64,000 nucleotides of DNA from Thermodesulfovibrionales bacterium. Its GTDB lineage: Bacteria; Nitrospirota; Thermodesulfovibrionia; Thermodesulfovibrionales; Dissulfurispiraceae. This document shows positions 1 to 64,000 of this stretch, piece by piece. The translations under genes and the position numbers were made by a program. The notes under the pieces were generated by a model. It saw only the letters and a program-made list of their open reading frames with translations, was not told the DNA's origin and ran no database searches. Within the stretch, counting starts at the first letter, position 1. Each line of letters begins with the position of its first letter. The DNA is taken from the NCBI GenBank assembly GCA_026415415.1, contig JAOAHE010000002.1, positions 1 through 64,000 on the forward strand. Direction: 5' to 3'.

Positions 1-50
1 ATGTTATACAGATCTACAGAAATGCTCTTTAATCTAACTGTTAAATTTTT

Positions 51-91
51 GGCAGAGGTAACTTTACCTCTGCCTTATTATTTACTTTTTT
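51..91 (+). terminator. Rho-independent-like terminator of an upstream gene
   Basis: A perfect 10-bp stem (GGCAGAGGTA at 51-60, TACCTCTGCC at 65-74) closes a 4-nt loop and is followed by a T-rich run up to position 91. It probably ends a gene lying to the left of the window. The last bases of that gene may occupy positions 1-37, but the frame cannot be decided. Confidence 0.75.
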
Positions 92-95
92 GATT

Positions 96-219
96 CATAC
101 CTAACAGACAGATTAGGATATGTTAAGAAGACATGAAAAAAGTTTTTCTTAAGAAAAATTAAATAGATTATGTTCACAAAAGATATGATATTATTAATAT
201 TAAATCCTCAAACTTGAGG
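96..219. promoter_or_regulatory. Structured leader/operator region before the aldehyde oxidoreductase gene
   Basis: Three inverted repeats lie here. The first is CATA-CCTAA (96-104) with TTAGG-A-TATG (113-122), giving a 9-bp stem with one bulge. The second is the palindrome TTTTTCTTAAGAAAAA at 143-158. The third is CCTCAA-AC-TTGAGG at 206-219. The last has the size of a dimeric regulator operator and lies about 100 nt before the start codon. The rest of 1-317 holds no gene. No confident -35/-10 pair was found, so the promoter position is open. Confidence 0.35.
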
Positions 220-317
220 TTTATAAAGGATAGATACTCTATTAAAATTCAACCCTTATTTTAAAAAGATCACGATACAAAAAAAGAAAGATCTTACCTA
301 AATGAAGGAGGTCAATT

Positions 318-2054
318 ATGGATAAAATTTTACGGATTGATATAGGCGCTGAAGGAGGACCAAAGGTAACTATTACTGGTCTTGGCGAGTATGCGGGCTT
401 TGGTGGTAGAGGTATGACCTCTGCAATTGTATCGAAGGAGGTCCCTCCCTTATGCCATCCCCTCGGTCCTGAAAATAAGCTTGTAATAGCTCCGGGGTTA
501 TTAAGCGGCTCGGCATCGGCAATGTCAGGCAGGATATCGGTAGGATGTAAAAGCCCATTAACAGGAACTATCAAAGAATCTAATGCTGGCGGACAACCTG
601 CTCAGGTTCTTGCCAGATTGGGATATGCAGCAATTGTTTTAGAGGGGAAGCCCACGGATGATACTATTTATAAAGTTTACATTAATAAAGATGGGGTAAA
701 AATCTCCCCTGCTAATGAATTAAAGTTATTGCCCAATTATGATCTTGTTGCAAAGATGAAAGAGCAATATGGAGACAGAATTGCGTGTATCTCAATAGGT
801 CCAGTAGGGGAGATGAAGATGAACGTTGCCTCTGTAGCATGCACAGATATGGAAATACGTCCTACCCGCCATGCAGGCAGAGGTGGTGTTGGAGCCGTAA
901 TGGGAGCAAAAGGAGTGAAAGTCATTGTCTTAGACGACACCGGCATGCCCATGAGAACTCCAGCCAATTTGGAGAAGTTCAAAGATGCAAACAAGAGGTT
1001 TGTAGATGGTTTAATGAAACATCCTGTTACAGGTCAAGCCCTGCCAGCTTATGGAACAAATGTTTTAACTAACATCATAAGTGAGGCAGGAGGTTATCCT
1101 ACTTATAATTTCAAAGAAGGTAGCTTCGCCGGAGCATCAAAGATTAGTGGAGAAGTTGAGGCTGAACTGGAAAAACAGAGAGGAGGTAATCCCACCCATG
1201 GCTGCCATAGAGGTTGTGTAATCAGATGCTCGGGCATCTTCCATGACAAAGACGGTCATTATCTCACTAAACAACCTGAGTACGAAACTGTCTGGGCACA
1301 TGGAGGCAACTGCGGCATAGATGACATAGATAAGATAGCTATGATTGACTATTTAGATGACAACTACGGTATTGACACTATTGAGATGGGTGCGACAATA
1401 GCCCTTGCAATGGAAGCGGGGCTTGCTAAGTTTGGTGATGCAGATGCAGCTATTAACTTAGTAAAAGAAGTAGGTAAAGGCACTTATTTGGGACGCATTC
1501 TTGGTGCAGGAGCTGAGATCACAGGGAAAGTTTTTGGACTTGAAAAAGTTCCTGTGGTGAAAGGGCAGGCTTTACCAGCCTATGATCCAAGAGCTGTTAA
1601 AGGTATTGGTGTTACCTATGCCACATCAACAATGGGGGCAGATCATACCGCTGGTTATGCTGTAGCTACAAACATCTTAAAAGTTGGTGGGTTTGTAGAT
1701 CCTCTTAAACCAGAAGGTCAAATAGAGCTTTCCAGAAACCTCCAGATAGCTACCGCTGCCATAGACTCCACAGGTATGTGTATATTTATCGCCTTTGCCT
1801 TACTGGATCAGCCTGAAACCTTCCAAGCATTACTCGATTTACTAAATGCCTTCTATGGATGGGATCTAACTGCAGAAGGTGTTATGGATTATGGCAAAAA
1901 GATTTTAACGATGGAAAGGGATTTCAATTTAAGAGCAGGCTTTACAAAGGAACACGACAGACTACCCAGATTCTTCTATAGAGATAAACTCCCACCTCAT
2001 CAAGTAACTTTTGATATAAAAGATGAAGACTTAGACAAAGTCTTTAATTGGTAA
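318..2054 (+). CDS. Tungstopterin aldehyde:ferredoxin oxidoreductase family protein
   Basis: This family oxidises aldehydes (or related acyl substrates) to acids in the cytoplasm, passing electrons through a [4Fe-4S] cluster to ferredoxin. The 578 residues are close to the usual family length. The N-terminal domain is seen at about 4-205, with a Gly-rich pterin-contact stretch at 185-203. Cluster cysteines are C296, C300 and C304, plus a distal C488. The spacing is Cx3Cx3C, not the Cx2Cx3C of classical archaeal AOR, so this is a divergent clade and the substrate is unknown. The second pterin loop is at about 423-446. AAGGAGG at 305-311 sits 6 nt before the ATG, which fixes the start. MoaD-like and ThiF-like genes follow, as expected for tungsten-cofactor maturation. 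Confidence 0.9.
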   Translation: MDKILRIDIGAEGGPKVTITGLGEYAGFGGRGMTSAIVSKEVPPLCHPLGPENKLVIAPGLLSGSASAMSGRISVGCKSPLTGTIKESNAGGQPAQVLARLGYAAIVLEGKPTDDTIYKVYINKDGVKISPANELKLLPNYDLVAKMKEQYGDRIACISIGPVGEMKMNVASVACTDMEIRPTRHAGRGGVGAVMGAKGVKVIVLDDTGMPMRTPANLEKFKDANKRFVDGLMKHPVTGQALPAYGTNVLTNIISEAGGYPTYNFKEGSFAGASKISGEVEAELEKQRGGNPTHGCHRGCVIRCSGIFHDKDGHYLTKQPEYETVWAHGGNCGIDDIDKIAMIDYLDDNYGIDTIEMGATIALAMEAGLAKFGDADAAINLVKEVGKGTYLGRILGAGAEITGKVFGLEKVPVVKGQALPAYDPRAVKGIGVTYATSTMGADHTAGYAVATNILKVGGFVDPLKPEGQIELSRNLQIATAAIDSTGMCIFIAFALLDQPETFQALLDLLNAFYGWDLTAEGVMDYGKKILTMERDFNLRAGFTKEHDRLPRFFYRDKLPPHQVTFDIKDEDLDKVFNW

Positions 2055-2061
2055 AAGTAAA

Positions 2062-2094
2062 ACAAGCCTTGATTTTTAGTCAAGGCTTGTTTTT
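2062..2094 (+). terminator. Hairpin terminator/attenuator between aor and moaD-like gene
   Basis: An 11-bp perfect stem (ACAAGCCTTGA 2062-2072, TCAAGGCTTGT 2080-2090) with a 7-nt loop is followed by TTTT. It lies 8 nt after the aor stop and 20 nt before the next start. It probably lets only part of the transcription reach the maturation genes, since one catalytic enzyme is needed in excess over its accessory proteins. Confidence 0.75.
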
Positions 2095-2114
2095 ATAAGA
2101 CGACTATAGAGATC

Positions 2115-2339
2115 ATGAAAGTTACCATAAAACTCTTTGCTATTTTGAGAAGAGATAGATTTGATACTCGGGTCTTCCAGTTTGAGGAAGATACAACAAT
2201 CTATGATATTTTAGATAGATTAAATATCCACACTGAGGATGCAGCTATAGTGTTTGTTAATGGGAAACATGCTGAGCTTGAGCAAAAATTATTGGATGGT
2301 GATGTAGTTAGCATATTCCCACCTATAGGTGGTGGTTAA
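2115..2339 (+). CDS. MoaD/ThiS-family sulfur-carrier-like protein
   Basis: A 74-residue ubiquitin-fold protein ending in PPIGGG. The terminal Gly-Gly is the feature that ThiF/MoeB enzymes adenylate and that later carries a thiocarboxylate. The beta-grasp pattern is visible in the hydrophobic alternation of the first 15 residues and in the FVNGKHAEL and LLDGDVVSIFPP segments. It lies between a tungsten enzyme and a ThiF-like gene and overlaps the latter by 11 nt. The likely role is sulfur transfer during pterin-cofactor assembly or maturation for the aldehyde oxidoreductase. That role is inferred from context; a general MoaD function is also possible. Confidence 0.85.
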   Translation: MKVTIKLFAILRRDRFDTRVFQFEEDTTIYDILDRLNIHTEDAAIVFVNGKHAELEQKLLDGDVVSIFPPIGGG

Positions 2340-3174
2340 AATAAAGATGGATGCTCACAACATATTAGATTTCTTAAGGGAAAATGCTATTGACGGTGTG
2401 CTATCCCATAAAATTATTGAGTATGCAGTCAAGATTACAAAGCTATCCTTCCAAGAAATAGAGAGGATTTCCTTAACAAAGGGATTAATTCCTAAACGTT
2501 ATCTAAGAAATCAAAGAGTAATAAAACGAGTAGAACAATTAGCCCTTCTTAATTCTTGTGTTGCCATAGTTGGTTGTGGTGGTTTAGGTGGCTACACAAT
2601 AGAGATGCTTGCAAGGTTAGGGGTTGGACAGTTAATATGCATTGACCCTGATTATTTTCGTGAAGAAGATCTCAATCGTCAGCGGTTCTGTAATCTAAAT
2701 ACCTTAGGTCAGTTAAAAGCCGAGGTTATTAAAGAAGAGCTTAAAAATATAAATCCAGCAGTGGTAGTCAAAGCACATACCTCTTCCTTTTTACCCGAAA
2801 TAGGGGAGACTCTCTTAGCGGGAGCTCAAGTTGTAGTAGATGCCCTCGACTCCTTTGAAGCTCGAACGGACTTGGCGGAGACTTGTAGACGACTCTCTAT
2901 CCCTTTAGTTCACGGAGCTATAGCTGGGTGGTATGGGCAAGTTAGTGTGCAAGAGATAGAAAGCAATAAACTTATAGATCTCTTTAAATCCTCCTGTGGC
3001 AAGAGGGAATTACAAAGAGAACTCGGTAATCCGTCCTTTGCACCTCCCTTTATTTCAGCCATCCAAGTTGCTGAGACAATAAAGATTTTGCTGCAGAAAG
3101 ATAACAATTTGTTATTGAATAAATTATTTTTCTTTGATCTCTTAACTTTCTCCTTTGAGTTAGGACAATTATGA
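2329..3174 (+). CDS. ThiF/MoeB/HesA-family adenylyltransferase
   Basis: A 281-residue E1-like enzyme predicted to activate the C-terminal glycine of the preceding MoaD-like protein with ATP. The nucleotide-binding motif GCGGLGG lies at about residues 83-89. The IDPDYFREEDLNRQRF segment carries the Asp, Arg and Asn residues that contact ATP. The paired CxxC zinc ligands of MoeB are absent; only isolated cysteines are seen. The longest frame starts with GTG at 2329 inside the MoaD-like gene. An ATG at 2347 is an alternative and would remove the overlap. About 70 residues precede the core domain, as in longer ThiF-like members. The stop overlaps the next start as ATGA, so the two are translationally coupled. 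Confidence 0.87.
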   Translation: MVVKIKMDAHNILDFLRENAIDGVLSHKIIEYAVKITKLSFQEIERISLTKGLIPKRYLRNQRVIKRVEQLALLNSCVAIVGCGGLGGYTIEMLARLGVGQLICIDPDYFREEDLNRQRFCNLNTLGQLKAEVIKEELKNINPAVVVKAHTSSFLPEIGETLLAGAQVVVDALDSFEARTDLAETCRRLSIPLVHGAIAGWYGQVSVQEIESNKLIDLFKSSCGKRELQRELGNPSFAPPFISAIQVAETIKILLQKDNNLLLNKLFFFDLLTFSFELGQL

Positions 3175-3773
3175 TACAAGAACCTATCTTTATCCATATA
3201 GATGTTTTTAAGAATAGCTTTATGCTCTTTTCAGATATTTTTCAAACAGGAGTTTTTATAAAAACAAGCAATATTGGCAGTAACCTTTACATTTTCCTAA
3301 AAGACGACATAGGTCTAACTGATGAATATATAGAAAATAAAATAAAAATAGTTTTTCTTGATAATAAACCAGTAGATGATCTGCAATCTGAAATCATAAA
3401 AGAGTTTTCAAAGATTTCACTCTCAGCAGCCATGCCTGGACTTGTAGGTGCAATCCTTAGGCAAAATAGCCCTTTGTACTCTATGCGAGAAGGGATTTCT
3501 AAGAGAGCTTGTGCTTTCTGCTCTTTCAAAGAAGGATATATCATTTTAAAACTCTTTAATTTGCTTATAAATGATTTAGGACCAGCTCTTCTTAAGAAAG
3601 GCGTTGTTTTGGAAAAACAAACTACTGTAAAACTTTTAGCAAAATTTATCCAATTAAAAAACCTCAAAAACGCTATTATTAATGGGAAAGCAATGAAAGA
3701 GAAAGAGCTTTTAAGAATAATAGAAGATATTTCTGATGATTACCTTTGCTTATCAGTAACCTTATCTTCATAA
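3171..3773 (+). CDS. Uncharacterised protein coupled to the aldehyde oxidoreductase maturation genes
   Basis: I do not recognise a named family. The 200 residues have no signal peptide or clear membrane segment. The most motif-like region is around residues 85-123: SLSAAMPGLVGAILR, then a CAFC pair (Cx2C) near residue 121. The rest looks like an alpha/beta fold with a Lys-rich tail. The start is fixed by the ATGA overlap with the ThiF-like gene. Its position as the third accessory gene suggests a part in cofactor insertion or enzyme assembly. This is inference from context only. Confidence 0.75.
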   Translation: MIQEPIFIHIDVFKNSFMLFSDIFQTGVFIKTSNIGSNLYIFLKDDIGLTDEYIENKIKIVFLDNKPVDDLQSEIIKEFSKISLSAAMPGLVGAILRQNSPLYSMREGISKRACAFCSFKEGYIILKLFNLLINDLGPALLKKGVVLEKQTTVKLLAKFIQLKNLKNAIINGKAMKEKELLRIIEDISDDYLCLSVTLSS

Positions 3774-4192
3774 TTTTTATTTCTTCTGCTACCTCACATC
3801 AATTGTTGAAGTAATCCTTACTTAACAGACACTATATACATAATTACAAATGATTAATTTGGATTCACTATTGGATCTTAATAGATAAAAATCCATCTCG
3901 CTTTTTAAAATTTTGACCCACGTAATAGATTATATAATTCTCAGCCTCTAAATCTCACTAAAGCAAAAGCTGATCATGACAAAAAGAGTTAATAAAGCAA
4001 GATTTTAAGAGTTAGTATTTTCTTCAGCTATAAATTAACCTAAGCTTTACTTGATTATATTCATAACTAAGGTTTATATTATATACCTTTTCTTAAATTT
4101 TCTCTTGCCGATTATCTACTATTTAAGATAATTACAACTAAGAAAATAATAATTAAAATGTAATAAAAAAGCCTTCTTTTAATAAACATTAA
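3774..4192. other. Intergenic stretch without a recognisable gene
   Basis: About 420 bp of AT-rich sequence with stops in all frames. The only structure I see is an imperfect inverted repeat at 3804-3827 (TGTTGAAGTAA, TCC, TTACTTAACA, with one bulged G). It lies 30 nt after the preceding gene and could be a weak terminator or an operator. No tRNA is apparent. Confidence 0.5.
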
Positions 4193-4216
4193 GGGGTCAC
4201 AGTTGATAATGACCCC
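4193..4216 (-). terminator. Terminator hairpin of the small minus-strand gene
   Basis: GGGGTCA (4193-4199) pairs with TGACCCC (4210-4216) around a 10-nt loop. It lies 28 nt beyond the stop of the minus-strand ORF at 4245. On the minus strand it is followed by a T-rich stretch (TTAATGTTTATT). Confidence 0.6.
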
Positions 4217-4244
4217 TCTTTAATAAAACTAAACTTCAAAAATA

Positions 4245-4424
4245 TTATTCCATATTAAAATAAGCAATTTCCTTAATGCCAGGTATATACTCCCCAACTG
4301 GAACTAATTTTTTATCTTCCTTAATACAACTTACAACCTTTTTCCAGAGCATATCAAGCTCGCCCTTTTCTCTGTCATTTTCAGGGATCATTTTGATAAG
4401 AGTGCCTTCAAACTCTATCTTCAT
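4245..4424 (-). CDS. Small 59-residue protein of unknown function
   Basis: A short minus-strand ORF reading MKIEFEGTLIKMIPEND at its start and ending EIAYFNME. It has a strong ribosome-binding site (AAAAGGAGGG, 8 nt before the ATG on the minus strand) and its own downstream hairpin, so I regard it as real although it is small. It is soluble, slightly acidic, has one Trp and one Cys, and contains a KLVPVGEYIPG segment that looks like a conserved core. I cannot assign a family. It is not clearly in an operon: its nearest neighbour, the TetR gene, is divergent. Confidence 0.7.
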   Translation of the reverse strand: MKIEFEGTLIKMIPENDREKGELDMLWKKVVSCIKEDKKLVPVGEYIPGIKEIAYFNME

Positions 4425-4632
4425 ATCGTGCCCTCCTTTTATAAATTTATTTTTAAATATTTTACTCCATTTCCCACAAAGACTGCAATTTTAAAACATT
4501 TTTAACTTTGTAGTCCTTAGCCTAATGATCTAAAGTATGAAAAACATAAATAGCTATTTAAAGATGAAAATTTTTATTCTACTCAAAAAAACGCCTTCCT
4601 TCTTTTTCAATAAATGAATCCTATAAAAAATA

Positions 4633-4677
4633 TTGACTTTTTTAAAAAAATATTTTATGTTAGTAAGCACTTACTTA
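4633..4677 (+). promoter_or_regulatory. Promoter with overlapping TetR-type operator for the efflux operon
   Basis: A -35 box TTGACT (4633-4638) and a -10 box TATGTT (4656-4661) are separated by 17 bp. Overlapping and just after the -10 is an 18-bp near-palindrome (4660-4677), with perfect arms AGTAAG (4662-4667) and CTTACT (4670-4675) around CA. This resembles AcrR/TetR operators. It ends 17 nt before the tetR start, which implies autorepression of the whole operon. The rest of 4425-4632 shows nothing else. Confidence 0.8.
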
Positions 4678-4693
4678 TTTTAAGGTATGGTTT

Positions 4694-5287
4694 ATGACAT
4701 TACAATCTCTATCTACAAAGGATAAAATCCTTGAAAGCGCCATTAAACTTTTTTCACAAAAAGGGTATTTAGGTGCCTCTACTCGACAGATAGCAAAAGA
4801 GGCTGGAGTAGCAGAAATTACTTTATTTAGACACTTTTCAACTAAAGAGAAATTACTTGAAGAGGTACTAAATAAATACTCATTTTTACCCCATCTAAGG
4901 ACCATTCTACCTGAAGTCTTAAATTTAGAATATGAAGATGCCCTGTTTTTAATTGTTAAAAACTTTTTAAACTCTCTTTTTTTAAGAAAAGACCTTATAA
5001 AAATAATGAAAGCGGAGATATTTACTCATCCTGATAAAGTTGCCAAACATCTTCAAGTATTCATAGATGAGCTATATGATACTATAGCCTTATATTTTCA
5101 AGAAATGCAGACAAGAGGAATTCTAAGGGATTTTGATACACGACTTGCTGGTAGAGCTTTATTAGGAATGGTGTTCACTTACTTTGAAGTAGAAGAATAT
5201 ATATTTCAAAAACAAAATACCATTGAAGATTACGAAGAGGCTATAAAAGAGTTTGTAAAAATATTTGTAAAGGGGACAGTTAAATGA
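4694..5287 (+). CDS. TetR/AcrR-family transcriptional regulator
   Basis: A 197-residue dimeric repressor with an N-terminal TetR helix-turn-helix at about residues 8-55 (recognition region STRQIAKEAGVAEITLFRHF at 29-48). A divergent helical ligand-binding domain follows. It is the first gene of an RND efflux operon and lies directly behind a palindromic operator, so it most likely represses its own operon and is released by a pump substrate. Its stop overlaps the start of the tolC-like gene (ATGA). AAGG at 4682-4685 serves as a modest ribosome-binding site. The ligand is unknown. Confidence 0.93.
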   Translation: MTLQSLSTKDKILESAIKLFSQKGYLGASTRQIAKEAGVAEITLFRHFSTKEKLLEEVLNKYSFLPHLRTILPEVLNLEYEDALFLIVKNFLNSLFLRKDLIKIMKAEIFTHPDKVAKHLQVFIDELYDTIALYFQEMQTRGILRDFDTRLAGRALLGMVFTYFEVEEYIFQKQNTIEDYEEAIKEFVKIFVKGTVK

Positions 5288-6627
5288 GCTTTATGAACTT
5301 TATATTCTGTCTAAGGTTTTTAGTATTTTTTCTTATTTCAATTATCACTTTGTCTACAGTGTCCTTAGCCCGTGCTTCAGTAGAATATAGCCTTGATGAA
5401 CTTTATAGCATTGCTCTGCAAAACTCAGAGAAGATCAAGATTACAGAAGAAGAACTTGTTATCTCAGAATTAATCAAAGATAAAGCTCTATCAGCTTTGA
5501 TGCCAAAAATTTCTGCCTTTGGTGGTTATACAAAATTCAATAAAGAGAACATTTCTTCTGCTGGGACGGTTATCCAACCTAATGAGTCCCTATTATGGGG
5601 AATAAGGGTTGATCAGACCTTTTCTCTAAGCGGGCGAGAAATTACAGCTCTCAATATCTCATCAAAAGGGATAGAAAAAAGCAAATATGACCTTCACTCA
5701 ACTAAGGAATCATATCTCCTTACTGTAGCTCTTGCATATTATGATTTATTAAAAGCACAAAAACTCTTAGATATTGCTCAGTCTAACGTAGATAGACTTA
5801 CAAAACATAGAGATGCTGCTTTGACCCGACTTAAGATAGGTGAGGTCACAAAAACAGCACTTTTAAGGGCTGAAGCTGAGCTTTCTGGTGCCATTTCAGA
5901 TAAAATAAAGGCAGAAAACAAACTTAAACTTGCAAAGTCTGTACTTGCTACAGTAGTTGGGATAAAAGAAGAATTTACTGTAAGAGAGTCAAACCAAGAA
6001 AATGGAAATTATATTGATCAAATACTCAAGAATTGTTCACTGCCTATCCAATGTTTTACAGAAAAAGCCTTTGCCAGTAGGGCAGAGTTAAGATCTTTAG
6101 AATTACAGAAAAAGATCTCTGAAGAGCAGATAAAATATGCAAAAGGAGCCTATTTACCAACCATATCTATTGAAGGAGTTTGGCTAAAGAAAGAGGAAGA
6201 TCCACCATCTATATCCCTTATCAAAGAAAACATTTATGGTGCTATCAAGTTAAACTTTCCTTTCTTTGAAGGCGGATTAAGAAGGGCGGAGGTAAAAGAA
6301 GCAGAGTCACGGAAAAAACAGACGGAATTTTTATATGAAGATACAAAAAAAAGCATAACCTTAGAGATCGAAAGTGCTTTTCTTGATTATATTACCTTGC
6401 AAGGTATTCTAAAATCCCTCAAAGACCAAGTAGCATTCGCAAAAGATAATTTTAACTCCATTAGTAAACAGTTTCAGTTCGGGTTAGCAAATAGTATTGA
6501 TGTAATGGATGCAAATACACTTCTTATCACAGCAGAGAGACAACTTTTAGATGTAACTTATAGTTTTGAGGCATCAAAAATTAAGCTATTAAAAGCTTTA
6601 GGTGTCTTATACAATAAAAAGCATTAA
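5284..6627 (+). CDS. TolC-family outer-membrane efflux channel
   Basis: A 447-residue outer-membrane factor that would form the trimeric exit duct of the tripartite pump encoded downstream. An N-terminal signal peptide ends around ARA (about residue 30). Two OEP repeats follow, with the long amphipathic coiled-coil helices typical of TolC (for example about 130-220 and 350-440). Its ATG overlaps the tetR stop, so it is translationally coupled to the regulator. A second, unrelated TolC-like gene lies at 62078-63430 in an Mla cluster. Confidence 0.92.
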   Translation: MSFMNFIFCLRFLVFFLISIITLSTVSLARASVEYSLDELYSIALQNSEKIKITEEELVISELIKDKALSALMPKISAFGGYTKFNKENISSAGTVIQPNESLLWGIRVDQTFSLSGREITALNISSKGIEKSKYDLHSTKESYLLTVALAYYDLLKAQKLLDIAQSNVDRLTKHRDAALTRLKIGEVTKTALLRAEAELSGAISDKIKAENKLKLAKSVLATVVGIKEEFTVRESNQENGNYIDQILKNCSLPIQCFTEKAFASRAELRSLELQKKISEEQIKYAKGAYLPTISIEGVWLKKEEDPPSISLIKENIYGAIKLNFPFFEGGLRRAEVKEAESRKKQTEFLYEDTKKSITLEIESAFLDYITLQGILKSLKDQVAFAKDNFNSISKQFQFGLANSIDVMDANTLLITAERQLLDVTYSFEASKIKLLKALGVLYNKKH

Positions 6628-6680
6628 TCATTAAAACTTTAATTTGAATGTACTGAGTTCATTAGCTCTTTTGTTTTAAA

Positions 6681-6708
6681 CTTCTTAAAAATAAGAAGAG
6701 TTTTATTT
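6681..6708 (+). terminator. Intra-operon hairpin after the tolC-like gene
   Basis: CTTCTTA (6681-6687) pairs with TAAGAAG (6692-6698) around AAAA, followed by AGTTTTATTT. It sits in the 151-nt gap between the channel and adaptor genes. It may act as a partial terminator or as an mRNA-end stabiliser within the operon. Confidence 0.5.
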
Positions 6709-6778
6709 AGGTAAAAAAAAATATAAAGGCGATTCTATATTTATTAGATAAAAAAAATGATTTACAGGGGAACTTAAA

Positions 6779-7912
6779 ATGATTAAAAAATGCACTCAAC
6801 TATTATATTTTCTCTTTTTCATAACCTTCTTTATAACTTTTATCACTGCCTGTAGCAGCAAAGAAAAAAAGGCTATAGAAGAAAAAATAATAAATGTGAA
6901 AGCCCAGTCAGCAGAAAAAAGAATAGTTCAACCATATATCGAAACAACTGGTTCTCTAATTCCCTACGAGGAGGTTATAGTTAGTGCCGAGATTGATGGA
7001 ATTATAAAAGAAATAAAAGTAGAGGAAGGCTCCCCTGTCTCAAAAGGCACTCTTATAGCTACTATTAACGAGACCGATTATGATTTAGATGTTAAAAGAA
7101 ATGAAGCAGTTTTAAGACAAGCTCAAGCAACCCTTGAGAATGTAAAACTGGAATTTCAAAGAAAGAGTGCGCTATATAAAGAACAACTTATAACACAACA
7201 GCAGTTTGACGATGTTACTACAAGACTTGCCCTTGCTGAAGCAGAGTTAGAAAGAGCAAAATCTACCCTTTTTCTTTCAAAACAAAAACTTATCAAAACA
7301 AAAATATATAGCCCCATTGATGGCTTTATTAAAGAAAAAAAAGTATCAGCTGGAAATTATGCCAGAAATGGTTCAAATTTGTTTGTAATAATAAAAAACA
7401 ATCCAATTAAACTCACCTTTACAGTAAGCGAAAAAGATATCGGCAAACTTAAAAAAGGACAAGAGATAACTTTTCGTGTTGATGCATATCGAGACAAAGA
7501 CTTTAAAGGAAAAGTAAATATAATCTATCCTAACCTTGATGAAAAAACACGAAGCCTACAAGTTGAGGCATTAAGCCCAAATCTTGATGGTTTATTAAAA
7601 CCAGGACTTTTTGCAAAAATTACCCTTTTTACAGACGAACCTAAGGAAGCTATACTCATCCCTGCTATCTCTTTACTTTATGAAGCAGAAAATATTAGAG
7701 CCTTCATAATAGAAGGCGATGTAGCCAAGCGGAGAAATCTAAAGATCGGACAAAAATACAAGTTTTCTCAAAAAACTGACGATAAAGAATCAAGAACTAT
7801 TGAGTATGTCGAAGTTATAGAGGGAATCAAGGAGGCAGAAATAGTTGTTACAGCTGGACAGCAAAATCTATCAGAAAATACTAAAGTCAAAATCGTTGAT
7901 TCACGTCAATAG
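6779..7912 (+). CDS. RND efflux periplasmic adaptor (membrane fusion protein), lipoprotein
   Basis: A 377-residue HlyD/AcrA-type adaptor linking the inner-membrane pump to the outer-membrane channel. The N-terminus is a lipoprotein signal with lipobox ITAC, placing the lipidated cysteine at C25. The order is a biotinyl-lipoyl-like half motif (about 60-100), a short alpha hairpin (about 100-165), the second lipoyl half (SPIDGFIKEKKVSAG, near 178-192), a beta-barrel domain and the membrane-proximal domain. The spacing to the pump gene is 16 nt. CAGGGG shortly before the ATG is the ribosome-binding site. Confidence 0.93.
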   Translation: MIKKCTQLLYFLFFITFFITFITACSSKEKKAIEEKIINVKAQSAEKRIVQPYIETTGSLIPYEEVIVSAEIDGIIKEIKVEEGSPVSKGTLIATINETDYDLDVKRNEAVLRQAQATLENVKLEFQRKSALYKEQLITQQQFDDVTTRLALAEAELERAKSTLFLSKQKLIKTKIYSPIDGFIKEKKVSAGNYARNGSNLFVIIKNNPIKLTFTVSEKDIGKLKKGQEITFRVDAYRDKDFKGKVNIIYPNLDEKTRSLQVEALSPNLDGLLKPGLFAKITLFTDEPKEAILIPAISLLYEAENIRAFIIEGDVAKRRNLKIGQKYKFSQKTDDKESRTIEYVEVIEGIKEAEIVVTAGQQNLSENTKVKIVDSRQ

Positions 7913-7928
7913 ATAAGAGGAACAATTT

Positions 7929-10900
7929 ATGTGGCTTGCTGATACTTCAATAAAAAGACCCGTCTTTGCTACTATGCTCATCCTTGCTCTTGTTGTTTTA
8001 GGAGTTGTAAGTTATCCAAGCATCGGCGTAGATCTCTTTCCAAGGGTTGAATTCCCAATTGTAAATATCAAAACTGTTTTAAAGGGTGCAAACCCTGAGA
8101 TAATGGACATAGATGTAACTGACAAGATAGAAGAAGCTATTAGCACAATAAACGGCGTAAAGACAATAAACTCATCAAGTACTGAAGGGGTATCCATTGT
8201 TACCGTAGAGTTCTTTCTGGAAAGAGATATAGATCTTGCTGTACAAGATGTCAGAGAAAAAATTGCCGCTATTAGAAGTAAACTACCTACAGATATTGAA
8301 GAGCCCATTATAGAAAAAGTAGATCCAGATGCCACACCAGTCCTATGGTTAGCTTTAAGTGGTGAACAATCCCAAAGAGAACTTTCTACTTATGCTGATG
8401 AAGTCTTAAAAGAACAACTTCAAAAGATAAACGGCGTAGGTGCGATAAGATTAGTAGGTCAAAGACTTAGACAAATTAGGATCTGGTTAGACCTTGAGAG
8501 ATTAAACTCCTATAAAATTACAGCACAAGATATAATTAGAGCCATTCAGAGAGAAAATATAGAGATACCGGGCGGAAGAATTGAAAGTGACTCAAGAGAA
8601 TTCATAATAAAAATTAAAGGTGAAGTAACAACTGTTAATGACTTTAACGAGTTAATATTAGGCTACCACAAGGGTTCAGCTATTAAAATAAAACATATTG
8701 GGAAGGCAGAGGATGGTGTTGAAGAAAAAAGAACTATAGCAAGGTTTAATGGCATGCCTGCTGTCGGATTAGGTATACAAAAACAATCAGGAACTAATAC
8801 TGTAGAAGTCATAGACCGCGTTAAAAAAGAGATGGAGAAGATCAAGAAAACTTTACCACCAGGCATGAAATTAGACATAAGCTTTGACCAATCACTTTTT
8901 ATAAAAAGATCAATCCATGAGGTGCAGACTCATTTGATTTATGGAGGCTTTTTTGCAGTTCTTGCTGTGCTCGTTTTTCTTAAGAGCTTAAAAGTTACTC
9001 TCATTAGTGCACTTGCTATCCCTACATCTATTATAGCTACCTTTAGCATAATGCACGCCTTTGGGTTTACTTTCAATAATATGACAATGCTTGGACTTTC
9101 TCTTTGCATAGGAATCTTAATAGATGACGCTATAATAGTAATAGAAAATATCCATAGACATATAAAAAATGGTATGAAACCTATGGAAGCAGCGTCTTTT
9201 GCAGCCTCTGAGATAGGACTTGCTGTAATGGCTACAACCTTCGCGATAGTAGCTATATTTTTACCTGTAGCTTTTATGAAAGGCATCGTAGGTAGGTTTT
9301 TCCTCCAGTTTGCCCTTACAGTAGTATTTGCTGTATTGGTTTCATTACTTGTGTCTTTTACCCTTACTCCTATGCTTTCTTCAAGATTTCTTAGCTCAGA
9401 AGATGAAAAAGTTGGCAAAAAACATTATAAAATTAAAGCACTTGGCGATATATCAGAGGGACTTGATAGGTTATATGCTAAAACTGAGGAATTGTATAGA
9501 AAACTACTTGTATTTTCCTTAGAACATAAAGCTAAAGTTATACTTATCGCAACAGCTATATTTATCTTCAGTCTTTTAATCACAAAGTTTATAGGAAAAG
9601 AGTTTCTCCCGCCAGAAGATCAAGGAAGATTTATAGTTAGGCTTCAAGCACCTGTTAATTACTCTATTGATGAAGCTGACAGGATGTTTCGTCAAGCAGA
9701 AGATATAATAAGAACCCTTCCCGAAGTCAAAACAGTATTTTATGCTCAGGGGTCAGGATTGACTGCCGAGATTAACAAAGCATCAATGTTTGTAGGTCTA
9801 AAACCTAAGGCAGAGAGAAAAAAGAAACAACAAGAAATCATGAAAGAGGTAAGAAAAAGACTTAAAGGTATAGTTGGCTTAAAAGCAACAGCTGAAGATG
9901 TCTCGTTAGTAGGAGGTGGCATAAGACAAGTACCTATTCAGTTTAGCATACAAGGCAGAGATCTCTCAGCCCTTGAAGAATACTCAAAAATGATAATATC
10001 AGAGTTTTCAAAATTACCAGGAATAGTTGATGTTGATTCAACCTTAGAAGCAGGTAAACCTGAAATTAAAGTCTTCATTAACAGAGATAAAGCCGCTGAG
10101 TTAGGGATTGATATAGCTACTGTAGCCGAATCAATCAATTTTCTTATAAGTGGTGAAGTAGATGTAGCAAAGTTCAAGGATGACTCTAAGGGCAGGAGGT
10201 ATGATGTAAGAGCGAGGCTTTATCCTGAAGATAGATCAAAGCCAGAAGATTTAGCAAAGATTTATGTTAGATCAAAAGACGGAAGACTGATTGAGCTGTC
10301 AAATATTATAAGTATCCAAGAGGGAGGTGGCTCAAGTATAATAAACCGCGTTGACAGACAAAGAGCTATTGTACTTTTTGCTAATTTAGAAGGGAAACCT
10401 CTTGGTCAAGCAAAAGATGAGCTAAACTTTATAGCAGCAAAGATACTACCTGCTGGTTTTTCTACCTCTTATAAGGGTATGGCAGATATAATGGATGAGT
10501 CTTTCTATTATCTTCTTTTTGCTCTTATATTAGGTGTTGTAGTAGCCTATATGATTCTTGCCTCCCAGTTTGAGAGCTTCATTCATCCAATCACCATTCT
10601 TGTCTCAATGCCTCTTTCTTTTATCGGTGCTTTCGGAGCTTTGCTTATTACAGGCAACACCATAAATATATTTAGTCTTATAGGGCTTATTCTTTTAATG
10701 GGTCTTGTAAAGAAAAACGCTATATTGCTTGTTGACTATACTAATACCCTTAGACAAAGAGGAATGGATAGAAAAGAAGCTATTATTACAGCAGGACCAA
10801 TCAGGTTAAAACCTATACTAATGACTACTTTTGCTATGATTTTTGGTATGGTGCCTATAGCTTTAGGTATAGGGGAAGGGTCTGAGACAAGAGCACCAAT

Positions 10901-11012
10901 GGCTATAGCAACAATAGGAGGGCTGCTTTCTTCTCTCTTTCTTACATTGATAGTAGTCCCCGTAATTTATGATCTTTTTGACAGATTACAAGAAAAGTTC
11001 ATTAAAAAATAA
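7929..11012 (+). CDS. RND multidrug efflux transporter (HAE1 family)
   Basis: A 1027-residue proton-driven inner-membrane pump of AcrB type. It starts with the typical MWLADTSIKRPVFATM segment. The duplicated architecture is visible: TM1, a large periplasmic loop (about 35-335), TM2-6, a second loop (about 555-860) and TM8-12. The proton-relay acidic pair lies in the TM4 segment GILIDDAIIVIENIHRH (D399-D400 by count). LVKKNAILLVDYTN in the C-terminal half is the matching TM10 segment. Together with the adaptor, channel and TetR gene it forms one complete tripartite efflux operon. The substrate cannot be deduced. Confidence 0.95.
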   Translation: MWLADTSIKRPVFATMLILALVVLGVVSYPSIGVDLFPRVEFPIVNIKTVLKGANPEIMDIDVTDKIEEAISTINGVKTINSSSTEGVSIVTVEFFLERDIDLAVQDVREKIAAIRSKLPTDIEEPIIEKVDPDATPVLWLALSGEQSQRELSTYADEVLKEQLQKINGVGAIRLVGQRLRQIRIWLDLERLNSYKITAQDIIRAIQRENIEIPGGRIESDSREFIIKIKGEVTTVNDFNELILGYHKGSAIKIKHIGKAEDGVEEKRTIARFNGMPAVGLGIQKQSGTNTVEVIDRVKKEMEKIKKTLPPGMKLDISFDQSLFIKRSIHEVQTHLIYGGFFAVLAVLVFLKSLKVTLISALAIPTSIIATFSIMHAFGFTFNNMTMLGLSLCIGILIDDAIIVIENIHRHIKNGMKPMEAASFAASEIGLAVMATTFAIVAIFLPVAFMKGIVGRFFLQFALTVVFAVLVSLLVSFTLTPMLSSRFLSSEDEKVGKKHYKIKALGDISEGLDRLYAKTEELYRKLLVFSLEHKAKVILIATAIFIFSLLITKFIGKEFLPPEDQGRFIVRLQAPVNYSIDEADRMFRQAEDIIRTLPEVKTVFYAQGSGLTAEINKASMFVGLKPKAERKKKQQEIMKEVRKRLKGIVGLKATAEDVSLVGGGIRQVPIQFSIQGRDLSALEEYSKMIISEFSKLPGIVDVDSTLEAGKPEIKVFINRDKAAELGIDIATVAESINFLISGEVDVAKFKDDSKGRRYDVRARLYPEDRSKPEDLAKIYVRSKDGRLIELSNIISIQEGGGSSIINRVDRQRAIVLFANLEGKPLGQAKDELNFIAAKILPAGFSTSYKGMADIMDESFYYLLFALILGVVVAYMILASQFESFIHPITILVSMPLSFIGAFGALLITGNTINIFSLIGLILLMGLVKKNAILLVDYTNTLRQRGMDRKEAIITAGPIRLKPILMTTFAMIFGMVPIALGIGEGSETRAPMAIATIGGLLSSLFLTLIVVPVIYDLFDRLQEKFIKK

Positions 11013-11019
11013 ACTCTCT

Positions 11020-11244
11020 TTACTGATGTTCCTTGTTATTAGATCGGTTAGAAAGTTTTAACTTAAGTAGAGCTGATATTAGGATACCTGTAATTACACC
11101 AGCGAAGGTGCATAAAAAAATCAAGATAGCAACAGAGGCTTCAACTTTCCAAAAAAGAAAAGATATCGCTACAGGGGTTGCGTTCTGAAGAGCAAAAATA
11201 GCTATAAAGGCTACTATAACAACTACAATTACAATAGTAAACAT
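11020..11244 (-). CDS. LapA-domain (DUF1049) small membrane protein
   Basis: A 74-residue protein with two membrane helices (about 2-20 and 34-60) separated by FALQNATPVAISFLFWKVEAS. The Asn-x-x-Pro-Val and phenylalanine-rich hinge matches the LapA/DUF1049 pattern. In enterobacteria LapA helps control lipopolysaccharide synthesis; the role here is unknown. It converges on the RND gene with only 7 nt between stops. AGGAG (minus strand, near 11250) serves as the ribosome-binding site. Confidence 0.8.
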   Translation of the reverse strand: MFTIVIVVVIVAFIAIFALQNATPVAISFLFWKVEASVAILIFLCTFAGVITGILISALLKLKLSNRSNNKEHQ

Positions 11245-11292
11245 TAAGATCTCCTTTAGAGTTATTTAATAACCAATTAATACCTCAAGAAT

Positions 11293-12090
11293 TTAATCAA
11301 GTTTATATAAATCAGGTCTTCTGTCTTTGAATAGGTCATTATAGTTGTTTAAAGCTTTATTTCTTGATAATTCAGGCTCAATATCTACTAATAAAAATTC
11401 TTCTTTATCTTCTGATGCCCTAACCAAGATTTCCCCTTTTGGAGATGTGACCTGACTCATACCAATAAATTTAAAAGAAGTGTTATCTTTCCTACTTTCA
11501 ATGCCTATTCTATTGGCAGTAATAGCAAAAACCTTATTTTCAAGACATCTAATAGGCATCGCATGAGGGCAATAGGGAAGAACAAGGTTAGAAGGGTGTG
11601 CAACGATATCAGATCCCATAAGAGCCAATGTTCGTATAGATTCAGGGAAAAACCAGTCAAAACATATCATTATCCCGATTCTTCCTATTTCAGTATCCCA
11701 AACTCTAAAACCAGTGTCACCTGGGCTAAAATATAACTTTTCCTCAAAAAAAAGATGAGTCTTTCGGTAATGACCAATGTAACCTTTAGGACCAGTTAAA
11801 ACGGCAGAGTTATAAAAGTTATTTCCATCTCTCTCTGCTATACCAGCAACCACATAACAACTGTTCTGCTTTGATAAATTTATCAAAGCATTAGTTGTCT
11901 CACCATCAGGTATAGATTCCGATAAATTAGCTATCTCATCTATTGAGATAAATTGATACCCTGTATTAAAAAATTCAGGTAACACTATAAGATTTGCAAC
12001 GCTTCCTCTAAGTGTATCAATGACTTTTTTAAGATTTAGGCTCTTGTCACCAAAGAATGGGTTAAATTGATAAAAACCAACTTTGATCAT
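11293..12090 (-). CDS. Nitrilase-superfamily carbon-nitrogen hydrolase
   Basis: A 265-residue amidohydrolase of the nitrilase fold. The Glu-Lys-Cys triad is visible: E39 in LIVLPEF, K110 in YRKTHL and C143 in MICFDWFFPE. The length fits single-domain members such as omega-amidase or carbamoylputrescine amidase relatives, but no substrate can be named. A good AGGAGAG site (minus strand, about 8 nt upstream) supports the start. It probably shares a transcript with the LapA-like gene 48 nt downstream, although their functions do not obviously match. Confidence 0.9.
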   Translation of the reverse strand: MIKVGFYQFNPFFGDKSLNLKKVIDTLRGSVANLIVLPEFFNTGYQFISIDEIANLSESIPDGETTNALINLSKQNSCYVVAGIAERDGNNFYNSAVLTGPKGYIGHYRKTHLFFEEKLYFSPGDTGFRVWDTEIGRIGIMICFDWFFPESIRTLALMGSDIVAHPSNLVLPYCPHAMPIRCLENKVFAITANRIGIESRKDNTSFKFIGMSQVTSPKGEILVRASEDKEEFLLVDIEPELSRNKALNNYNDLFKDRRPDLYKLD

Positions 12091-12413
12091 AAAAGATCTC
12101 TCCTGTTGATTAAAATTGTAAAATAAAAAATTCTTTGGGTTATATAAAGATAATATATCAATCTAAGACTATCAGATTATGTAAAAGAATGCAAGAGCTA
12201 TTATAGAAGTAAAAAAACTGAAAAATGATAAATGAAAAATTTTTAAAAATCTCTATCTCCTGCTTCTTAACGATGCTAAGATCAAGATCTATAATGCCTC
12301 AGAGGGAGTCTAAGATGGGTTCTTAGAATGAGCGAAAATCTATTCACTTTTTCTTCAGAAATTCCACTCTATATTTGGAATAATTAACATGGAATGTATT
12401 AAAATAAAACATT
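12091..12413. other. Divergent intergenic region
   Basis: There is no gene in these 323 bp. It must hold promoters for the minus-strand amidohydrolase and for queH. For queH a plausible pair is TTGGAA (12375-12380) and TATTAA (12397-12402), spaced 16 bp, only 11 nt before the ATG. An isolated 7-bp hairpin, TCTAAGA-TGGGT-TCTTAGA, lies at 12309-12327 with no T-run. Confidence 0.4.
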
Positions 12414-12953
12414 ATGCTTAATGTTCTAATGCATATCTGTTGTGCTAATTGTTCTATATACCCAATCATGATCCTAAGAGAAAATCATTTCAATTTTAAA
12501 TGTCTCTGGTTTAATCCTAATATACATCCCTTTTCAGAATATAGAGAAAGACTATCGTCACTTCAGTTTTTACAAAAACTTTGGGATATAAAGGTTGATT
12601 ATATAGACTATTACGGTTTAATTGATTTTACAAGAGCTGTCTCAGGAAGTGAGGACACTAGATGTGAGTATTGCTATCAATGTCGACTGGAGGAAACAGC
12701 AAAGAATGCAAAAAATCAGTCTTTTGATGCTTTTTCTACTTCATTATTAGTAAGTCCTTACCAAAAATTTGATAAGATAATAGAAATAGGTAAAGACTTG
12801 GAAAAAAAATATAATATAAAATTTTATTGGGAAGACTTTAGGAAAGGTTTTTATAAAGGCAAAAAAATATCCAAAGAGTTAGGGTTATACCAACAAAAAT
12901 ATTGTGGTTGTATATACTCAGAAATGGATAGGTTTAGAAAAAAAGTTATTTAA
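12414..12953 (+). CDS. queH: Epoxyqueuosine reductase QueH
   Basis: The last step of queuosine synthesis: reduction of epoxyqueuosine in tRNA. QueH is the cobalamin-independent alternative to QueG. The 179 residues carry the family cysteines: HICCANC near the start (C9, C10, C13), C84, C87 and C90 in RCEYCYQC, and C164 and C166 in YCGC. These bind an iron-sulfur cluster and a second metal. There is no clear Shine-Dalgarno before the ATG. queA, the preceding step of the same pathway, lies 1.2 kb downstream on the same strand. Confidence 0.9.
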   Translation: MLNVLMHICCANCSIYPIMILRENHFNFKCLWFNPNIHPFSEYRERLSSLQFLQKLWDIKVDYIDYYGLIDFTRAVSGSEDTRCEYCYQCRLEETAKNAKNQSFDAFSTSLLVSPYQKFDKIIEIGKDLEKKYNIKFYWEDFRKGFYKGKKISKELGLYQQKYCGCIYSEMDRFRKKVI

Positions 12954-12967
12954 TAATTTTAAGTATT

Positions 12968-13192
12968 ATGAGCGGTTTAGAACACTTTGGCAAGCTTTTG
13001 ATTGTTATTGGATTAGTAATAATCTTAATAGGTGCTTTTTTTCTCCTTTCAGGTAAAATCAGCTGGATAGGAAAGTTACCAGGTGATATTTTGATACAGA
13101 AAAAAAATTTTACTTTTTACTTCCCTTTAGCTACAAGTATCATAATAAGTATAATCTTAAGCCTTCTTATTTGGCTTTTTTCAAGGAGATGA
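12968..13192 (+). CDS. DUF2905-family small membrane protein
   Basis: 74 residues with two membrane helices (about 8-28 and 49-70) linked by SGKISWIGKLPGDILIQKKN. The WIGKLPGDI motif identifies the DUF2905 family. Its function is unknown. It lies 14 nt after queH and 6 nt before the SpoIID-like gene, so all are probably co-transcribed. Confidence 0.85.
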   Translation: MSGLEHFGKLLIVIGLVIILIGAFFLLSGKISWIGKLPGDILIQKKNFTFYFPLATSIIISIILSLLIWLFSRR

Positions 13193-13198
13193 AGAGTA

Positions 13199-14206
13199 AT
13201 GCAACTAATCTCAAAATGGAATCTTTTGATAATTTTTATCTATTTTACTCTTATGCTGCCACCTTATGTTACAGCAACCGAGACGATTAGAGTTCTAATA
13301 GTTGATTCTAAAAATCCTCTTTTACCACAAAAAAATGAAAAGATTACTAAAATAGGGGTTACAAAAGGTGAGTTAAACCTGCATGGGAAAAAGTATTTTG
13401 GCAATTTTGAGGTTTGGAAAGGCGAAAACGGTTTATATGTTATTAATGAACTGCCATTAGAAGACTATTTAAAAGGTGTAGTTGCAGCTGAAGTTGGATC
13501 AAAATGGGAAGAAGAGGCTTTAAAAGCTCAGGCAGTAGCCTCAAGAACTTATGCACTTTACCAGAAAAAAAACAATAATTCTTCAGGACCTCTTTATTAC
13601 CACCTCACATCCTCTGTGCTCCATCAAGTTTACCGCGGAGAACTAATTCCTCAGCAAATTATTAATGCAGTTAATGCAACAAAAGGTGAGATTTTGCTTT
13701 ATGAAGGTGAACCAATATTAGCCTTCTATCACTCAACAAGTGGAGGACTAACTGAAGATTGTGTAGAAGTCTTTGGTAAAGACTTACCATATTTAAAACC
13801 TGTTGAAACAAACTCAGAGTTATCACCCTTTTATATATGGGAGAAAAAAATACATGTAAATGATATAGAGAAAGCTACAAATATTAAACAGATAAAAGAA
13901 ATCTTTCCAGCTTCACAGACTATAACAAACAGAGTTAAAGACTTTAAAATTATTACTAACAATGGAGAATATCTCTTCCCAGCTAAAGATTTAAGAAAAA
14001 ATATTGGTTGGGACAAATTACCAAGTACAAAAATAACCAGCTTAGTAAAAGAAGGTAACTATTATATTTTTCAAGGTAAAGGTTATGGTCACGGTGTTGG
14101 TATGTGCCAGTGGACCGCTCAACAGATGGCTAAGGATGGAAAAAATTATAGAGAAATACTATCTAAATTTTATCCGGGTACAGTTATAAAATCTTATGTT
14201 GAGTAA
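13199..14206 (+). CDS. SpoIID/LytB-domain protein (peptidoglycan amidase-enhancer type)
   Basis: A 335-residue exported protein with an N-terminal signal or anchor (about 8-26). The SpoIID domain includes LPLEDYLKGVVAAEVGSKWE and LKAQAVASRTYAL in its first half and GYGHGVGMCQWTAQQMA near the C-terminus. In Bacillus, SpoIID is a lytic transglycosylase acting on denuded peptidoglycan. In Gram-negative bacteria the relatives are thought to act on septal or periplasmic murein. Nothing here points to sporulation. AAGGAGATG lies just before the start, and the stop overlaps queA by 11 nt. Confidence 0.9.
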   Translation: MQLISKWNLLIIFIYFTLMLPPYVTATETIRVLIVDSKNPLLPQKNEKITKIGVTKGELNLHGKKYFGNFEVWKGENGLYVINELPLEDYLKGVVAAEVGSKWEEEALKAQAVASRTYALYQKKNNNSSGPLYYHLTSSVLHQVYRGELIPQQIINAVNATKGEILLYEGEPILAFYHSTSGGLTEDCVEVFGKDLPYLKPVETNSELSPFYIWEKKIHVNDIEKATNIKQIKEIFPASQTITNRVKDFKIITNNGEYLFPAKDLRKNIGWDKLPSTKITSLVKEGNYYIFQGKGYGHGVGMCQWTAQQMAKDGKNYREILSKFYPGTVIKSYVE

Positions 14207-15248
14207 AGAGTTTGATTTCTTCCTTCCCAAACAACTAGTAGCCTCAAGACCCCTCAAAAATAGAGATCATTCAAGACTTTTAATATTACATAGAGACGGC
14301 TCAATAGAACACCGTTTTTTCTATCATATATTAAACTATTTAAAGAAAGGTGATTTAATAATTATTAATGATACAAAGGTTTTTCCTGCTCGTTTATTAG
14401 CCAAGAAACCGTCAGGTGGGATTTTAGATGTCTTACTTAAAAAAGAGATTGAAAAAGATACCTGGGAGGTACTTTATCGTGGTAATTATGAAGGTTACAT
14501 ATACCTAAATGATGTTTATAAGCTTAGAGTCTGGACTGAAAAGATAAATGGCACTAAAGAAGTAAAAAAATATCTTAAATTCTCAGACATTAAAAACTCT
14601 GATATATACAGCTTTATATGGACTTATGGTCTAATGCCCCTGCCAAAGTACATTGGTAGATTACCAGATGAAAAGGATAAAGATACTTACCAAACAGTAT
14701 ATGCTAAAAAAGTTGGCTCTATAGCTGCACCAACTGCTGGATTACATTTTACAGAATCTTTAATTGAAGAGATAAAAAAAATAGGTGTAAACCTCAGAAC
14801 TTTAACTTTACATGTTGGTACGGGAACTTTTAGACTTATAAAATCAGACTTAATCTCAAATCACCAGATGGAAGCAGAATTTTTTGAGATAGAACTATCA
14901 CTTATACAAGAAATAGAACAAACAAAAAAAAGAGGTAACAAGATTATCGCTGTTGGAACCACATCTACCAGAGCTCTTGAAGGATATATGAGCGGATGCT
15001 ATAGAGAGTTGGCAAAAAAACAAAAGGGCAAAGAAAAAATATATGGTTATACCGATATATTTATTTATCCAGGTTATCAGTTCAAAGCTATAAATAGCCT
15101 TATTACAAACTTTCACTTACCCAGGTCAACACCACTCCTTCTTGTTGCAGCACTTAGCACCAAGGAAAAGATCTTCAAAGCTTATGAAGAAGCTATTAGC
15201 AAAGGTTATAGATTTTTCTCATATGGTGATGCTATGCTTATTTTATAA
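14196..15248 (+). CDS. queA: S-adenosylmethionine:tRNA ribosyltransferase-isomerase QueA
   Basis: Transfers and isomerises the ribosyl part of S-adenosylmethionine onto 7-aminomethyl-deazaguanine in tRNA, forming epoxyqueuosine. The 350-residue length is standard. Signature segments are visible: FPARLLAKK near 60, TAGLHFTESL, TLHVGTGTFRLIKSD, IAVGTTSTRALEG, and the C-terminal TNFHLPRSTPLLLVAAL and GYRFFSYGDAML. It overlaps the end of the SpoIID-like gene by 11 nt, with the ATG inside that gene. It acts immediately before QueH in the pathway. Confidence 0.96.
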   Translation: MLSKEFDFFLPKQLVASRPLKNRDHSRLLILHRDGSIEHRFFYHILNYLKKGDLIIINDTKVFPARLLAKKPSGGILDVLLKKEIEKDTWEVLYRGNYEGYIYLNDVYKLRVWTEKINGTKEVKKYLKFSDIKNSDIYSFIWTYGLMPLPKYIGRLPDEKDKDTYQTVYAKKVGSIAAPTAGLHFTESLIEEIKKIGVNLRTLTLHVGTGTFRLIKSDLISNHQMEAEFFEIELSLIQEIEQTKKRGNKIIAVGTTSTRALEGYMSGCYRELAKKQKGKEKIYGYTDIFIYPGYQFKAINSLITNFHLPRSTPLLLVAALSTKEKIFKAYEEAISKGYRFFSYGDAMLIL

Positions 15249-15302
15249 GGTTCTTATTTAAAAAATCTAATAAATCAATAATACTAATCAAAGGGGGCAC
15301 TT

Positions 15303-16280
15303 ACGAAAACAGTAGAGTTTGAACTTGATGAGACAAAGGAATATCCCTTCGTCCATGGAGGAATGGACAAGACTTTTAAGGTTATAGAAGAACTAATAAA
15401 TGTAGATATTAGCGTCAGAGGTAATAAATTATTTATTAGAGGGGAAGAAGACAGAGTAGAAAAGGCTGAACAATTAATTCAAGAGATTAGATCTGTCAAT
15501 AGAGATGGCTACATTCTTAAACCTGAAGATATAGCCTCAGCAGTAAAGTCTCTCTCTGAAGGCAAAGAGATATCAGTTAAAAGTCTTTTCTCTGGGAGCA
15601 TTCCTATATCATCAAAAAGGAGATTCATAATACCAAAAACAGAAAACCAGCGACTTTATATTGAGGCTATAAACACCTATGATATAGTTTTTGGGATAGG
15701 ACCAGCGGGAACAGGCAAAACATACCTTGCAATGGCGATGGCTATTAATGCCTATCTTACAAAGCAGGTATCAAGAATAGTGCTTGTCAGGCCAGCTATT
15801 GAAGCAGGTGAAAAACTTGGATTTCTTCCTGGGGATATAGCAGAAAAAGTAAGCCCATATTTAAGACCTTTATACGACGCCCTTTTTGACATGATGGAAA
15901 TAGATAAAGCTTCTAAATTAATTGAAAGAGGCATTGTGGAAATAGCCCCTTTAGCCTTTATGAGAGGTAGGACCTTAAACGATTCTTTCATTATACTTGA
16001 TGAAGCTCAGAACACGACTAATGAGCAGATGAAGATGTATCTTACAAGACTTGGCTTTAGTTCAAAAACTGTAATAACAGGTGATATAACACAAATAGAC
16101 TTACCAGCAGGAAAAAAATCTGGTCTCATAGAGGCTCTAAAGATACTTAAAGATATAACTGATATAAAAGTTATCCATTTCACTGAGATGGACGTAGTAA
16201 GGCATAAGCTGGTTCAGGAAATAGTGAAAGCTTATGAAAGATATGAAAAACGGACAACTGAAGAACAACCTTATACTTAA
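15303..16280 (+). CDS. PhoH-like ATPase, probably starting at an ACG codon
   Basis: A PhoH-family P-loop ATPase, often encoded next to YbeY and implicated in RNA metabolism. Walker A is GPAGTGKT and Walker B is FIILDEAQN; TGDITQIDLP follows. The first ATG (15363) would give 305 residues, but the GGAGGA before it directly abuts the codon. In the same frame the upstream codons encode TKTVEFELDETKEYPFVHGG, which matches the usual KT-x-x-FEL-type N-terminus of the family. No ATG, GTG or TTG exists between the in-frame stop at 15285 and 15363. AAGGGGG (15291-15297) is well placed 5 nt before ACG at 15303, so I prefer that start (325 residues). Confidence 0.85.
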   Translation, partial: TKTVEFELDETKEYPFVHGGMDKTFKVIEELINVDISVRGNKLFIRGEEDRVEKAEQLIQEIRSVNRDGYILKPEDIASAVKSLSEGKEISVKSLFSGSIPISSKRRFIIPKTENQRLYIEAINTYDIVFGIGPAGTGKTYLAMAMAINAYLTKQVSRIVLVRPAIEAGEKLGFLPGDIAEKVSPYLRPLYDALFDMMEIDKASKLIERGIVEIAPLAFMRGRTLNDSFIILDEAQNTTNEQMKMYLTRLGFSSKTVITGDITQIDLPAGKKSGLIEALKILKDITDIKVIHFTEMDVVRHKLVQEIVKAYERYEKRTTEEQPYT

Positions 16281-17871
16281 AATTAAAAAGATACCAGAGC
16301 TCCTCAAAAACTATAAACAACAAAACAGAGAAGAGATAGTCAGGATTTCTACATTAATATCATTTGGCTTGCTTCTATCTGTAATTATCCAAAACAAGAT
16401 AGTCATTGATAAGTTTATAGGTAGTTTTCTTCTCATCTCTTCTCTTCTTTTGATCTTTTATAAAGACATAAAGAGATACAAGCCTTCGTACATAAAAAAT
16501 CAAAAAATGCTTTTACTTTTAGGTATTTTACTTACTACCACTTTACTTATAAGCCGATTCTTCTGTTATTTAAATGAAGCTATCCTAAAAGGGCTTGATA
16601 TTCATGGTAATGCATTCATATTCGGGGCTCCTATACCCATAGGCTCCATGCTCGTGATGTTAATCTTTGATTTTCACACAGCTATTTTATTCTCACTTAT
16701 AATTAGTCTAATAACTGGTATATGGCTTTATGACCCTCTTTTTATGATTTACACTTTCATCGGTAGCCTCACAGCAGCCTTTAATGCTATTAACTGTAAA
16801 AAAAGATCCTCTATTATAAAAGGAGGACTTTATGTCAGTGCTGTAAATATTATTACCGTCTCTATCATTTATTTAATTAAAGAAGATTTTTACTCTACTG
16901 AGTTTATCTCTGGATTTTTCTTTGCTTTTACATCTGGTATAATTGTAGCCGCTTTTGTACTAATAATATTGCCTTTAATTGAGTATCTTTTTGGGGTGAC
17001 AACTGACATAAGCCTTCTTGAGTTACTGGATTTAGAACATCCACTAATGAAAAGCTTAATGATAAACGCCCCAGGTACCTATCATCATAGTGTCATAGTA
17101 GCCAATCTTGCTGGAGCCGCAGCTGAAGCAGTCGGTGTAAACCCCCTGTTAGCAAGAGTTAGTGCTCATTATCACGATATTGGAAAAATTAAGATGCCTG
17201 AGTATTTCGTGGAAAACCAGAGTGGCAGTATCAGTAAACATGAAAAATTAACTCCCCATATGAGTAGTATGATTATAATGAATCATGTAAAAGAAGGCAT
17301 TGAACTTGCAAAACAATATAAGTTGCCTCAATCAGTTATAGATATATTACAACAACACCACGGGACAAGCAGTATTGCCTATTTTTATCAAAAAGCTAAA
17401 GAAAAAGCAGGGGACCCCCCTCCAATGCCAGAAGATTATAGATACCACGGACCTAAACCTCAATCCCGAGTAGCAGCTCTAGTCATGATGGCTGATGCAG
17501 TTGAAGCAGCAGCAAGGTCTCTAATCGACCCTACGCCAGCAAGGATCGCAGCTCTTGTTGATAAGATTATTAATAATATCTTTTTAGATGGTCAAATTGA
17601 TGAGTGTGAACTAACACTAAAAGATCTATCTGAGATTAAAAAAAGATTTATCCACATTCTTACGATCATATTCCATAAAAGGATAGCCTATCCAGATACT
17701 ACAGAGAAGGATTTAATTAAAAAACAGAAAGTAATAACTTCCTTTGATAGTTCAACTTATACTGATAAAAATCCTTTAATCTCCTCTATTAAAGATAATG
17801 GAAATATTGATTACAAACAAACAACGATTGATCAAAATAAATCAACAGAAATTAAAGAAACTAATCTATAA
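16234..17871 (+). CDS. HDIG-domain membrane phosphodiesterase, PgpH-like
   Basis: A 545-residue inner-membrane protein with about seven hydrophobic segments (roughly 38-250). A cytoplasmic HD domain follows, with metal ligands H284/H285, H314-D315 (HYHDIGK), H342, H351 and D421. This is the 7TM-HD/PgpH arrangement; PgpH hydrolyses cyclic di-AMP. The large N-terminal extracytoplasmic domain of typical 700-800-residue PgpH is missing, so sensing may be lost or different. It overlaps phoH by 47 nt (16243 is an alternative ATG) and ybeY by 74 nt, forming the frequent phoH-pgpH-ybeY cluster. The low-complexity tail after about residue 500 is the part that overlaps ybeY. Confidence 0.88.
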   Translation: MKDMKNGQLKNNLILKIKKIPELLKNYKQQNREEIVRISTLISFGLLLSVIIQNKIVIDKFIGSFLLISSLLLIFYKDIKRYKPSYIKNQKMLLLLGILLTTTLLISRFFCYLNEAILKGLDIHGNAFIFGAPIPIGSMLVMLIFDFHTAILFSLIISLITGIWLYDPLFMIYTFIGSLTAAFNAINCKKRSSIIKGGLYVSAVNIITVSIIYLIKEDFYSTEFISGFFFAFTSGIIVAAFVLIILPLIEYLFGVTTDISLLELLDLEHPLMKSLMINAPGTYHHSVIVANLAGAAAEAVGVNPLLARVSAHYHDIGKIKMPEYFVENQSGSISKHEKLTPHMSSMIIMNHVKEGIELAKQYKLPQSVIDILQQHHGTSSIAYFYQKAKEKAGDPPPMPEDYRYHGPKPQSRVAALVMMADAVEAAARSLIDPTPARIAALVDKIINNIFLDGQIDECELTLKDLSEIKKRFIHILTIIFHKRIAYPDTTEKDLIKKQKVITSFDSSTYTDKNPLISSIKDNGNIDYKQTTIDQNKSTEIKETNL

Positions 17872-18316
17872 GATCATAGAGATTCTCATCTCTGAAAATA
17901 AAGGTCTTAAAAGAAACCATATTCATATACTTAGGGAAAAAAAATCTTCCTTAGAGCTAAGTCTATGTTTTGTAAATGACAAAAAAATCAGGCAAATAAA
18001 TCTTGAGCATAGGCATAAAGATAAGCCTACAGATGTCTTATCCTTTCCTCAATTATCCATTAACGATGTAATCCTTACTACTACATCTAATGTTCCCTTT
18101 CCTCTTGGAGACATAGTAATAAATGTCTATCAAGCACAAAGACAATCTCAAAGATTTAATAGCACTCTGCAAGAAGAACTCTTACGATTATTGATTCATG
18201 GACTCCTTCATCTACTCGGCTTTGACCATGAAAAAAACTATTATGCAAGAAAAAAAATGAAAAATATAGAAAATTTTCTCTATGATAAAGTGAAAGGTGA
18301 GAATTTCTTGAACTAA
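17798..18316 (+). CDS. ybeY: Endoribonuclease / rRNA maturation factor YbeY
   Basis: A zinc-dependent single-strand endoribonuclease involved in 16S rRNA 3' maturation and ribosome quality control. The 172 residues contain the diagnostic zinc motif, H134, H138 and H144 in HGLLHLLGFDHE. They also contain HRHKDKPTDVLSFP, typical of the family. The start at 17798 lies inside the upstream gene; the MEILITNKQ beginning matches the family's N-terminal strand, so I keep it despite the 74-nt overlap. It is tail-to-tail with the NYN RNase gene, with stops overlapping by 4 nt. Confidence 0.93.
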   Translation: MEILITNKQRLIKINQQKLKKLIYKIIEILISENKGLKRNHIHILREKKSSLELSLCFVNDKKIRQINLEHRHKDKPTDVLSFPQLSINDVILTTTSNVPFPLGDIVINVYQAQRQSQRFNSTLQEELLRLLIHGLLHLLGFDHEKNYYARKKMKNIENFLYDKVKGENFLN

Positions 18317-18834
18317 AGCTTATTTAAAACCCTGTTTATAGCTTTGTTTTTCTTAGAAGGTTTATAAGGGTTTCCTTTTAAGCCCTTTGAATACTCATAG
18401 TACTTTTTAGAGATAAAATCCTTATCTGTAGATTCTTCAATAATCTGCTCATTTTTTTGTAAAGTCTCCTCTAAAATTTCTAAAAAAACCTCAGACTCAA
18501 TAGGTATTGAGTGTACAGACCACACATACTTTGCCACAAGTTTATCAGATGTAATCACTACCCATTGTCTTTTTGTATCATTTAGCATCCTTTTTATAGC
18601 TTCATCGGCAGTCTCTCCAACTCTGGTATATACAATCCTTATACCTCCTCTGAAAGAGCTATTTTCTAAAATATTTCCATGCTTATAAGCATCAAAGACG
18701 ACTGTTATCTCGTGTTTTTTAATCTTTTTATAGCTTATAAGCTTATCAATAAGTTCTGACCTCGCTTTTTCCATATTTTTATGAAAAATGCCGATTAAGT
18801 TATAACCATCAATAATGAGATACAAAGTAGCCAC
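18313..18834 (-). CDS. YacP-like NYN-domain ribonuclease
   Basis: A 173-residue PIN-like (NYN) nuclease of the YacP/Rae1 type, which in Bacillus cleaves mRNA on the ribosome. It starts with YLIIDGYNLIG, holding the first catalytic Asp and the Asn. The other acidic positions follow in ITVVFDAYK, VGETADEAI and VVITSDK. The start is preceded by AAGTGGCT rather than a strong ribosome-binding site. It converges on ybeY, another RNase. It could be transcribed with pdxJ and the dual-CxxC ORF upstream, although a gap of about 200 nt separates them. Confidence 0.88.
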   Translation of the reverse strand: MATLYLIIDGYNLIGIFHKNMEKARSELIDKLISYKKIKKHEITVVFDAYKHGNILENSSFRGGIRIVYTRVGETADEAIKRMLNDTKRQWVVITSDKLVAKYVWSVHSIPIESEVFLEILEETLQKNEQIIEESTDKDFISKKYYEYSKGLKGNPYKPSKKNKAINRVLNKL

Positions 18835-18912
18835 TTAAGGATAAAATACTATCTATTTTTTTCAAAAAAACTCATCGTTTTATCTACTAAATATATATTT
18901 AGCAGTTTATTA

Positions 18913-19023
18913 TCAAAAGGAATTTTCCTTTAAAATCGCTAAATCTAACTCTTCATTTTCATTATTGAATAAGGTTAGTTTATTTAAAAGGCAATAAAAA
19001 TCTTTCAGACCGAGTTTGAGAAG
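18913..19023 (-). other. Open, protein-like stretch between the dual-CxxC ORF and the NYN gene
   Basis: On the minus strand an open frame runs from after a stop at 19026 to TGA at 18913. It reads KDFYCLLNKLTLFNNENEEL and then DLAILKENSF, which looks protein-like. It has no ATG, GTG or TTG (only CTG at 19008) and no ribosome-binding site. It could be the decayed end of a gene or chance. Confidence 0.25.
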
Positions 19024-19036
19024 TTATGACCTGAAC

Positions 19037-19204
19037 TTATGCTCTATTACTTGGTCTTAGACTTATCAGACCCCATATTTTATCGTCAATTTCATCAATG
19101 TAGTCAGAGATGATATATTTTTTCCCACACGACCTGCAGACTAAGAAGACATTTGTTCAATTAATAGAGAGCCTTATCTCTCCATCACAGACTTTGCATT
19201 TCAT
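19037..19204 (-). CDS. Candidate selenoprotein: small dual-CxxC protein with in-frame TGA
   Basis: The minus-strand frame starts with an ATG overlapping the pdxJ stop (ATGA). It reads MKCKVCDGEIRLSIN, then TGA (plus-strand 19157-19159), then TNVFLVCRSCGKKYIISDYI and a further 20 residues ending RPSNRA before TAA. The two CxxC motifs flank the TGA at codon 16 of 55. Small dual-CxxC proteins with Cys or selenocysteine are a known annotation class, which I recall from memory only. About 20 nt after the TGA lies UGCAGGUC, the octamer at the apex of the E. coli fdhF SECIS as I remember it, above a possible UUCUUA/UGGGAA stem. The alternative is a gene broken by one nonsense change. Confidence 0.5.
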
Positions 19205-19944
19205 AACCTCTTCTCACTTCTGCTATGAATAAAAATTAACTCCTTCATCTCTCTTACAGCTCTTTCTATCCCAACTAAAACAGCTCTCGAAATAATACTA
19301 TGACCTATATATAATCCTCTTAATCCCTTTATTGCAGCAACCTTACTAACATTATAGTATGTTAAACCATGTCCTGCATTTACTTGTAACCCAACTTTTA
19401 AGCCTTCTTGAACAGCCCTAATAACCCTATGGAGTTCTTCCAACTGTGCAGTCCCTTTAGCATTTGCATAAAGACCAGTGTGAATCTCTACCATGTCAGC
19501 ACCTACCTCACTTGATATCTCAATATCTGGTATCTCTGGATTGATAAAAAGACTAACTGGTATACCTGTATCTTTTATCTTTGAAATATAAGTCCTTAAA
19601 TATCCTTTTTGCCTTATTAAATCCAACCCTCCTTCTGTTGTCAACTCATGCCTTTTTTCAGGGACGAGGGTAATAAGGTCTGGCTTTATATTAAGTGCTA
19701 TATTTAACATCTCTTCTGTTGCAGCCATCTCGAGGTTTAACTCACAAGGCACTACCTCCCTTAGCAACCTTAAATCTCTATCATTAACGTGTCGCCTGTC
19801 TTCCCTTAAATGTAAAGTTATGCCATCCGCACCACCCAAAATAGCCAATGTAGAAGCCATTACAGGATCAGGCTCAAAGGTTTTTCTCGCCTCTCTCAAG
19901 GTTGCTACATGATCAACATTAACACCCAATAACATAATAGACAC
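19201..19944 (-). CDS. pdxJ: Pyridoxine 5'-phosphate synthase PdxJ
   Basis: Condenses 1-deoxyxylulose 5-phosphate with 3-amino-2-oxopropyl phosphate in the DXP-dependent pathway to vitamin B6. The 247 residues are a TIM barrel of normal length with the hallmark LGVNVDHVATLREARKT at the N-terminus. LHLREDRRHVNDRD, the EINLE-like catalytic region (CELNLEMA), and the C-terminal NAGHGL and IGHSIISRA phosphate-site motifs are also present. It lies 15 nt after gspM and overlaps the dual-CxxC ORF by 4 nt, so it is co-transcribed with the secretion genes without an obvious functional link. Confidence 0.96.
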   Translation of the reverse strand: MSIMLLGVNVDHVATLREARKTFEPDPVMASTLAILGGADGITLHLREDRRHVNDRDLRLLREVVPCELNLEMAATEEMLNIALNIKPDLITLVPEKRHELTTEGGLDLIRQKGYLRTYISKIKDTGIPVSLFINPEIPDIEISSEVGADMVEIHTGLYANAKGTAQLEELHRVIRAVQEGLKVGLQVNAGHGLTYYNVSKVAAIKGLRGLYIGHSIISRAVLVGIERAVREMKELIFIHSRSEKRL

Positions 19945-19959
19945 TCCTTATTTAACCAT

Positions 19960-20517
19960 TTATCCTTTCTTTACCTCTGTTAATGCCATAACATCAAGCT
20001 TTACAATCAAGTCTCTCGGTTCTTTAAAATTCCTTACTCTTGCGTCAAGCTCTTTTACTACAAGGTAAGGCGTTCTGGTCTCTATAGAATAGATTATATC
20101 GCTCAATGCACGTGTATCAGGAACGACTATGTCTAAACTTATATTTATGACCTTGAAATTCCCTAAGTCTTCAGTTTTACCTACCCTCTCACTTGAGATA
20201 GTTCCTCCTCTGCTTGTTATTATACCCTTTACCATATCTTGCATAGATGCTGCTGCTAAAGAAAGGGTTTGACCTTCTATGAGTTTGACAGCCTCAGACT
20301 TTTTTAGTTCCTTTAGTGACGCTAAAGTTTTCTCTAACTCTGGTTTTTCAGCTATTATTTGGATATATCTCTCAAGAGTTTTCTGTTTTAAAGTTGTTGT
20401 CTCCTCTAACACCCTTAACTCCTCTTCAACTGTAAGATAACCATACTGATAAATTACAAGTCCTAATAGTATTACAACTAATGGTATTAAAAATCTAAGG
20501 AGTTTACTCTTTTTCAT
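19960..20517 (-). CDS. gspM: Type II secretion inner-membrane protein GspM (PilO-like form)
   Basis: A 185-residue protein with one N-terminal membrane helix (about 8-26), a coiled coil (about 30-75) and a ferredoxin-like periplasmic domain. This is the GspM/PilO architecture that pairs with GspL/PilN in the inner-membrane platform of the secretion machine. Identification rests mainly on topology and position after gspL, with an ATGA overlap. Confidence 0.78.
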   Translation of the reverse strand: MKKSKLLRFLIPLVVILLGLVIYQYGYLTVEEELRVLEETTTLKQKTLERYIQIIAEKPELEKTLASLKELKKSEAVKLIEGQTLSLAAASMQDMVKGIITSRGGTISSERVGKTEDLGNFKVINISLDIVVPDTRALSDIIYSIETRTPYLVVKELDARVRNFKEPRDLIVKLDVMALTEVKKG

Positions 20518-22040
20518 TCTTTTTTCACCTGTTCTTTTGGCTTCTCAATAGCTTCTAACTCCATCTTAATATTAAATCTATCTAAGTTCATCCTTGCGTC
20601 CCTAAAGGTAGGGGAGGTAAACTCTACTTTTTGGAAAAAGGTTGAAGATTCTAATTTAGGTAGAAGTTCAGTGGCAGAATGAGCATAACCTTCAACTTCC
20701 ACAGTTTTCTCAGTAATTCTAACTCTTGTAAACCAAGCATTTTTAGGTGTAATAGATGTAAGCTCCTTTAAAATAGCCAAACTCATGTGCCTGCTATGCT
20801 TAAAATCCTTAATAGTTGCCAAATCTTTTTGTAAAGACTCAATCTCCTTTTTAAGAGCTTCAACTTTTTTAACTTCTTCTTTTCTTGCACTAATCTGACG
20901 CTCAATTTCTTCAAGTTTTTTCTCTTCAAGATAAAGAGGAGCTACAGCATATACAACCCCAATGCTGATAATAAGAGTAATAAGCACCACTGTCAAAGAA
21001 ATAGGCTTACGTATAGCCTTTACTTCGCCTCTTGTTAAAAGGTTAAAACCATCTGACTTTGTCCACAAAGTCTCAACCCCTGCACCTAAGGCTGAATAGA
21101 TGGTTTCATCAACTTTCTTTGAGGATGATATCCCGATATCCATTTCACCTAAAACCTTAAAAGGCATCTCTAGCTTGAGCTTTAATCTTTCTTTAAGAAA
21201 TGATGTTGTATTTTTAAAAAACAGTATAATTTCTGGTTTGCTATCAATATCTTTATATCGTTCTTTTAACTCCTTAATTGATTCGACAATCTCAGCCAAC
21301 TTTTGATCCTCATCTTTATTTGCCAAATCAGAGGAGAAAATAGCTAAGGGAGCAGAGTTATAGAAAAAGCCACCGTCAAACCTTTGGGTATCTACCTCTA
21401 CAAAAATATTTGATTTTGCAGAAGAACTATATCTAATCAAGCTATCTAATGATGATATATTAAAAGTAATCTTACTAACAGAAATACCTTTTTTCATTAA
21501 TGAATCAATATAAGGACTAACAAACTGTTTTTTTGTAACAGCTAGCAAAATTTTTACCTTACCAGCTGTGTTTGAGATTACCTTAAAGTCATACAGAGAG
21601 TCTTCAGGATCAATAGGTGTTATTCTGTCCATCTCGTAAAATATAACATTAGATAAATTCTCTAAGACTGATGAAGGATACTCAATAGTTTTAGTTATAA
21701 CCCATGATTTAGGGATAGTTAAAGTAACAGAAGGATTTTTAATTCCTAACTCTTTTAGATAAATCTCTATAGAATTTGCCAAAAAATCAGGTTCAGGAGT
21801 TTTACCTTCTGTAGGGTATACTCTAAAGTCTAAAACTTTTATCTTTGAGAAAATTTTTAATAGATAGGCTAAAGTAAAATGAGACCCCTCTAAAGAAATA
21901 CTAAAGCACTTTTGTGGCAAAACTAAATTAGAAAAATCAAAACTTAAAAAGTTTAGTAATGGTATTAAAAACTTCCTTAAACTACCAGTGGTAGTATTTG
22001 TTAAAGACACTATTTTTTTTAAAACAGATAATCCTGTCAT
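20514..22040 (-). CDS. gspL: Type II secretion protein GspL (PilM-PilN-like fusion)
   Basis: A 508-residue inner-membrane platform protein. The N-terminal 320 residues resemble an actin-like PilM/GspL cytoplasmic domain (for example SVTLTIPKSWVITKTIEYPS and FYEMDRITPIDPEDSLYDF). One membrane helix follows at about 348-370. The periplasmic part has a coiled coil (about 375-420) and a PilN-like ferredoxin fold containing SITPKNAWFTRVRI. The single polypeptide thus combines PilM and PilN roles, as in GspL. Both ends overlap their neighbours by ATGA, indicating strict translational coupling with gspK and gspM. Confidence 0.83.
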   Translation of the reverse strand: MTGLSVLKKIVSLTNTTTGSLRKFLIPLLNFLSFDFSNLVLPQKCFSISLEGSHFTLAYLLKIFSKIKVLDFRVYPTEGKTPEPDFLANSIEIYLKELGIKNPSVTLTIPKSWVITKTIEYPSSVLENLSNVIFYEMDRITPIDPEDSLYDFKVISNTAGKVKILLAVTKKQFVSPYIDSLMKKGISVSKITFNISSLDSLIRYSSSAKSNIFVEVDTQRFDGGFFYNSAPLAIFSSDLANKDEDQKLAEIVESIKELKERYKDIDSKPEIILFFKNTTSFLKERLKLKLEMPFKVLGEMDIGISSSKKVDETIYSALGAGVETLWTKSDGFNLLTRGEVKAIRKPISLTVVLITLIISIGVVYAVAPLYLEEKKLEEIERQISARKEEVKKVEALKKEIESLQKDLATIKDFKHSRHMSLAILKELTSITPKNAWFTRVRITEKTVEVEGYAHSATELLPKLESSTFFQKVEFTSPTFRDARMNLDRFNIKMELEAIEKPKEQVKKE

Positions 22041-23005
22041 TCCTTTATACTTACTGGGCTTTTATAATAAAGATACTTTACTTTATTGCCTTCTAAGATC
22101 ACCGTAGCCTTTATATTAAAAGAAGACCTCTCGTTACCCTTAAAAGCCCTTGAAAGAATAGTAAAAATATTAGAACTTCCATGCTGAGATATAAACTGTT
22201 GACTTTCTTGAGGTATTGGTATATTTATAGTTTGGCTTTCAGGTAAGCCTTTTCTTTTTTCAATTATCTCACCTACTAACTCTTCAGTAAAACCAGGGAT
22301 CGCAAGAAGGACCTCACGAGGTGCAAAACGAATATTGATAGTATCACTATTTGAGTAAACAGTAACAAACTCATAAATGCCTTTTTTTGAATCAGAGCCA
22401 TATAGAATCTCTTCGGTTATGCCTCTTACTAAAGCAAGCTCCTCAATAGTATCAAATTTCTCATTTTTAGCCCTATAAGGAATAGGTAATGAAAGATAAT
22501 AATCGCTTTCTGCACCGTTTAACCGTCGTAGGTCGTCAGAGTCTTTCCAGTCAAGAATTGAGTCTACTATCGTCAAAGCTTCTTGTTCAGGCACATTCAT
22601 ATTAATCAAAAGGTTTTTCAATATTATACCAGATAGATCATTTAAACTGTTTATATTTATTTTACCACTCTCTTCAGCTATGCTTATAGTTACATTGCCC
22701 CCAAAAATTTCTAAAGAATAGGGGGAAGCATCCACATCCCAATATTTCTTTTCAAGTTGAGCAATTTCCTGGTTTTTAGAAGTATTTCTATAGAATAGCT
22801 CAATAATACCTCTTTCAATACCTGCTTGAGCAAGCAATTTTTTATCAAGATTATCTCTAAAACCAATAGTGGCAAAAGTTTCTCTTCTAATATTTGTAGA
22901 AAATGACAAAACTATCATCATAAGAATAGTTAAAACCCAAAGCAAAAGCACAAGCACAAAGCCTTTCTGTTTAACAAGCTTAAATTTATTAAAGGAAAAC
23001 CTCAT
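22037..23005 (-). CDS. gspK: Type II secretion minor pseudopilin GspK
   Basis: A 322-residue pseudopilin forming the tip complex with GspI and GspJ. The N-terminus QKGFVLVLLLWVLTILMMIV contains the processed prepilin site and hydrophobic helix. GspK lacks the usual Glu at position +5, and here Leu is seen as expected. Typical GspK features include INSLNDLSG near 125 and a DSILDWKDSDDLRR segment, in which Asp residues bind calcium. The C-terminal region holds helix-hairpin-helix-like sequence (LLAIPGFTEELVGEIIEKR). It overlaps gspJ and gspL by 4 nt each. Confidence 0.9.
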   Translation of the reverse strand: MRFSFNKFKLVKQKGFVLVLLLWVLTILMMIVLSFSTNIRRETFATIGFRDNLDKKLLAQAGIERGIIELFYRNTSKNQEIAQLEKKYWDVDASPYSLEIFGGNVTISIAEESGKININSLNDLSGIILKNLLINMNVPEQEALTIVDSILDWKDSDDLRRLNGAESDYYLSLPIPYRAKNEKFDTIEELALVRGITEEILYGSDSKKGIYEFVTVYSNSDTINIRFAPREVLLAIPGFTEELVGEIIEKRKGLPESQTINIPIPQESQQFISQHGSSNIFTILSRAFKGNERSSFNIKATVILEGNKVKYLYYKSPVSIKE

Positions 23006-23670
23006 CTTCTTCTTTCCTTAGACGAGGGAATATTTTGTACTTTCTGTGCAGGACTTAGAAGTATCTGACCTGAAGGTTTATTTTTTAAAAAGATAAATTT
23101 GTCAACATAGATCCCCTTAGAAACACTCTGAATTTTAAAAGCTATTTTATCTGGAAAGCTTTTATCCTCTGTCCACTTATCAATCCAATGTCCGACTTCA
23201 TCAGTGGGATTTTTTTCAAAATATAAGAAAGATATATCATCAAAACCCGCTAATAGTAGAGTCCTCCTAAAATCATCAACTGCTATGGTCCTTTCTGTTA
23301 GATATAAAGATTTTTTGCCATCTGGTTCCTCTTCTACTGAGTAAATTGCTAAAATATATCCTCTACTACCTTTCCATAAAGAGTAATTAGTAGTAAACTG
23401 GAGTAAATCTTTCTGTCCTAAAAAATAAAATTTTTTTTGTCCGTCATCATCATAAGTAATAGGTGTCAGGGATTCTATTTGAGACTCAACTAAGTTGATA
23501 GCAATGCGTAATCTTTCTAAGAAGGTTATCGCTTTTTCAGCTTTTTCAATAGATCTATGACCTAATCTCATAGCTCCAAAGATAATGAGCAGAATAATAC
23601 TCAACAAAGTTATAGAAATAAGTAACTCAAGGAGGGTAAACCCTTTATCTTTCCTTCTATAGGTAATCAT
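23002..23670 (-). CDS. gspJ: Type II secretion minor pseudopilin GspJ
   Basis: 222 residues starting MITYRRKDKGFTLLELLISI. The prepilin peptidase site is KG|FTLLE, with the conserved Glu at +5 and a following membrane helix. The size and the position between gspI and gspK fit GspJ. The C-terminal globular part, with several aromatic beta strands, is compatible with the minor-pseudopilin fold. It overlaps gspI by 14 nt. Confidence 0.87.
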   Translation of the reverse strand: MITYRRKDKGFTLLELLISITLLSIILLIIFGAMRLGHRSIEKAEKAITFLERLRIAINLVESQIESLTPITYDDDGQKKFYFLGQKDLLQFTTNYSLWKGSRGYILAIYSVEEEPDGKKSLYLTERTIAVDDFRRTLLLAGFDDISFLYFEKNPTDEVGHWIDKWTEDKSFPDKIAFKIQSVSKGIYVDKFIFLKNKPSGQILLSPAQKVQNIPSSKERRR

Positions 23671-24055
23671 CAGATTTTTTAGGTATCGCTTTTAAAGTCT
23701 TCAAAGTGTGATACTTCTCTTTGTTGCCCCACATCCATCTTATAGTAAGCTGTATCTCAAGGAGTCGAAACTGAAGTGTTTCTGTTCTTTCTTTTAAAAC
23801 TTCATTTATCAAAATGTCAAACCTATACCCTAAGGGAGATGTCTCAGTCCATTGCTTTTCCTCTAAGTCTTCCTGTAGAATCAGTTCTTTTAACTTTGCT
23901 TCTGCCACTACTAAACTTTTTACATAATCCTCTGAACGAGAAAGAGATTTTAAATTAGAAGAGAACACTTGAAGTATTACTGTCACAGCTATCCCAAGTA
24001 TTGACAATGCAACAATAACTTCTATCAAAGTGAAACCTTTTTTTAAATTAATCAT
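23657..24055 (-). CDS. gspI: Type II secretion minor pseudopilin GspI
   Basis: 132 residues with the prepilin motif KKG|FTLIEVIVALSILGIA, followed by the long hydrophobic helix. VAEAKLKELILQEDLEEKQW is typical of GspI, which has a conserved LA-x-x-K-LE-type segment after the helix. It overlaps gspH by ATGA. It probably forms the GspI-J-K tip of the pseudopilus. Confidence 0.87.
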   Translation of the reverse strand: MINLKKGFTLIEVIVALSILGIAVTVILQVFSSNLKSLSRSEDYVKSLVVAEAKLKELILQEDLEEKQWTETSPLGYRFDILINEVLKERTETLQFRLLEIQLTIRWMWGNKEKYHTLKTLKAIPKKSDDYL

Positions 24056-24489
24056 TTTACAACCACTGATCCAACAACTGGGTCTAAATATATCCTAACA
24101 GCACGCTTATTATCATATACCAAGATATTTCCTCCACTAAGTCCCCCCATTGAGTAAAAGAATATATAATATGTACCCTTAGAAACCTCACCTGAGAAAG
24201 GGTCTTCAATCTTGATATTAATATTAATAGGAAAAAATTTTTCTGGAAAATCCTTAATCCCATACTTCCGAGACTCAAAATCAATATAAAAAAACTGATC
24301 CTCACCTTTTATCAAAGCTAAATTTTTAGCATATCTAATGTTACTTGATATATCTCTGACAAAGGCGTTAAACTTACTTGGAGGAAAAGTATTAGCAATG
24401 AAAACTGTTGAAAGCCCAATTATTAATACGATAAGAAACAAAACAATGATCAACTCTATGAGCATAAAACCCGACTTTGTACTTTTCAT
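24052..24489 (-). CDS. gspH: Type II secretion minor pseudopilin GspH
   Basis: 145 residues with prepilin-type N-terminus KSGFMLIELIIVLFLIVLII. The cleavage is after Gly and Glu is at +5, although Met replaces the usual Thr at +2. The RDISSNIRYAKNLALIKGE segment is typical of GspH after the helix. It lies 83 nt after gspF. The major pseudopilin gspG, often found between F and H, is not present here. Confidence 0.83.
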   Translation of the reverse strand: MKSTKSGFMLIELIIVLFLIVLIIGLSTVFIANTFPPSKFNAFVRDISSNIRYAKNLALIKGEDQFFYIDFESRKYGIKDFPEKFFPININIKIEDPFSGEVSKGTYYIFFYSMGGLSGGNILVYDNKRAVRIYLDPVVGSVVVK

Positions 24490-24572
24490 AAATCTTTATT
24501 TACTAATCTTTTAAATCTATACAGTTCAAAACACTAATTTGATTTAGGCAACACAAAAGAACCATAAAAAAC

Positions 24573-25766
24573 CTAAAAAGGAATATCCGTGATGCTAAAA
24601 ATAGCCATTAACATAGCAAGGACAATAAAACCAATTACAAGTCCCAAGAAAAGAATCATCACAGGTTCTATAAAACTAATAAACCTTTTTATAGTTAAAC
24701 GAAGGCTCTTTTCATAAGTAATAGCTACTTTAATTAACATATCTTCAAGTTGCCCTGTTTCTTCACCAACTTTAATCATAGACAGAGCAAGTTCGGGGAA
24801 TACCTTTGCCTTCATTAACGGCTCAGATAAACCCATTCCTTCCTTAGCACCCTTTGTGACGTTATCAATAGTTGATGATATTACTTGATTATTTATGACT
24901 TCCTTTGAGTTGTTAAGAGCCTGAAGGAGAGGCACACCACTTTTAAGTAAAGTACCTAAAGTCCTACAAAATCTGGCAGTCTCAAGTTTAGTTATGATAT
25001 CCCTAAAAAGTTTTAGTTTAACTAAATCCCATTTATATTTACCAGAAGATGTTTTTAAATACTGTTTGAAAAAAAATATCCCTATAATATGAAAAATTAT
25101 TAAAAGCCACCAAGAAGATTTAAGTGAGTTACTGAAAGCAAGTAAAATCTGCGTAGGTAATGGCAAAGATGAGCCAAGTTCTGAAAAAATAACAGAAAAT
25201 TTAGGCAACACGAAAGTAAGAAGAATTATTATAGAAACACTGCCACTAAAAAGAAGAATCACAGGATAAATCATAGAAGAATATATGTGATCTTTTAATT
25301 CTTTTGAAGACTCTAAATACTCATTTAGTTTATCAAGAACTATATCTATGACACCTCCAAGTTCTCCAGCTCTGATCATATTTATATAAATCTTAGGGAA
25401 AACCCTTGGATGCTTTGTTAGTGCCTCTGAAAAAGAACTTCCTTCCCTAATGGATTTAAGAATATCCTGAATCACGCCTTGCATATATTTATCTTCAGAA
25501 ATATTGGATAAAATATTAAGGCTTCTATCCAACGGCAGGCCTGCTGAAAGAAGTGCTGATAACTCAGTGGTAAAGGTTAAAAGATCAGCTTTTCTCCCCT
25601 TTATAGAGAACTTTATCTTAGTACTGTCTGAAGAAGATACAACTTTAATAGGAATTAACCCTGAATTCCTTAGCTTTTCTATAGCGTTTTTCTCATCTTG
25701 AGCCTCAATTAACCCTTCTTTTATACTACCATCTATTGTTGAAGCTTTATAAAAAAAAATAGCCAT
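24573..25766 (-). CDS. gspF: Type II secretion inner-membrane platform protein GspF
   Basis: A 397-residue polytopic protein with two GspF domains (about 65-190 and 270-390) and three membrane helices near 165-185, 215-235 and 368-395. The conserved features LSALLSAGLPLDRSL and RTLGTLLKSGVPLLQAL mark the two repeats. It couples the GspE ATPase to pseudopilus assembly. gspE and gspD are outside this window. The start is not preceded by a spaced Shine-Dalgarno: GAGG touches the ATG, and a TGGTGTAAT box lies 5 nt upstream (see promoter entry). Confidence 0.93.
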   Translation of the reverse strand: MAIFFYKASTIDGSIKEGLIEAQDEKNAIEKLRNSGLIPIKVVSSSDSTKIKFSIKGRKADLLTFTTELSALLSAGLPLDRSLNILSNISEDKYMQGVIQDILKSIREGSSFSEALTKHPRVFPKIYINMIRAGELGGVIDIVLDKLNEYLESSKELKDHIYSSMIYPVILLFSGSVSIIILLTFVLPKFSVIFSELGSSLPLPTQILLAFSNSLKSSWWLLIIFHIIGIFFFKQYLKTSSGKYKWDLVKLKLFRDIITKLETARFCRTLGTLLKSGVPLLQALNNSKEVINNQVISSTIDNVTKGAKEGMGLSEPLMKAKVFPELALSMIKVGEETGQLEDMLIKVAITYEKSLRLTIKRFISFIEPVMILFLGLVIGFIVLAMLMAIFSITDIPF

Positions 25767-25771
25767 CCTCT

Positions 25772-25780
25772 ATTACACCA
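25772..25780 (-). promoter_or_regulatory. Extended -10 promoter abutting gspF (leaderless type)
   Basis: On the minus strand TGG-TGTAAT (25780 to 25772) matches an extended -10 (TGnTATAAT) with one mismatch and ends 5 nt before the gspF ATG. Transcription would start at or next to the start codon. I see no strong -35. Confidence 0.4.
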
Positions 25781-25783
25781 AAA

Positions 25784-27490
25784 TTATCTAATATATGCCT
25801 CTGTTACATAAAGCCTCATCATTCTGTGGCTATTAAAATAATAAGCATTTTTACCAATAGCGTTTGCCATTATTTTTATCCAGATATATTTATCGTTATA
25901 AAAATTAGGTATAATCACCTTTTCAAGTTTGGAATATAAGTCATCAGCGTCTTTGCGAGGGTCAGCTATTACATCAGGAGAAGGACCAATAGACCAACCT
26001 GTATAACCCTCAATGTGTCCTTCTATCCACCATCCATCTAAGACACTAAAGTTTGGTACACCATTATGAGTTGCTTTCATACCGCTTGTACCAGAAGCCT
26101 CAAGAGGCCTCATAGGAGTATTAAGCCATAAATCAACGCCTGATATAAGCTTCAGTGCAAGAGCCATATTGTAGTTTTTCAAGTAGGCAATCTTAATTTT
26201 GTTTTTTAACTTTTCTTTCATCTCAAAGATATTTTTAATCAACTGCTTACCGCTGTCATCTTTAGGGTGTGCCTTACCTGCATAAATTATCTGAATCCTG
26301 CCTTCGCCAATCTGCACTAATCTTTCAGGATCAGAAAAGAGCAAATCAGCTCTTTTGTAAGCGGTAGCTCTTCGTGCAAAACCAATCGTCAAAGTATCAT
26401 AATTCATCCCAACTTGTGTCTCACGATTAACATAATCTATAAGCTGTCTTTTTGCTTCCATATGCGCTTCCCATAATTCCTCTGGTGGAATACGCCCAAC
26501 CCTAACAAAAATTTCAGGCTCATTTGCCCACCCTGGTAAATATTTATCGTAAAGCCTTTTAAAGCTATCGCAAGTCCAGGTAAATGAATGAACGCCGTTG
26601 GTAATAGCATGTATCTCATATCCTGGAAACATGCTTTTTGAGACCTCTCCATGCTTTTTAGCAACACCGTTAATGTAATTACTTAAATTTATCCCCAAAA
26701 GAGTCATATTTAAACTCTCTTTTCCAGCAAACTCCTTGATAACATTTAAAGGAACAATATCAGGCAAAACTTGCTCTACTAATGAATATGGGAATCTGTC
26801 ATGTCCTGCAGCAACAGGGGTGTGAGTTGTAAAGACGCAAAGGCTTCTTACCTTCTCAATATCCCAAATAAGTCTTTCATCCCAAACACTCTCTATATCC
26901 TTTTTAAATTTCCGGAGTAGTTCGAGGGTAAGAAAACTTGAGTGCCCTTCATTCATATGGTATTTTTTAATATCAAAACCAAGTTGATCGAGCATTCTTG
27001 TACCGCCGATACCGAGAACTATTTCCTGTTTTAATCTATAAGCTGAGTCACCACCATATAAATAGTAAGTAATCTCTCTGTCTTGGGGATGATTTTCAGG
27101 CAAATCTGTATCAAGAAAAAAAATTGGAACCTTACCACCTGTTGCGCTCTCTACAATATACACCCAACATCTTATGAACACTTCTCTACCTTCAATAATC
27201 ACACTTACCTTTTCATCAATAGGGAACATATACTGTTCAGGGTTCCATTCATCAGGTAGTTCAATCTGTCTACCAAATATATCAATGTCCTGTTTAAAGT
27301 ATCCCTTTTTAGTAAGTAATGTAACCGCGATCAAGGGTAACCGTAAGTCTGCAGCTGATTTAATAGTGTCACCAGCTAAGATTCCAAGTCCTCCACTGTA
27401 GGTAGGTATATCACTTTTGATGCCTATTTCCATAGAAAAATACGCGATCTTCTGTTCTTTTGTGAATGAATCTATGGATATAGCTCTCAT
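25784..27490 (-). CDS. Alpha-glucan phosphorylase, short GT35 form
   Basis: Phosphorolyses glycogen or maltodextrin to glucose 1-phosphate. At 568 residues it belongs to the compact bacterial/archaeal phosphorylase form (TIGR02094 type), not the 800-residue glycogen phosphorylase. Visible signatures are IAYFSMEIGI and YSGGLGILAGDTIKSAADL at the N-terminus, HMNEGHSSF, TTHTPVAAGHDRF, and the pyridoxal-phosphate region ASGTSGMKATHNGVPNFSVL with its lysine. SD-like AAGGAG lies about 10 nt upstream. The neighbouring genes are unrelated. Confidence 0.92.
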   Translation of the reverse strand: MRAISIDSFTKEQKIAYFSMEIGIKSDIPTYSGGLGILAGDTIKSAADLRLPLIAVTLLTKKGYFKQDIDIFGRQIELPDEWNPEQYMFPIDEKVSVIIEGREVFIRCWVYIVESATGGKVPIFFLDTDLPENHPQDREITYYLYGGDSAYRLKQEIVLGIGGTRMLDQLGFDIKKYHMNEGHSSFLTLELLRKFKKDIESVWDERLIWDIEKVRSLCVFTTHTPVAAGHDRFPYSLVEQVLPDIVPLNVIKEFAGKESLNMTLLGINLSNYINGVAKKHGEVSKSMFPGYEIHAITNGVHSFTWTCDSFKRLYDKYLPGWANEPEIFVRVGRIPPEELWEAHMEAKRQLIDYVNRETQVGMNYDTLTIGFARRATAYKRADLLFSDPERLVQIGEGRIQIIYAGKAHPKDDSGKQLIKNIFEMKEKLKNKIKIAYLKNYNMALALKLISGVDLWLNTPMRPLEASGTSGMKATHNGVPNFSVLDGWWIEGHIEGYTGWSIGPSPDVIADPRKDADDLYSKLEKVIIPNFYNDKYIWIKIMANAIGKNAYYFNSHRMMRLYVTEAYIR

Positions 27491-27730
27491 AACCCTTATA
27501 CTCCTTAATAATTAATTATAGAACGACAAGCTAAATAACTTATGATACTATATCAAAATATATATTTTTATTTCTAATGTTTAAATTTTAGATAGCAAAT
27601 TGATAACATCTATTTTTTTATATAGAGTCAAAAAAGCTTTTATACAAATCTACTGCTTTTTTATAATCATATCCACTAAAATAGTAATAGTATCTAATAT
27701 AAGTTGTTATGGCTTAGGTAAATTAGTTAA

Positions 27731-27739
27731 TGGTATAAT
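27731..27739 (+). promoter_or_regulatory. Extended -10 promoter directly before the tat genes (leaderless type)
   Basis: TGG-TATAAT at 27731-27739 is a perfect extended -10 element. The tatB-like ATG follows after only 5 nt and there is no Shine-Dalgarno. The transcript should therefore start at or within 1-2 nt of the ATG. The rest of 27491-27730 shows no gene. Confidence 0.6.
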
Positions 27740-27744
27740 TTTAC

Positions 27745-28086
27745 ATGTTTGACCTTGGATTTCAAGAACTTATCGTAATTTTTGTAGTAGCCCTTTTGGT
27801 ATTTGGACCAAAAAAACTTCCCGAGTTAGCTGTAACACTTGGAAAGGCAATAAGAGATTTACGACAATCTCTGTCAAGCGTAAAAGAACAGATTGACTCC
27901 GAGATTCACCAGATAAAAGACCCAATTGAGCTAAAAAATAACATATACAAAGGTCAAGATTTTCTTAAGGAAATTGACAAAGCTGAAGAACAAAAGACGA
28001 AAAATAAGGCTGAACAAACAGCGCAATCAGTAAATAAAATAGAAAATAAACACACTGAAGGTGACAAAAAGGTAAATGGAAGATGA
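27745..28086 (+). CDS. tatB: Sec-independent protein translocase TatA/TatB
   Basis: 113 residues: a short N-terminal membrane helix (about 5-21), the FGPKKLPELA hinge, an amphipathic helix (about 22-45) and a charged, disordered tail. The length, the Glu in the membrane helix (FQELIVIF) and the position directly before tatC favour TatB, but TatA-type function cannot be excluded. It overlaps tatC by 11 nt. It exports folded proteins, often cofactor-containing redox enzymes. Confidence 0.85.
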   Translation: MFDLGFQELIVIFVVALLVFGPKKLPELAVTLGKAIRDLRQSLSSVKEQIDSEIHQIKDPIELKNNIYKGQDFLKEIDKAEEQKTKNKAEQTAQSVNKIENKHTEGDKKVNGR

Positions 28087-28855
28087 AAAACTGCCAATTA
28101 CTGAACATCTCGGGGAGCTTCGTAGAAGGATTGTCATATCCTTAATAACACTTTTTATAGGTTTTTTGATTTCTTTTAATTTTTCCCAAGAAATTTTTAA
28201 TATTTTAATATTCCCCCTTAAGTACAACTTAACCTTAAAACTACAGAGCCCCTATCTTGAATTTGTCCCTCAAGACAAACTTGAAGGCACTAAACTGGTT
28301 TTTCTTGCACCTGCAGAAGCACTGTGGATGAGTATTAAGATATCCTTGGTTTCAGCTATAATTGTTGGAATACCAATCTTTTTTCATCAAGCTTGGAAAT
28401 TCATCTCACCAGGATTATTGCCTCATGAAAAAAAATATTTAGTCCCCTTTTTATTTTCATCCATTAGCCTTTTTCTAATAGGTGTTTCTTTCTGTTTCTT
28501 TATAGTTTTACCTTTTGCTATTAGTTTTTTGCTTGACTATAGAATAGGTGATGTGTTAGTCCCGATGCTTTCTGTGGGGATGTATATAGACTTCTGCCTA
28601 AAATTTATATTAGCCTTTGGAGTAATTTTTGAGCTACCTATAGTAATAGTATTTTTAACCAAGTTAGGGATAGTAACACCTCAATTTTTGGCTAAGAACA
28701 GAAAATATGCTATACTTATAGCCTTTATACTTGCAGCTGTTTTAACTCCAACACCAGATGCTTTTAATCAAACATTAATGGCTTTCCCGATCATAGTATT
28801 GTATGAAGTAGGAATAGGGATATCAAAAATTTTTAGCAGAAAAAAATCAACTTAA
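28076..28855 (+). CDS. tatC: Sec-independent protein translocase TatC
   Basis: 259 residues with six membrane helices. The N-terminal cytoplasmic motif LPITEHLGELRRRIVISL binds twin-arginine signal peptides. FISPGLLPHEKKYL is the conserved first cytoplasmic-loop region. PTPDAFNQTLMAFPIIVLYE near the C-terminus is also typical. The insert between the first two helices is somewhat long (LEFVPQDKLEGTKLVFLAPAE, about residues 60-80). It overlaps the tatB-like gene. Confidence 0.95.
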   Translation: MEDEKLPITEHLGELRRRIVISLITLFIGFLISFNFSQEIFNILIFPLKYNLTLKLQSPYLEFVPQDKLEGTKLVFLAPAEALWMSIKISLVSAIIVGIPIFFHQAWKFISPGLLPHEKKYLVPFLFSSISLFLIGVSFCFFIVLPFAISFLLDYRIGDVLVPMLSVGMYIDFCLKFILAFGVIFELPIVIVFLTKLGIVTPQFLAKNRKYAILIAFILAAVLTPTPDAFNQTLMAFPIIVLYEVGIGISKIFSRKKST

Positions 28856-28864
28856 CAATAAATA

Positions 28865-29146
28865 ATGATGATAAGTTACTCAGGTAAAAGTTTTCAAGCT
28901 ATAGCCAAGGATGTAGCAGAAGGGTATATTATGGTGAATCCACTTTTTTTAAAATCTTTTGGTGAGGCAGAATTAAAAAAGATCTTTCAGGCTTTAACAA
29001 AACAACAAGTAGAGATAAGAAATGAGCCTTTTCCAACTAATGATATTGCTAAAATTAGGTATCGTAACTTAAGATTACAAAGACTGCATTCGTCATTGAC
29101 AATAATTAAAAATTATGCTCGTGAAAAAAGAATCCAATTAGTATAA
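28865..29146 (+). CDS. Small uncharacterised protein between tatC and the YchF-like gene
   Basis: 93 residues, basic, soluble, with no cysteine and no signal. The C-terminal half (IRNEPFPTNDIAKIRYRNLR and a following helix-rich basic segment) looks like a helical nucleic-acid-binding or adaptor surface, but this is only an impression. I do not recognise the family. It lies 9 nt after tatC and 7 nt before the next gene. ATG ATG at 28865 gives two possible starts, neither with a strong ribosome-binding site. Confidence 0.65.
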   Translation: MMISYSGKSFQAIAKDVAEGYIMVNPLFLKSFGEAELKKIFQALTKQQVEIRNEPFPTNDIAKIRYRNLRLQRLHSSLTIIKNYAREKRIQLV

Positions 29147-29147
29147 T
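29142..29147 (+). promoter_or_regulatory. TATAAT box 6 nt before the YchF-like gene
   Basis: A perfect TATAAT straddles the stop of the preceding ORF and ends 6 nt before ATG 29154. No Shine-Dalgarno is present. This would give a leaderless internal transcript. No clear -35 was found. Confidence 0.4.
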
Positions 29148-29153
29148 TTAAAC

Positions 29154-30248
29154 ATGAAACTATTCATAATGGGATTAGCAAACTCAGGCAAAACAACCAT
29201 TTTTAACGTTCTAACTGGTAAGAAAATAGAGACTAACCCTTATCCATCAACGGATTATACACCACAATTAGGAACAGTTAAAGTGCCTGATTATAGAATT
29301 GACTATTTAGCAGAAATTCTCAAACCTAAAAAAATTACCTATCCCTCCATAGAGTTAGTAGATTTCATGTCTTTTAAACATCAAGATACTACACATAATT
29401 TTAAAGTAATTCAACAACTAAAAGACCCCGACGCTATTATTCAAGTTGTCAGAGCCTTTGAAGACCCAAAGATCCCTCATCCTATCGGTGATATCAATCC
29501 TATGAGGGATGTTAATATATTTGAATCCGAACTCATGTTTCATGATTTTGAGTTAGTAGATAAAAGGTTAGAAAAAATAAAAGAGGCATCTAAAAAAGGG
29601 AAAAAAATTGACGAGCTGCAATACAGACTGCTTAATGAGTGTAAAGAGATTTTAGAGTCTAATATACCTCTTAGAAAGGCTAATTTCAAAGAAGAGGATG
29701 AGAAAGCTTTAAGATATCTACAGTTCATAACTAATAGACCTCAGATAGTTGTACTAAACATCTATGAAAAAGATATTAACACAGAAAAAATCAGTATACT
29801 TCAAAATGAAGTCGAAAAATATTACACCCAAAAAGGATCTCCAGAAAAAATTAAGGTTTTAAGCCTATGTGCTAATATAGAGATGGAAATCTCCCATCTT
29901 AATCCTGAAGACTCAAAGGCTTTTTTAGAAGACTTTGGGCTACAAGAGCCAGCATCAAAAAAATTAATCAGAGCCAGCTATGAGATCTTGGAGCTAATAT
30001 CATTTATTACTATTGACAATGAACTTAAAGCCTGGCCAATAAAAAAGGGTACAAATGCTCTTAGAGCAGCATCAAAGGTTCACACTGATATAGCAAAAGG
30101 TTTCATAAGAGCAGAGATTATAAATTACCAAGATTTTCTAAAATATGGTAGCATAAGTGCAGCAAAAGAGAAAGGTTTAGTTAGACTTGAAGGCAAATCG
30201 TATGAAATACAAGATGGAGATATAATCTATTTTAGATTTAATATATAA
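29154..30248 (+). CDS. YchF/Obg-related GTPase or ATPase with TGS-like C-terminus
   Basis: A 364-residue translation-factor P-loop protein related to YchF/OLA1. Walker A is GLANSGKT (G7-T14), where canonical YchF has G-x-PNVGKS. A coiled-coil insertion lies at about 130-175. The C-terminal region (LKAWPIKKGTNALRAASKVH and KGFIRAEIINYQDFL) matches the TGS/DUF933 end of YchF. The altered P-loop and overall divergence suggest a paralogue rather than the housekeeping ychF. Nucleotide preference is unknown. Confidence 0.85.
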   Translation: MKLFIMGLANSGKTTIFNVLTGKKIETNPYPSTDYTPQLGTVKVPDYRIDYLAEILKPKKITYPSIELVDFMSFKHQDTTHNFKVIQQLKDPDAIIQVVRAFEDPKIPHPIGDINPMRDVNIFESELMFHDFELVDKRLEKIKEASKKGKKIDELQYRLLNECKEILESNIPLRKANFKEEDEKALRYLQFITNRPQIVVLNIYEKDINTEKISILQNEVEKYYTQKGSPEKIKVLSLCANIEMEISHLNPEDSKAFLEDFGLQEPASKKLIRASYEILELISFITIDNELKAWPIKKGTNALRAASKVHTDIAKGFIRAEIINYQDFLKYGSISAAKEKGLVRLEGKSYEIQDGDIIYFRFNI

Positions 30249-30321
30249 TTTTTTAAAATATATCATTATAATTTTATCTCATTAATTGAAAGATATAAAT
30301 TAACATCTAAAGAGGGATTCT

Positions 30322-30630
30322 TTGATTAGAATTTTAATTGAAGACTTAAAACCAGGTATGAAGCTCGCTCAGTCAATAGAAAATGAAAATGGGGTAGTGT
30401 TAATTCCTGAAGGTACTCAACTAACATCATCACATATAGACAGATTAATCAAAATGGGAATTATATCAGTTTTAATAGAAGGAAAAAAACCTCCTAAAAA
30501 GACCAAGGAAGAGCTTTTAACAGAGGTTGAGAGAAGGTTTAAAAAAACAGAACATGAACAGTTTGTAGCTATGCTCAAAACAGTCTTAATAGAACATATC
30601 GATAGTTTATATGAAAGAAATGAAACCTGA
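30322..30630 (+). CDS. Small DUF3391-like signalling protein
   Basis: 102 residues starting at a TTG codon with a good GAGGG site (30312-30316) 5 nt upstream. The first 55 residues (IEDLKPGMKLAQSIENENG, then LIPEGTQLTSSHIDRLIKMG) resemble the domain found before HD-GYP modules. The tail is helical and charged. It overlaps the HDOD gene by 20 nt, so an originally fused or co-functioning module is likely. The role is probably cyclic-nucleotide-linked signalling, by inference. Confidence 0.7.
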   Translation: MIRILIEDLKPGMKLAQSIENENGVVLIPEGTQLTSSHIDRLIKMGIISVLIEGKKPPKKTKEELLTEVERRFKKTEHEQFVAMLKTVLIEHIDSLYERNET

Positions 30631-31453
30631 TATAAATAAAATACAGTCTGAGATTATAAGGATAGAGACTATACCTACTATACCCGATACCTTCAAAAAG
30701 ATACTTAGTGTATTAGAAAACCCTAAGGCGTCCTTATCAGAAATTGGAAAATTTATATTGAACGATCCAGTTTTAACTTCAAGGGTTTTAAAGATGGTTA
30801 ACTCACCAGTGTATGGATTTCCTGGTAGAATCATCTCCATAAACCAAGCTTTGTTATTATTAGGTTTAAATGTAGTTAGGGGATTACTTTTAGGGGTTTC
30901 AGTCTTTGAAGCAATGCAAAAATCCATGAAAGGACTTTGGGAGCACTCCATTGGTAATGCCATTACATCCCGCATAGTAGCAGAAAAACTTAATCTAAAA
31001 GATACAGAGGAGATATCTATAGCAGGCCTTTTACATGACATTGGAAAAGTAATCCTAATCTTAAAATTTCCCGAACAATACCAAGAAGTCTTCAATAAAG
31101 TAGAAAAAGAAGAATTGTTCATTTATGAGGCTGAAGAACGAGTCTTTGGCATTACCCACGCAGATGCTGGTGCATGGATAGCTAAAAAATGGAATTTCCC
31201 AGCAAATTTAGTAGAAGTAATACAGTACCATCATAACCCTATTTTAGCAAAGAATAACTCTTTTTTTACTTCAATAATTACCTTTTCCGATATCCTCATT
31301 AGAGCTAAAGGTATCGGTAACGCAGGAGACAGTTTTGTACCAAATTTAGAAGCGATTATTTGGGAGAAGTTCAACCTTGGCGAAAAAGATTTACTTGAGA
31401 TTTTTAAAAAAATGGAAGACTTAATTTACGAGACAGAAGGTCTTTTCATTTAG
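30611..31453 (+). CDS. HDOD-domain signalling protein
   Basis: 280 residues comprising one HDOD domain (about 15-215), starting with ETIPTIPDTFKKILSVL and SLSEIGKFILNDPVLTSRVLK. Unlike many HDOD proteins it keeps the metal-type residues H112 and H142-D143 (LLHDIGK), so phosphohydrolase activity remains possible. It sits between a DUF3391-like gene and a GGDEF gene, which points to cyclic-di-nucleotide or stress signalling. Confidence 0.88.
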   Translation: MKEMKPDINKIQSEIIRIETIPTIPDTFKKILSVLENPKASLSEIGKFILNDPVLTSRVLKMVNSPVYGFPGRIISINQALLLLGLNVVRGLLLGVSVFEAMQKSMKGLWEHSIGNAITSRIVAEKLNLKDTEEISIAGLLHDIGKVILILKFPEQYQEVFNKVEKEELFIYEAEERVFGITHADAGAWIAKKWNFPANLVEVIQYHHNPILAKNNSFFTSIITFSDILIRAKGIGNAGDSFVPNLEAIIWEKFNLGEKDLLEIFKKMEDLIYETEGLFI

Positions 31454-31456
31454 TTT

Positions 31457-32374
31457 ATGAATACTATTGTCATAATAACAAATAATTCAGCTATAATCAA
31501 ACTACTTCAGGACCAACTTTTAAACAAACACAATTTAATAATCTTTAGCAATATCTTCTCCGCCCTTGACTCTATTTATAACTCCAACCCCGAGATGATA
31601 ATAGCAGACCTCTGTAACGATGATTCCATTCTAATAACCATTCTCAATGACTTAAAAAGTGATTATATTTTTGGACAAATTTCTCTAATAGGCATTTTGC
31701 CTGATGATTTCTTAATAAATTCTTGGGAAAACTTGATAATTGATGATTATATTCGGGTTGGGACTTTAGAAAAAGAAATCAATCTAAGGATTGAACTAAA
31801 CTTTTTAAGAACAAAAAGAATTGTTGAAGTTAATCCTTTAACAGGGCTACCAGGGAATATCTCTATCACTAACCAAATTAAAAAAAAGATAGAAACTAAC
31901 GAAATCTTCGCCATAGCTTATGCTGATTTAGACTTTTTTAAGCCCTTCAATGACAAATACGGCTTTAGTCGGGGAGATGAAGTGATAAGAATGTTAGGTA
32001 GGCTTATATACAACAAAGTTAGAGAACACCAACCTCACGGATCATTTGTAGGGCACATCGGTGGGGATGACTTCATTTACATTATGGATATCGATTTAAT
32101 AGAGGAAACCTCAAAAAATATAATTGAAAACTATGACAAAATAATCCCTGCTTTTTACGATCCCGCTGATACAGAAAAAGGCTATATTGAATCTACTAAC
32201 CGTCAAGGAAACTCAGAGATCTTTCCTATCATGTCTCTATCAATAGGCATAACTCATAACAGGTACAAGAAGTTTCTTCACTATGGTGAAGTTGCAGAAA
32301 AGTTAGCAGAAATTAAAAGCTACGCTAAATCAATCAAAGGTAGTTATTGTATTGTTGATAGAAGGCAGTTTTAA
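31457..32374 (+). CDS. Receiver-like/GGDEF-domain protein
   Basis: 305 residues. The N-terminal 110 residues have the pattern of a response-regulator receiver (IVIITNNSAII, MIIADL with D51), though the sequence is divergent. The GGDEF domain starts at PLTGLPGN (about 127-134) and carries YADLDFFKPFNDKYGF. The signature is GGDDF at 202-206, with Asp in place of the usual catalytic Glu. Diguanylate cyclase activity is therefore uncertain. It lies 3 nt after the HDOD gene. Confidence 0.85.
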   Translation: MNTIVIITNNSAIIKLLQDQLLNKHNLIIFSNIFSALDSIYNSNPEMIIADLCNDDSILITILNDLKSDYIFGQISLIGILPDDFLINSWENLIIDDYIRVGTLEKEINLRIELNFLRTKRIVEVNPLTGLPGNISITNQIKKKIETNEIFAIAYADLDFFKPFNDKYGFSRGDEVIRMLGRLIYNKVREHQPHGSFVGHIGGDDFIYIMDIDLIEETSKNIIENYDKIIPAFYDPADTEKGYIESTNRQGNSEIFPIMSLSIGITHNRYKKFLHYGEVAEKLAEIKSYAKSIKGSYCIVDRRQF

Positions 32375-32432
32375 AAAGATTATCATAATATGTTAAAATA
32401 TTAAACTTTACAAATTAAGGAGTTTATTCTTT

Positions 32433-33290
32433 ATGAAGATTATTTTAGCTTTAATATGCACTATCTTAATATTCACTTCTTGCAGTAAAGACTCAAAAAG
32501 CGGTTATGTAGCAAAAATAGACGGCGTCGTAATCACTAAGGAGGATGTAAACGAGCAGATGAAAATGCTTCCTGATATGGCAAAGCAGTTTTTTGAAGGA
32601 CCTGATGGATACTCAAGATTTGTTGATGAACTTGTAAAAAAAGAGCTCCTATATCTTGAAGCTGTAAAAAGAGGAATGGATAAAGACAAAGAATTTCAAA
32701 AAAAACTTGAAGAGTTTAAAAAGATTACCCTTATAAACAACTTGCTTGATAAAGAATTAGAGATAACCCCTACCGTAACTGATGAAGACATTAAAAACTA
32801 TTATGAGAAAAATAAAGAGGACTTTATAATTAATAAACAGTTAAGAGTAAGCCATATATTCGTAAAAAACCAAGAAGATTTAAATCGTGTTAAAGAGCGG
32901 TTAGATAAAGGTGAAGATTTTGCAAAAGTTGCCTCTGAGATGTCAGCTGATAAAGCATCAGGTAAGGCTGGTGGAGATATTGGTTTTTTAAAAAAAGGAG
33001 AGCTTTCCCCTGAAATAGAAAGGATTATATTTACCTTAAAAAAGGGACAGGTAAGTTCACCTATCAAAGTAAATGATGGTTACAGGTTAATAAAAGTTAC
33101 CGATATCAAAGGGACACAGTTAGAGTTTGAAAAAGTAAAAGGACTTATAAATCAAAGGCTTATTGCTGAAAAACAGAAAGAAAGCTTTGATAATTTTATA
33201 GAGAAGACAAAAAAGAATTACAAGATAGATATTAATAAAGATGAGATAGCAAAACTAAACCTTCAAGGTGCACAGCCTAAGTCTCAATAA
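32433..33290 (+). CDS. Parvulin-type peptidyl-prolyl isomerase lipoprotein (SurA/PrsA-like)
   Basis: 285 residues with a lipoprotein signal ending FTSC (C16 by count), so it is membrane-anchored. A SurA-type N-terminal helical region (about 25-105) precedes one rotamase domain (about 120-220) with LRVSHIFVKN, GGDIGFLKKGELSPEIE and GYRLIKVTDI. A helical C-terminal segment follows. It probably folds outer-membrane or periplasmic proteins. AAGGAG lies about 11 nt upstream. It converges on mnmE. Confidence 0.92.
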   Translation: MKIILALICTILIFTSCSKDSKSGYVAKIDGVVITKEDVNEQMKMLPDMAKQFFEGPDGYSRFVDELVKKELLYLEAVKRGMDKDKEFQKKLEEFKKITLINNLLDKELEITPTVTDEDIKNYYEKNKEDFIINKQLRVSHIFVKNQEDLNRVKERLDKGEDFAKVASEMSADKASGKAGGDIGFLKKGELSPEIERIIFTLKKGQVSSPIKVNDGYRLIKVTDIKGTQLEFEKVKGLINQRLIAEKQKESFDNFIEKTKKNYKIDINKDEIAKLNLQGAQPKSQ

Positions 33291-33304
33291 GCTTAGTAAA
33301 GAAA

Positions 33305-34702
33305 CTATTTACCAATACAAAACTCATTAAAGATACTGTCTAAAATATCATTAGTAGTTACTGAGCCTGTTAACTCTGAAAGAGCATTTAAAGCATCCCA
33401 AATAAGAGTAGCTACTATCTCATTTGAAGGTGGTCTATTTACTAATTCTACAGCCTCACGCAAAGATAATATAGCTTTATCTATTGAGTTTTTTTGCCTT
33501 AAATTGCATATTATATAACCATTCATAGCATCAATATCAATGCTGTTGGTACAAAGTAAATAAATTTTGTCCTTTAATTCTTCTATGCCTATCCCTTTTA
33601 ACACAGAAGCCTCAAGGATATTTTGGCAATCAACCCTTAAGTCCTCTATATTGAAAGATTCGCTTAATATATCAATCTTATTAATCATAATAATCAGGTT
33701 TTTATCTGATAGTTTCCCTATTATTTTTTTATCAATTTCCTCAATAGGTTTACTACAGTCTAATAAAGCAATTATAAGATCTGCATCCTCTATGGCTTTA
33801 AGTGTTCTCTTTATCCCTTCCCTTTCAATTAAATCCTCAGAATCCCTTATGCCTGCAGTATCTATTATCTTTACTGGTAAACCTTTAATATTAAGATAGT
33901 CCTCTATAATATCCCTTGTAGTTCCGGGATACTCTGTTACTATTGCTCTATCCTTTTGTAACAAGCAGTTCAATAGCGAAGACTTTCCTACATTTGGTTT
34001 ACCAACTATAGCAACTTTAACTCCCTCTCTGAAATATCTACCACTGTAGTAAGTATTTGATAACTTTTGAAGTGAATCAACAGAAAACTTAAGTTCGCTC
34101 AAAATTTCTTCATTGCCAATAAAATCAATATCTTCATCAGGGAAATTTATAGAAGCCTCAATTTTTGCACAAAGAAGCTTCAACCTCTCGATAACCCCCC
34201 TCAACTCCCCTGAGAGTATTCCTTGCAATTGATTTAAAGCCACCTTTTCAGAAAGAGCTGTTTTTGCTCTTATTAAATCAATAACAGCCTCAGCCTGTAA
34301 AAGGTCTATTCTTCCATTTAAAAAAGCTCGTTTAGTAAACTCACCAGGTTCAGCCAACCTCGCACCTAATTTAAGCAAAAGATCCAATGTATTAGTTAGA
34401 GGTATAATCCCTCCATGACAATTTATCTCTACTACATCTTGTTTAGTATAAGTGTTGGGAGCTCTCATTACGGTAAATAAAGCTTCATCGATCCTCTGCT
34501 GAGTTTCTTTGTTTACTACAAAACCGTATACAACAGTGTGAGAGGGCATATCAAAAAGACTTTTGCCTTTTGGTGAAAGAAAAACCTTATCAGATAAAGG
34601 TATGGCATCCTTGCCTGACAATCTTACTATACCAATAGCACTCTCTCCAATAGCAGTAGAGATAGCTACAATTGTGTCGTCAATGTTAAATGACAAGGTC
34701 AT
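33305..34702 (-). CDS. mnmE: tRNA-modification GTPase MnmE
   Basis: With MnmG, this forms the carboxymethylaminomethyl modification at U34 of tRNAs. The 465 residues show the N-terminal folate-binding domain (IAAIST-type ISTAIGESAIGIVRLSG), a helical domain and an inserted Ras-like G domain: G1 GKPNVGKSSLLN, G2/G3 TRDIIEDYL and DTAGIRD, G4 NKID. The C-terminus CIGK contains the conserved cysteine. No strong Shine-Dalgarno precedes the start. mnmA, acting on the same wobble base, lies about 12 kb further on. Confidence 0.97.
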   Translation of the reverse strand: MTLSFNIDDTIVAISTAIGESAIGIVRLSGKDAIPLSDKVFLSPKGKSLFDMPSHTVVYGFVVNKETQQRIDEALFTVMRAPNTYTKQDVVEINCHGGIIPLTNTLDLLLKLGARLAEPGEFTKRAFLNGRIDLLQAEAVIDLIRAKTALSEKVALNQLQGILSGELRGVIERLKLLCAKIEASINFPDEDIDFIGNEEILSELKFSVDSLQKLSNTYYSGRYFREGVKVAIVGKPNVGKSSLLNCLLQKDRAIVTEYPGTTRDIIEDYLNIKGLPVKIIDTAGIRDSEDLIEREGIKRTLKAIEDADLIIALLDCSKPIEEIDKKIIGKLSDKNLIIMINKIDILSESFNIEDLRVDCQNILEASVLKGIGIEELKDKIYLLCTNSIDIDAMNGYIICNLRQKNSIDKAILSLREAVELVNRPPSNEIVATLIWDALNALSELTGSVTTNDILDSIFNEFCIGK

Positions 34703-34849
34703 CTTAGGAGAAATAAATACTTATGAATATAAACAAGCATATTAAAAAAACTTGGTATTTTAAGACTTAATAATTATTTTAAATCAACTTATTGAGCTAA
34801 AAGGTTTATTTTTTGTATTATATCATTAAATTAATGTTTTTAGCTTATC

Positions 34850-35968
34850 ATGGAGACAATAGAAAAATTAAAGATTTTGTCTCAAGACTCCCAGTATGAC
34901 CTTGCCTGTGCTTGTGGAACCACTAAAGAAGACCGTCGCAGAAGAGGTCTTGATGGCAAATGGCTTTATCCTGTTACACTTCCCCAAGGTGGTTATTCTA
35001 TATTACTGAAGACCTTACTCTCTAATCACTGTCTGAGTGACTGTAAATACTGCCCTCTTAGAGCAGAAAACAATATTATCAGGTGCTCCCTCCAGCCTGA
35101 AGAGTTAGCAAAAATATTCATAGAATATGTAATAAAAAATAAAGTCGCAGGCATCTTTTTAAGCTCTGGCGTTATAGGAAGTGCAGACAATACAATGGAT
35201 AAAATTAATTCCACCGCAAAGATAATAAGAGAAAAATATAAGTATAAAGGCTATATACATTTAAAAATTATCCCAGGTGCCAGTGATGCTGCAATAGAGG
35301 AGTCACTTTCCTTAGCCAATACAGTATCTTTAAACATAGAAACCCCTGGGCAAAATAGACTTAAGAAACTAAGCTTAAATAAAAATTACTTAAACGATAT
35401 AATTAGACCATTAAAACTAATATCTAAGCTTATAGAAGAAAAATTTGCTCATAAAAAAGTTAAGTGTACAACTCAGTTCATAGTTGGAGCATCAGATGAA
35501 ACAGACTCTGAGATCATCAACTACACCTTTAATTTATATAATAAATTAAGGTTACAAAGAGTCTATTTTTCAGCTTACCAAAAAGGTTTAGGTGACTCAT
35601 CAATACCAGCAGAACAAAAAGACATTAACCCTCATGCTTTACTTAATCGGGAACATCGTTTATATCAAGTAGACTTTCTTATTCGCAAGTATAATTTTAA
35701 GTTTCAAGATATAATATTTGAAAGTAATGGTAATTTATCACTTGATAAAGATCCAAAGTTAACATGGGCTGAACAACATCCTGAATTTTTTCCTGTTAAC
35801 ATCAACAAAGCTGATAAATGGACTCTTTTAAGAATACCAGGCATAGGACCAAAAACAGCTGAGTTAATCCTCAAAAATAGACGATATAGAAACTTTTCAT
35901 GTTACGAAGAGTTAGGATTAAATAGAAACAATACTGAAAAAATAAAGAAATTTGTGATATTTAGCTAA
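34850..35968 (+). CDS. Radical SAM protein of the putative DNA modification/repair family
   Basis: 372 residues. The radical-SAM cluster motif is C61-x3-C65-x2-C68 (CLSDCKYC). An early CACGTT segment (C20, C22) followed by KEDRRRRGLDGKW is typical of the TIGR03916-type family. That family is usually paired with a UDG-like partner and proposed to act on DNA. The C-terminus has a helix-hairpin-helix (NINKADKWTLLRIPGIGPKT), supporting nucleic-acid binding. The usual partner gene is not adjacent here. The start has no clear ribosome-binding site. Confidence 0.88.
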   Translation: METIEKLKILSQDSQYDLACACGTTKEDRRRRGLDGKWLYPVTLPQGGYSILLKTLLSNHCLSDCKYCPLRAENNIIRCSLQPEELAKIFIEYVIKNKVAGIFLSSGVIGSADNTMDKINSTAKIIREKYKYKGYIHLKIIPGASDAAIEESLSLANTVSLNIETPGQNRLKKLSLNKNYLNDIIRPLKLISKLIEEKFAHKKVKCTTQFIVGASDETDSEIINYTFNLYNKLRLQRVYFSAYQKGLGDSSIPAEQKDINPHALLNREHRLYQVDFLIRKYNFKFQDIIFESNGNLSLDKDPKLTWAEQHPEFFPVNINKADKWTLLRIPGIGPKTAELILKNRRYRNFSCYEELGLNRNNTEKIKKFVIFS

Positions 35969-35974
35969 AACAAA

Positions 35975-36364
35975 ATGAGTCTACAAAAACCTACACTTAG
36001 CCATCCAGTTATTATATATAGTTTCTTGATGATAGGCATCACATCAGCAATAGCTTTTAGGGTCATCACAATCCTCCAAAATTTTAACCCTGTTTGGGTT
36101 AGACCTGCCTGGTATACAGGGGTAATAGGATATATGTTATTTTTTCTATATAGATATTACATCTCAATAAAGAGAAAAAAAGCCGTAGAAAAATATAATT
36201 TGATCAAGAAAGTTCAAACAAACGCCTGTCTGACTGATGAAGATAGGCAAGTGGTAATTTATCTTTTAAATTCAATACATAAATCACCTGAAAATATTAA
36301 CTATCTAATAATATTTATCTTATCATGCATAGCTATTGCAGTAGATTTATACTTAACCTTCTAA
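35975..36364 (+). CDS. Small membrane protein of unknown function
   Basis: 129 residues with three probable membrane helices (about 12-30, 45-62 and 107-127) and a basic cytoplasmic loop (about 62-105, with KRKKAVEKYN). No catalytic motif is seen and I do not recognise the family. It lies 6 nt after the radical SAM gene and is probably co-transcribed, but no functional link is visible. Confidence 0.7.
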   Translation: MSLQKPTLSHPVIIYSFLMIGITSAIAFRVITILQNFNPVWVRPAWYTGVIGYMLFFLYRYYISIKRKKAVEKYNLIKKVQTNACLTDEDRQVVIYLLNSIHKSPENINYLIIFILSCIAIAVDLYLTF

Positions 36365-36450
36365 TTTTAAATAGAAAGATTAAAATTGCAGTTGTCAATC
36401 TGTTATACTTGTAAGATATTTTTTAAAAATCATAATTAACAGGAGCCTTT

Positions 36451-38547
36451 ATGACAAAAAACGAATTAACTCTTCTAAATGAAAAAGCTTACTATGAAAG
36501 TATATGTGAGATCAAAGAAAAACGACCCTATCCTCCTTGTAGAGCTGCATGTCCCGTTCACACTGATATCCAAGCTTACATTGGTTTAATAGCTAAGGGT
36601 AAATATAACGAAGCTTTTGATGTAATAACCGCTCCAAACCCTCTTGCATCAGCATGCTCTATGATATGTCATCATCCTTGTGAACAAGCCTGTAGACGCT
36701 GTGCTATTGATGAACCTCTGGCTGTAAGAAATTTAAAAAGGTTTGCTATTGAACAATCACTTGAGTACAGAAAAACAAAAAGAAAACCTGTTACCAAAAC
36801 TATGAACAAAAGTATCGCTATCATAGGTGGTGGTCCTTCTGGATTAACAGCGGCTAATGATCTTGTCTCAGCTGGGTATAATGTTACAATTTATGAAAAA
36901 CATCCTGTATTAGGAGGTATGTTAGCATCCGCCATACCACCATATAGGCTTCCAAGAGAGTTATTAAAAGAGGACATAGAAGATGTTATTTCAAAAAGTG
37001 TAGAAGTAAAGACTAACTGTGAAGTAGGTAAAACAATTACCTTAAATGAGATAATCTCAAAACATGATGCAACATTAATAGCTATAGGGTTATCAGATAG
37101 TCGCTCATTAAACATTCCGGGCATCGAGGGAGAAGGGGTTTTATTAGCAATTCCTTTTTTAACAGAAATAGCATTTGGCGGTAAACCAAAAATAGGCAAT
37201 AATGTATTAGTAATCGGTGGTGGCAATGTTGCAGTAGATGTCGCTCGTTCAGCAAGAAGACTTGGCGTAAAAAATGTCTCTATGGTCTGTCTTGAAAGTG
37301 CAGAAGAGATGCCCGCATGGAAATGGGAAATTGACGAAGCCTTAGAAGAAGGAATAACGATATTTAACAGATTTGGACCAAAAGCTGTGAAAAGGAAAGA
37401 TGGTAAAGTTGAAGGACTTGAAGTTGTAAAAGTAAAATCTGTCTTTGATGAAATGGGAAGATTTAACCCTACCTTTTATGAGGATCAGTTATCTTCTATA
37501 GAAGCTGATACAATTATAATAACTATCGGACAGATGGCAAACCTATCTTTATTGAAAGATTCTCCTTTAAAAACTGATGAAAGAGGTAGGATTCAGTGGG
37601 ATCCAGATACCCAAATGACAAATGTAAAAGGAGTCTTTGTAGCTGGTGAAGTTGTAACTGGTCCTGGTTCCGCTATAGCTGCTGTAGCCAACGGACACAG
37701 ATCAGCCCTTGCTATCCACTTATATCTTAAAGGGGAAGAAATAAAGGGCAAACTACCAAGCCAAGAAAGAGAAAAACTACCTCCGTTACCTGTATGTGTA
37801 GTTGAGAAAATTGATCCTCAACCGCGTCAACAGATAAAACACTTACCTCCAGAGGTAAGATGTGACACCTTTACGCACTTTGAGATAGGGTATGATGAAG
37901 AGCATGCTTTAAAAGAAGCTTCAAGATGCCGTGGCTGTGGTGGTGGTGCTTATGTAAATATTAATCGTTGTATGGGATGCCTAACTTGCCAAAGACTTTG
38001 TCCGTACGGTGCTCCAGTGGTATCTTCTTACTCTTTTATAAGACCTGAATACTGTCAAGCCTGTGGATTATGCGCGCCTGCCTGCCCTGGTCGAGCTATT
38101 AAAATGTTAAGCTATGATATCTACGAGTTTCAAAAGTTTATGCCTCAGTTAGCAAAACAGATCAATAAAAACAGAAAAGAGCCTTTCGTGATAGGCTTCC
38201 TCTGTACACATCATGTAGGAGTAATCGGATTTGATCTTCCAGAGAATATCTTCAAAATACCACTACACTGTATAAGCCGTATTGATACCCTTGATATTTT
38301 AAGTGCCTTTGAAAATGGTGCTGATGGTGTTTTAGTTCTTCACTGTGAAGATGGCACTTGCAAATATAAAGGCATAAAAGAAAGGGTAATATTAAGAATC
38401 CAAAACGCATGCAAGATGTTAGAAAGTCTTAAAATTGACAAAGGCAGACTCACAATGTTAACAATGAAAACTACCGAAGATGAACATTACAAAAAAGCCT
38501 GCTTGAACTTTTTATCTCAAATAAAAGAATTAGGCTTAAGACTATAG
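36451..38547 (+). CDS. NAD(P)-dependent flavoprotein fused to ferredoxin and MvhD-type domains
   Basis: A 698-residue redox hub. The N-terminal GltD-type cysteine region spans about C30-C84 (CRAACPVHTD, CSMICHHPCEQACRRC). The FAD Rossmann fold has GGGPSG at 126-131, and a second nucleotide site at about 251-265 has VIGGGNVAVDVARSARR. Two [4Fe-4S] motifs lie at about 493-550 (CMGCLTCQRLCP and CQACGLCAPACP). The last 125 residues resemble MvhD/FlpD, with Cys at GFLCTHH, LHCIS, and HCEDGTCKYKG. MvhD passes electrons to heterodisulfide reductase-type complexes, so this enzyme probably links NAD(P)H to low-potential carriers. AGGAG precedes the start. No Hdr genes are adjacent. Confidence 0.85.
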   Translation: MTKNELTLLNEKAYYESICEIKEKRPYPPCRAACPVHTDIQAYIGLIAKGKYNEAFDVITAPNPLASACSMICHHPCEQACRRCAIDEPLAVRNLKRFAIEQSLEYRKTKRKPVTKTMNKSIAIIGGGPSGLTAANDLVSAGYNVTIYEKHPVLGGMLASAIPPYRLPRELLKEDIEDVISKSVEVKTNCEVGKTITLNEIISKHDATLIAIGLSDSRSLNIPGIEGEGVLLAIPFLTEIAFGGKPKIGNNVLVIGGGNVAVDVARSARRLGVKNVSMVCLESAEEMPAWKWEIDEALEEGITIFNRFGPKAVKRKDGKVEGLEVVKVKSVFDEMGRFNPTFYEDQLSSIEADTIIITIGQMANLSLLKDSPLKTDERGRIQWDPDTQMTNVKGVFVAGEVVTGPGSAIAAVANGHRSALAIHLYLKGEEIKGKLPSQEREKLPPLPVCVVEKIDPQPRQQIKHLPPEVRCDTFTHFEIGYDEEHALKEASRCRGCGGGAYVNINRCMGCLTCQRLCPYGAPVVSSYSFIRPEYCQACGLCAPACPGRAIKMLSYDIYEFQKFMPQLAKQINKNRKEPFVIGFLCTHHVGVIGFDLPENIFKIPLHCISRIDTLDILSAFENGADGVLVLHCEDGTCKYKGIKERVILRIQNACKMLESLKIDKGRLTMLTMKTTEDEHYKKACLNFLSQIKELGLRL

Positions 38548-38573
38548 AAAAATTCCAAGCCAATCTTCCAAAA

Positions 38574-38608
38574 AAAAGAGAAAGGATCAAATAAATCCTT
38601 TCTCTTTT
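38574..38608. terminator. Bidirectional terminator between convergent genes
   Basis: A 14-bp stem, AAAAGAGAAAGGAT (38574-38587) with ATCCTTTCTCTTTT (38595-38608), around a 7-nt loop. A-rich sequence on the left and T-rich on the right allow termination from both the flavoprotein fusion and the rubrerythrin-like gene. Confidence 0.85.
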
Positions 38609-38629
38609 AAACTTAGTAAAAGTTATCTT

Positions 38630-39115
38630 TTATCCCTCAACTATACCTCTTTCCTGCCATAAAAACCAATTTCCTGTATCGGCAAGATAGTTGTAAGTAT
38701 TAGAGAATATGGCGTAATGCTTTTCTTCTTCAGCTATTAACCTTTCAAAGAGCTCTTTTTCTTTATCTATTTTGCTATCAGATAAAAGATTTTTATAAAA
38801 CTCAATTCCTTCCTTTTCCATATCCATAGCTATCTTAAAAGCTTCCATCTCGTCATTTGTTGCTACTACCCTTTTCATCATACTACTTTTCATACTCTCA
38901 AAAACAGTCTTCACATTTTCAATAGGATTCACATCTGCTATGTGAATATCAAGGTCTTTTAAGATAGCATCCAAATATTTTAAATGTCTTTTTTCATCTT
39001 CTACGATAGTAAGAAACATTTTCTTTCCCACAGGATTTGAAGTCTTATCTGCTGCCTCAGTATAAAACTTTATAGCATCAGTTTCCATTCTTACAGCGAT
39101 TTCTATGGAATTCAT
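38630..39115 (-). CDS. Rubrerythrin-like ferritin-family diiron protein
   Basis: 161 residues forming a four-helix ferritin-like bundle. Diiron ligands are visible in METDAIKFYTEA, VEDEKRHLKYL (ExxH), MEKEGIEFYKN and AEEEKHYAIF (ExxH). The rubredoxin-type FeS4 tail of classical rubrerythrin is absent. It probably reduces peroxide or handles iron in an oxygen-sensitive cell. A strong AAGGAGG site precedes the minus-strand start. Its own promoter should lie in the 383-bp region to the right. Confidence 0.88.
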   Translation of the reverse strand: MNSIEIAVRMETDAIKFYTEAADKTSNPVGKKMFLTIVEDEKRHLKYLDAILKDLDIHIADVNPIENVKTVFESMKSSMMKRVVATNDEMEAFKIAMDMEKEGIEFYKNLLSDSKIDKEKELFERLIAEEEKHYAIFSNTYNYLADTGNWFLWQERGIVEG

Positions 39116-39498
39116 GATTATTACATCCTCCTTAGCATTGAGATTTTATAATAAAAAAACTGATAGATATATAATACAACATTTTCATTTTCTTAATAAA
39201 CTAAATAAGACTTAACAAAAAAGTCAAAATTAGAGATACTTTTAATAAATCAAAAAGATAAATCCAAATAAAAGATTAAGTTAGCACATACTCTTAAATT
39301 TATTTTAAAATACCATCTGTTAATAATATTAATTTTTTGCCACTTTGGATAATAATCCTAAGTTCTAATAAAATTCCGTTTTCAGGATTACAAAAAAGAT
39401 AATAATCACAAAATTAGATATTCCCTTAATTATCTAATTTTAGCTAAAAAGACAAACGCCATTGAAATTATATATCTTGTTTTTGTTAATATTAAAAA
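39116..39498. other. Divergent intergenic region without a gene
   Basis: 383 bp of AT-rich sequence between the rubrerythrin-like gene and the polyferredoxin gene. TAATAT at 39487-39492, 6 nt before the rightward ATG, with TTGAAA at 39462-39467, is a possible promoter with little or no leader. No RNA gene or repeat is apparent. Confidence 0.45.
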
Positions 39499-40866
39499 AT
39501 GAATATAACCACTAATTTCAGAAAAATATTAAAAATATTGTTTAAATATGATGATGAGGCACGATTAAATCTTTTTGAACTGTTCCCTTCTTTAAAACGA
39601 TTCTTTCTAAACAGAAAAAATCTCCTTTATGTAAGGTCTTTCGGAGACATTATCTTTACTCTCCTTATAATCTTTGGCATATTTGGGCCACAAGAGGCTG
39701 ACAAAAATATAGTGCTTTTTATCTCGTGGGGAGTATGGTGGACAAGTATTGTATTAAGTTGGTTTTTTGCTGGAAGGCTTTGGTGTGGCTTTTGCCCTTT
39801 CCCTGGTGTAGGAAGAATATTCCAACACTTAGGACTAACTCTTAATCTTGATATACCTCCCTTCTTAAGAAGATATTGTCCATACATATCGGTAGTGCTT
39901 TTAGCTATCATAATTTACATAGAAGCAGTTACTGATATGAAAAACTGGCCAGCAGGAACAGGTTACTTACTGCTTAGCATCCTACTTGGAGCAACCATTT
40001 CAGGTATCCTATTCAAAGGGCAAGCGTGGTGTAGACATATGTGTCCTATGGGAAAGATAATAGGTTCAGCATCTACTCTCTCTATTTCCGAATTTAGACC
40101 TGATAGAACAATTTGTAAAAGTTGTAAATCCTTTTCCTGTAAAAAAGGCAAAGACGGCATCCCCGGTTGCCCAGTCTATCTTGGTGCATATAATGTAAGA
40201 AATAATCTTGATTGCTTAGTGTGTGGTAGATGTATAGGTCTATGTGAGTCAAATTCTCCAAGAATTAACTTACGAAATCCCTTTGTTGAGTTAATTATCA
40301 ATAAAGGACGACATCTTACTTGTGCTTACATAATTCCTTTTTTAATGGGGTCTCAGATTGCACGCTTTATCCAACATCAAAACTACTACGGATTACTTCA
40401 GACTTTATTCTATGGCTCTAACCTTCTTACTTTTTCTGTACTTCTTGCATCAGGCTTTTTTCTATTTATTCTAATAAGCCGAGTTGGATCAAAACTTTTT
40501 GGCCTAACAGAAGATGAGGTATTTGGACGCTTCTCACCAATGATTCCAGTTTTAGTGCCCCTTGCCTTTACTGGAGAGCTCGTCTACAGGCTTGAGTATT
40601 TTCTTTCCCATTTAGGAGATTTTCTTCCAACCCTTGGCAGACAGTTTGGGTTTTCTTTTGACCATCTTACTTTCTTGATAGATGAAAACATAATTCATTT
40701 AATATGCATTGCCATTCTTTGTATAGGAGGATTCGCTGGAAGCTATGTCATCTATCTATTCAATAAAGGAGACTTTCAGGGTATAATAAAAAAGACAAAT
40801 TACATTATATTGCATCTGCTCATATTCTCCATTTTAGCCGCTTATATAATTACCTTTTCATACTAA
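39499..40866 (+). CDS. Membrane-bound polyferredoxin (NapH/CcoG-like 4Fe-4S protein)
   Basis: 455 residues with about eight membrane helices flanking cysteine-rich loops. Two membrane-proximal motifs, CGFCPFPG (near residue 95) and CRHMCPMG (near 177), precede a loop with CKSCKSFSC and a later CPV, then CLVCGRCIGLC (about 238-248). The arrangement is that of NapH/NosR/CcoG-type quinol or membrane electron-transfer proteins. The long C-terminal part (about 275-455) with five or so helices is unusual. The electron acceptor is not encoded nearby. No Shine-Dalgarno is seen. Confidence 0.82.
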   Translation: MNITTNFRKILKILFKYDDEARLNLFELFPSLKRFFLNRKNLLYVRSFGDIIFTLLIIFGIFGPQEADKNIVLFISWGVWWTSIVLSWFFAGRLWCGFCPFPGVGRIFQHLGLTLNLDIPPFLRRYCPYISVVLLAIIIYIEAVTDMKNWPAGTGYLLLSILLGATISGILFKGQAWCRHMCPMGKIIGSASTLSISEFRPDRTICKSCKSFSCKKGKDGIPGCPVYLGAYNVRNNLDCLVCGRCIGLCESNSPRINLRNPFVELIINKGRHLTCAYIIPFLMGSQIARFIQHQNYYGLLQTLFYGSNLLTFSVLLASGFFLFILISRVGSKLFGLTEDEVFGRFSPMIPVLVPLAFTGELVYRLEYFLSHLGDFLPTLGRQFGFSFDHLTFLIDENIIHLICIAILCIGGFAGSYVIYLFNKGDFQGIIKKTNYIILHLLIFSILAAYIITFSY

Positions 40867-40878
40867 TTAAATCTAAAT

Positions 40879-40906
40879 TAAAGTTTTTTTTGAAAAAATC
40901 CGATAA
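40879..40906 (+). promoter_or_regulatory. Sigma28 (FliA)-like promoter for the chemoreceptor
   Basis: TAAAGTTT (40879-40886) and TCCGATAA (40899-40906) match the flagellar sigma28 consensus TAAAGTTT / GCCGATAA, with a 12-bp rather than 11-bp spacer. It lies 210 nt before the chemoreceptor ATG, implying a leader of about 200 nt. Chemoreceptors are classic sigma28 targets. Confidence 0.55.
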
Positions 40907-41116
40907 TAAAAAAGAAAATATTTTAGACATTTAACCTCTCTTTTATATTAGATAAATTAATTAAAAATTATAAAAAAAAAATGGAAAAAATAGATTTTTA
41001 TTTAATTACAGAAATTAATATCAGAGCAAGTACTATTTCAATACTAATGTTTTATATCTAAAAAACTTAGTGATTAAGTCATATTTATACCAATAAACTT
41101 AAAAGGGGGAGTTTAT

Positions 41117-42757
41117 ATGAGATGGTTTAGAAACCTAAAGGTAAGAAACAAGCTTTTAGCTATCTTTGCTATTATTCTGTTTTTAAGTTTGGGAACATCC
41201 TTAATTAATTATATTGAGTTTAAACAAGTCAAGGATAATCTTCGTTTAATCGTTGAAGATCGCTATGTGAAGGTTAATAAGCTTAATGAGATAAAAGGTG
41301 ATATTCTAACAATTGCAGAGATCTTAAGGAATATACTTCTTATTGATGATCAGAAACAAATTGACTCATATATAAGTAAAGTGAGAGAAGTCCAAGCAGC
41401 AGTCGGCGACAAACTAAAATATCTTGAAGGGGTTATTAGAAGTGAAGAAGGTAAAAAATTATTTTCTGAACTTAAAACAGCCAGAGAAGAATACATAAAA
41501 GAACGGGAAAAACAGTTTAGCCTCTTAAAAGAAGGAAAAAAGAAGGAGGCTAAGGAATCATTGCTTGGAGGCGTTGCAAATGCGCAGAATAAATATCTTA
41601 ATACTGTAGAGAAAAACATACAATTTCAAGAAAAGATGATGGATAAAACAGTTAAAGAGGCAGATTCAGATTACAGGCAAAGCATTATTATCATGATTAT
41701 CTCAAGCATAATTTCTTTTATCATTCTCGCTTTCTCAACTATAATTCTTACAAAAAGCATCTCTAATCCTCTCACAAAATGTACCTCTGTGGCTGAAAGC
41801 ATATCAGAAGGAGACCTAACAAAGAAGCTTGAAGTTGATCAAAACCGTATCTCCAAAGATGAAGTTGGAAAATTAACGCTCGCTACAAGCATAATGTCAG
41901 AAAAGATCAAAGGTATGTTATCAGAGTTAAAAATAACCGCTGACACCTTAGCTTCAGCCTCACAACAGTTAAGTGCTTCTTCAGAGCAGATGTCAAGAGG
42001 AGTGGCTGAGCAATCAGGCAGAGCCTCCCAGATAGCTACATCTTCAACAGAGATGTCGCAAACGGTAATTGACATAGCAAAGAATGCTTCAAGTATTGCT
42101 GCTTCAGCAGTTGATACAGCAAAAATAGCTAAATCAGGACAAGAAATAGTTGATAAAGCAGTATCAGAGGTAAAGGCTATAGCCCAGACAGTAAGTGAGT
42201 CAGCTGGTCTTATGACATCCTTAGGTGAAAAATCTAAACAGATAGGTGATATAGTTAATGTCATTAAAGATATAGCCGACCAGACTAACCTTCTTGCCCT
42301 TAATGCTGCCATTGAAGCAGCAAGAGCAGGTGAACAAGGAAGAGGTTTTGCCGTAGTAGCTGATGAAGTAAGAAAACTCGCAGAGAAAACATCTAAGGCA
42401 ACATCTGAGATTGCAACTATGATCAGTGCTATACAGAATGAAGTTCAGAAAGCTGTTAACTCAATGAATGAGGGGACAAAAAGAGTTGAAATTGGAGTTG
42501 AGTACTCAAGCAATGCAGGGAAAGCCTTGAATGATATAGTAAAAAGTGTTGACAACCTCCAATCAATGGTTCAGCAGATTGCTTCAGCTACTGAAGAGAT
42601 GTCGTCAGTGTCTGAGCAGATTAGCAACGATATTGAAACAATAGCTAATGTATCTAAGGAAACATCCACTGCTTCAGAACAAATCGCTCAATCATCCTCA
42701 GACTTAGCAAGGCTTGCTACAAAACTTACAGACTTAGTAAGACAGTTTAAGACTTAA
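41117..42757 (+). CDS. Methyl-accepting chemotaxis protein
   Basis: 546 residues. TM1 is at about 12-30. A periplasmic four-helix-bundle sensor (about 31-190) includes [21 protein letters not shown]2 is at about 192-212, a HAMP domain at about 213-268 and the coiled-coil signalling domain at about 275-546. The hairpin tip is the standard [21 protein letters not shown]. No CheR-docking pentapeptide ends the protein (LVRQFKT). AGGGGGAG precedes the ATG. No che or flagellar gene is adjacent, so it acts with chemotaxis genes elsewhere. Confidence 0.95.
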
Positions 42758-42792
42758 TGATATATTGAGCATTTTGCTTAAAAACACCCCCC

Positions 42793-42823
42793 ACCCGGAA
42801 AGAATTCACTTTCCGGGTCTTTG
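42793..42823 (+). terminator. Terminator of the chemoreceptor gene
   Basis: A 10-bp stem, ACCCGGAAAG (42793-42802) with CTTTCCGGGT (42809-42818), around AATTCA and followed by CTTTGT. It lies 36 nt after the stop codon. Confidence 0.85.
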
Positions 42824-42996
42824 TAAAATTAGAAAAAAACTTATTCTACTACTTTGTTGATTGATTAATAATTTTTTGGCTATTTATTTCATTTAAGTAA
42901 AAAATAAACAGAAAAAAGTTAAAAAATGTTATATTTATATAAAAGTTATAATTTTAAAGATAAAAAAAACCCCTCTTAAGGAGTATTTATCTGATA

Positions 42997-43542
42997 ATGA
43001 GATATTTTGAGTTAACTAAATTGAATTATAAAATCAAAATTTTGCTTCTTTTTTTATTACTTTTGATATTATTATCCTGTATTCCTTTAAAATCACTTAA
43101 AACTGAAGAGATAAGCTCACATGCAATCTCTGGAGCTTTCGATGTAATCCTTTATGGTGCAAGATATAGTGGAGATTTAGAGAATATCGCTATCCTTGAC
43201 ATAATTAATGACCAATACAGTTTTGATATAATAGCCCCTTCTTTTGATTACAAGATAAGAAAAAATATACCAGCAGATCAAGCAATAAAGATGGCAGAAA
43301 GCTTTGTAGCTTCCTACGGATCTTTTAAATATGCTCAAATTAGTCAGATAAAGCTTCCTAATGGGTTAATTGTAGGGTATGAGGTCAGACCCCTTTATTC
43401 AGCCTCTGAATTTGGTTTTTTTGATGTCTTAGAGATAGATTATTGGTTAGATAATACCACAATAAAAGTAAAAATTGATTTAGTGCCAGAGGTAAAAAAA
43501 CGACTCTTTATTGATGAAGACTTTCAAAGCAACTCTCAATAA
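42997..43542 (+). CDS. Uncharacterised lipoprotein
   Basis: 181 residues. An N-terminal signal with a Leu-rich core ends in LILLSC, placing the lipidated cysteine near residue 28. The mature part reads as a mixed alpha/beta domain with no known motif (for example AMESF-like AIKMAESFVASYGSFKYAQI). AAGGAG lies about 13 nt upstream. It stands alone between the chemoreceptor and the AraC-type gene. I do not recognise the family. Confidence 0.75.
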   Translation: MRYFELTKLNYKIKILLLFLLLLILLSCIPLKSLKTEEISSHAISGAFDVILYGARYSGDLENIAILDIINDQYSFDIIAPSFDYKIRKNIPADQAIKMAESFVASYGSFKYAQISQIKLPNGLIVGYEVRPLYSASEFGFFDVLEIDYWLDNTTIKVKIDLVPEVKKRLFIDEDFQSNSQ

Positions 43543-43829
43543 CAATTAATACTGTCTTAAAAATAGATTTTAACCTTAATATCTCAAATCACACCTTAAG
43601 ATATTTCCACCGACAGAAAACATCCTTTATAAAAAAAGAGTGTATAATTAATATAGGAAATTTAGAAAGATATAATTTAATAAAGATTTCTGCTACCTCT
43701 CTCAATCTTAGAACACTTTAGTAACAACACTTATTCTACTTTCGATTAGGAGATTTTAAGAAAATCAGGGTTAAATTGAAGTAACCTCAATTAAAAAAAA
43801 AGCCATAGCCAGACAAAGGGGTTTAGCTT

Positions 43830-44558
43830 ATGAAATATTTTACCGAAAAGGTAATCTTATTAATCGACCCCGAAAAAAGTAATTTCAGTTATAGGCTATT
43901 GTACTGCCTCCCCAATCACAACTTAATAATGGAAAGCGATTTAAGAAAGGGATTAGAATTTTTTATAAAACATTTCTTTGAGATCTCCCTTGTAATATTA
44001 TCTCATTCAGAGACTTTTTGTTGCTATGATTTTTTACGTTATCTTAGATTAGTAGAGCCATCAATACCTATTCTTATTGTATCAGACCATAGTTCTGAGG
44101 AATTTGTTGCTACTATTTTCAGATTGGGGGCAAAAGATTATGTTAAACGATCGCAACCCTTAAGTGAAATAAAGTCTACAATAGCAAATATCCTTGAGCC
44201 TAAAATAGAAATCCTTGATACTCAGTCTTGTACTCTTAATTCTATTTTTAAAGCCTTGGAGTTTATTCATAATAATTTTTACAAAAATGTCCGCCTTAGT
44301 ATGGCTGCTAAAGAAGCAGGGATGTGTATCTCAAAATTTCAGAAAGTTTTTAAAGAAATTACTGGTTCTAATTTTTCTTGCTATATTAACAAACTCAGAA
44401 TTGCAAAATCAGTAGAGATGCTTAAAAAAACTAACTATACCATCAATCATATAGCTTTGTCATGTGGCTATATCAATCAGTCTCATTTCAATAGAACATT
44501 TAAAAAGTTTATGAAAACCTCACCAAAAAAGTTCAAAAAACTACTTAAATCTGGTTAG
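43830..44558 (+). CDS. AraC-type regulator with degenerate receiver domain
   Basis: 242 residues. The first 125 residues follow the receiver pattern (VILLIDPE, then ISLVILSHSET, ILIVSDHSSEE, LGAKDYVKRSQPLSEI). At the place of the phosphorylated Asp the sequence is LVILS, so Ser occupies the acceptor position and phosphorylation is unlikely. The last 100 residues are an AraC double helix-turn-helix: RLSMAAKEAGMCISKFQKVF, then INHIALSCGYINQSHFNRTF. AAGGGG precedes the start. The targets and signal are unknown. No kinase is adjacent, which fits a phosphorylation-independent regulator. Confidence 0.88.
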   Translation: MKYFTEKVILLIDPEKSNFSYRLLYCLPNHNLIMESDLRKGLEFFIKHFFEISLVILSHSETFCCYDFLRYLRLVEPSIPILIVSDHSSEEFVATIFRLGAKDYVKRSQPLSEIKSTIANILEPKIEILDTQSCTLNSIFKALEFIHNNFYKNVRLSMAAKEAGMCISKFQKVFKEITGSNFSCYINKLRIAKSVEMLKKTNYTINHIALSCGYINQSHFNRTFKKFMKTSPKKFKKLLKSG

Positions 44559-44741
44559 ATCAATGTTAGTGACTTGACCCCTTTAAAGATCTAAGGCAAT
44601 AAGACATAAAAAATAGTCACTTTTTAAGAATTGAGGTAGAAGAAGAAATGGTTTATGCGTCATTTTTTTTGATTTGACACAAAATTACCTCTTTTAGTTT
44701 ATCTTAGTGATTACTTTATCCTAAGAGATTTTGTAATAAAG

Positions 44742-44778
44742 AAAGGAGCTGTTTTAAAACTATTAAAATAGCCCCTTT
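44742..44778 (-). terminator. Terminator of the minus-strand ArsR-polyferredoxin pair
   Basis: A long stem with one mismatch and one wobble pair: AAAGG-A-GCTGTTTTAA (left) and TTAAAATAGC-C-CCTTT (right), around a 4-5-nt loop. On the minus strand it is followed by CTTTATTAC. It begins 21 nt past the polyferredoxin stop. Confidence 0.65.
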
Positions 44779-44798
44779 AATTCTAATAATTTAATTAA

Positions 44799-45461
44799 TT
44801 AAGCCGCTTTTTTAAGCTCAAACCCCAACGCCCTCTTAGGACATGAAATAACACAACTTGAGCATTTAATACAATCATTTTCAGAAACAACACCCGTCCC
44901 TTTATAAATATACGGCTTAAGTTGCATTGGACAAACCTTAGAACAAACTTTACAACTATTACAAGTATCATTAATAACCAATGGATATTTCCCACGAGAC
45001 AGTATATTACCAAAAGTTCCCATAGGACATATGTGACACCAGATTCGTTCTTGGTATATTAAACCAAGCACAACACCAACTGTTGTAGTAATGGTAAGAA
45101 CCTTAACTAATGCTAAACCTATCGCTTCCAAATCTCCCCAATGGATATAAACTTGAAGACCTATTACGCTTAAGAGTAAACATATAACCAAAGCTCTAAT
45201 TAATGGTTTTTTAAAGAAAGTGGGGATCTCCTTTCTCTTACTAAATTTCTTTATAAATAGATCATAAAAACTCCCCCTCGGACACATCCAATCACACCAA
45301 GCTCTTCCTTTATATAGTGCTACACCTATAGCTCCCAACATACAACCAAGGAGCAAAAAACCTATAAGAGGGTAAAACCAACCACCTAAAATAACCAAGG
45401 GTAACCCAAGGAAAGTCAATGCTTGTAATTTATTCCTTCTTTTCTTAAAATTTACGATCAT
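44799..45461 (-). CDS. Membrane 4Fe-4S protein (NapH-like)
   Basis: 220 residues with about five membrane helices in the first 150. Membrane-loop motifs are CDWMCPRG and CHICPMG. Two consecutive ferredoxin motifs lie in the C-terminal part (CNSCKVCSKVCP and CIKCSSCVISCP). It probably moves electrons between the quinone pool or cytoplasmic ferredoxin and an unknown partner. It lies 1 nt after an ArsR-family gene, so its expression is presumably metal- or redox-controlled, which is unusual for this protein type. Confidence 0.85.
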   Translation of the reverse strand: MIVNFKKRRNKLQALTFLGLPLVILGGWFYPLIGFLLLGCMLGAIGVALYKGRAWCDWMCPRGSFYDLFIKKFSKRKEIPTFFKKPLIRALVICLLLSVIGLQVYIHWGDLEAIGLALVKVLTITTTVGVVLGLIYQERIWCHICPMGTFGNILSRGKYPLVINDTCNSCKVCSKVCPMQLKPYIYKGTGVVSENDCIKCSSCVISCPKRALGFELKKAA

Positions 45462-45462
45462 A

Positions 45463-45864
45463 TTAATTTCCTTCTGCTTCTTTTTTCCTCTTCATAAATT
45501 CTTTGTAAGCCTCAAGGCCACATTTGCCTGTTTGCTTTTGGTATTCCGTGCATTCCTTAAGAGATTCTATGTCGCTCCTAAAGGTTTTTTCATCCATTAA
45601 CATATCCTTAAGGAACTTTATTAAAAAAAGTTTGTTTTTATCAATATAAGGATTAATCTTATAAAAAACCAACTTTCCCTCCCTTCTTGCATCAAGAAAA
45701 CCTGTTCTATGCAGCAGCGATAAATTCTTTGATAAAAGAGACTGAGAAACACCAAGTAAAGCCATTAGCTGGCATACACATAGTTCCTTCTCATCAACCA
45801 AAAGTAATATCCTTAGCCGAGTTTTATCAGCTATTAATTTGAGATTATCAACCATTTCATTCAT
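45463..45864 (-). CDS. ArsR/SmtB-family metalloregulator
   Basis: 133 residues of winged helix-turn-helix. The DNA-binding helix region is LMALLGVSQSLLSKNLSLLH and the wing is RREGKLVFYKI. ELCVCQL carries the Cys-x-Cys pair used by ArsR-type repressors to bind arsenite or similar metals. A Cys-containing C-terminal segment (ECTEYQKQTGKCG) might add a ligand. It precedes the membrane 4Fe-4S gene by one nucleotide, so it is probably its repressor. No arsenic-resistance gene is present. Confidence 0.92.
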   Translation of the reverse strand: MNEMVDNLKLIADKTRLRILLLVDEKELCVCQLMALLGVSQSLLSKNLSLLHRTGFLDARREGKLVFYKINPYIDKNKLFLIKFLKDMLMDEKTFRSDIESLKECTEYQKQTGKCGLEAYKEFMKRKKEAEGN

Positions 45865-45870
45865 ATGAAC

Positions 45871-45901
45871 ATATTACCATATTATCATATAATTATGTCA
45901 A
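45871..45901 (-). promoter_or_regulatory. Putative promoter/operator of the arsR-polyferredoxin pair
   Basis: On the minus strand TTGACA (45901-45896) is followed, after about 19 bp, by TAATAT (45876-45871), close to the arsR start. Repeated ATATG/TAATATG words fill the spacer and reach the ATG, plausible for ArsR-family binding. No Shine-Dalgarno is seen. Confidence 0.4.
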
Positions 45902-46270
45902 GTTTCTATCTGAAAAAAAATATTAATTAAATTATTGCATTTGCACTGCTATTTTACTTATTTATGGAGAGACTTAATTTGATTATTAATAGATAGGTGC
46001 TAAATTTAATGTAGTCAATGTTGAGACTATTTTTTAAGTATGTCCCAAGTATCTTCTTTAGTCTCTATTATTTTCATCCCTTCTCTTTAAAATTAAAATC
46101 TTATTTCAAGGACTAAATCTTCATTTCTTTTAAAAAGGACTTAAATATAGCTAGAAATATCTAAACTAATGCTGAATTAAAGTTTCTAAAGATCAATAGT
46201 TTAGCAATCACTAAGGTGGATAATCAAAGTTAAAATACCATTACTCTGAATAAAGAAGTCTTTCAATACC
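45902..46270. other. Intergenic stretch without a recognisable gene
   Basis: About 370 bp of AT-rich sequence between arsR and mnmA, which both face left. It has many stops. GAGACTA (46023-46029) and TAGTCTC (46059-46065) form a 7-bp inverted repeat with a 29-nt loop, of unknown meaning. No tRNA is visible. Confidence 0.45.
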
Positions 46271-47344
46271 TCATCTGACAAACACCTCAACTATGATACC
46301 ACCACCTACTACCAAATCACCCTGATAAAAAACAGCACTTTGACCTAAAGCTGGTGCCCACTGAGGTTGATCAAAAATAACTTTTACAGTATCTGCATTT
46401 AAGATCTCAACCGTAGCAGGCTCATCTTTCATCATAGATCTGATTTTTACAGTCGCCCGAAAGCTACCTTCTTGTTTGATAAGCCAGTTTAATGAGGCAA
46501 CTATAAACTCCCTCTGTAATGCATAGTCTTTTCCCCCAACATAAAGGGCATTAGAAAATGAGTCTAATTTAATAACATACTTAGGCACCCCACTAGCTAT
46601 CCCCAGCCTTTTTCTCTGCCCTATTGTATAAAGATGTAATCCTTTGTGGTATCCCAAAATCTTGGAAGTTTCAATATCAATTATAGGTCCAACTTTAGGC
46701 TCTATTAAGTCAGCTAAAAAATTAATGTATTTACTATTATTTATAAAACAGATTTCCTGACTTTCCTTTCTTTGGGATGCGGGAAGATTTAGAGTACTAA
46801 TTATCTCTTTTGTCTGATTTTTACTAAACTCACCAAGAGGTAAAATAAGTCTTTTAAGACACTCATGTGATAGGGTATACAAAACATATGATTGATCTTT
46901 TTTTAAATCAAATGCCTTCATAAGATAAGCCTGCTCTCTGTCTGATGATACCTTAGCATAATGCCCTGTAGATATAAATTCTGCACCTTTTTCATTGGCG
47001 ACTTTAAGTAGATTTGGAAACTTGATGTATTTATTACATAAAATACAAGGATTTGGGGTAATACCTTTTGAATAAGAATCAATAAAAGGGATAATTACTA
47101 AATTGTGAAATTCTGCTCTTAAATCTAAAGTTTCATGTTTTATATTTAGTAACTTTGCATTTCTTTTGGCATCTTCATGGACATTTAAAAAAGAGCAAGC
47201 AAATTGTTTAGAAGCATTATCAGACCGTTCATCATAAAGTATAAAGCTTACCCCTTCAACTTCATAGCCCTTATTTTTTAAAAGATAAGCTGTAGTAGTT
47301 GAGTCTACTCCACCGCTCATCCCGACTATAACCTTCTTTAACAT
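46271..47344 (-). CDS. mnmA: tRNA-specific 2-thiouridylase MnmA
   Basis: Thiolates U34 of tRNAs for Lys, Glu and Gln. 357 residues with the PP-loop SGGVDS at 10-15. The nucleophile region is TPNPCILCNKYIKF and the second catalytic Cys is in QEICFI. HLYTIGQRKRLGIA is a conserved segment before the C-terminal barrel domain. The length is normal. It works on the same wobble position as MnmE. No matching IscS or TusA genes are adjacent. Confidence 0.95.
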   Translation of the reverse strand: MLKKVIVGMSGGVDSTTTAYLLKNKGYEVEGVSFILYDERSDNASKQFACSFLNVHEDAKRNAKLLNIKHETLDLRAEFHNLVIIPFIDSYSKGITPNPCILCNKYIKFPNLLKVANEKGAEFISTGHYAKVSSDREQAYLMKAFDLKKDQSYVLYTLSHECLKRLILPLGEFSKNQTKEIISTLNLPASQRKESQEICFINNSKYINFLADLIEPKVGPIIDIETSKILGYHKGLHLYTIGQRKRLGIASGVPKYVIKLDSFSNALYVGGKDYALQREFIVASLNWLIKQEGSFRATVKIRSMMKDEPATVEILNADTVKVIFDQPQWAPALGQSAVFYQGDLVVGGGIIVEVFVR

Positions 47345-47434
47345 CTATAAATTCTCTAAAACCAAGTAAAGCTAAATAATTGAGATAATTTTGTTATATT
47401 CTGAAGCTATCTTAAAAAACTTCTAAGTTTTTTT

Positions 47435-48343
47435 TTAAGGAGGGCACTTGCCACATATTGATGTGAAAAGGGACGTAGAGAGATATCTATCACCTCTGTC
47501 AGGAAATATAACAACAATAACACCCTCTTTAAGTTCAGATGATTTCTTCTGTGCGATGTACATAGCTGCACCACTTGACATTCCTGAAAAGATCCCCTCT
47601 TTTATAGCAAGCATTCTTGTTGTATAAAAAGCCTCTTCATCATTTACGATATATCTCTCGTCAAGCCTTGAAGGGTCAAAGATTTGAGGAATGATGCTTT
47701 CTGTCATATTTTTTAAACCTTGAATTCTATGCCCCTTGATAGGCTCAACGCCAATGATTACTATGTCCTTATTAAATTCCTTCAACCTTCTTCCGACACC
47801 CATTAATGTTCCAGAGGTGCCCATGCCTGCAACGAAATGAGTGATCCGTCCTGTTGTTTGCTCTAATATCTCTTTTCCTGTAGTTTCATAATGAGCTTGT
47901 ATATTTGCAGGATTATCAAATTGGTTAGGCATGAAGTACTTATCAGGCTCTTCTTGCATTATTTTATGAGCTACCCTTATAGCCCCATCAGTCCCCTCCT
48001 CTGAGGGGCTAAGTATTAATTCAGCTCCAAAGGCTTCAAGAATCTTTCTTCTTTCTATACTGACACAAGCTGGCATAGTTAACTTAACTCTATACCTCTT
48101 TGCAGATGCAACCATAGCAAGTCCGATTCCTGTATTTCCTGAGGTAGCCTCTAAAATAATCTTATCCCTTGTAAGCTTTCCTTCTCTTTCAGCTGCCTCT
48201 ATCATAAACAAAGCAGGACGGTCTTTTACCGAACCACCCGGGTTACATCCTTCAAGTTTTGCATAAATTTCTACTTTTGGGTTGGGATTTAGGTAATCTA
48301 TTTTTACAAGAGGAGTATTTCCTATGCAATCAAGAATTCCCAT
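47435..48343 (-). CDS. cysM: Cysteine synthase (O-acetylserine sulfhydrylase, CysK/CysM family)
   Basis: A pyridoxal-phosphate enzyme forming cysteine from O-acetylserine (or O-phosphoserine) and a sulfur donor. 302 residues with the PLP lysine in NPGGSVKDRPA, the ATSGNTGIGLAM substrate loop, the GMGTSGTLMGVGRRLKE phosphate-binding loop and GMSSGAAMYIA. The C-terminus ends SICGKCPP, a CxxC tail seen in some anaerobe CysM-like enzymes. The K versus M assignment is not certain. It is encoded just upstream of mnmA in transcriptional order, a plausible link between cysteine supply and tRNA thiolation. Confidence 0.9.
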   Translation of the reverse strand: MGILDCIGNTPLVKIDYLNPNPKVEIYAKLEGCNPGGSVKDRPALFMIEAAEREGKLTRDKIILEATSGNTGIGLAMVASAKRYRVKLTMPACVSIERRKILEAFGAELILSPSEEGTDGAIRVAHKIMQEEPDKYFMPNQFDNPANIQAHYETTGKEILEQTTGRITHFVAGMGTSGTLMGVGRRLKEFNKDIVIIGVEPIKGHRIQGLKNMTESIIPQIFDPSRLDERYIVNDEEAFYTTRMLAIKEGIFSGMSSGAAMYIAQKKSSELKEGVIVVIFPDRGDRYLSTSLFTSICGKCPP

Positions 48344-48551
48344 AAGACAAAATAAATTTTAGCATATTATTAAAAAATAAATAAAATTTTTATTAACTTT
48401 ATTAAAAATAGCATAGCTGAAATAAGATTAACTAAAGGATAAGTAATCCAAAGACTTAATAATATCTATAACTTTTTTTCTATTAAGTCTATTGCCTCTT
48501 TTCTAATTTTACAAAGAAATAAAGTACTAATCAGTCAAATTATCTTATGTT

Positions 48552-49805
48552 TTATATTTGTCTTATGATATCAGCACCAAGTTTTTTTAGTTTTTCATCA
48601 ATCTTTTCATAGCCTCTGTCTAAGTGATAAATCCTGTGGATAATACTCTCACCTTTTGCAGCAAGAGCAGCAACTACCAAAGAAGCAGATGCTCTTAAGT
48701 CAGTAGCCATAACCTGAGCACCAATTAATTTATCTATACCTTTTACAGTAGCAGTTCCTCCTTCTATTGTTATATTTGCTCCCATTCTTCGTAGCTCTGC
48801 AACGTGCATAAACCTATTCTCAAAGATCGTCTCTCTAATTACACTGGTTCCTTTAGCAAGACACATAAGAGCCATAAATTGTGCCTGCATATCAGTTGGA
48901 AACCCTGGGTATGGCATAGTTTTTATATCAACAGAAGTTATCTCATTTTTCAAACTTGCTCTTACACCCTTTTCTGAAATATCAATACTGATTCCTGCAT
49001 CTCTTAACTTAGAGATAACAGCATCAAGATGATCTACCTTGCATTTTTTCAATAGTATATTACCTCCAGTAATAGCGGCTATAGTCATAAAAGTTCCTGC
49101 CTCTATCCTATCAGGTATTATCTCGTAATTTGTCGCTGGTTTTAGCTCATCAACACCTTCTACTTCTATTATGCTCTCTCCAGCACCAGAGATCTTAGCA
49201 CCCATAGATATAAGACAATTTGCAAGATCAACAACTTCTGGCTCCTTTGCCGCGTTTTCTATAATTGTTATTCCTTTTGCCAATGTAGCAGCCATCATTA
49301 TGTTTTCAGTCCCTGTAACAGTTGGTATATCAAAATATATAGATGCACCCTTAAGCCTGCTTGCTTTTGCTATCACATATCCAGACTCAAGCTTAATATT
49401 AGCACCCATCTTTTCTAACCCACTAAGATGTAAATTTATCGGTCTTTGACCTATAGCACAGCCACCTGGTAAAGAAACCTTAGCTCTTCCATACCTTGCT
49501 AAAAGTGGACCCAAAACTAAAACAGATGCCCGCATAGTCTTTACAAGATCATAAGGTGCTTCAAAAGATTTAATATTGGTGGTATCTAAACTAACTCTAC
49601 CGTCTTTAAAAGAAAAATTTGCACCTAAATGGCTTAATAGTTTTCCCATTGTTGAGATATCTCTTAAGTCGGGAATTCGTAGAAAGGTACTTTCTCCACC
49701 TGCAAGGATAGAAGATGCTAATATTGGTAAAGCAGCATTTTTTGAACCACTTATTTCTATCTCTCCTTTAAGTTTTCTACTTCCTCTAATTATTAATTTA
49801 TCCAT
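48552..49805 (-). CDS. murA: UDP-N-acetylglucosamine 1-carboxyvinyltransferase MurA
   Basis: Transfers enolpyruvate from phosphoenolpyruvate to UDP-GlcNAc, the first committed step of peptidoglycan synthesis. 417 residues, normal length, with the N-terminal GSKNAALP segment (substrate-binding Lys-Asn). The catalytic loop is [17 protein letters not shown] with C116, the fosfomycin target. [10 protein letters not shown] and [15 protein letters not shown] mark the second domain. It is divergent from relA across about 100 nt. Confidence 0.97.
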
Positions 49806-49895
49806 AAATTTAACAATTTTAATAAAATCAAAGTTTAGAGCATTATCACAATATTATGATAATTTAAAATGTATATTAACATATTTTAAAAAAGT

Positions 49896-49901
49896 TATAA
49901 T
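49896..49901 (+). promoter_or_regulatory. TATAAT box 5 nt before relA/spoT
   Basis: A perfect TATAAT ends 5 nt before ATG 49907, with no ribosome-binding site between, so the transcript is probably leaderless. A -35 could not be recognised. Confidence 0.5.
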
Positions 49902-49906
49902 TACAT

Positions 49907-52018
49907 ATGATAACTATTGATCAACTTATAGAAAAAATCCTTGCCTATAATCCAAAGGCTAATATTGACAGAATAAGGCGAGCTTACGTCTTTTCTCGTG
50001 AAGCACACTGTGCTCAAAAAAGAATAGAAGGATCTCCTTATATTCACCATCCTTTAGCTGTTGCCAATATTTTAGCAGATATGCATCTTGACTCAATAAC
50101 CATTGCAGCAGGGCTTCTTCACGATACCATAGAAGATACAGATATGTCTCTAAATGACATCAAAGATATGTTTGGCAATGAAGTAGCTTTCCTTGTAGAG
50201 GCAGTAACAAAACTCAGTAAGGTAGAGTTTAAGACTAAAGAAGAGGCCCAAGCAGAAAACTTCAGAAAGATGTTTCTTGCAATGTCAAAGGATGTTAGGG
50301 TTATCTTGATAAAATTTGCAGACCGCCTTCACAACATGAGGACAATAGAGTATCTACCTGAGGAAAGACAAAAAAATATCGCAAAAGAAACCCTTGAGAT
50401 ATATGCACCCCTTGCAAATAGACTTGGTATTAACTGGCTCAAGATTGAGTTTGAAGATTTATGCTTTAAAGTATTAATGCCCGAACTATTCAAAGAGCTG
50501 AAAGAAAAGGTTGCCAAATATGTGGAGGTTCACGAAAGATACTTTGATGATGTCAAAGAAAGCATCTCCCAAAGACTGAAAGAATCAGGAATAGAGGCTA
50601 AAATAAAAAGTAGGGTTAAAAATGTCTATAGTATCTACAATAAAATACTTAAACAAAAGATTACCTTCGAGCAGATATACGACGTAATTGGCTTTAGAAT
50701 AATTACCGATACAGTTCCCCACTGTTATGAAATCCTAAGTATCATCCATTCTTTATGGCCTCATATCCCCGGTAGGTTTAAAGACTTTATTAGTCTTCCA
50801 AAGAAAAACATGTATGAATCCCTTCACACTACAGTTATAGGTCCCTTAGGGTATCAAATGGAATTCCAAATCCGGACACAAGAGATGGACCTTATTGCTG
50901 AAGAAGGAATAGCAGCTCACTGGAGATACAAAGAAAAAGATAACCTTGATTCAAAAAATGCTCGTTTCATAGCATGGCTAAGGGATTTGATTAAAGAGGT
51001 CTCTGACGCAAAAGAATTTCTTGAGGCTGTTAAAGTAGAGGTTACCCCTGAGACTATATATGTTTTTACTCCCAAAGGTGATATAAAAGAGCTGCCTATA
51101 GGCTCTACTTCCATTGATTTTGCTTATAGCATACATACAGAGGTTGGTAATAAATGTATTGGTGCAAAGGTTAACGGACGAATAGTACCTCTGAGACAAA
51201 AACTTAATAGTGGCGATGTTGTTGAAATTATTACCTCTGCCTCTCAGACACCTTCAAAAGATTGGCTTAAATATGTAGTAACTCAAAGAGCAAAGAGCAA
51301 AATAAAACAATGGATTCGAAATGAAGAAAGAAAACAAAGTATTTCCTTAGGAACCAATCTGATTGAAGAAGAAATAAAAAGGCACTCACTTCCTCTTAAT
51401 ATAATAAAATCAAAGAAGATGTTAGATGTAATGAAATCATTTGGAATTCAATCACTTGAAGATTTATATGTACTTGTAGGCTTTGGTAAACTCTCTGCTC
51501 ATCAAGTAGTAAACAGATTAATTCCCGATAAGAGCGAAGAGGAAGTGCCCCAGAAGATTCAAAAAACCCCTCCTCAGCAAAGAAGCGTAATAAAAATAAA
51601 AGGCATTGACAATATTTTATACCATATAGGAAAGTGTTGTTTTCCTGTGCCCGGTGACAATATAATAGGCTTTATCACAAAAGGTAAAGGTGTCACAATT
51701 CATAGAGTCGGCTGCAGTAACCTTGAAAGATTAGCTGTCAATGTAGAAAGATTAGTTGATGTAGAATGGTCAGATGATGGAGACCTTACATCACAAGCTA
51801 AACTATCAATTGAAGCTATTGATAGACCAGGTATCCTTGCTAACTTAAGTGCGCTAATATCTTCAGCAAACATAAATATATCATATCTTAAAGCCATGTC
51901 CACTTCTGATAAAAGAGCTATTATTGAGTTGATACTTGATATTAAGAATAAAAAACAGCTTTTTGAGATACAAAACAAAATATCTCAGGTGCAAGGTGTT
52001 TTAAATATAAGAAGATGA
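49907..52018 (+). CDS. Bifunctional (p)ppGpp synthetase/hydrolase RelA/SpoT
   Basis: A 703-residue stringent-response enzyme. The N-terminal HD hydrolase domain keeps its ligands (YIHHPLAVANILADM, LLHDTIEDTD), so hydrolysis should work. The synthetase domain (about 235-360) contains YDVIGFRIITDTVPHCYEIL, GRFKDFISLPKKNMYESLHT and the pyrophosphoryl-site region. TGS (TPKGDIKELPIGSTSIDFAY) and C-terminal ACT domains (IDRPGILANLSALISSANIN) follow. It is a long-type Rel enzyme, presumably the only one. A poly-T run follows the stop. Confidence 0.95.
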   Translation: MITIDQLIEKILAYNPKANIDRIRRAYVFSREAHCAQKRIEGSPYIHHPLAVANILADMHLDSITIAAGLLHDTIEDTDMSLNDIKDMFGNEVAFLVEAVTKLSKVEFKTKEEAQAENFRKMFLAMSKDVRVILIKFADRLHNMRTIEYLPEERQKNIAKETLEIYAPLANRLGINWLKIEFEDLCFKVLMPELFKELKEKVAKYVEVHERYFDDVKESISQRLKESGIEAKIKSRVKNVYSIYNKILKQKITFEQIYDVIGFRIITDTVPHCYEILSIIHSLWPHIPGRFKDFISLPKKNMYESLHTTVIGPLGYQMEFQIRTQEMDLIAEEGIAAHWRYKEKDNLDSKNARFIAWLRDLIKEVSDAKEFLEAVKVEVTPETIYVFTPKGDIKELPIGSTSIDFAYSIHTEVGNKCIGAKVNGRIVPLRQKLNSGDVVEIITSASQTPSKDWLKYVVTQRAKSKIKQWIRNEERKQSISLGTNLIEEEIKRHSLPLNIIKSKKMLDVMKSFGIQSLEDLYVLVGFGKLSAHQVVNRLIPDKSEEEVPQKIQKTPPQQRSVIKIKGIDNILYHIGKCCFPVPGDNIIGFITKGKGVTIHRVGCSNLERLAVNVERLVDVEWSDDGDLTSQAKLSIEAIDRPGILANLSALISSANINISYLKAMSTSDKRAIIELILDIKNKKQLFEIQNKISQVQGVLNIRR

Positions 52019-52039
52019 AATTTTTTTTAATTTTTTTTC

Positions 52040-52068
52040 TTGACAAATCTTGCTCTTCTTGGTATCGT
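52040..52068 (+). promoter_or_regulatory. Strong promoter for the HU gene
   Basis: TTGACA (52040-52045) and TATCGT (52063-52068) are spaced by 17 bp, with TGG directly before the -10 (extended -10). It lies 55 nt before the HU start, which has its own AAGGAGG site. Confidence 0.7.
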
Positions 52069-52122
52069 TTATTAAAGTCTATTTATTATTAGGCATTATT
52101 CATTAAATAAGGAGGAAAAATT

Positions 52123-52395
52123 ATGACAAAAGCAGAATTAATTGACAAAATTGCTACAGGTGCTGGGATATCAAAAGCAGTAGCTTCAAAATGCCTTGAT
52201 GCAATGATTGACAGTGTAAAAGGGGCTCTCAAAAAAGGACAAAAAGTTACCCTCGTAGGTTTCGGCACCTTTTCAGTAAGCAAAAGAAAAGCAAGAAAAG
52301 GACGTAACCCCAGAACTGGTGAAGAGATCAAAATTCCAGCCACAAAAGTTCCTAAGTTTACCGCAGGCAAATCATTAAAAGATGCAGTAAAATAA
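52123..52395 (+). CDS. HU-family DNA-binding protein
   Basis: A 90-residue nucleoid protein of normal length that bends DNA as a dimer. It begins [19 protein letters not shown] and contains the signature [25 protein letters not shown], whose beta arm enters the minor groove, followed by the [19 protein letters not shown] end. It has a strong promoter, a full ribosome-binding site and a hairpin just after the stop, as expected for an abundant protein. HU and IHF cannot be separated by eye, but HU is favoured. Confidence 0.95.
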
Positions 52396-52407
52396 TTTCA
52401 TTCCTTT

Positions 52408-52434
52408 AGAGGCGACATTTTATGTGTCGCCTCT
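52408..52434 (+). terminator. Hairpin between the HU gene and the thiamine-binding-type gene
   Basis: A perfect 10-bp GC-rich stem, AGAGGCGACA (52408-52417) with TGTCGCCTCT (52425-52434), and a 7-nt loop. No T-run follows, so it may be a pause or mRNA-stability element as much as a terminator. Confidence 0.6.
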
Positions 52435-52465
52435 ATCATTCAAAAAGATATCTTTGGAGGTATAA

Positions 52466-52771
52466 ATGCTTACCGAATTCAGCATTGTCCCCCTTGGTGT
52501 GGGCAGTAGCCTTAGTGGTAAATTGGCAATTGTTCTTAAGATTATTGATGAAAGCGGTCTGCCATACAAAGTAAACCCCATGGGCACTGTAATAGAAGGC
52601 GAATGGGAAGAGACTATGGAATTAATAAAAAAATGCAGGGATGAACTCATGAAACATGAAGAAAGAGTCCTAATAAATATTAAGATAGATGATAGGAAGT
52701 TTAAAACTAACGCTATAGATGAAAAAATTGCATCTGTTGAGAAAAAATTAGGCAAATCCTTAAAAAAATAA
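52466..52771 (+). CDS. MTH1187/YkoF-type thiamine-binding family protein
   Basis: A 101-residue ferredoxin-like fold protein of the MTH1187 (DUF77) family, some members of which bind thiamine or related ligands. Typical elements are EFSIVPLG at the start, YKVNPMGTVIEGEWEE in the middle and RVLINIKIDDR before the last helix. GGAGG lies 8 nt before the ATG. It is 70 nt downstream of the HU gene. The physiological role is unknown. Confidence 0.88.
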   Translation: MLTEFSIVPLGVGSSLSGKLAIVLKIIDESGLPYKVNPMGTVIEGEWEETMELIKKCRDELMKHEERVLINIKIDDRKFKTNAIDEKIASVEKKLGKSLKK

Positions 52772-53069
52772 CAATTTCATAGAGACATTAAATTTTTAAC
52801 CATTCATGCATCAAAGTCATAGTTAGTTTTACTTAAAACTTATATTTTTAATACATCTGAACTTTAAATACAGTGCAAAGCGACTTTCTAACCTAATATA
52901 CATAGCCTTTTCTTCATAACTTTAAGAAATGTTAAACTTACTATATTATTTTTTCTTAAAAGAGTAATATACTCAATTATTGATATATGTAATTACTTTT
53001 AAAAGCTAAGATTAATTATAATATATTTTCCTTAACCCTGAACTTTTTTAAAATAATATATATATATAT
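52772..53069. other. AT-rich intergenic region ending in an (AT)8 tract
   Basis: 298 bp without a gene. It ends with eight uninterrupted AT units (53056-53071), the last of which forms the first two bases of the antiporter start codon. There is no ribosome-binding site. The repeat is long enough for length variation by slippage. Confidence 0.5.
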
Positions 53070-55079
53070 ATGGCTCAAGTTACCTTACTTCAAAACTTAG
53101 TAATTATCTTAGGAATATCAGCTTTAGTAGTCTTCATACTTCATAGAGCAAAAGTTCCTTCTATAGTTGGTTTTCTTTTAGCGGGTATTCTAATGGGTCC
53201 ACATGGACTTGGATTTATAAAAGACGTACATGAAGTGGAGCTTTTGGCTGAGATAGGTGTTATCTTGCTTCTTTTTGTAATAGGTATTGAGTTCTCTTTA
53301 GCCCATCTGCTTAAAATGAAACACTTAATAATGTGGGGCGGTGGCTCTCAAGTTCTATTGAGTATTCTTTTGTCAGCAGTAATTTGCTACTTTTTTATAT
53401 CGGACATCTATCAGTCTTTATTTTTTGGTTTTCTAATAGCCTTAAGTAGCACAGCCATAGTTCTTAAGATGCTTCAAGAAAGAGGAGAAATTGACACTCC
53501 TCATGGTCGTATTATGGTAGGCATCTTGATATTCCAAGATTTATGTGTAGTACCTCTTATGTTACTTACTCCAGCTATGAGTGGTAGTGGTATCCAATTA
53601 TTAGAGATAGCATATAAGATGCTCAAAGCTGTATTAATTGTTGCTATAGTCTTAATAGCTGCAAGATGGGTTGTGCCAGAGTTGCTTCACCAAGTAGTAA
53701 AAACAAAAAGTAGAGAGTTATTCATATCAGTAATTATTCTGTTATGCTTTGGAATCGCCCTATTAACATCCCAATTTGGACTTTCTTTAGCTTTAGGAGC
53801 CTTTTTAGCAGGATTAATAATAGCAGAATCGGAATATGCATCACAAGCAACCTCCGAGATACTGCCATTTAAAGATAGTTTTATAGGATTATTTTTTGTA
53901 TCAATCGGGATGTTAATGGATATAAGCTTCGTACAGACTTATTATTATAAGATACTGATAGCAGTGATAGGTATCTTTATGCTTAAACTATTCACCGGGA
54001 CTCTATCTGCTATCATCACAGGCACTAACTTAAAATATTCATTACATACAGGATTTGGTCTTGCACAAGTTGGAGAGTTCTCTTTTGTACTTGCTCTTAC
54101 AGGTAAGGCAGAGGGACTTATTACTGATGAACTTTACCAAATCTTTTTAGGTTCCTCTGTTTTAACAATGATCATCACTCCATTTGTAATTAAGAATACC
54201 AACTTTCTTTCAGAAAAAATTGCAGCAATGCCACTATTAAATAAGTTTTGTAGATATAAAGAGTTCAGAGATTTAACTAAAAACATCCCAAGCATGAATA
54301 ATCATGTAATAATAGTAGGTTTTGGCATAAACGGTGCAAACCTTGCCCGAGTCCTATCTGAGACAAAAATACCCTATGTAGTAATAGAATTAAATGCTGA
54401 TACAGTCAAAAAAAAGAGAAAAAAAGAACCTATCTTCTACGGTGATGCAACAAACACTGAGATACTTCACCATGCAAGTATTAGTTCAGCTAAGGTTTTA
54501 GTTATAGCCATATCTGATGCAGCAGCAACGAGAAGAATTGTTCAAATAGCTCGTAAAGAAAACCCACATATTCATATTATTGTTAGAACTCGTTATGTTG
54601 CAGAGATAGACGACCTTACCAAACTTGGAGCCGATGAAGTAATTCCTGAAGAATTTGAGACATCCATTGAGATTTTTTCTCGAACCTTACACTATTATCA
54701 AATACCAAGAAATATTATTAATGAACACATAAACAGTATAAGAAAAAACCATTATAAAGCTTTAAGAACTACAACCTTACCCACTAAAACATTAACAGAC
54801 AGGAAAAACCTAATGAAAATGATCGAGACTGAAACTTACTTAATAAAAGAAAACTCCAAAGTAGCAGGACACACTGTTAAAGAACTACACTTAAGAGCTG
54901 AAACAGGTGTAACTATCATCGCTATACAAAGAGCAGAAGAGATCTTTATAAACCCCTCTGCTAATTTTGAGATTAACTTAGGTGATATCCTTTACTTAAT
55001 TGGTAAATCACAAGATTTATGCAAGGCTATAGAATATCTTGAATCTGAAAGATTTTTAGTTGCTAAATACCATAGGTAA
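53070..55079 (+). CDS. Kef/CPA2-type cation:proton antiporter with RCK domains
   Basis: 669 residues. The N-terminal 390 residues hold about 12-13 membrane helices of the Na+/H+ exchanger fold (LLFVIGIEFSLAHLLKMK, ALSSTAIVLKMLQERGE, ILIFQDLCVVPLML). An RCK-N/TrkA-N domain follows at about 410-525, with VGFGINGANLARVLSE binding nucleotide. The RCK-C (TrkA-C) domain is at about 590-669. This is the KefB/KefC-like or YbaL-like layout used for K+/H+ exchange. The gene starts at the end of an (AT)8 repeat without a Shine-Dalgarno. It is followed after 9 nt by a permease gene. Confidence 0.92.
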   Translation: MAQVTLLQNLVIILGISALVVFILHRAKVPSIVGFLLAGILMGPHGLGFIKDVHEVELLAEIGVILLLFVIGIEFSLAHLLKMKHLIMWGGGSQVLLSILLSAVICYFFISDIYQSLFFGFLIALSSTAIVLKMLQERGEIDTPHGRIMVGILIFQDLCVVPLMLLTPAMSGSGIQLLEIAYKMLKAVLIVAIVLIAARWVVPELLHQVVKTKSRELFISVIILLCFGIALLTSQFGLSLALGAFLAGLIIAESEYASQATSEILPFKDSFIGLFFVSIGMLMDISFVQTYYYKILIAVIGIFMLKLFTGTLSAIITGTNLKYSLHTGFGLAQVGEFSFVLALTGKAEGLITDELYQIFLGSSVLTMIITPFVIKNTNFLSEKIAAMPLLNKFCRYKEFRDLTKNIPSMNNHVIIVGFGINGANLARVLSETKIPYVVIELNADTVKKKRKKEPIFYGDATNTEILHHASISSAKVLVIAISDAAATRRIVQIARKENPHIHIIVRTRYVAEIDDLTKLGADEVIPEEFETSIEIFSRTLHYYQIPRNIINEHINSIRKNHYKALRTTTLPTKTLTDRKNLMKMIETETYLIKENSKVAGHTVKELHLRAETGVTIIAIQRAEEIFINPSANFEINLGDILYLIGKSQDLCKAIEYLESERFLVAKYHR

Positions 55080-55088
55080 CCTAAAGAG

Positions 55089-55946
55089 ATGTTTTACATA
55101 ATCTGGCGTAGATTTAGAAAAAATTCACTCTCCCTTATCGCTTTAGTAATAATATTGACTTTAGCATCTTTAGCTCTTTTAGCTCCTATTATATCCCCCT
55201 TTGACCCTACAGAGATAAATGTTAATAAAGTCCTCCTATCCCCAAACTTTCAACATCCCTTTGGAACTGATGAGTTAGGGAGAGATGTATTATCAAGGAT
55301 GATCTGGGGCAGTAGGGTTTCTTTAAAAGTTGGGTTCTTGTCAGTTGGTATTGCCATATTAATAGGCTGTATAATAGGATCCTTAGCTGGTTATTATGGG
55401 GGGTTAATAGATTCAATCTTAATGAGATTTGTTGATGTCATGCTTGCTTTCCCCACATTTTTTCTAATCTTAGCTGTCATCTCTATTGTAGAACCAGGGA
55501 TTAATACAATTATGGTCATCATAGGTGTAACAGGTTGGATGGATGTTGCAAGATTAGTGAGAGCAGAATTTTTAACCCTTAAAGAAAGAGAATTCATAAA
55601 AGCTGCAAAAGCAATAGGTGCTAATGATTTAAGAATAATCTTCAAACACATACTTCCAAACGCTTTATCTTCTGTATTTGTTGCTGCTACCTTTGGTATC
55701 GCTGGAGCTATTTTAATAGAATCCAGCCTCTCTTTTCTCGGTCTTGGCGTTCAGCCCCCGGATCCAAGTTGGGGCAATATATTAACCTCAGGCAAAGACA
55801 ATATAACCGTTGCTTGGTGGCTTTCTTTCTTTCCTGGCTTGGCAATTCTTATTACGGTACTTAGTTATAATCTTATCGGGGAAGGACTTCGCGATGCACT
55901 TGATCCAAGGCTATGGAGCGAAAGTTTAAACAAAACTAAAAACTAA
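55089..55946 (+). CDS. ABC transporter permease, DppC/OppC family
   Basis: 285 residues with six membrane helices. The N-terminal OppC-type segment (LLSPNFQHPFGTDELGRDVL, then WGSRVSLKVG) is characteristic. The EAA loop FIKAAKAIGANDLRIIFKHI contacts the ATPase. The family imports di- or oligopeptides or nickel. No partner permease, ATPase or binding-protein gene is adjacent: it follows an antiporter by 9 nt and precedes glnE. Either the rest of the transporter is elsewhere or the gene is an orphan. Confidence 0.92.
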   Translation: MFYIIWRRFRKNSLSLIALVIILTLASLALLAPIISPFDPTEINVNKVLLSPNFQHPFGTDELGRDVLSRMIWGSRVSLKVGFLSVGIAILIGCIIGSLAGYYGGLIDSILMRFVDVMLAFPTFFLILAVISIVEPGINTIMVIIGVTGWMDVARLVRAEFLTLKEREFIKAAKAIGANDLRIIFKHILPNALSSVFVAATFGIAGAILIESSLSFLGLGVQPPDPSWGNILTSGKDNITVAWWLSFFPGLAILITVLSYNLIGEGLRDALDPRLWSESLNKTKN

Positions 55947-56019
55947 CCAACAATAAAGTTAAACTAATAATTTATTTCCCCTTTTAAATAAATTCCATAA
56001 AAAAGAAGCTTTAAGCTAT

Positions 56020-56025
56020 TATATT
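56020..56025 (+). promoter_or_regulatory. TATATT box 5 nt before glnE
   Basis: TATATT ends 5 nt before ATG 56031, and no Shine-Dalgarno is present. This is the same geometry as at relA and the tat genes. In AT-rich DNA a chance match is possible. Confidence 0.3.
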
Positions 56026-56030
56026 AAATT

Positions 56031-58853
56031 ATGAGATTAAACCCTCCACCATATGTTCCTGATTATGACAGAGCTAAAAACAACTTAGAGACTTTTCTAA
56101 ACAGAAACCCAGAGTATTTTAGCAAGACAAAAGAATATCTTCACCATATAACAATGCTTTTTTCGTACTCACAATTTTTAGCAAACTATTGCATCAACCA
56201 TCCTGAGTCTCTTTTTAAAGCAATCGAGTCCCTTGAAAAAGAAATCACAGAGGAATCCTTAAAGAGCGAGTTAAACATACTCCTTAAAGATTCATCAACT
56301 ATCAAAGAAGGAATGAAAACTGTAAGGCTATTTAAAAAAGATAAATTGCTTATTATTACTTTGAAAGACATTCTTAAGTTAACCTCTATAGAGGATAACA
56401 TGTATGAGCTGAGCATACTTGCTGATTCAATCATCTCTGAGTCATTATGGTTTGTCTATAATCTTGCTATAAAAAAATTTGGTGAGCCTGAGAAAAATAC
56501 CCTATCCTTAATAGGTTTAGGAAAGCTTGGTTCTCACGAGTTAAACTATAGCTCTGATGTAGACATAATCTTTACTTATAAAGAAGATGGTTATACTTCA
56601 GGTGTTACTTCACTGCAAGGGGTGAACTTTAACAGATTAACAATTTTTGAGTTTTACTGTAAGTTAATTGAGGAGTATTGTAGGTTTTTATCACAAAATA
56701 CTGAAGACGGTTTTGTCTATAGGATAGATCTCAGGTTAAGGCCCCAAGGGCAAAAAGGTCTATTGATAATGAACTTAAGAGGATATGAGGATTATTATGA
56801 GTCTTGGGGTCAACTATGGGAAAGAGTATCTTTGATAAGAGCAAGACATATAGCAGGTGATCCCAATACTGGTAATGATTTTTTAGAGTTAATTAGACCT
56901 TTTGTGTACAGAAAATATTTAGGTTTTGATGCTATTGAAGAGATAAGAAGACTGAAATCACAGGTTGAACAATTTAGGCCCGGCATTTACAGTCGTGATA
57001 TAAAAAGAGGTTTTGGTGGAATAAGAGAAATTGAGTTTTTTGTCCATATCTTTCAGTTAATCTATGGGGGAAAAGAACCTCTTTTAAGGGATAGCAGAAC
57101 TCTTGTTACCTTACACCGTTTACTGCAAAAATCTTTAATTGGCCATGAAGATTTTATAGAACTTTCACAAAACTACTTATTTTTGAGAACCTTAGAGCAC
57201 AGACTTCAACAACTAAATGATATACAGACACACTCCTTACCTACTAATGAAAAAGACCTTGATATATTAGCAAGAAAAATGAACTTTGATGATAAAGTTT
57301 CTTTTCTCTCATCCCTTTACTCTAAAAGATGTAGAGTCAGGCAGATTTACGATGCCCTCTTAGAAGCAAATGCAAAAAAAACTGAAAAGAGTACCTCAAC
57401 TATAGGTGCAAAATTAATGGGAAATGTTTTTTGGGAAATGGACTCACCAGTAGAAAGTTTAATGATGGAGGAGCTATCTAAAACTAAGCTGAAAGATACA
57501 AAAAAGGCTATTTATTATCTTACTAAAATAAGAAACTCTATTTACTCTTTTCAGACATTGCGTGGAAGAAAATTGTTAGAAGATCTAATACCTAAATTCA
57601 TTGATAATGCCCTCACAGGGACAAATCCAGACAATGCACTTCTTCAATTAGTGAACTTTACAAGCCTTTTAGCAAGTAGGGAGTCTTATCTTGAGTTTCT
57701 TTCTAATAGGCAAGAATTAATCTCAACCCTAATTTTTATTTTCTCAAACAGTGAATACCTTACTCGTCTATTAATGAGTTCACCAGAAACCTTAGACTCT
57801 CTTGTTATTGATAAGCTGATACCTAAGACTAAAAAAGAGCTTTTATCTGAGCTATCCTTGCTCTTTGATAAATATGGGATATCAAGTGCCGTAAGACTAT
57901 TTAAAGCTTATCAAGAAATTAGATTAGGTTTTTTATTCTTAAATAGATATATAAGTGTAATTAAACTTATGATTTTTCTTAGCCAAACTGCAGAGATAAT
58001 AATAGAAAACTTATTAAATATTCATCAACAAAACCTCAAAAACTCCAATCTTTTAATCATCGCATTAGGTAAGCTTGGTGGAAGGGAAATAACCTTTAAC
58101 TCTGATATAGACATAGTTTTTATGAGTATAAATGAACCAACAGTCAACAACATAAAAGATGCTGAAAAGATAATAAGGACTTTATCTGCCTACACCAAAG
58201 ATGGTGTTTGCTACCATATTGATACAAGACTCAGACCTGAAGGAAGTAAAGGAAGTCTTGTAAACTCAAAAAAAGGTATAGAAAATTACTATTTAAAGAA
58301 TGCCCACTTATGGGAACTGCAAGCTTTTCTTAAGGCAAGAGTAATAAGTAAAGACCTTCAGGTTATAATGGACTTTAATTCCTTAAAAGAAAAAATAATT
58401 CTTAAAAGAGCCCAAGAAATCAAAAAAGATGAAGTAATTAAAATGTGTCAACGGATACAAAAGGAGCTTTCTAAGGAAAATACAAGCAATAATTCTTATG
58501 ATATAAAGTACGGTTCAGGAGGTCTTATAGAACTTGAATTCTTTATCCAGTTCTTACAACTCAAAGGCTGTATAGAAAACCCAAGGATGTTATTACCAAA
58601 TACTTTTTCTGCTATAAATGCGCTTAAAAAAAGTGGCTTACTTATACCAAATGATGCAGAAAAACTCAAAGAAATATATAGATTTTATAGAAAGCTTGAG
58701 ACTTTACTTAAATTAAGGAATGAAACTGTTATGAAAATTGATGATAACTCAACAGAGGGAATCAAATATTTCTTATCTCTAACGGAAGAAACCCTAATAA
58801 ATGAACTTACAAAATCTAAGGATTATGTCCATAAAATTTGGGATAATTATTAA
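56031..58853 (+). CDS. glnE: Bifunctional glutamine synthetase adenylyltransferase/adenylyl-removing enzyme GlnE
   Basis: A 940-residue regulator that adenylylates and de-adenylylates glutamine synthetase in response to PII and glutamine. Two nucleotidyltransferase halves are visible. The N-terminal one (removing) has SLIGLGKLGSHELNYSSDVD (about 159-178) and RIDLRLRPQGQKG. The C-terminal one (adenylylating) has IALGKLGGREITFNSDIDIV and HIDTRLRPEGSKG (near 735). Helical PII/GS-binding linkers separate them. The length is typical. Its presence implies nitrogen control of the Gram-negative type. No glnA or glnB is in the window. Confidence 0.96.
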   Translation: MRLNPPPYVPDYDRAKNNLETFLNRNPEYFSKTKEYLHHITMLFSYSQFLANYCINHPESLFKAIESLEKEITEESLKSELNILLKDSSTIKEGMKTVRLFKKDKLLIITLKDILKLTSIEDNMYELSILADSIISESLWFVYNLAIKKFGEPEKNTLSLIGLGKLGSHELNYSSDVDIIFTYKEDGYTSGVTSLQGVNFNRLTIFEFYCKLIEEYCRFLSQNTEDGFVYRIDLRLRPQGQKGLLIMNLRGYEDYYESWGQLWERVSLIRARHIAGDPNTGNDFLELIRPFVYRKYLGFDAIEEIRRLKSQVEQFRPGIYSRDIKRGFGGIREIEFFVHIFQLIYGGKEPLLRDSRTLVTLHRLLQKSLIGHEDFIELSQNYLFLRTLEHRLQQLNDIQTHSLPTNEKDLDILARKMNFDDKVSFLSSLYSKRCRVRQIYDALLEANAKKTEKSTSTIGAKLMGNVFWEMDSPVESLMMEELSKTKLKDTKKAIYYLTKIRNSIYSFQTLRGRKLLEDLIPKFIDNALTGTNPDNALLQLVNFTSLLASRESYLEFLSNRQELISTLIFIFSNSEYLTRLLMSSPETLDSLVIDKLIPKTKKELLSELSLLFDKYGISSAVRLFKAYQEIRLGFLFLNRYISVIKLMIFLSQTAEIIIENLLNIHQQNLKNSNLLIIALGKLGGREITFNSDIDIVFMSINEPTVNNIKDAEKIIRTLSAYTKDGVCYHIDTRLRPEGSKGSLVNSKKGIENYYLKNAHLWELQAFLKARVISKDLQVIMDFNSLKEKIILKRAQEIKKDEVIKMCQRIQKELSKENTSNNSYDIKYGSGGLIELEFFIQFLQLKGCIENPRMLLPNTFSAINALKKSGLLIPNDAEKLKEIYRFYRKLETLLKLRNETVMKIDDNSTEGIKYFLSLTEETLINELTKSKDYVHKIWDNY

Positions 58854-58929
58854 TAACCTTTTTTTAACATTTTTTTATATAATAGTTAAAAAAATCTTAA
58901 AAAAACCTTAATTAATTTAGGAGGATATC

Positions 58930-59121
58930 ATGCAGCAATGTTTTAAATGCAAAAAAGAAGATGACAACTTGCAATATATCCCTTATGACAATGTCTATTG
59001 TTGTGAGGACTGCTATAGTAAATATGCCTTTATGTGTTGTACCTGCAGCACTGTCTCTGTTATAGAAGACTCAATGTGGCAGGTAGGCTACAAACATATC
59101 TGTCAATACTGTAGAGATTAA
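58930..59121 (+). CDS. Small Cys-rich zinc-ribbon-like protein
   Basis: 63 residues with eleven cysteines in pairs: CFKC near the start, CCEDC, CCTC and CQYC at the end. These suggest two zinc-binding knuckles. It is acidic to neutral with no membrane segment. A strong AGGAGG site lies 6 nt before the ATG, which supports a real gene. I do not recognise the family. Its neighbours, glnE and the convergent ubiD, give no clue. Confidence 0.75.
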   Translation: MQQCFKCKKEDDNLQYIPYDNVYCCEDCYSKYAFMCCTCSTVSVIEDSMWQVGYKHICQYCRD

Positions 59122-59139
59122 AATGGGATAAGGCAAAAT

Positions 59140-60606
59140 CTATTGGAAACCGTAATCACGCCACCTTTTATCAACGAGTCTCTTTATATCATCTGACATA
59201 AAGATTTCTTCAGGCCAATCCCTCATCATACCTTCTTGACGGGTTTTCCTGGTAGCATCAATGCCCATTTTTGCTCCATATCGAGGAAAGTTAGAGGCGT
59301 GATCAAGATCATCCAGTGGCCCTTCTGCTATTACTACGTCCCTTCTCCAATCAACATTATTTAAAACTCTCCATGCCGTATATGATAAATCCTGAACATT
59401 TACGTCATCATCAACTATAATCAGAAGCTTTGAAAACATCATCTGCCCTTTTCCCCATAAACCATGTATAATCTTTTTTGCATGACCGGGATAACTTTTT
59501 TTAATAGATATAATTGCTGCATTATGAAACACTCCTTCCATGGGTAAATTAATATCAACTATCTCTGGAAAATCAAGCCTCATCAAGGGCAGAAAAATCC
59601 TTTCCGTTGCCTTCCCCATATAACAGTCCTCCATAGGTGGTTTACCCACTACAGTAGCAGGATAAATCAAGTCTCTTCTGTGAGTAATACAAGTTACATG
59701 AAAGACTGGATATAAATCTATTGGAGAGTAAAATCCTGTATGATCACCAAAAGGACCCTCAGGCCTTAACTCACCAGGTTCAAGATAACCTTCTATTACT
59801 ATCTCAGAATTTGCTGGCACTTCAATGTCAGAAGTAATGCATTTAACCAATTCAACAGGCTCTTTCCGCAAAAAACTGGCAAAAAGCATCTCATCAACAG
59901 CTTCTGGAAGAGGAGCTGAAGCAGAATAAATCACTGCAGGATCGCTACCTACAGCAATAGCAGCAGGCATCCTCTTGTTAAGAGCTTTATATTTATCATA
60001 ATGTCTTGCCCCGTCTTTGTGAATATGCCAATGCATTCCAGTTGTTTTTTTATCATAAACATGGATTCTATACATACCACAATTAGGTCTTCCAGTCTCA
60101 GGGTCTTTTGTGAATACCATAGGAAAAGTTATAAACCTTCCTTCGTCGGTAGGTTGACCATCACCTGGCCAACACTTAAGTATAGGAAAGATACTCAAAT
60201 CCGGATCTTCTGAGTTTACTACCTCTTGACAAGGAGCTTTCTTAACCCTTTTTGGCAAAAACTTAGTTAACTCAAAAAGAGATGGTAGCATAGATAACTT
60301 TTCTAAAAGGGTTTTTGGTGGCGCTTGATTTAACAAATTATTAATTCTCTCAGCTATATCATCAAGCTTTTCAACTTCAAGAGCTAAACACATTCTCTCA
60401 TAAGAACCAAATATATTAGTAACTACAGGATATCTTGAACCTTTCACCTTTTCAAAAAATAAAGCTTTACCACCATCTTTACTTTTACACATTCTATCGG
60501 TAATCTCTGCAATCTCAAGGATTGGGTCAACTTCTATTTTTACTCTATGTAAAAGCCCTTTTTTCTCAAGAGTATCAATAAACGCTCTTAAATCTCTATA
60601 AGCCAT
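59140..60606 (-). CDS. UbiD-family decarboxylase
   Basis: A 488-residue prenylated-FMN-dependent aromatic or alpha,beta-unsaturated acid decarboxylase. It starts YRDLRAFIDTLEKKGLLHRV and contains NIFGSYERMCLAL, RITFPMVFTKDPETG-like substrate-domain sequence and GPFGDHTGFYSP. PATVVGKPPMEDCYMGKATE holds conserved acidic residues, and GAKMGIDATRKTRQEG is the typical C-terminal segment. The likely role is ubiquinone or menaquinone-type quinone synthesis; no other quinone gene is adjacent. AAGGA (minus strand) precedes the start. Confidence 0.92.
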   Translation of the reverse strand: MAYRDLRAFIDTLEKKGLLHRVKIEVDPILEIAEITDRMCKSKDGGKALFFEKVKGSRYPVVTNIFGSYERMCLALEVEKLDDIAERINNLLNQAPPKTLLEKLSMLPSLFELTKFLPKRVKKAPCQEVVNSEDPDLSIFPILKCWPGDGQPTDEGRFITFPMVFTKDPETGRPNCGMYRIHVYDKKTTGMHWHIHKDGARHYDKYKALNKRMPAAIAVGSDPAVIYSASAPLPEAVDEMLFASFLRKEPVELVKCITSDIEVPANSEIVIEGYLEPGELRPEGPFGDHTGFYSPIDLYPVFHVTCITHRRDLIYPATVVGKPPMEDCYMGKATERIFLPLMRLDFPEIVDINLPMEGVFHNAAIISIKKSYPGHAKKIIHGLWGKGQMMFSKLLIIVDDDVNVQDLSYTAWRVLNNVDWRRDVVIAEGPLDDLDHASNFPRYGAKMGIDATRKTRQEGMMRDWPEEIFMSDDIKRLVDKRWRDYGFQ

Positions 60607-60636
60607 TACTTTATCCTTCCCTTTCTTTAAAGTTAC

Positions 60637-60729
60637 TTAAGCTGGGGCTTCTTCATCAACAAATATCTTTTGCACGAAGGTATACAAATTCTTTGAGATC
60701 TTTGTAAAGTGAGAAAGATTTGAAGGCAT
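60637..60729 (-). CDS. Possible 30-residue ORF between the GNAT and ubiD genes
   Basis: A minus-strand ORF beginning MPSNLSHFTKISKNLYTFVQ and ending DEEAPA. It has AAAGAG directly before the ATG but no well-spaced ribosome-binding site. The composition looks protein-like. It may be a real small protein, the remnant of a longer one, or chance. Confidence 0.25.
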   Translation of the reverse strand: MPSNLSHFTKISKNLYTFVQKIFVDEEAPA

Positions 60730-60759
60730 CTCTTTTACAATTTTACCTCTCTTTTAAAA

Positions 60760-61362
60760 TCAACGCCCCTTTTTAATGAGATCATAAAATTCATCTAAAG
60801 TCAAGACATAAATCTTTAAGTTATAGACCTGAACTTTAAACCTTTTTATGATCTTTCTCTGAAGTATAATACCCTCAAATGTCAAACCAATCCTCTGTAA
60901 GATCATCTCAAGAGTTGTATTTTCTACTCTACATCTGATCTCTATTCTTCTTAGCCTCATATTTTCAAAGCCAAACCTTGCTATCTCCTTTATAATTTCG
61001 TATTCAAGCCCTCTATACCAATATTTTCGTGAGATACAAAAAGCTAACTCTGCAGCCCTAATATTTGTTGCCCACCATATATAGCCACCTGTGCCAATAA
61101 ACTTATTATTGCTTTTTAAAATAATTCCCCACTCACTTATATCACTATTTTCATACTTTGACCTCATAAATTTAAGATAATTTAAGGAGTCTTCTAAGGT
61201 TCTATGGTGTTCCCATCTATACAACTTTGCAAGCTCTTTATCAGAAGCATACTCAAAGAGGTCTTCAGCGTCATCTAAGGTCATTTTTCTAAAAATAAGC
61301 CTCTCTGTCTCTAAGGTGGGGAGTTCAGCGTAAATTTCTGCTATTAAGTTTCTGTCTACCAT
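60760..61362 (-). CDS. GNAT-family N-acetyltransferase (RimJ/RimL type)
   Basis: 200 residues with the Acetyltransf_3 pattern: PTLETERLIFRKMTLDDAEDLFEYASD at the start (LETERL-x-x-R), GTGGYIWW in the core strand and a C-terminal strand-helix part with NTTLEMILQRIGLTFEG. That last segment matches the Asn-x-x-S/T-x-x-x-x-x-x-x-G-F-x-x-x-G type end of RimJ/L enzymes. The acceptor (ribosomal protein or small molecule) is unknown. It lies upstream of ubiD on the same strand. No strong ribosome-binding site is seen. Confidence 0.88.
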   Translation of the reverse strand: MVDRNLIAEIYAELPTLETERLIFRKMTLDDAEDLFEYASDKELAKLYRWEHHRTLEDSLNYLKFMRSKYENSDISEWGIILKSNNKFIGTGGYIWWATNIRAAELAFCISRKYWYRGLEYEIIKEIARFGFENMRLRRIEIRCRVENTTLEMILQRIGLTFEGIILQRKIIKRFKVQVYNLKIYVLTLDEFYDLIKKGR

Positions 61363-61431
61363 GTAATTTAACTTAAAAAATTATTATCTATATCAGCAGT
61401 TTACCTGCTGAATTTCCCTTATCATAACCTC

Positions 61432-62061
61432 TTATCTTGCTTTTTCCTCAAATAAAATCTCCTCTTTTTTAGACCTCAGTCTTTTTATAAGCTCTTCATA
61501 AGAATGTGTCATAATAATCTTATTAAATTGATTTCTGTAGTTGCTTACAAGACTTACACCTTCTATTGAAATGTCATAAACAAGCCATTTATTGCCTGAC
61601 TTATGCAATTTATAATCAACAGGTATCTCCATATTTTTTTTAGTGATTATCTTAGTCTTTACTGTGCTAAAATTACCATCAATTGACTCAGAAGCATACA
61701 CTATAGTTTCATCAGTATAACTTTCTATTTTGTTTATATAAGCCCTCTCTAATAGTTCCTTATAGAGCTTTATAAATTCTTTTTTCTCTTGAGGAGTTCT
61801 CTTTGCCCAGTGAATAGACAAAGACCTTTTTGCCATCTCTTCATAATCAAATCTATCATCAGTCACATGCCTAAGAGCATTGCGTCGTTCTTCTGTCTTA
61901 TTTGGTTTTTTAAGCTCCTTATTTTTAAGTATATCTATGACTTTATCAATAGTTTGTTTGAGCTGATCTGTTGGCTCTGCTGCCAATGCAAAGTCAGAAA
62001 GTGAACAAATAAAGATGACCATAACAAGAAACAATCCATGAATTTGCATTAAGAAGCTCAT
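61432..62061 (-). CDS. mlaC: MlaC-type periplasmic phospholipid carrier (Tgt2/Ttg2D family)
   Basis: The soluble shuttle of the Mla system, carrying phospholipid between outer and inner membranes. I choose the ATG at 62061 (about 209 residues) because CAGGAGGG lies 6 nt upstream; the longer frame from 62091 overlaps the TolC-like gene and has no site. A signal peptide (about 1-28, ending ALAAEP) is followed by the MlaC domain: LRHVTDDRFDYEEMAKRSLS, FIKLYKELLERAYINKIESY and the VYDISIEGVSLVSNYRNQF end. It is in one cluster with mlaD and mlaF. Confidence 0.9.
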   Translation of the reverse strand: MSFLMQIHGLFLVMVIFICSLSDFALAAEPTDQLKQTIDKVIDILKNKELKKPNKTEERRNALRHVTDDRFDYEEMAKRSLSIHWAKRTPQEKKEFIKLYKELLERAYINKIESYTDETIVYASESIDGNFSTVKTKIITKKNMEIPVDYKLHKSGNKWLVYDISIEGVSLVSNYRNQFNKIIMTHSYEELIKRLRSKKEEILFEEKAR

Positions 62062-62077
62062 CAATATCCCTCCTGTA

Positions 62078-63430
62078 TCAATACTTGCCACTTATATCAA
62101 GTCCTGAAGCATTCAACAAAGTAGCATAAGAGATTCTATGATTTAAGATAGATTTTAAATAATTTGTCTTTGTTAGAGCATATGCTGATGCAGCATCAGC
62201 TACATCCTTTGCTTCACCTACGCCCATATCATAATTAGCGGTTGCAGAAACAAGCCACTTTTTTGCATTAGTGAAAGCTATATGTAACTCGTTTATATTT
62301 TTTTTGGACTCTTCAAAATCAAAATAAGCCTTTTTAATATGTAAGGGGATAACCTCATAGGCAAAACGTTGCTTTTCTTTAATCTTTCCATGTTCCGCTT
62401 CTGCCTCCATTACTCTTCCCTTCGTTAAACCAAAATCAATAGGCATTTTGAACCCAGCAAATATAGCTCCATAAGACCTATTTAAATCATCTGAAATATA
62501 AGGGTTTTTAATTTTATCTCTATTTGTGGCACCTAAAATAGATGTTTTCATACCAACAAAAAACTGTGGATAAAAATTACTTCTTTCAACATCAATCAAT
62601 GCCTTTGTTGCCTCTAAGCCTGCCTTTAACTGAATAAGTTCAGGACGGTTTGTATGAGCACTTTGTATATACTCCTCTAATGAATCAGGTATTCTTTCTT
62701 CTGGCAACAAAGTATTTTCTGCTATGTCAAACTCGATATCCTTAGGAAGTCCCATGCTCGCTTTTAAAGCCTCTTTCAAAAATAGAATATTTTTATCCAC
62801 CTCATTAAGATTTTTTTCAACCTCCCCCAAGTATGCCCTAAACTTATAAATATTTACCTCATCTGCCCAGGGAGAGCCAATTTGAAGTTGTTTTTCAGTT
62901 TTTTCAATGGACTTAGATAGTTGCTCTTTTATCTCCAAAATTAAGTTCTTAATATCCTTAGCAAATAAAAAATTAAAATAAAGTTCCTTAGTTCTTAATA
63001 TTATTTCTGATTTCTTTTTTAATACACCTGCCTTGGCGACCTTTAAGCCACCTTCTGCAGCTTCTTTATAACCTCTAATCTTGCCGTAAGTATAAATAGG
63101 TTGTATTAAAGTCACCTCCACACCACCAAAAATACCGTTAACTCTCGTAGCTACATCAGTCCGAAGAAAATCTTCTTTTTTAGCTTCTGGGGACGGTCCT
63201 ACTAAGGATAAAATCTCTATCTTTGGCAATTCAGCAGAGTCTGCTTGAATCTTCTTTGCTCTATAAACTTCCTCTTCATAAGTAGCTTCAGCTATTTCTG
63301 GACTAAATTTTAAAGCCCTTTCAATACATTCTTGCAAATTATATGACTTACCTTTATTTTCCACATTTGAAGCACAAGTATAACTATTAAAAATAAAAAC
63401 AAAAGAAAGTAAAAAAATAAAAGTGAGCAT
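62078..63430 (-). CDS. TolC-family outer-membrane protein inside the Mla cluster
   Basis: 450 residues with a signal peptide (about 1-20, ending CAS), two OEP repeats and long coiled-coil helices (for example about 130-215 and 325-435). ECIERALKFSPEIAEATYEEEV is the usual first helix. It sits 9 nt after mlaD and overlaps the upstream end of the mlaC region, so it belongs to the same transcript. The partner is thus probably the MlaD/MlaFE complex and not an RND pump. It is clearly different in sequence from the TolC-like protein at 5284-6627. Confidence 0.9.
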   Translation of the reverse strand: MLTFIFLLSFVFIFNSYTCASNVENKGKSYNLQECIERALKFSPEIAEATYEEEVYRAKKIQADSAELPKIEILSLVGPSPEAKKEDFLRTDVATRVNGIFGGVEVTLIQPIYTYGKIRGYKEAAEGGLKVAKAGVLKKKSEIILRTKELYFNFLFAKDIKNLILEIKEQLSKSIEKTEKQLQIGSPWADEVNIYKFRAYLGEVEKNLNEVDKNILFLKEALKASMGLPKDIEFDIAENTLLPEERIPDSLEEYIQSAHTNRPELIQLKAGLEATKALIDVERSNFYPQFFVGMKTSILGATNRDKIKNPYISDDLNRSYGAIFAGFKMPIDFGLTKGRVMEAEAEHGKIKEKQRFAYEVIPLHIKKAYFDFEESKKNINELHIAFTNAKKWLVSATANYDMGVGEAKDVADAASAYALTKTNYLKSILNHRISYATLLNASGLDISGKY

Positions 63431-63439
63431 CTTACCCTC

Positions 63440-63880
63440 CTAAATCTTGCCAAATATATACTTTGATAGCAGTTCTTCAAGATCCAAAGCTGACTCGGTC
63501 TCCCTTATCTTGCCACCCTCAGCTAATATCTTTTCTGAACCACCAGGGGTGATTTGAATATATTTCTCGCCAATGATACCTTTTGTTTTTATTGAAGCTA
63601 TAGCGTCTTCTTGAATCTGAACATCTTTCTTTATGGACATATATACTACAGCTTGGTAATTTTTTAAAGATACTTTTTTTACCTTTCCTACTTCCACCCC
63701 GGCAATCTCAACAGTAGCACCTGGTTTTATCCCACCTGCTTTTTCAAACTCAGCAGTAATAATATAGTAATTGGTCCCCACTAACTCTAAACCACCTAAT
63801 TGAATAGACAGATAAACTAAACTAAGAAAACCTGCCAAAACAAAAAGTCCAACAGCAAACTCAAGATCAAATTTTTTCAT
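63440..63880 (-). CDS. mlaD: MlaD-type MCE-domain protein
   Basis: 146 residues: one N-terminal membrane helix (about 8-28), then a single MCE domain. EFEKAGGIKPGATVEIAGVE and VGKVKKVSL are followed by IKTKGIIGEKYIQITPGG. The size matches Escherichia coli MlaD (about 180) rather than long multi-MCE proteins. It binds lipid as a hexamer and anchors the MlaFE ABC transporter, whose ATPase gene ends 10 nt upstream. Confidence 0.94.
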   Translation of the reverse strand: MKKFDLEFAVGLFVLAGFLSLVYLSIQLGGLELVGTNYYIITAEFEKAGGIKPGATVEIAGVEVGKVKKVSLKNYQAVVYMSIKKDVQIQEDAIASIKTKGIIGEKYIQITPGGSEKILAEGGKIRETESALDLEELLSKYIFGKI

Positions 63881-63890
63881 ACCAAAAACC

Positions 63891-64000
63891 TCAATTAAAA
63901 AATTCTATAGAGCCATCATACTTGCCAGTAATAAAATGCCTTGAGACAGGATTAGTTGAGTTTTGAATCTCCTTAGGGGTTCCTACCTCTACTATCTTAC
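63891..64000 (-). CDS. mlaF: MlaF-type ABC transporter ATPase, C-terminal end only
   Basis: The gene is cut by the right window edge; only the last 35 residues are present: KIVEVGTPKEIQNSTNPVSR, then HFITGKYDGSIEFFN and TGA. The GTPxEI-x-NS-x-NP-x-x-x-x-FI pattern is the usual end of MlaF/Ttg2A-type ATPases. The mlaD gene follows after 10 nt. Confidence 0.8.
   Translation of the reverse strand, partial: KIVEVGTPKEIQNSTNPVSRHFITGKYDGSIEFFN

Follow-up and report, generated by a model that had tools for sequence, protein, structure and literature searches.

Methylene-tetrahydrofolate (methylene-THF) reductases have been described as types I to IV (PMC8760232; this and the other papers cited here by PMC number are quoted from the parts of their text that were available). 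In Moorella thermoacetica, HdrA is reported to oxidise NADH (PMC8760232, PMC9430772), and in Sporomusa ovata MvhD and HdrA were connected to MetF, and HdrA to MetV, by pull-down (PMC9430772). HdrA proteins with an inserted GltD domain and HdrA proteins fused to MvhD are already known (PMC12054007), as is HdrL with MvhD (PMC2702500). The electron donor to MetVF-type reductases and the saving of energy at that step are an open question, both in acetogens and in autotrophic sulfate reducers. We analysed a stretch of 64,000 nucleotides (the window) from contig JAOAHE010000002.1 of a Thermodesulfovibrionales bacterium (assembly GCA_026415415.1), which encodes a GltD-type flavoprotein, a ferredoxin and an MvhD domain on a single chain. 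No report of such a protein, alone or beside metVF, was found in the open-licence PMC literature searched, which leaves most subscription papers outside, nor in the available text of PMC5736913, PMC6085437, PMC9012536, PMC7325909 and PMC7117923. The fusion represents a conserved arrangement, probably for one-chain electron input to MetVF, that is undescribed in the literature searched.

The fusion is encoded on the forward strand by an open reading frame of 698 amino acids (36451..38547, with the ATG at 36451 and the stop codon ending at 38547), which is supported by homologues. Pfam detected, on the same strand, the Fer4_20 domain, an N-terminal Fe-S domain of DPD and GltD (36532..36765, residues 28-105, 2e-16), a GltD-type FAD and NAD(P)H module (Pyr_redox_2; 36811..37695, residues 121-415, 4.9e-34), two stretches of Fer4, with a dicluster model spanning residues 500-552, and an FlpD/MvhD domain (PF02662; 38215..38535, residues 589-695, 4e-21). 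The FlpD/MvhD match reached 75.7 bits (cut-off 22.3), was also recovered in a scan of the source genome, and lay above the cut-off in nine of nine homologues scanned. The C-terminal 137 residues alone match solved MvhD subunits in a PDB sequence search (best match 5odc_D, E 1.5e-11), so that the MvhD identification made in an earlier note on this DNA is not refuted. The order of domains that it had read on one chain is confirmed by Pfam, by the invariant ligands and by the homologues, and the Pfam domain set upholds its reading of the protein as a putative NAD(P)H to Fe-S transfer chain.

Six Cys of the N-terminal domain (30, 34, 69, 73, 77 and 81), ten of the ferredoxin part (residues 493-545; 37927..38085, forward strand) and four of the MvhD part (585, 607, 632 and 637, Cys585 lying just ahead of the Pfam domain) are invariant in 17 of 17 aligned sequences. 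All 6, 10 and 4 are likewise invariant in 30 of 30 sequences of the lineage to which the window copy belongs (lineage 1, see below). The ten Cys of the ferredoxin part make up two ferredoxin-type [4Fe-4S] motifs and a preceding CxxC, and the four of the MvhD part would be enough for one predicted [2Fe-2S] cluster; the second Cys of the CxxC found in neighbouring MvhD proteins is a His in the fusion. Homologues are 49-74% identical to the fusion in lineage 1 and 35-37% in lineage 2, the whole architecture being common to both. This shared architecture, together with the invariant cluster Cys, indicates that the fusion is not a product of chance.

An extra FAD site, which the earlier note had raised, was not borne out: Pfam gave a single FAD/NAD(P) module of the two-Rossmann kind, without a further FAD domain, and no RnfC-like domain. 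Nor was an HdrA-type FAD core seen, as the two listed HdrA models align best from residue 500 onward, with scores of 117.5 of 1100 and 66.1 of 1300. The C-terminus of the HdrA2 NCBIfam model (572-772 of 777) aligns with residues 500-695 of the fusion, and with residues 496-690 of a homologue, far under cut-off in both cases. In its back half the fusion therefore resembles the end of an HdrA-MvhD protein that carries ferredoxin and MvhD; its front half is GltD-like. The GltD-type models TIGR01316 (275.8 of 471.75) and TIGR01318 (215.4 of 482.95) remained below their cut-offs, as did the best NCBIfam model, NF009410 'NAD(P)-binding protein' (462.1 of 516). In an AlphaFold model, built from the window sequence and sequences from related loci only, pLDDT exceeds 90 over most of the GltD module and falls below 50 for most residues from about residue 498 on. 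A fold search covering the GltD part alone gave subunits of the bifurcating transhydrogenases NfnABC, StnABC and NfnI as the nearest solved folds.

No Hdr gene adjoins the fusion in the window, as the earlier note had stated. Other open reading frames of the window encode an aldehyde ferredoxin oxidoreductase-like protein (318-2051; best NCBIfam match partial, 83 of 868), a radical SAM protein of the rSAM_link_UDG type (34850-35968; 311.7 bits against a cut-off of 343.5) and two proteins with Fer4_5 motifs (39499-40866, NapH-like below cut-off, and 44799-45461), which may possibly be membrane electron carriers.

Fusion homologues were collected from 150 relatives and from 395 genomes drawn evenly from the phylum. 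Sixty-nine of the 395 genomes match at 1e-150, and 41 contain one match running from model position 20 or lower to at least 622, a few of these with an internal stop; two more carry fusion pieces, either split over two contigs (G077) or at a contig edge (G096). The fusion of G390 (L263) is split by an in-frame TAG into pieces of 575 and 103 amino acids. Several families of the order carry the fusion, as do a family of another order of the same class (f19) and one outside the class (f25). A pattern scan with two generic GltD motifs gave named GltD relatives and no close fusion homologue among the matches listed.

The sequences fall into two groups, lineage 1, which includes the window copy, and lineage 2, which comprises 11 loci mostly from one family (f11). 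The two stand apart in a tree of GltD parts (103 rows, quick search), where lineage 1 clusters (support 96) with four of the six HdrA/GltD proteins, that of Moorella included, and with a NuoF/GltD protein. An AU test on 35 hand-picked rows, the groups having been named after the tree was seen, rejected a common ancestry for the GltD parts of the two lineages (p 0.00015). On these trees the GltD-ferredoxin-MvhD architecture has arisen at least twice.

The genes around the fusion were compared in 46 loci from 45 genomes, the window included, with linkage counted by tblastn. In three loci a contig edge follows the fusion at once or after no more than 273 bases, which leaves 43 with downstream sequence. 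In 41 of these 43, metV lies downstream on the same strand, at 300 bp or less in 36 and up to about 3 kb in the others, and it is followed by metF in all 41. The two exceptions are the source genome (G000) and a congener (G001). Two genomes excluded from this count, G096 with its fusion piece at a contig edge and G088 with a GltD match only, also have a MetV match downstream. FolD is encoded within about 500 bp upstream of the fusion in 24 of the 46 loci. At one locus (L056), Pfam identified a CbiA/ParA-type gene, which we read as CooC-like, 5-FTHF cyclo-ligase, GTP cyclohydrolase I (FolE), FolD, MetV (PF12225), MetF (PF02219), T2SSF and Fhs; gene names at the other loci rest on similarity to this set. 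No HdrB match was obtained by tblastn at any of the 46 loci, and an HdrA-like gene was found at L060, upstream and beyond a second metVF copy. Two metVF copies per locus, separated by two short open reading frames and one of about 349 amino acids, are present at L060, L062, L065, L068 and L110, the upstream copy grouping with the other MetVF type.

For comparison we used 40 stretches with metV or metF and their surroundings, all from genomes of this order in which the fusion is absent at that place. HdrA and/or MvhD were present in 11, several of which also carry HdrC and HdrB; two have an HdrA/GltD protein with HdrC, HdrB and MvhD, two a separate MvhD-like open reading frame only, and 24 none of these modules by tblastn, the remaining one being without MetV. 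In two stretches (L132, 8510-8743, reverse strand; L118, 3735-3977, forward strand) an MvhD-like open reading frame of about 150 amino acids directly precedes metV; matches to HdrA, HdrB and the GltD fusion are absent from both, which makes this a further metVF arrangement. These modules agree with type II (MetVF) and type IV (HdrCBA-MvhD-MetVF) as published, and within this one taxonomic order the place beside metVF is either empty (type II) or occupied by HdrCBA-MvhD (type IV) or by the fusion. Type IV MvhD genes (L112, L119, L123, L129 and the start of L116, where HdrA accompanies such an MvhD) have an in-frame TGA, probably a selenocysteine codon, at a conserved Cys in the motif VF(V/A)AG-U-LxGQCHY; the fusion has Cys632. 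Other combinations were also encountered. The record of Moorella stamsii reads HdrC-HdrB-HdrA/GltD-MvhD-MetV-MetF, and locus L155 of Deltaproteobacteria bacterium Tobar14m-G14 (679-5573) encodes a NuoE-like protein, a NuoF/GltD fusion of 1065 amino acids, MetV and MetF (Nuo names given by eye), the NuoF/GltD protein being a candidate for a further NADH-type input module for MetVF.

In a tree of MetV and MetF (85 rows), lineage-1 loci join the HdrCBA-MvhD loci of the order and lineage-2 loci join loci without a module. The tree omits L118, L126, L134 (partial) and L130. Within a clade of 42 rows (30 fusion, 12 Hdr; careful search; L132 falls outside it) the Hdr/fusion label needs four changes on the unrooted tree, in which L056 and L074 have long branches. 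Over 200 bootstrap trees the number of changes is 3-4 and supported branches force three, against a mean of 10.7 for shuffled labels, of which 0 of 500 sets were as low. A fusion genome (G023) and an Hdr genome (G013) under one genus code join at 100/99, and in both a T2SSF-type gene follows metF. The label has thus switched at least three times on the MetVF tree, once within one genus. The connection to heterodisulfide reductase drawn in the earlier note therefore stands in an indirect sense, the fusion occupying the place of HdrCBA-MvhD beside MetVF, but no Hdr gene lies next to the fusion itself.

In the source genome the situation is different. Pfam profile searches found neither MetV nor MetF in G000 or G001, and the MetF and MetV sequences of a linked relative (G035) gave no match in either genome when used as queries. 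The same profiles matched 130 of 150 relatives (PF12225) and 203 of 230 genomes of the class (PF02219). The two genomes are 92.6% and about 80% complete, and one locus would be missing from both by chance in about 1.5% of cases, a figure that takes the gaps of the two to be independent and may therefore not hold. MetV and MetF are likewise absent from certain further genomes of the family, G004 being an example. Fhs, FchA, FolD and the fusion are kept in both genomes. One contig of G000 (C51) carries CooC-like, cyclo-ligase-like, FolE-like, FchA and FolD genes in one run, FchA and FolD being identified by Pfam. The gene that follows this run lies on the opposite strand, with about 10 kb of contig still to come, so that the operon has no fusion-metV-metF tail at this place. 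Since the window copy nests among metVF-linked copies, the linkage has probably been lost.

The source genome also encodes CODH/ACS and CdhD/E, and an AcsE-like protein that scores below the NCBIfam cut-offs (258 of 370; 237 of 259). Its aprA and aprB genes exceed the NCBIfam cut-offs and adjoin genes for two HdrA-like proteins, which we take for QmoA and QmoB, with a QmoC-like and a partial Sat-like open reading frame (both by eye), so that a sulfur-respiring life is likely. The only other FlpD match of G000 is the QmoB-like protein of this cluster. A GltD protein of 688 amino acids (C42, L069) was considered as a second fusion and rejected, because it combines a NuoG N-terminus with GltD and stands in a row with NuoE- and NuoF-like open reading frames (5200-9409 for all three; by eye). 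CCG-domain proteins are encoded on C85, C21, C37 and C41 (92.6 kb); those on C85 accompany a LUD domain (lactate type), and the C21 protein is similar to GlcF/GlpC/LdhH, with every score under its cut-off. FlpD has diverged further in the window's genus than in operonic members (mean identity 0.46 against 0.63), which could mean a changed partner. The genus accounts for 9.6% of the tree length for FlpD, 6.9% for GltD and 11.8% for the N-terminal domain (branch lengths on a fixed tree). The idea of a relaxed constraint on FlpD in this genus was dropped, since the excess in branch length is small and some metVF-linked copies are more diverged.

The likely electron donor was approached through the NAD(P) site. 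The five best PDB alignments (9n5u, 9bov, 8oh5, 4ylf and 5jca, from Nfn and Stn transhydrogenases) show YRR after the second Rossmann motif, and the two Arg of this motif presumably bind the 2'-phosphate. At the same position the window protein has CLE (residues 280-282; 37288..37296, forward strand), as do 32 other lineage-1 rows, two further rows being cut ahead of the site, and the HdrA/GltD protein beside metVF in Moorella stamsii. All six lineage-2 rows aligned have YRR. We read CLE as a probable preference for NADH and YRR as one for NADPH, although two YRR structures, 9bov and 9n5v, are described as NAD-bound. In the available text on Sporomusa ovata, crude extract showed no methylene-THF-dependent NADH oxidation (PMC9430772), so that even for type IV the case for NADH as the donor is not closed. 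The YRR of the six lineage-2 rows and their association with another MetVF type suggest, moreover, that donor use is not uniform.

We propose, with a probability of about 75%, that the fusion family is the electron-input subunit of a MetVF-type methylene-THF reductase, in which it replaces HdrCBA-MvhD and carries electrons from NADH to MetVF. The assignment as an input subunit is based on the domains, the invariant ligands, the operon linkage and the in-place exchange with HdrCBA-MvhD on the MetVF tree; NADH as the donor, the order of electron flow and the formation of a complex are what we infer. NADH would reduce the GltD-type FAD, the ferredoxin-like [4Fe-4S] clusters would relay the electrons to the [2Fe-2S] cluster in the MvhD domain, and MetV would convey them on to the flavin of MetF, where methylene-THF would be reduced to methyl-THF in the methyl branch of the Wood-Ljungdahl pathway. 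The flow would be reversed if the pathway ran oxidatively. A single chain would thereby do the work of HdrC, HdrB, HdrA and MvhD, and in G000 and G001 its partner would be an unassembled metVF or another acceptor.

The proposal made in the earlier note, a stand-alone hub for NAD(P)H-driven bifurcation or transfer, taken here as one that would serve several partners and be dedicated to none, fits the window, where nothing related adjoins the fusion, and the genome, where MetV and MetF were not found by the searches above. It is nevertheless a poor candidate for the family, since 41 of 43 loci are tied to metV, the window copy nests inside that lineage, and the protein has one FAD/NAD(P) module only and lacks the HdrA-type FAD core; the proposal holds, in the literal sense, for the source genome and its congener only. 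We consider it very improbable that the protein is the small subunit of a glutamate synthase, or an NADPH:ferredoxin oxidoreductase whose tail is mere decoration: the core is of GltD type and NF009410 is its best NCBIfam model, but this model, TIGR01316 and TIGR01318 all stay below cut-off, the FlpD tail is conserved with its four invariant Cys, and the window has no open reading frame of large-subunit size (the longest encodes 1027 amino acids). It is rather doubtful that the reductase bifurcates, the GltD FAD splitting the electrons of NADH, in an Nfn-like manner, between MetVF at the MvhD end and ferredoxin at the N-terminal clusters. The nearest solved folds are indeed those of bifurcating transhydrogenases, but the Fer4_20 match begins only at position 30 of the 113 of the profile. 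In GltD and DPD, an upstream CxxC serves the second N-terminal cluster. This CxxC is not visible in the fusion, and with the late start of the match it suggests that the ferredoxin outlet may be lacking. The drop in potential from NADH (-320 mV) to methylene-THF (-200 mV) could help pay for bifurcation (potentials from PMC9430772), and the Moorella complex has been proposed to bifurcate; no reduction of ferredoxin was seen with the type III enzyme, which has a single additional NADH module (PMC8760232, available text for both).

The missing reductase of the source genome calls for an explanation of its own. One possibility, which we consider less likely than not, is that the genus has lost metVF and obtains methyl groups from acetyl-CoA via CODH/ACS and the corrinoid protein, the fusion being a relic or the donor to an unrelated acceptor. 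The negative searches in both genomes and the presence in G000 of CODH/ACS, CdhD/E and the AcsE-like protein (258 of 370) agree with this, and there is a precedent in Dehalococcoides mccartyi, which is described as lacking MetF and as deriving its methionine methyl group from acetate (PMC7857596, available text). However, the methyl-branch genes for Fhs, FchA and FolD are retained, and every cluster Cys and the CLE of the nucleotide site are preserved in the two genomes, which indicates that the fusion is not decaying. It is also conceivable, although we would not bet on it, that MetV and MetF are truly gone from the genus while the other genes just named remain, and that the fusion now supplies either a methylene-THF reductase of a non-MetF kind, as yet unrecognised, or some other acceptor in the place of MetVF. 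A genus with a donor and no visible reductase points to a missing enzyme or to pathway reduction. For the family as a whole, we retain the electron-input subunit of MetVF as the preferred reading. The exchange of one flavoprotein for HdrCBA-MvhD beside the same MetVF offers a small system in which the questions of NADH, ferredoxin and Hdr can be addressed, and the two independent lineages, with predicted preferences for NADH and NADPH, provide a built-in comparison.

Several known systems share parts of the fusion. NfnAB, NfnABC, StnABC and GltD, the small subunit of GOGAT, have the same FAD and NAD(P) fold and include the nearest solved structures, but their alignment ends before the MvhD domain and they have YRR instead of CLE in the NAD(P) site. 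HdrA2, or type Ia HdrA (an HdrA-MvhD fusion), has a C-terminal ferredoxin and MvhD part that aligns with the fusion from about residue 500, whereas its FAD module is of HdrA type and that of the fusion of GltD type. In HdrL, or type III HdrA (HdrA with GltD), GltD is coupled to an MvhD partner as in the fusion, but the HdrA core is retained and MvhD is a separate gene. The type III reductase of Acetobacterium woodii (MetVF-RnfC2) likewise has one extra subunit as the entry of NADH to MetVF, although its module is RnfC-like and that of the fusion consists of GltD and MvhD. In the type IV reductase (HdrCBA-MvhD-MetVF; Moorella thermoacetica, Sporomusa ovata), MvhD links to MetVF as it would in the fusion family. 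The two share the operon place before metV, often after folD, MetV and MetF adjoining the fusion in 41 of 43 related loci and not in the window, and lineage 1 falls in the same MetVF clade. They differ in that HdrC, HdrB and the HdrA FAD core are replaced in the fusion by a GltD module, all on a single chain.
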